Positions 1-11,632 of a DNA stretch of 11,632 nucleotides are shown here, in pieces. How positions within the stretch are numbered: position 1 is the stretch's first letter; each line of letters begins with the position of its first letter. Source of the DNA: Candidatus Woesearchaeota archaeon (GTDB lineage Archaea > Nanobdellota > Nanobdellia > Woesearchaeales > UBA11576); contig JAUVBP010000018.1 of the NCBI GenBank assembly GCA_030591125.1, forward strand, positions 1-11,632, in the 5' to 3' direction. The position numbers and the translations under genes were made by a program. The notes under the pieces were generated by a model. It had not been told where the DNA came from. It did not search any database and saw only the letters and a program-made list of their open reading frames with translations.

Positions 1-1
1 A

Positions 2-88
2 AAGAACGGAGGAAGTGCATTACATTCAGCTCTGTAAAAATTCTGCAGTAGAAAAGAAAAAGGACAAAAGAATAAGGAACAAAAACTA
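2..88 (+). pseudogene. Upstream remnant of the repeat-domain nuclease gene, interrupted by TAA
   Basis: Reading the frame of the downstream gene backwards gives KNGGSALHSAL, a TAA at 35-37, then KFCSRK and a Lys-rich stretch running without another stop into the downstream reading frame. This aligns with KSGGSAFYAAL-G-NFCRMK at residues 43-60 of the downstream protein. The two GGS motifs start at bases 8 and 221, which is 213 bases or exactly 71 codons apart. The stop falls where the intact copy has Gly. Seen: in-frame similarity on both sides of the stop. Inferred: the bases before 89 were once coding, and the gene continues left of the window with a nonsense codon. A sequencing error is possible. 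A stop native to a separate upstream gene is unlikely, because similarity continues past it. Confidence 0.6.
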
Positions 89-913
89 TTGGACTGGCTA
101 CCAAGAAACCAAACTGATTGGTCAGGTTACACGACCGTAGGTCACTTCATAGAAGAGATTGACAAAAACCCTGGATTAAGAAGAAAAAGCGCAGTAGACC
201 TGAAGAGAGATACTAAAAGTGGAGGATCGGCATTTTACGCCGCACTAGGAAACTTCTGCAGGATGAAAGCGAATGGTGATGAAAAAAAAAGAGAGGAACT
301 GATGCGATCTGTGATTCCACTTGCAACAAAATATCCTAAATATGACTTTGGTGCGGGCCCTGTTAGATTTGACTCAAAACCTGAAAGAGCAATCGCAATA
401 CTTCTGAACAAGTACGGTCTTCTTAAGACTCCTGAAGAAGGTAAAAACCTTCACGTCCCAACTAATGGTAAAAGCAGGCATAACATAAATTTTCTTGTAG
501 GAAACACACTCATCGAGTACCACCCAATCCAATTCTCAGAAAAGACAACAGGCAGGACATTCGAAGATGTTTTCAATAAGAGATGGGAAAACATAACGAA
601 TCCGGACTACCAGCAGCACTTGTTCTGGATGATACAAGATATCGATAGCCTATACGCTGTGCTTCAGGATTCTGAAGTCAATCCTTTGATGTGTAAAAGA
701 TATCAGGACATGACTGAAGAACAGTTCACTGAAGATATCAACTGGGCGTACAAGAAGGCGGCCGATCACGACCACAAACAGAAGATTAAGAGACAGAAAG
801 CAGAGCTGGACAGCATCTTAAGATTCTCATATGATTTCTTAGAGGAAATATATCCGACTAGAGAAAATCAGGCAGCCAATTCTAACAAAGAACTAACAAA
901 GAAAGCAGCCTAA
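89..913 (+). CDS. Repeat-domain protein with an endonuclease-like C-terminal half; probably the 3' part of a broken gene
   Basis: The N-terminal module (about residues 11-78) opens with Trp, contains FIEEIDKNPG and ends with the GGSAFYAAL/FC motif. It resembles small helical modules found in tandem in archaeal and phage nuclease-like proteins. Residues 93-195 look like a restriction-endonuclease-fold domain: conserved-type Glu in SKPERAIAILL (E99), then INFLVGNTLIEYHP with E143 and H145. The position before F135 is Asn134, where I would expect Asp. The C-terminus (about 210-274) is charged and helical. TTG at 89 is only the first permissive start after the in-frame TAA at 35-37; there is no ATG or good ribosome site, so the true start was probably upstream. 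This is the only plus-strand gene here, A-rich on its coding strand, and convergent with fttA across 27 bp. The nuclease assignment is by motif memory only. It could be a pseudogene or a re-initiated fragment. Confidence 0.5.
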   Translation: MDWLPRNQTDWSGYTTVGHFIEEIDKNPGLRRKSAVDLKRDTKSGGSAFYAALGNFCRMKANGDEKKREELMRSVIPLATKYPKYDFGAGPVRFDSKPERAIAILLNKYGLLKTPEEGKNLHVPTNGKSRHNINFLVGNTLIEYHPIQFSEKTTGRTFEDVFNKRWENITNPDYQQHLFWMIQDIDSLYAVLQDSEVNPLMCKRYQDMTEEQFTEDINWAYKKAADHDHKQKIKRQKAELDSILRFSYDFLEEIYPTRENQAANSNKELTKKAA

Positions 914-927
914 AAAAAATAAAATAT
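912..927 (-). terminator. T-rich 3' end of fttA
   Basis: Just past the fttA stop the minus strand reads a T-rich run with eight consecutive T (912-919) and four more (921-924). This suits archaeal U-tract termination. It overlaps the stop codon of the convergent plus-strand gene. Confidence 0.55.
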
Positions 928-940
928 TTCAGATATCTCC

Positions 941-2845
941 TTACCTTATCCTAACAGCCTCAAGGTTCCGAGGCGCAACAGTCTCGATCCTGAACTGTCG
1001 ATGTATGCTTGATGCCAGATCAAGACACCTTGAATTCTCTCCGTGATTGATTATCACTTTCTTCGGCCTTGGCTGACACTTGGAGACAAAGTTCATCAGT
1101 TCACGACGATCAGAATGTCCAGTGATCTCTATCTTGTGCACTTCCATCTGTATGTTCAACACTTCAGGCTTTCCAGAAGAGTCTACACGCATGACTATCT
1201 CCTTCTCACCTTCACGGATCCTTTTACCTAAGCTTCCCACAGGCTGATAGCAGGAGAACACGAGTGAATTATGCGGATTATCCGCAAGTGCCTTGAGATA
1301 CTCGACAGATGGACCGCCCACGAGCATTCCAGATGTAGCTACGATCAGGCAGCTGCCCTGCTCTTCGATGATCTGCTTCCTCTCTTTACCGCTGCCTACT
1401 CGTTTAAAGATAGGAGATAAGAATGGATTATTGTCCTTATGGAATATCTGCTTTCGCACTGCAGAGTTCAGGAACTCCGGATACGCAGTATGGATCGCAG
1501 TTATGTCCCACACCATACCATCTATGTACACAGGTATGGTCTCAATCTCACCTTTCCGTATCATCTCTTCAATCAACAATATGACTTCCTGCGCTCTTCC
1601 GGATCCTAATGTAGGCATCAGGATCTTTCCCTTACGCGCAACAGTATCCTTGATTATCGTCTTCAGCAATTCATCCTGCTCACGGACCGGTGGCATGACA
1701 TTGTCCTTGCCGCCATAGGTACTCTCAATCATGAGTGTCTCAAGACGCGGAAACTTTGTATCTGCCTGCGCCAACAGCCTTGTCTTTGCATACTTCATAT
1801 CCGCAGTATACACGAGGTTGTGCAACCCATTGCCGATGTGCAAGTGCACCATCGAACTGCCTAGCATATGCCCTGCATTATACAGGGTGATACGCACATC
1901 AGGAGTGATGTCCGTGACCTCCTCAAAATCCAGTGTTATCGTGTGCTTGACCATCTCTTTGACTTCATCAGATGTGAAGATTGGATCTTTTCCCTCTCCT
2001 CTCATTATCTTTACCATATCAAGGTGCAATAATGACATTATATCTCTTGTAGGTAATGTACAGTAGACCGGTCCCCTATATCCCATCTTATAGAGCCAGG
2101 GCACAAGCCCTGAATGGTCAAGATGCGCATGTGTCACAACCACCGCGTCAAGCTCTTCCATCTTGAACTCTGGTGCCTCGAGATAAGGATATGCTTCCTT
2201 GTCTGAAGCAGGGTTTATCCCGCAGTCCAGCAGGATCCTTGACTCAGGAGTCTGCAAAAACAGAGCGGATCTTCCCACCTGGCGTGCTCCACCAAGATAT
2301 GTCACACGGATCCATTCCTCTTTCTTGCCTCTGATCCACCCGTCGTATATCCTGTGGCCTGTCTTGTCAAGGAACTTCTTCCTATGGTCAGAATTTTCAT
2401 AGAGTACAGAACGTATGTTCTCGATTATCTTTGATCGTATTGCAGGAGTCCTCTTGATGAGAGGGACCCATAATGTCTTCTCACGTATTCCCCTGAGCAA
2501 TTCACCCTGCTTGCCGATCACCAGGCCAGGCTTTTCGGCGTGTATTATCACCATCGACCTCTGGGGATCGAATATTATGTCTCCAGGACCTGCTTCATCA
2601 GGGATCATCCCCTTTATTGTCTTCTCTGCCTCTTCCATCTCCATGCAGATTGAAGGATCAGGCCTCAGCTCTATCCTTTTCTTGATAGTGTCCACTATCT
2701 TCTTTATCATGCCTTTGTTGTCCAGGAAGAATCCTTTGTTTTTTGTGTATAGGACTATGTTAGCTCCCTCAAAAGCCACGTCGTTGACTAGGCGTTCGGG
2801 AAGATTTTTCAATATCTCTTTCAGTATTTCAGTCAAAAGACTCAC
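941..2845 (-). CDS. fttA: Archaeal KH-CPSF ribonuclease / transcription termination factor (aCPSF1, FttA)
   Basis: A 634-residue protein of the length typical for archaeal CPSF1. The N-terminal KH-like region covers about residues 1-150, with the nucleic-acid-binding loop GKQG at 111-114. The metallo-beta-lactamase core follows, with the metal motif HAHLDH (239-244), GHMLGSS (H326) and D349 in TADMK. The beta-CASP domain follows, with IESTYGG (E374), SGRAQE (415-420), TGHSDRREL (H577) and the INHGE histidine (H601). Every expected metal/catalytic residue I can check is present, so it should be an active endonuclease/5'-exonuclease. Characterised family members cut nascent RNA at U-rich sites and drive transcription termination together with RNA polymerase and Spt4/5. 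The start is GTG at 2843-2845 with purine-rich AAAGGTG at the initiation site, and the N-terminus fits the family. It lies 95 bp downstream of psmB behind a T-tract, so it is likely its own transcription unit. Confidence 0.95.
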   Translation of the reverse strand: MSLLTEILKEILKNLPERLVNDVAFEGANIVLYTKNKGFFLDNKGMIKKIVDTIKKRIELRPDPSICMEMEEAEKTIKGMIPDEAGPGDIIFDPQRSMVIIHAEKPGLVIGKQGELLRGIREKTLWVPLIKRTPAIRSKIIENIRSVLYENSDHRKKFLDKTGHRIYDGWIRGKKEEWIRVTYLGGARQVGRSALFLQTPESRILLDCGINPASDKEAYPYLEAPEFKMEELDAVVVTHAHLDHSGLVPWLYKMGYRGPVYCTLPTRDIMSLLHLDMVKIMRGEGKDPIFTSDEVKEMVKHTITLDFEEVTDITPDVRITLYNAGHMLGSSMVHLHIGNGLHNLVYTADMKYAKTRLLAQADTKFPRLETLMIESTYGGKDNVMPPVREQDELLKTIIKDTVARKGKILMPTLGSGRAQEVILLIEEMIRKGEIETIPVYIDGMVWDITAIHTAYPEFLNSAVRKQIFHKDNNPFLSPIFKRVGSGKERKQIIEEQGSCLIVATSGMLVGGPSVEYLKALADNPHNSLVFSCYQPVGSLGKRIREGEKEIVMRVDSSGKPEVLNIQMEVHKIEITGHSDRRELMNFVSKCQPRPKKVIINHGENSRCLDLASSIHRQFRIETVAPRNLEAVRIR

Positions 2846-2875
2846 CTTTGTTCAGAATTTTTCAGATTGGTTACC

Positions 2876-2890
2876 ATCTTAAATGCTTTA
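2876..2890 (-). promoter_or_regulatory. Possible TATA element for fttA
   Basis: The minus strand reads AAAGCATTTAAGATGG, an A-rich BRE-like stretch followed by a TATA-like ATTTAAG. It lies about 35-40 bases before the GTG start, allowing a short leader of roughly 10-15 nt. The match is modest. Confidence 0.35.
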
Positions 2891-2914
2891 GATCATATCA
2901 TCCTATAGATAGAT

Positions 2915-2942
2915 AAAAAAAAATAAGAAGAGGCAGATGCCT
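2915..2942 (-). terminator. psmB terminator: small palindrome plus nine-T tract
   Basis: The psmB stop codon lies inside the palindrome AGGCAGATGCCT (2931-2942). It is followed on the minus strand by a T-rich segment that includes nine consecutive T (2915-2923). The palindrome's two-base centre makes a stable RNA hairpin doubtful, so the T-tract is the stronger signal. Confidence 0.6.
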
Positions 2943-3585
2943 AGACTTTTATTCCCGTATCGACCTTCATTGTCAATACTTTCTTCAGACCTGCTTCAGT
3001 TATCGTCACGATATCGACCCCGTTCCCTGACGCAGAATCTCTCTGCAGAGCAGCATTCACTGACTTGAGTGCAAGCTCCTTTGTCTCATCCATGCTCATA
3101 TTCTCCTTGTACAATGTCTCGAGCACACCGTATGCAAAGACACTTCCTGATCCTGATGCCAGATAATCCTCTGCTTCAGAGAGTGACCCATCAGGATATA
3201 TGTCATATATATGGAATCCTGTCCAGTCCTTTCCTGCAAAGAGGAAATGTGAGATGCCCGGTATCATGCTCGGTTTTCTTATGTTTGAATATACCATCCC
3301 TGCAAGAAGGTTTGCTGCTTCCTTGACAGATATACGCGCACCTGTCCTGAGGTTCTTGAGCCTTAGCTCTGCCTTGACAAGCTTTACCAGAAGCTGGACA
3401 TCAGACACTGTACCTGCAGTAGTAAGGGCCATGTTATCTCCTATGGGAAATACCTTATCAACCCATTTGTTGGCTATCAAATGCCCTGCTGTGGCTCGTT
3501 TATCAGCCGCCAGGACCACACCATCTTTGCACTTTATCGCCAGTGTCGTGGTGCCGGTCTTCATAGTATTTGTATCATCTGCCAT
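2941..3585 (-). CDS. psmB: Proteasome beta subunit (20S, catalytic)
   Basis: A 214-residue Ntn-hydrolase of the archaeal 20S proteasome core, which degrades unfolded or tagged proteins in the cytoplasm. A short propeptide ends in KTG, and autocleavage before TTTLAIK would expose Thr12 as the nucleophile (mature Thr1). Asp28 in LAADKRAT corresponds to mature Asp17, and Lys44 in WVDKVF to mature Lys33. The SGSGS segment and the GVDIVTI strand near the C-terminus complete the usual active-site framework. All key residues are present, so it should be active. ATG 3583-3585 is preceded by AGGTG at 3592-3596, six bases upstream. The subunit must pair with an alpha ring encoded elsewhere. It is preceded by its own TATA box and ends at a T-tract, so it is probably monocistronic. 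Confidence 0.96.
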   Translation of the reverse strand: MADDTNTMKTGTTTLAIKCKDGVVLAADKRATAGHLIANKWVDKVFPIGDNMALTTAGTVSDVQLLVKLVKAELRLKNLRTGARISVKEAANLLAGMVYSNIRKPSMIPGISHFLFAGKDWTGFHIYDIYPDGSLSEAEDYLASGSGSVFAYGVLETLYKENMSMDETKELALKSVNAALQRDSASGNGVDIVTITEAGLKKVLTMKVDTGIKV

Positions 3586-3621
3586 TAATCACACCTATAA
3601 TGCGTTAGAACTCATTTTTAC

Positions 3622-3634
3622 CTTATTTAAAGAA
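3622..3634 (-). promoter_or_regulatory. TATA box of psmB
   Basis: The minus strand reads TTCTTTAAATAAGG, a near-consensus archaeal TATA element. It sits about 40 bases before the ATG, predicting a start site near 3600 and a leader of about 15-20 nt that includes the AGGTG ribosome site. Confidence 0.65.
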
Positions 3635-3656
3635 CTATAGACCCTTTGAACTTCTT

Positions 3657-3670
3657 GTCATATTTAAAGG
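3657..3670 (-). promoter_or_regulatory. Second TATA-like element upstream of psmB (orientation uncertain)
   Basis: The minus strand reads ACCTTTAAATATGAC, nearly the same core as the proximal psmB element and about 35 bp further upstream. It could be a second psmB promoter. Read on the plus strand as CATATTTAAAGG, it could instead drive a short transcript towards the inverted repeats at 3694-3728. Confidence 0.4.
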
Positions 3671-3693
3671 TTTCGGAAAGGAAGTAGTTCAGG

Positions 3694-3752
3694 AGCTGAA
3701 AAGCACAGCTGACCATGAAAAAGGTCAGATAAGAAAAATAAAGGTAAAAAGA
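3694..3752 (-). terminator. 3' region of the membrane-protein gene: T-rich tracts and inverted repeats
   Basis: Right after the stop codon the minus strand is T-rich (3729-3750, with two five-T runs). It then reaches a perfect 6-bp inverted repeat, CTGACC/GGTCAG (3709-3714 and 3723-3728, 8-base loop). A second small stem, AGCTG/CAGCT (3694-3698 and 3706-3710), overlaps it, so the two could be alternative folds. Confidence 0.5.
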
Positions 3753-4832
3753 TTATTTCCTTCTCTTCAGGATTGAGAAGACGACTACCGCTCCTGCTGC
3801 TATGAGCACAAGGTCTGTGAACAGGATTATCATGAGCCACTTGTTCTCAGCCCAGAAACCCTTCTGGGTATATGTGGTCCTTGGAGTCGCTACAGCTGTT
3901 GCCTGCCTTACCTGGGAAGCTGCAGATGTTGATGGCACAGTAGGCTGTGACACGACCTCTACAACTGTCGGCTGCTCTGGTTCCGGTTCTGGCTCAGGTT
4001 CTGGCTCTGGATCAGGCTCCTGCACAGCAGATGCACATTCACCTACCTCTACTGTGATGGTATCCTCAAGAGTCCTCTTGCTGTCATAGTAGATTGCCTT
4101 GACAAATATGGAATATAGGCCAGGCCTCAATTCATCGAGATCCAGGGTGTCGCTGAAAGTGTATTCATTGTCATCATCATCGATGTCTTCATACATCTCG
4201 AACTCAAGCCTCTTGTTGTAGTCAATCTCTGCACCGTCGATTATGAGCTCTATGTCCTCATCCTCCTCTCCGGTATTGATCATGTCAATAGCTAACCTGA
4301 CACTTCGCGTGCATGTGACTTTAGAAGGTACGATCTCTTTCCGCAGGAATCTTAACTCATGCTTTTCCTTGTCTACATCGACATCAAACTCAAGATGGGC
4401 AGTATGGATCGTCCCGTTCTGGTCTTCACCCTCAACATTAAGTGTCAGGATATACGACGCATCAGTCTCAAGCTTGAGAGGTATGTCAAATGAGATAGTG
4501 ACTGTCTTGTCCCTTCCAGGCCTGACATCAAAGTCATCTGAAGTCTCTTCAAGATCATCGCCATCGTCAACCTCTTCCAGGATCGCTTCAATCTCGATAT
4601 CCTCTATCTCTCCATTCTCGGTGCCGCTTTCGAAGAGGTTGGATACCTCTATCTTGAGCTCTAGTTTGGAATCAGGTATTATGTCTATAGATCCACCTGC
4701 TTCGTTTGCAGACTGCTTGTCATCATCGACTTCAATGATGACATCACTGAACTCCAGCATGTCTGCTGATGCGAGCGTAGATATCATTAGTAGAAATAAC
4801 GCTGCAATGAAAGATACTGCTATTCGGTTCAT
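3753..4832 (-). CDS. Secreted, C-terminally membrane-anchored beta-rich protein
   Basis: The chosen start is ATG at 4830-4832 (359 residues), not the longer frame opening at 4898. The ATG follows a GGGGTGG ribosome site by about 8 bases and directly begins a signal peptide: positive N-terminus, hydrophobic core, LASA cleavage-like site near residue 22. Residues 23-260 form acidic, beta-strand-rich segments like Ig/CARDB-type extracellular modules, with many Asp/Glu runs that could bind cations. A Pro-Glu repeat EPDPEPEPEPEPEPEQP (270-286) and a Ser/Thr/Ala/Val linker lead to a transmembrane helix (about 332-355) ending in KRRK, so the bulk should face outside. I do not recognise a specific family. 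A cell-surface or envelope-stalk role is inference from topology. It is flanked by large spacers and is probably its own transcription unit. Confidence 0.75.
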   Translation of the reverse strand: MNRIAVSFIAALFLLMISTLASADMLEFSDVIIEVDDDKQSANEAGGSIDIIPDSKLELKIEVSNLFESGTENGEIEDIEIEAILEEVDDGDDLEETSDDFDVRPGRDKTVTISFDIPLKLETDASYILTLNVEGEDQNGTIHTAHLEFDVDVDKEKHELRFLRKEIVPSKVTCTRSVRLAIDMINTGEEDEDIELIIDGAEIDYNKRLEFEMYEDIDDDDNEYTFSDTLDLDELRPGLYSIFVKAIYYDSKRTLEDTITVEVGECASAVQEPDPEPEPEPEPEPEQPTVVEVVSQPTVPSTSAASQVRQATAVATPRTTYTQKGFWAENKWLMIILFTDLVLIAAGAVVVFSILKRRK

Positions 4833-4868
4833 CTTAGTGTCCACCCCGTCAGTTATTAATTGACGAAT

Positions 4869-4880
4869 ATCATAAAAATC
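4869..4880 (-). promoter_or_regulatory. TATA-like element of the membrane-protein gene
   Basis: The minus strand reads CCGATTTTTATGATAT, with an AT-rich core about 42 bases before the ATG at 4832. This gives a predicted leader of about 20 nt. The element coincides with the distal arm of the 4873-4908 inverted repeat. Confidence 0.4.
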
Positions 4881-5034
4881 GGTCAACCATTCAATCATCC
4901 GATTTTTAGGACCCTCAAAATCACTTTATGATTTTGGGGGCGCCAAAACGCACCGCGTTTTGAGCGTGTCAAAAACGTCTAACAACGTTTTTGTGCATGA
5001 GTCATGCTGCACGGGCCATCTGTACCCCCTACAG
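4873..5034. repeat. Cluster of six consecutive inverted repeats
   Basis: The arms are: (1) TAAAAATCGG 4873-4882 with CCGATTTTTA 4899-4908, perfect 10 bp. (2) CCCTCAAAATCA 4912-4923 with TGATTTTGGGGG 4929-4940, 12 bp with one T:G. (3) CAAAACGC 4944-4951 with GCGTTTTG 4955-4962, perfect 8 bp, extendable by CGC/GCG across a bulged A. (4) CAAAAACGT 4970-4978 with ACGTTTTTG 4985-4993, perfect 9 bp. (5) GTGCA 4993-4997 with TGCAC 5008-5012, enclosing the palindrome GCATGAGTCATGC. (6) CTGTA 5020-5024 with TACAG 5030-5034. Stems 2-4 share a CAAAA/TTTTG scheme, with cores starting at 4916, 4944 and 4970. No open reading frame explains them. They could be a structured leader, a protein-binding array or a decayed mobile element. 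Confidence 0.75.
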
Positions 5035-5077
5035 AATCACCACTTTTTATCACTGATAGACAACAAAAGAATCCCTC

Positions 5078-5091
5078 AAAATATAAATATC
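5078..5091 (-). promoter_or_regulatory. Possible upstream TATA element facing the hairpin cluster
   Basis: The minus strand reads GATATTTATATTTT, a good archaeal TATA core. Transcription from here would start near 5055 and carry the whole hairpin cluster as a leader of more than 200 nt ahead of the membrane-protein gene. The AT-rich core could also be read on the plus strand. Confidence 0.35.
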
Positions 5092-5130
5092 TTGTGTCGT
5101 CATACACAGGGTACAACCACATTCCTTTTT

Positions 5131-5145
5131 AAAGGTTATATATAA
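5131..5145 (+). promoter_or_regulatory. TATA box (with BRE-like AAAGG) for the 5174-5282 element
   Basis: AAAGGTTATATATA combines a purine-rich BRE-like stretch with a near-ideal TATA core. A start about 25-27 bases downstream of the core falls near 5166-5170, just before the 11-bp inverted-repeat arm. No protein gene starts on this strand nearby. Confidence 0.5.
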
Positions 5146-5167
5146 TCCACTCTTTCTTTCATATACT

Positions 5168-5286
5168 ACGCAAATTCTGCCAGCCCCGCCTAGCGAGCTA
5201 ACAGGTAAAGGAACAGACAATAACGCAGTTGGGCAAAACGTAGCAGGCAGAGGATCGTCAGCGAGCGCGGTGCTGGCAGAATAAGA
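5168..5286 (+). ncRNA. Candidate small structured RNA (or MITE-like element)
   Basis: A 109-bp block is closed by a perfect inverted repeat, ATTCTGCCAGC (5174-5184) with GCTGGCAGAAT (5272-5282). Pairing continues as CCGC 5186-5189 with GCGG 5267-5270 after one mismatch. Inside, GCTAAC (5197-5202) can pair with GTTGGGC (5228-5234) using a G:U pair and a bulge, which would leave a multi-branched fold. AGCGAGC occurs twice (5192-5198 and 5260-5266). It is GC-richer than its surroundings, and a plus-strand TATA box ends 28 bases before it. No obvious U-tract follows on the plus strand. It lacks T-loop and 5S rRNA features, and I do not recognise a family. Terminal inverted repeats also suit a small non-autonomous element, though I see no clear target duplication. 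End points are approximate. Confidence 0.4.
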
Positions 5287-5297
5287 AAAAGAAAGAT
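5283..5297 (-). terminator. T-rich 3' end of proS
   Basis: Just beyond the proS stop the minus strand reads CTTTCTTTTTCTT, a T-rich stretch typical of archaeal 3' ends. It runs directly into the inverted-repeat arm at 5272-5282. Confidence 0.5.
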
Positions 5298-5301
5298 TTG
5301 T

Positions 5302-6753
5302 TCAATAACTCTTACTGAAATATATAGTACATACAGAATCCTTGCCACAGTTAAAACACTTACCGCCTTCTTTTGGCTCACCACCTTCCAGAGGTATGCA
5401 CCGGGACGTCACACCTGAAATATTTTCCTTGATGTCCTCCTCACAACCGATCTCACCACAGAACTGCGTCTTTATAAGCTTCCGTTCTTCAACTGCTTTC
5501 TTGAAATCATCAAGATTATCTACATCTACAATCTTTGATTCCATGTGTAGCCTGGCACTCTCGAACATCCGGTCATGCATTGCAGTCAAGAGTTCTGGTA
5601 ATGCAGCAGTAAGATCCTCTACCTTGATATACTGCTTCTCACCTGTGTCCCTGACAACTGCAGTGACCTGTCCTGCTTCAAGATCTTTAGGTCCTAGTTC
5701 AAGCCGGATAGGCACGCCTTTGAGTTCCCACTCATTGAATTTCCATCCGGGTTTGTATTCATCCCTATCATCCAGTATAGGTTCAAAGTGTGCAAGGGCG
5801 TCCTTTATCTCCTGGCACTTGCCAAGGACTGCATCACGGGTATTTTCAAATATGATAGGGACTATCACGACCTTATTAGGTGCAAAGTTGGGCGGAAGCA
5901 CAAGTCCTTTATTGTCTGAGTGCTGCATCACCGCTGTGCCGATGAGTCGAGTAGATATTCCCCAGCTTGACTGACAAGGTATCTGCGTATTTCCTTCTTT
6001 ATCCTGGAAGTCCATGCCGAATGCTTTGGCAAATCCTTGACCAAGGTTATGTGATGTTCCACACTGGATTGCCTTGCCATCTGGCATGAATGCCTCTATG
6101 GTCAGGGTGTAATCTGCTCCTGCAAACTTCTCTTTTTCAGTCTTCCTTCCATATATGACCGGGACTGCCAAGAGTTTTTCGCAGAGGTCTTTGTATTCGA
6201 TAAGGAAGAGTTCAACTTCCCTGTCGCAGTCCACATTGTTCTCATACACACAATGACCTTCCTGCCACAGGAACTCTCTGCTACGTAAGAATAGTTTCGT
6301 CGCTTCTGTCTCCCACCGTACAACGTTTGCCCACTGATTTATCCTGATAGGGAGATCTCTCCAGCTCCGTAACCATTTTGAATAAGAATCATAGATTATT
6401 GTCTCTGACGTCGGCCTTACTGCAAGCCTTTCACCACTATCCTCATCCTTATTGGCTATCCATGCCACTTCAGGATTAAAACCCTCTGCATGGGTCGCTT
6501 CTTTGTGAAAGAATGATTCAGGTATGAACAGGGGGAAGTATGCATTCTTGACTCCTCTATACTTCATACGCTTATTGAAGTATGCCTGTATCTGTTCCCA
6601 TAACGCGAACCCGAGAGGTCTGAGTATATAACAGCCTTTTACTGGAGCATAGTCTGCAAGCTCTGACTTGAGGCAGAGCTGCTGATACCATTCTGCCATG
6701 TCTTCTTCTTTCTTGACTGTTATTCCCAGGTTCTTTTCCTTAGCATCTGCCAT
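5302..6753 (-). CDS. proS: Prolyl-tRNA synthetase, archaeal/eukaryotic type
   Basis: Charges tRNA-Pro with proline in the cytoplasm. The 483 residues match the usual length of the short archaeal/eukaryotic-type enzyme without the bacterial editing insertion. The class II core shows RPTSET (about 113-118), the motif 2 region RWE...FLWQEGH (about 147-167) and motif 3 around GISTRLIG, followed by QHSDNKGLVLPP where many relatives have HGDD. The anticodon-binding domain starts about residue 290 (PNKVVIVPI). The C-terminal zinc-type domain has C432, C437, C466 and C469, and the protein ends in a Tyr (SKSY), as is typical. ATG 6751-6753 is preceded by a weak GTGAT. The gene starts 39 bp after the methyltransferase gene and probably shares its transcript. 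Confidence 0.96.
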   Translation of the reverse strand: MADAKEKNLGITVKKEEDMAEWYQQLCLKSELADYAPVKGCYILRPLGFALWEQIQAYFNKRMKYRGVKNAYFPLFIPESFFHKEATHAEGFNPEVAWIANKDEDSGERLAVRPTSETIIYDSYSKWLRSWRDLPIRINQWANVVRWETEATKLFLRSREFLWQEGHCVYENNVDCDREVELFLIEYKDLCEKLLAVPVIYGRKTEKEKFAGADYTLTIEAFMPDGKAIQCGTSHNLGQGFAKAFGMDFQDKEGNTQIPCQSSWGISTRLIGTAVMQHSDNKGLVLPPNFAPNKVVIVPIIFENTRDAVLGKCQEIKDALAHFEPILDDRDEYKPGWKFNEWELKGVPIRLELGPKDLEAGQVTAVVRDTGEKQYIKVEDLTAALPELLTAMHDRMFESARLHMESKIVDVDNLDDFKKAVEERKLIKTQFCGEIGCEEDIKENISGVTSRCIPLEGGEPKEGGKCFNCGKDSVCTIYFSKSY

Positions 6754-6792
6754 GTTATCACATCAATCTTAACATCATGTTTTGCCTATAGA

Positions 6793-7710
6793 TTATTTAT
6801 ATCTTTTGCCCTTTTTCTTAGGGACAGGCTTCTTAGGCTTCTTCTTGACATGTTTCTTCGGCGCAACCCTCATCTTTGCAGGCTTCTTCGGTGCAGTCTT
6901 CTTCGGTGCAGTCTTCTTCGGCTTTGTTCTGGGCTTTGCTTTCTGTTTAGGTTTAGGCCTTGCCTTATGCTTTACAGACAGCTTCCTGACCGGAGCTTTC
7001 TTGACAGCTCCTATCTTATGCTGCACCTTTGTCAAGAGCCCCATCACTGCAAAAGACTCTCTTTTGGTGAGCATCGCCTTTCCGATCACCCGCTTCCATA
7101 GCGTCTTCTGTGTCTCTCTCCGTTCAGGGGTCTCCCAGGGAAGATTATTGAACAGTTCATCAAACATGCGCAGGACCTGGTCCTTCTCTTTCTTACCTAT
7201 CGGCGTGACATGGCTTGAAGAGCTTTTCGCTGCAAGCTCATTGTGCAATGCGTACAACAGCACCGCGACAGAATGTGAGATGTTCAGCGTCGGATATGCA
7301 GGGTCCGCAGGTATTGTGGCTATGAAGTCGCACTTCGCTATCTCTTCATTGAACATTCCCGGACCTTCGCGGCCGATCACCAAACCTATCTTCTTCTTTG
7401 GGCTGATGCTCTTGATCTTCCCTGCCAGCTCATCCGGAGTCAACGGCGATCTTGAGATGTTATACTCACTACCTATCTTTGCAGTCGTTGCGATAAGGTA
7501 ATCATAATCATCAATCACAAAGAACTCAGACACTTCTGCATTCTCGAGCACATCCTGTGCATGCTTTGCCCTGTTCCTTGCTTCATCACAGAGATGGTCG
7601 CAATGTGGACCTACCAATACCAGCTTATCAAATCCGAAGTTCTTCATCACCCTGGCTATAGCTCCGACATTCCCAGGGATCACCGGTTCAAGAAGTATTA
7701 TGTGTATCAT
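6793..7710 (-). CDS. trmJ: TrmJ-like SPOUT tRNA 2'-O-methyltransferase with a Lys/Pro-rich C-terminal tail
   Basis: The start is ATG at 7708-7710 (305 residues). A TTG two codons earlier lies only three bases from the GGGGG ribosome site, whereas the ATG sits nine bases away. The SPOUT fold is marked by EPVIPGNVGAIAR (8-20), LVIGREGPGM (110-119) and LNISHSVAVLLY (142-153), the knotted S-adenosylmethionine site. Archaeal TrmJ methylates the ribose of C32 in tRNA; this substrate is inferred from family similarity. A helical extension (about 170-232), as in TrmJ dimers, is followed by a basic tail of about 70 residues (237-305) of Lys, Pro and Ala with KKTAPKKTAPKKPAK repeats. The tail resembles histone H1 tails and is presumably a disordered RNA-binding arm. 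The gene follows the protease gene by about 30 bp and precedes proS by 39 bp, consistent with one operon. Confidence 0.85.
   Translation of the reverse strand: MIHIILLEPVIPGNVGAIARVMKNFGFDKLVLVGPHCDHLCDEARNRAKHAQDVLENAEVSEFFVIDDYDYLIATTAKIGSEYNISRSPLTPDELAGKIKSISPKKKIGLVIGREGPGMFNEEIAKCDFIATIPADPAYPTLNISHSVAVLLYALHNELAAKSSSSHVTPIGKKEKDQVLRMFDELFNNLPWETPERRETQKTLWKRVIGKAMLTKRESFAVMGLLTKVQHKIGAVKKAPVRKLSVKHKARPKPKQKAKPRTKPKKTAPKKTAPKKPAKMRVAPKKHVKKKPKKPVPKKKGKRYK
6883..6921. repeat. 15-bp tandem repeat encoding the KKTAP units
   Basis: The unit CTTCTTCGGTGCAGT occurs at 6883-6897 and 6898-6912, followed by nine matching bases to 6921. It encodes the PKKTA repeat of the methyltransferase tail. 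Exact identity of the two units suggests a recent duplication by slippage. Confidence 0.8.
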
Positions 7711-7741
7711 GGTCAAGAACCCCCTTCAGCCAATACAGGGA

Positions 7742-8935
7742 TCAAAGGAATATCTTTCCTATTTGACTGGTAACCCATTTTATCACAGGCCAGAATAGAT
7801 TTATTGCCAGCAGGAGCAGTGTTGCGACACTGACCTTTCTCCACCAGAAGTTACCTCGTTCAGATCCTTTGATCTTCTCAAGTGAGACCTGGAGCATCCT
7901 TCCTCCATCGACAGGTCCGAGCGGCAACAGGTTTGCGAGACCTATGCCAAGGCTCAAGAGACCTGTTATTGCCATGAGCTCTCCTAACCACATGAGTATC
8001 CTATGCAATATCTTATAGTATAATGTCTGGTTGTTCAATTCAGTCTTGGCTTTGGTCGATGCCATTATCCCTATGTATCCTTTATTCGGGTCAGAAGGAT
8101 TCTCTGCAGTCACTATATTATACACAGTGCCATCTGCAGTCACCGTGACTTCTTCGCCAGGACGCACGTCTTCCATGTTCTTTGTGAATTGGGCGTGGTT
8201 AGTGATATCGACACCGTTCACCGAGGTGATCACTACACCACCTTCAAGTCCTGCGTCCATTGCAGGATACCCTTCAGTCACTCCGACCACAGGGACTCCG
8301 ATCTCTGTAGACATCGAACCTGCGACAGGATCGAATGCATACGTAAGTAGGAACAGACAGAGCAATGCCAGCAGCACATTGGAAAAAGGACCTGCTGCAT
8401 ATACTGAATACTGCGTCGTGTCTGATGATTTTCTCAGCTTCTTCTCTTCAGGCTCGACAAATGCGCCCATGAGCGGCCCCATGAAGAATATGCCTGATGA
8501 CTTGACAGGGATCTTATGCGCTCTTGCGACGACTCCGTGCGAGAACTCGTGCACGAGTATGACCAGGAACAATGCTATCCATCCTGTTATCAGAGGGATC
8601 ATTATCGGACTGCCAGGGATCTTCACCCCGGGAATGACCAGGCTGACAGCTGAAGTTGCTGTCGGGACCATAAGGAGATTGAATATATTTTTCAGGAGAT
8701 AATATACTATCAATACGAGTCCACTATACCCCACACCTATACCTATATAGCCCAGGAGCTTGACGACCTCTGCATGCTTCACACCTATCTTATCCATCAG
8801 CTTGATGCCAATCTTAGTCCTATACATGGCAAGGAAGAAATTTGGCCTATCAAACTTCTTCCTGAAGATATAGACCAATAATATGATAGTGGAATAGAAT
8901 AAGATGACCCAGCGGTAGTCTTGGAAAAATCCCAT
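7742..8935 (-). CDS. Site-2 protease family (M50) membrane zinc metalloprotease with PDZ domain
   Basis: A 397-residue polytopic membrane protein. The zinc motif HEFSH (H129, E130, H133) lies in a transmembrane segment, and the third ligand is D343 in NLLPLGPVDGG (335-345). Hydrophobic segments are clear at about 9-24, 62-90, 112-130, 180-200, 318-338 and 368-388. A single PDZ domain (about 210-295, with PAMDAGLEGG and ITSVNGVDI) lies between the two catalytic segments, as in RseP-like proteases. The family cuts single-pass membrane proteins within the bilayer to release signalling domains or clear remnants; the substrate here cannot be told. ATG 8933-8935 has only a weak GTGA upstream. A TATA-like element lies about 35 bases away, so this may start the protease-methyltransferase-proS transcript. 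Confidence 0.92.
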   Translation of the reverse strand: MGFFQDYRWVILFYSTIILLVYIFRKKFDRPNFFLAMYRTKIGIKLMDKIGVKHAEVVKLLGYIGIGVGYSGLVLIVYYLLKNIFNLLMVPTATSAVSLVIPGVKIPGSPIMIPLITGWIALFLVILVHEFSHGVVARAHKIPVKSSGIFFMGPLMGAFVEPEEKKLRKSSDTTQYSVYAAGPFSNVLLALLCLFLLTYAFDPVAGSMSTEIGVPVVGVTEGYPAMDAGLEGGVVITSVNGVDITNHAQFTKNMEDVRPGEEVTVTADGTVYNIVTAENPSDPNKGYIGIMASTKAKTELNNQTLYYKILHRILMWLGELMAITGLLSLGIGLANLLPLGPVDGGRMLQVSLEKIKGSERGNFWWRKVSVATLLLLAINLFWPVIKWVTSQIGKIFL

Positions 8936-8962
8936 TTTATCAAGTCACTTCTTTTTTGATGC

Positions 8963-8978
8963 TATTAAAATATTTAAC
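8963..8978 (-). promoter_or_regulatory. TATA-like element of the site-2 protease gene
   Basis: The minus strand reads TTAAATATTTTAATAG, an AT-rich archaeal TATA-type core about 30-40 bases before the ATG. It predicts a very short leader. Confidence 0.45.
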
Positions 8979-8995
8979 TATTTGGATTATGATGT

Positions 8996-9157
8996 TTACT
9001 TCTTTCTCTTAGGCTTCAGGGCTTTAGTCCCGCACTTCCTGCAGCTTACCTTGCCCGCAATCACTTTCAGGTTCGGAGCCCGGACCTTTGACTTGCACCT
9101 TCTGCATACAAAGATGTTTGCGAATTTCCTTGCTACAGCCTCATCGAATTTTGCCAT
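8996..9157 (-). CDS. rpl40e: Ribosomal protein L40e (large subunit)
   Basis: A 53-residue basic protein found by translating the minus strand by hand. It starts MAKFDEAVARKFANIFVC and ends in the basic run KALKPKRKK. A zinc-ribbon pattern is formed by C18, C21, C39 and C42 (CRRC and CRKC pairs). Archaeal L40e is a similarly small zinc protein of the large subunit, whereas the eukaryotic version is made as a ubiquitin fusion. ATG 9155-9157 follows a strong GGAGTG ribosome site (9165-9170) by seven bases, and the gene begins 13 bp after the aIF5A stop. The two are almost certainly co-transcribed and possibly translationally coupled. Confidence 0.92.
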   Translation of the reverse strand: MAKFDEAVARKFANIFVCRRCKSKVRAPNLKVIAGKVSCRKCGTKALKPKRKK

Positions 9158-9170
9158 TTCCCTTCACTCC

Positions 9171-9581
9171 TTAATCAGCGCCTTTGACCTGCTTCATGAC
9201 CTTCTCATCAAGCACGATCCAGTATAGGATCTCTGCACCTTCTGCAATCTTGTCCTTGAGCTCATCTTCGATCTTCAGGTCAAATGTCTCATAGGTCTCT
9301 ACATCCATGACATTTGCCATGTCACCTGCTATTGAGAGCACCTGTGCGCTCTTCTTCCCTACGATTGGAACATCAACATGATCATGTCCTGGAAGGACCA
9401 GGTTCCTTTTCTTACCATCAAGCAACCCTACAGCCATCAGGTTCACTTTCGCGTGACCGTGTTTTCCCGGTCTTGAGGTCGCTGTACTGACTATTTTACA
9501 CGCTACGCCATCGACTACGATATACGAGCCTTTTTGTAGGGTGCCTACACTTGCTTTCTTGGTTTCTCCCTTAACTTCCAT
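9171..9581 (-). CDS. eif5a: Translation factor aIF5A (hypusine-containing)
   Basis: The start is ATG at 9579-9581 (136 residues). A GTG three codons upstream has no better ribosome site, while the ATG follows a weak AAGTGG. The N-terminal SH3-like barrel contains the exposed loop SRPGKHGHAKV, whose Lys40 is the position converted to hypusine (or deoxyhypusine). An OB-fold domain follows (about 68-136). The factor binds the ribosome E site and relieves stalling, notably at proline-rich sequences. Modification requires deoxyhypusine synthase encoded elsewhere. The proteome here has proline-rich tracts (the Pro-Glu linker and the methyltransferase tail) that could depend on it. It is preceded by its own TATA box and heads a two-gene unit with L40e. 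Confidence 0.95.
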   Translation of the reverse strand: MEVKGETKKASVGTLQKGSYIVVDGVACKIVSTATSRPGKHGHAKVNLMAVGLLDGKKRNLVLPGHDHVDVPIVGKKSAQVLSIAGDMANVMDVETYETFDLKIEDELKDKIAEGAEILYWIVLDEKVMKQVKGAD

Positions 9582-9642
9582 AAATACCACTTATACTTAT
9601 ATTTTAGGTGATTTAGAACCTATAATGCCTCTTTCTAAGGAT

Positions 9643-9653
9643 GTTTATAAATA
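9643..9653 (-). promoter_or_regulatory. TATA box of the aIF5A-L40e unit
   Basis: The minus strand reads CAAAATATTTATAAACAT, an A-rich BRE-like stretch followed by TTTATAAA. It lies about 65-70 bases before the ATG, predicting a start near 9620 and a leader of about 40 nt. Confidence 0.5.
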
Positions 9654-9696
9654 TTTTGGTGTATTGTATAATTATAACTATAATTAGATGTGTATC

Positions 9697-10437
9697 TCAC
9701 AACCACCCAAATAACCTATCCCTGGTGCTCTTCAGCTTCTTCACACACTCCTGCTTCTTCACTGCCCTATCCCTATACGCCGCCTTTGCCTTCACCCTTG
9801 CGACCACCCTTGTCAGGTCTTTCTCTATCTGGGGGCCATCTTCAAACACTTTCTCCAGCCGTTTGAACTTCTTGTCATGATAATAAGTCCTGGCTCCGGA
9901 CTTGAAGAATTTCCTCTGCTTGTGCAGCATCTCATGGAACATTATGTATTCCAGATACACAGTATCTTCCACTTCCTTGAACACGCTGCTGATCGTGATC
10001 TTGTCACACTTGAAATCATAGCTGCCGAACGTAGTTGTAGCAAATTTCCCCCACACCAAATTAGGCATCTCAACAAGTCCTAAGAAATATCTTTCATTCA
10101 CACGATCAAAACACTCTTGAAGTTCAGGGTCTACTTTATCCTTAGGCACTGCGATGTGCAGGTTCTTCACAAAGCTGTTGTACAGATCGACATACATGGA
10201 TGCGCTCTTCTTCTTGAACAGTTTCAACAACAGCTCCTGCATCAGTCCCATCTGTATCTCTGGTGATATCGGAAACCATGAACGCGACATCTTGAACTCA
10301 AGCAGTGGGCCTTTCATGGACACATAAGCACCATAATCTTTAAGGCGTCCAGAGTACGTCACCACAAAAGTATAGTTTGCTTGAGAATTAGGGAACAACA
10401 ACCCGTACGCTTTCTCTGCGAGGTTCTGGCATTCCAT
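9697..10437 (-). CDS. SprT-like zinc metalloprotein
   Basis: A 246-residue cytoplasmic protein with no signal peptide or membrane segment. The zinc site is HEMLH (H168, E169, H172), with a probable third ligand His187 in YYHDKKFKRLEK 15 residues further on; this spacing fits SprT/YgjP-like (gluzincin) domains. Conserved-looking blocks before it (RVNERYF, PNLVWGKF, FGSYDF, ITISSVF) match the SprT layout. The C-terminus is strongly basic (about 205-246) and may bind nucleic acid. Eukaryotic SPRTN cleaves DNA-protein crosslinks; any such role here is speculation. The start is uncertain. ATG 10435-10437 is chosen, but GTG 10456-10458, two bases after the aRF1 stop, would add seven residues and directly abuts the GGGGT stretch. 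It is very likely translated from the aRF1 transcript. Confidence 0.8.
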   Translation of the reverse strand: MECQNLAEKAYGLLFPNSQANYTFVVTYSGRLKDYGAYVSMKGPLLEFKMSRSWFPISPEIQMGLMQELLLKLFKKKSASMYVDLYNSFVKNLHIAVPKDKVDPELQECFDRVNERYFLGLVEMPNLVWGKFATTTFGSYDFKCDKITISSVFKEVEDTVYLEYIMFHEMLHKQRKFFKSGARTYYHDKKFKRLEKVFEDGPQIEKDLTRVVARVKAKAAYRDRAVKKQECVKKLKSTRDRLFGWL

Positions 10438-10460
10438 TTTATCTGTTAGTGTACACACCC

Positions 10461-11567
10461 CTAATCTGTGCTGACTTCATATCTCAATATCGCAGCGATC
10501 TTTCCGAGGTCACGCAGCTGCACACCCTCACGGGTGTCGACTGAGATTATCCTGACTTCAGTGCCGCCTTTCTTTGCCTCTTCCTCCAAGGCCTCAAGCT
10601 CATCCTCGTCCATACTTTCAGACAACAGCAACACGTCAACCGCACCCATCTCAAGCACTTTCTTGACATGCTTCTCACCATAGCTGACCATTCCTGGCTT
10701 CTTTGCAAGGTATTTGAGGAACTTATTCACTATCTTCTTCTCTGCTGCAACGTCTTCTGCAGCTAATATGTCTTGACTCTTCTCCAGAAGTTCCTGAAGT
10801 CCGAACTCTTCAGTGTATGACAGGTCTTTTGTACCTATGATCTTCTTCTTCAGGTCACCTGTCAGATAATCATGTCCGATGAAATCATTGATCGTGACCC
10901 CGGGTCCACCGATGATTATGCCTTTCAACCCTTCAAGGTTCAGGAACTCTTCTTTCATGTAATCTGCGACTTTCTTATAATGATCTTTGATGGCACCCTC
11001 ACGGAGTCGCGCAAACCTTGCTGCTGACTGTCCTCCAGCCCTCATCTTTCCCGGGACTTCAGAATGTGTCTTCCGGGTCGGCACTATAGCTTTTCCTTTC
11101 AGCAACGCAAGCATAGCATCTCTCCTGTCCAACACCACAAGACCATATACTTCATTTGAGTCCAGCAGTTCCCGTAATGGTTCTATGACAAATTCTTTGT
11201 CACATCTGTAAGTCCGGAACTTCAACGGCACTGGAGGTTCTATGCTCCAGACCTGCATATCTTCCTGCCCTGCTTTCTCTGCGACATTCCCTGCGAACAC
11301 GGCAAGCCCATTCGGGGGGGTCCTTTTGAACAGGCGAAGGTGCTGGATCATCCTCTCCAATGCACCTATGACATTCTCCCTTGTCTGCTTGCTCTTGATG
11401 TTGGAGGCAGTCCCCTGCTCCTGGGAGAGATGGCTCATGATCAGGTTGAGGTCATACCCTGAAGGTATGTACACACTCACAAGCTCGGTATGCCTACCTC
11501 GATGCTTGCTTATCTCTTTCACGAACTTCTTGAGGTGATACCTCTGACTCTCATCCATCTGTACCAT
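10461..11567 (-). CDS. prf1: Peptide chain release factor aRF1, without the domain-3 minidomain
   Basis: Recognises all three stop codons and triggers peptide release. Domain 1 carries NIKS (56-59) and YRCDKEF (120-126), the stop-codon reading motifs. Domain 2 carries GGQ (178-180) in MRAGGQSAARFARLREGA. These rule out Pelota. The length is 368 residues, shorter than the roughly 410-420 usual for aRF1. In domain 3, VDVLLLSES is followed almost at once by an acidic helix and then TEVRIISVDT, so the Cys-rich minidomain usually inserted there is missing. ATG 11565-11567 is chosen over a TTG two codons upstream because the TATA core at 11590-11598 places the transcription start almost exactly on this ATG and there is no ribosome site, suggesting a leaderless mRNA. 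It heads a unit with the SprT-like gene. Confidence 0.93.
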   Translation of the reverse strand: MVQMDESQRYHLKKFVKEISKHRGRHTELVSVYIPSGYDLNLIMSHLSQEQGTASNIKSKQTRENVIGALERMIQHLRLFKRTPPNGLAVFAGNVAEKAGQEDMQVWSIEPPVPLKFRTYRCDKEFVIEPLRELLDSNEVYGLVVLDRRDAMLALLKGKAIVPTRKTHSEVPGKMRAGGQSAARFARLREGAIKDHYKKVADYMKEEFLNLEGLKGIIIGGPGVTINDFIGHDYLTGDLKKKIIGTKDLSYTEEFGLQELLEKSQDILAAEDVAAEKKIVNKFLKYLAKKPGMVSYGEKHVKKVLEMGAVDVLLLSESMDEDELEALEEEAKKGGTEVRIISVDTREGVQLRDLGKIAAILRYEVSTD

Positions 11568-11589
11568 GGCCAAGAAGAGAAAAGGGTGG

Positions 11590-11598
11590 TATATAAAT
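11590..11598 (-). promoter_or_regulatory. TATA box of prf1
   Basis: The minus strand reads ATTTATATA, a near-consensus TATA core centred about 27 bases before the ATG at 11567. This spacing implies leaderless transcription. A second TATA-like TTTTATAC lies further out, at 11613-11620. Confidence 0.6.
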
Positions 11599-11632
11599 TG
11601 TTAGCAGGAGCTGTATAAAAGCCAGTGACGCC

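Follow-up and report, generated by a model that had tools for sequence, protein, structure and literature searches.

The hairpin array in front of a surface-protein gene of this genome is one copy of a dispersed and mobile element that consists only of hairpins and carries no gene. The array occupies positions 4870-4997 of the window, that is, of the whole 11,632-nt stretch of DNA analyzed (contig C134), which belongs to a genome of 1.31 Mb that is 67% complete (G000). The mobility of the element is well supported. We consider it probable that the element is a non-autonomous single-strand hairpin transposon that depends for its movement on an IS200/IS605-like HUH transposase acting in trans.

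The genes of the window are presumably of archaeal type. The array was found between a ProRS gene and the surface-protein gene (3753-4832), both located on the minus strand. The surface-protein gene presents an ATG at 4832 and a signal-peptide-like start, and a TATA-like element identified by eye (5078-5091, minus strand) is its candidate promoter. The element sits within the 5' leader of this gene, between the TATA-like element and the gene start, where an earlier note on this DNA had placed the array. Four hairpins that do not overlap and whose arms are perfect over at least 8 bp were identified (4873-4908, 4916-4936, 4944-4962, and 4970-4993). None of 1000 dinucleotide shuffles of the 162 bp at 4873-5034 presented at least four such hairpins (shuffle mean of 0.04), and none of the 206 other 162-bp segments of the same DNA presented more than one. 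The earlier note had counted six hairpins in these 162 bp: four of them stand, whereas the fifth and the sixth are weaker, with arms of 5 and 6 bp (by eye; 4998-5035, no strand assigned), and lie wholly or mostly beyond the repeat unit, at its edge or outside it. Within 4998-5035, the minus-strand sequence CTGTAGGGGG is part of the older leader and was seen in G001 as well (by eye). The three stems built on CAAAA/TTTTG were recovered at 4916, 4944, and 4970, with steps of 28 and 26 bp in agreement with the spacing of about 27 bp noted before. The folding z-score of the region 4833-5056 was -5.4 for the minus strand and -7.6 for the plus strand, and none of 200 shuffles folded as well on either strand. 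No Rfam family matched the window at the gathering score.

The repeat unit (4870-4997) is 128 bp long and is composed of four directly adjacent hairpins, given here on the plus strand: a head followed by three further hairpins (4912-4997). The head hairpin (4870-4911) reads TC-A-TAAAAATCGG ... CCGATTTTTA-G-GA with an A.G mismatch near its foot, and the same plan was found in the other copies of G000. The second hairpin (4912-4940) reads CCC-T-CAAAATCA..TGATTTTG-GGGG. The third hairpin (4941-4966) presents the foot CGC, the arms CAAAACGC..GCGTTTTG, an unpaired A, and GCG. The tail hairpin (4967-4997), which constitutes the right end of the element, presents the foot TGT, the arms CAAAAACGT..ACGTTTTTG, an unpaired T, and GCA.

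Searching the genome with its own spacer revealed the array again, 86-87% identical, on other contigs, plus one short exact piece. A search of G000 for the core motif yielded 29 matches, against 7 for the reversed pattern, and we read a total of 24 copies in this genome: the window copy and 23 copies elsewhere. Two of these are visibly incomplete, one on C6, whose second hairpin is reduced to its 3' arm, and one on C15, whose head is altered. The copies share a common grammar. The head follows the plan TC-A-TAAAA...TTTTA-G-GA, with a loop of a few bases to about 100, and is followed by one to several side-by-side hairpins; in each of these, a 3-nt foot precedes CAAA...TTTG, and a single unpaired base separates the latter from the complementary foot. 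Copy lengths ranged from roughly 65 to 300 bp among those examined, which is too short to encode a transposase. Head and tail hairpins were found near both termini in the copies that we read, and the parser used for the wider set selects for these. The outermost bases (ATCAT/ATGAT) are weakly inverted in some type-1 copies; otherwise, the element has no terminal inverted repeats. One copy (L036, on contig C107 of G000) has its left arm within the 3' end of an open frame, which reads ..EEVIKIFRA-stop; we take this frame to be tRNA synthetase-like, presumably histidyl.

Of 59 genomes examined in the order, 17, G000 included, contain the core motif TTTTAGGAYRCCAAA; the reversed control gave one match in all 59 genomes together. 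Allowing at most one mismatch, the left-end motif was found 55 times in G009, 21 times in G007, and 5 times in G003 (control: 0), and these matches include a few copies that are not whole (e.g., L191 and L205). Many of the G009 copies are near-identical and lie in unrelated flanks. Across 84,980 species genomes, an exact pattern that covers only the copies with CAAAAA stems was found in 57 stretches. Based on their titles, these belong to Woesearchaeota (49), Nanoarchaeota (3), Nanoarchaeia (2), one unnamed archaeon, one Altiarchaeales, and one bacterium, and the latter two matches are possibly misbinned. Viral contigs presented no match to the exact pattern. Woesearchaeota are archaea mostly known from metagenomes. 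Several copies were located at contig ends (L084 in G031, L087 in G003, and L156 and L157 in G001), and metagenome assemblies of these archaea probably break at the repeat.

The arms of the element remain paired through compensatory changes. Across 35 distinct tails, 369 of 385 pairs (the foot and eight stem pairs) were kept, a percentage that leans upward because our parser demanded a complementary foot, six of eight stem pairs, and eight of twelve head pairs. In all 35 of these tails, the foot paired with the right end, as was likewise demanded by the parser. The changes of pair type are independent of this requirement: foot pair 1 alternates T-A with C-G, foot pair 2 alternates G-C with A-T, and stem pairs farther from the foot present up to four Watson-Crick types. 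The A.G mismatch of the head was kept in 32 of 39 distinct heads. The earlier remark that the stems vary and stay complementary holds.

The element inserts cleanly between two pre-existing bases. Five empty sites resolved at the sequence level (those of L149, L212, L140, L142, and L070) each indicated clean insertion without target duplication. The empty site of L149 is locus L176 of G007 (90.6% identity over 309 nt) and that of L212 is L264 (95% over 180 nt), whereas for L140 and L142 the empty sites are other copies of the repeats that these elements interrupt. L070 sits at the center of TGAGCA|TGCTCA, the palindrome of another hairpin family, and this junction is uninterrupted at several loci of G007 and G009. 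For 14 further sites of G009, the joined flanks were compared to G007: three matched across the junction without the element, one presented both flanks with unrelated DNA between them, four matched on one side only, and six did not match. No occupied site in G007 was revealed by any of the 14. Flank duplications with an anchored score of at least 6 were observed for five of 59 copies, relative to 0.12 expected. Only one of the five, L149, has an empty site, and there the duplication is a direct repeat that was already present before insertion, which argues against a fixed target duplication; the other four (L124, L163, L166, and L168) have no empty site and count against our model. A MITE of a DDE transposon, with terminal inverted repeats and target duplication, is at odds with the five empty sites, none of which presented a duplication.

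The type of foot is linked to the bases that flank the insertion. In a set of 93 copies, the base preceding TCAT (-1) is A in 41 of 44 copies with a TGC foot and G in 34 of 34 copies with a CGC foot, and the base following the element (+1) is T in 85 of 93 copies. Copies with a CAC foot follow this rule poorly (8 A, 5 G, and 1 T). In a wider parse of 131 rows, the -1 base was A for TGC feet in 62 of 73 rows, and G for CGC and CAC feet in 36 of 38 and 11 of 19 rows, respectively; no rows were dropped, and at least four of them (with heads CCCTAAAGGGC) are misparses that depress the TGC count. The rows are not independent, because G009 and G007 supplied most of them; for TGC and CGC feet, the singletons found in other genomes mostly conform to the -1 rule. 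In the same parse, all 38 CGC rows have T at +3, and 65 of the 73 TGC rows have A there. At the four empty sites of TGC or CGC type, the -1 base and the +3 base were both already present in the target, and in these two types the end of the element and the target share a dinucleotide (AT or GT). The window copy (junctions at 4869-5000, plus strand) has A at -1 (4869), T at +1 (4998), and A at +3 (5000), like most copies with a TGC foot. All feet of the 131 rows are TGC, CGC, CAC, or TAC, and none is GTAG or CGTC, the tags of REPs.

By analogy with IS200/IS605 elements, we infer a mode of movement for this family. The element would move as folded single-stranded DNA, and a HUH Y1 transposase of the IS200/IS605 type, acting in trans, would recognize the folded element. 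The foot of 3 nt that precedes the tail hairpin would serve as a guide: it would pair with the right end of the element, and its first base would fit the target base that precedes the insertion point. The window copy would have landed in this way in the 5' leader of the surface-protein gene. In IS200/IS605 elements, the cleavage site base-pairs with a guide located 5' of the hairpin foot, and insertion leaves the target in the left flank (PMC5934647, PMC6006769); IS608 and ISDra2 are reported to prefer the template of the lagging strand as a target (PMC6006769). Unpaired stem bases matter for recognition (PMC8266576). An element that inserts without duplication, is read by its structure, and carries a short guide-like foot fits this mode. 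The preference at +3 shows that the target is also constrained 3' of the insertion point, which differs from the plain IS608 rule. The second hairpin of the window copy (CCTCAAAATCA...TGATTTT) was found again downstream of a TnpB gene in the congener G001 (L300); the genus yielded no other TnpB gene. Within 1.18 Mb of examined DNA (overlaps counted), matches to this hairpin were limited to copies of the element and to the site downstream of this TnpB gene, where the head and tail hairpins had no such match. Matches to Y1 were present in G007 and G009, and none was detected in the four genomes of the genus (67-93% complete). A motif scan at 20 of 35 Y1 matches revealed no head-tail pair around the gene that would constitute an autonomous partner, and the same was observed at five of five TnpB loci. 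Direct reading of the Y1 loci L115, L121, and L108 likewise revealed no such pair. The sequence GTCATAAAAATC, beside the Y1 gene of L115 (G007), looks like the start region of that gene and was not counted as an element end. We hold the mobility firmly and the enzyme loosely, because the genus presented no Y1 match, none of the transposase loci examined lies between such ends, and the 3' preference is unusual.

Two other explanations attribute the hairpins to a function in expression. The earlier note had suggested that the array could be a long structured leader of the surface-protein gene; as RNA, such a leader would regulate this gene. Its location between the TATA-like element and the start codon and its folding, far better than that of shuffles on both strands, are consistent with this proposal, but the array is missing before the same gene in all nine relatives searched and the same repeat family is found at 23 other places of the genome. 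The gene itself was matched in nine of nine relatives, and in each of them the 350 bp preceding it contained at most one hairpin with arms of at least 8 bp, relative to four in the window. The compared place is the same, because six of these relatives (G001, G003, G006, G007, G008, and G009) have an upstream gene with a ProRS-like end. The spacers of G003 and G005 presented two and one short motif matches, respectively (such as TCATAAAA or TTTTAGGA), without an array. In the congeners, the TATA region and the G-rich end of the leader are kept (by eye); a sequence similar to the TATA-like element, TTATTTATAT, is located at the corresponding place in G001, G002, and G003 (by eye). Since the array is absent from relatives that keep both parts, it lies inside an older leader and does not belong to it. 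A leader RNA as a conserved function is thus already contradicted, and regulation of this kind seems to us very improbable, while the element may have a co-opted effect on the surface-protein gene in this one species. The note had named a match to a transposon end as evidence against its own proposal, and the array in effect behaves as a transposon. It would be just as surprising if the copies were transcription terminators or 3'-UTR elements that spread by serving genes. Several copies do provide a stop codon: the TAA of CATAA closes open frames of 57-353 codons on C211, C166, C6, C200, and C93 (five of 24 copies, those checked). However, the window copy and the C15 copy lie upstream of genes on the other strand, and near-identical G009 copies with clean insertion sites fit mobility.

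The remaining alternative concerns the mover. The element might be displaced by another enzyme that acts on folded DNA, such as a tyrosine recombinase that acts as on integron attC sites, or an unknown recombinase, with recombination at a shared N^T core. The dinucleotide shared by the element end and the target in TGC and CGC copies, the constraint at +3, and the genus without a Y1 match are all compatible with such an enzyme. Matches to the integron-integrase model below its cut-off, probably Xer-like proteins, were found in 16 of 19 genomes, but the same kind of matches occurred in all 14 control genomes and in neither G000 nor G002. The cut-off (TIGR02249) was passed in none of the 19 genomes, and IS110 transposases were found in 0 of 10 genomes; both results speak against this alternative. 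The match of the second hairpin to the hairpin downstream of the TnpB gene also argues against this alternative, which we regard as unlikely, if far less so than the leader or the terminators. Similarly doubtful is a further reading, in which the target of a hairpin transposon of Woesearchaeota would be set by a three-base guide within the element and read on both sides of the insertion point. Its mover would then be neither a known Y1 nor an IS110 or integron recombinase, and a second layer of hairpin elements would insert into the first. A transposon moved by an IS200/IS605-like enzyme remains our preferred reading.

The element is itself a target of other repeats. In 17 of 20 examined stretches of G009, the 3' arm of the head (GATTTTTAGG) is split by a 54-bp double hairpin, TGTCAG...TGAGCATGCTCA...CTGACA. 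The same split was observed in L184, L211, and L212, of which L184 and L212 coincide with two of the 17 stretches. This nested insert is clean, with no arm bases gained or lost, and L207 presents a different insert in the same head arm. The hairpin family TGTCA..TGAGCATGCTCA..TGACA inserts into the first family and vice versa (L184, L211, L212, L223, L070, and others in G001, G007, and G009). A sequence similar to GTATTTGTTTAGC recurs beside several copies in G009 flanks (L126, L137, L190, and L216, with near variants at L128 and L133) and is probably yet another repeat. The spacer of the window also contains a second, unrelated dispersed structured repeat (5177-5281, no strand assigned), which we refer to as family B. 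Its core, CCTAGCGAGCT..CGCAGTT..CAGCGAGCG, is conserved, whereas the end stems vary between copies and stay complementary. Nine of 18 predicted pairs changed on both sides among the aligned copies (10 of 11, with C146 left out). Family B was found at eleven sites of G000 (the window site and L006-L008 and L312-L318), as well as in G001 (L158), and it had no Rfam match.

This kind of element is already known, and the family is apparently new. In open-licence literature on PATEs, IS608, REPs, and the repeats of Woesearchaeota and DPANN, we found no description of this hairpin family or of its target rule. The PATEs (palindrome-associated transposable elements) of Haloquadratum walsbyi (PMC3119063) are likewise too short to code, carry palindromes near their ends, produce no target duplication, have divergent copies, and serve as targets of other small mobile repeats. 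In contrast to PATEs, the hairpins of the present element extend to the very ends on both sides and are arrayed in varying numbers, the target preference extends to both sides of the insertion point, the link to IS605 ends relies on one module only, and the hosts are Woesearchaeota rather than haloarchaea. The same paper describes SMR-A short mobile repeats that insert into PATE palindromes in Haloquadratum. Our nested TGTCAG..CTGACA insert resembles them in its inverted ends, its lack of duplication, and its location inside the palindrome of a host element; the likeness is one of plan, and the insert is 54 bp long, against about 110 bp for SMR-A. Dispersed hairpins, some with a mismatch or bulge, and a short foot motif are also found in the REP/BIME/REPIN systems with TnpA-REP (PMC8266576, PMC3733652). 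Unlike REPs, the feet of our element are not GTAG or CGTC, its head and tail hairpins differ, and no REP-type transposase was found beside a copy. At the ends of IS608 and other IS200/IS605 elements (PMC5934647, PMC6006769), too, a guide 5' of the foot contacts the site of cleavage, and these elements insert 3' of a short target that the left flank retains. Unlike IS608, the present element has no transposase, its guide is 3 nt long, its head hairpin stands at the very left end, and its target preference includes the 3' side.

In this order, whose genomes are small, some genomes contain tens of copies of a hairpin parasite, which has invaded other mobile repeats as well as gene ends and a gene leader. 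A genus that possesses copies but no recognizable transposase raises the question of what moves them. The link between the type of foot and the target base constitutes a natural test of guide-directed insertion.
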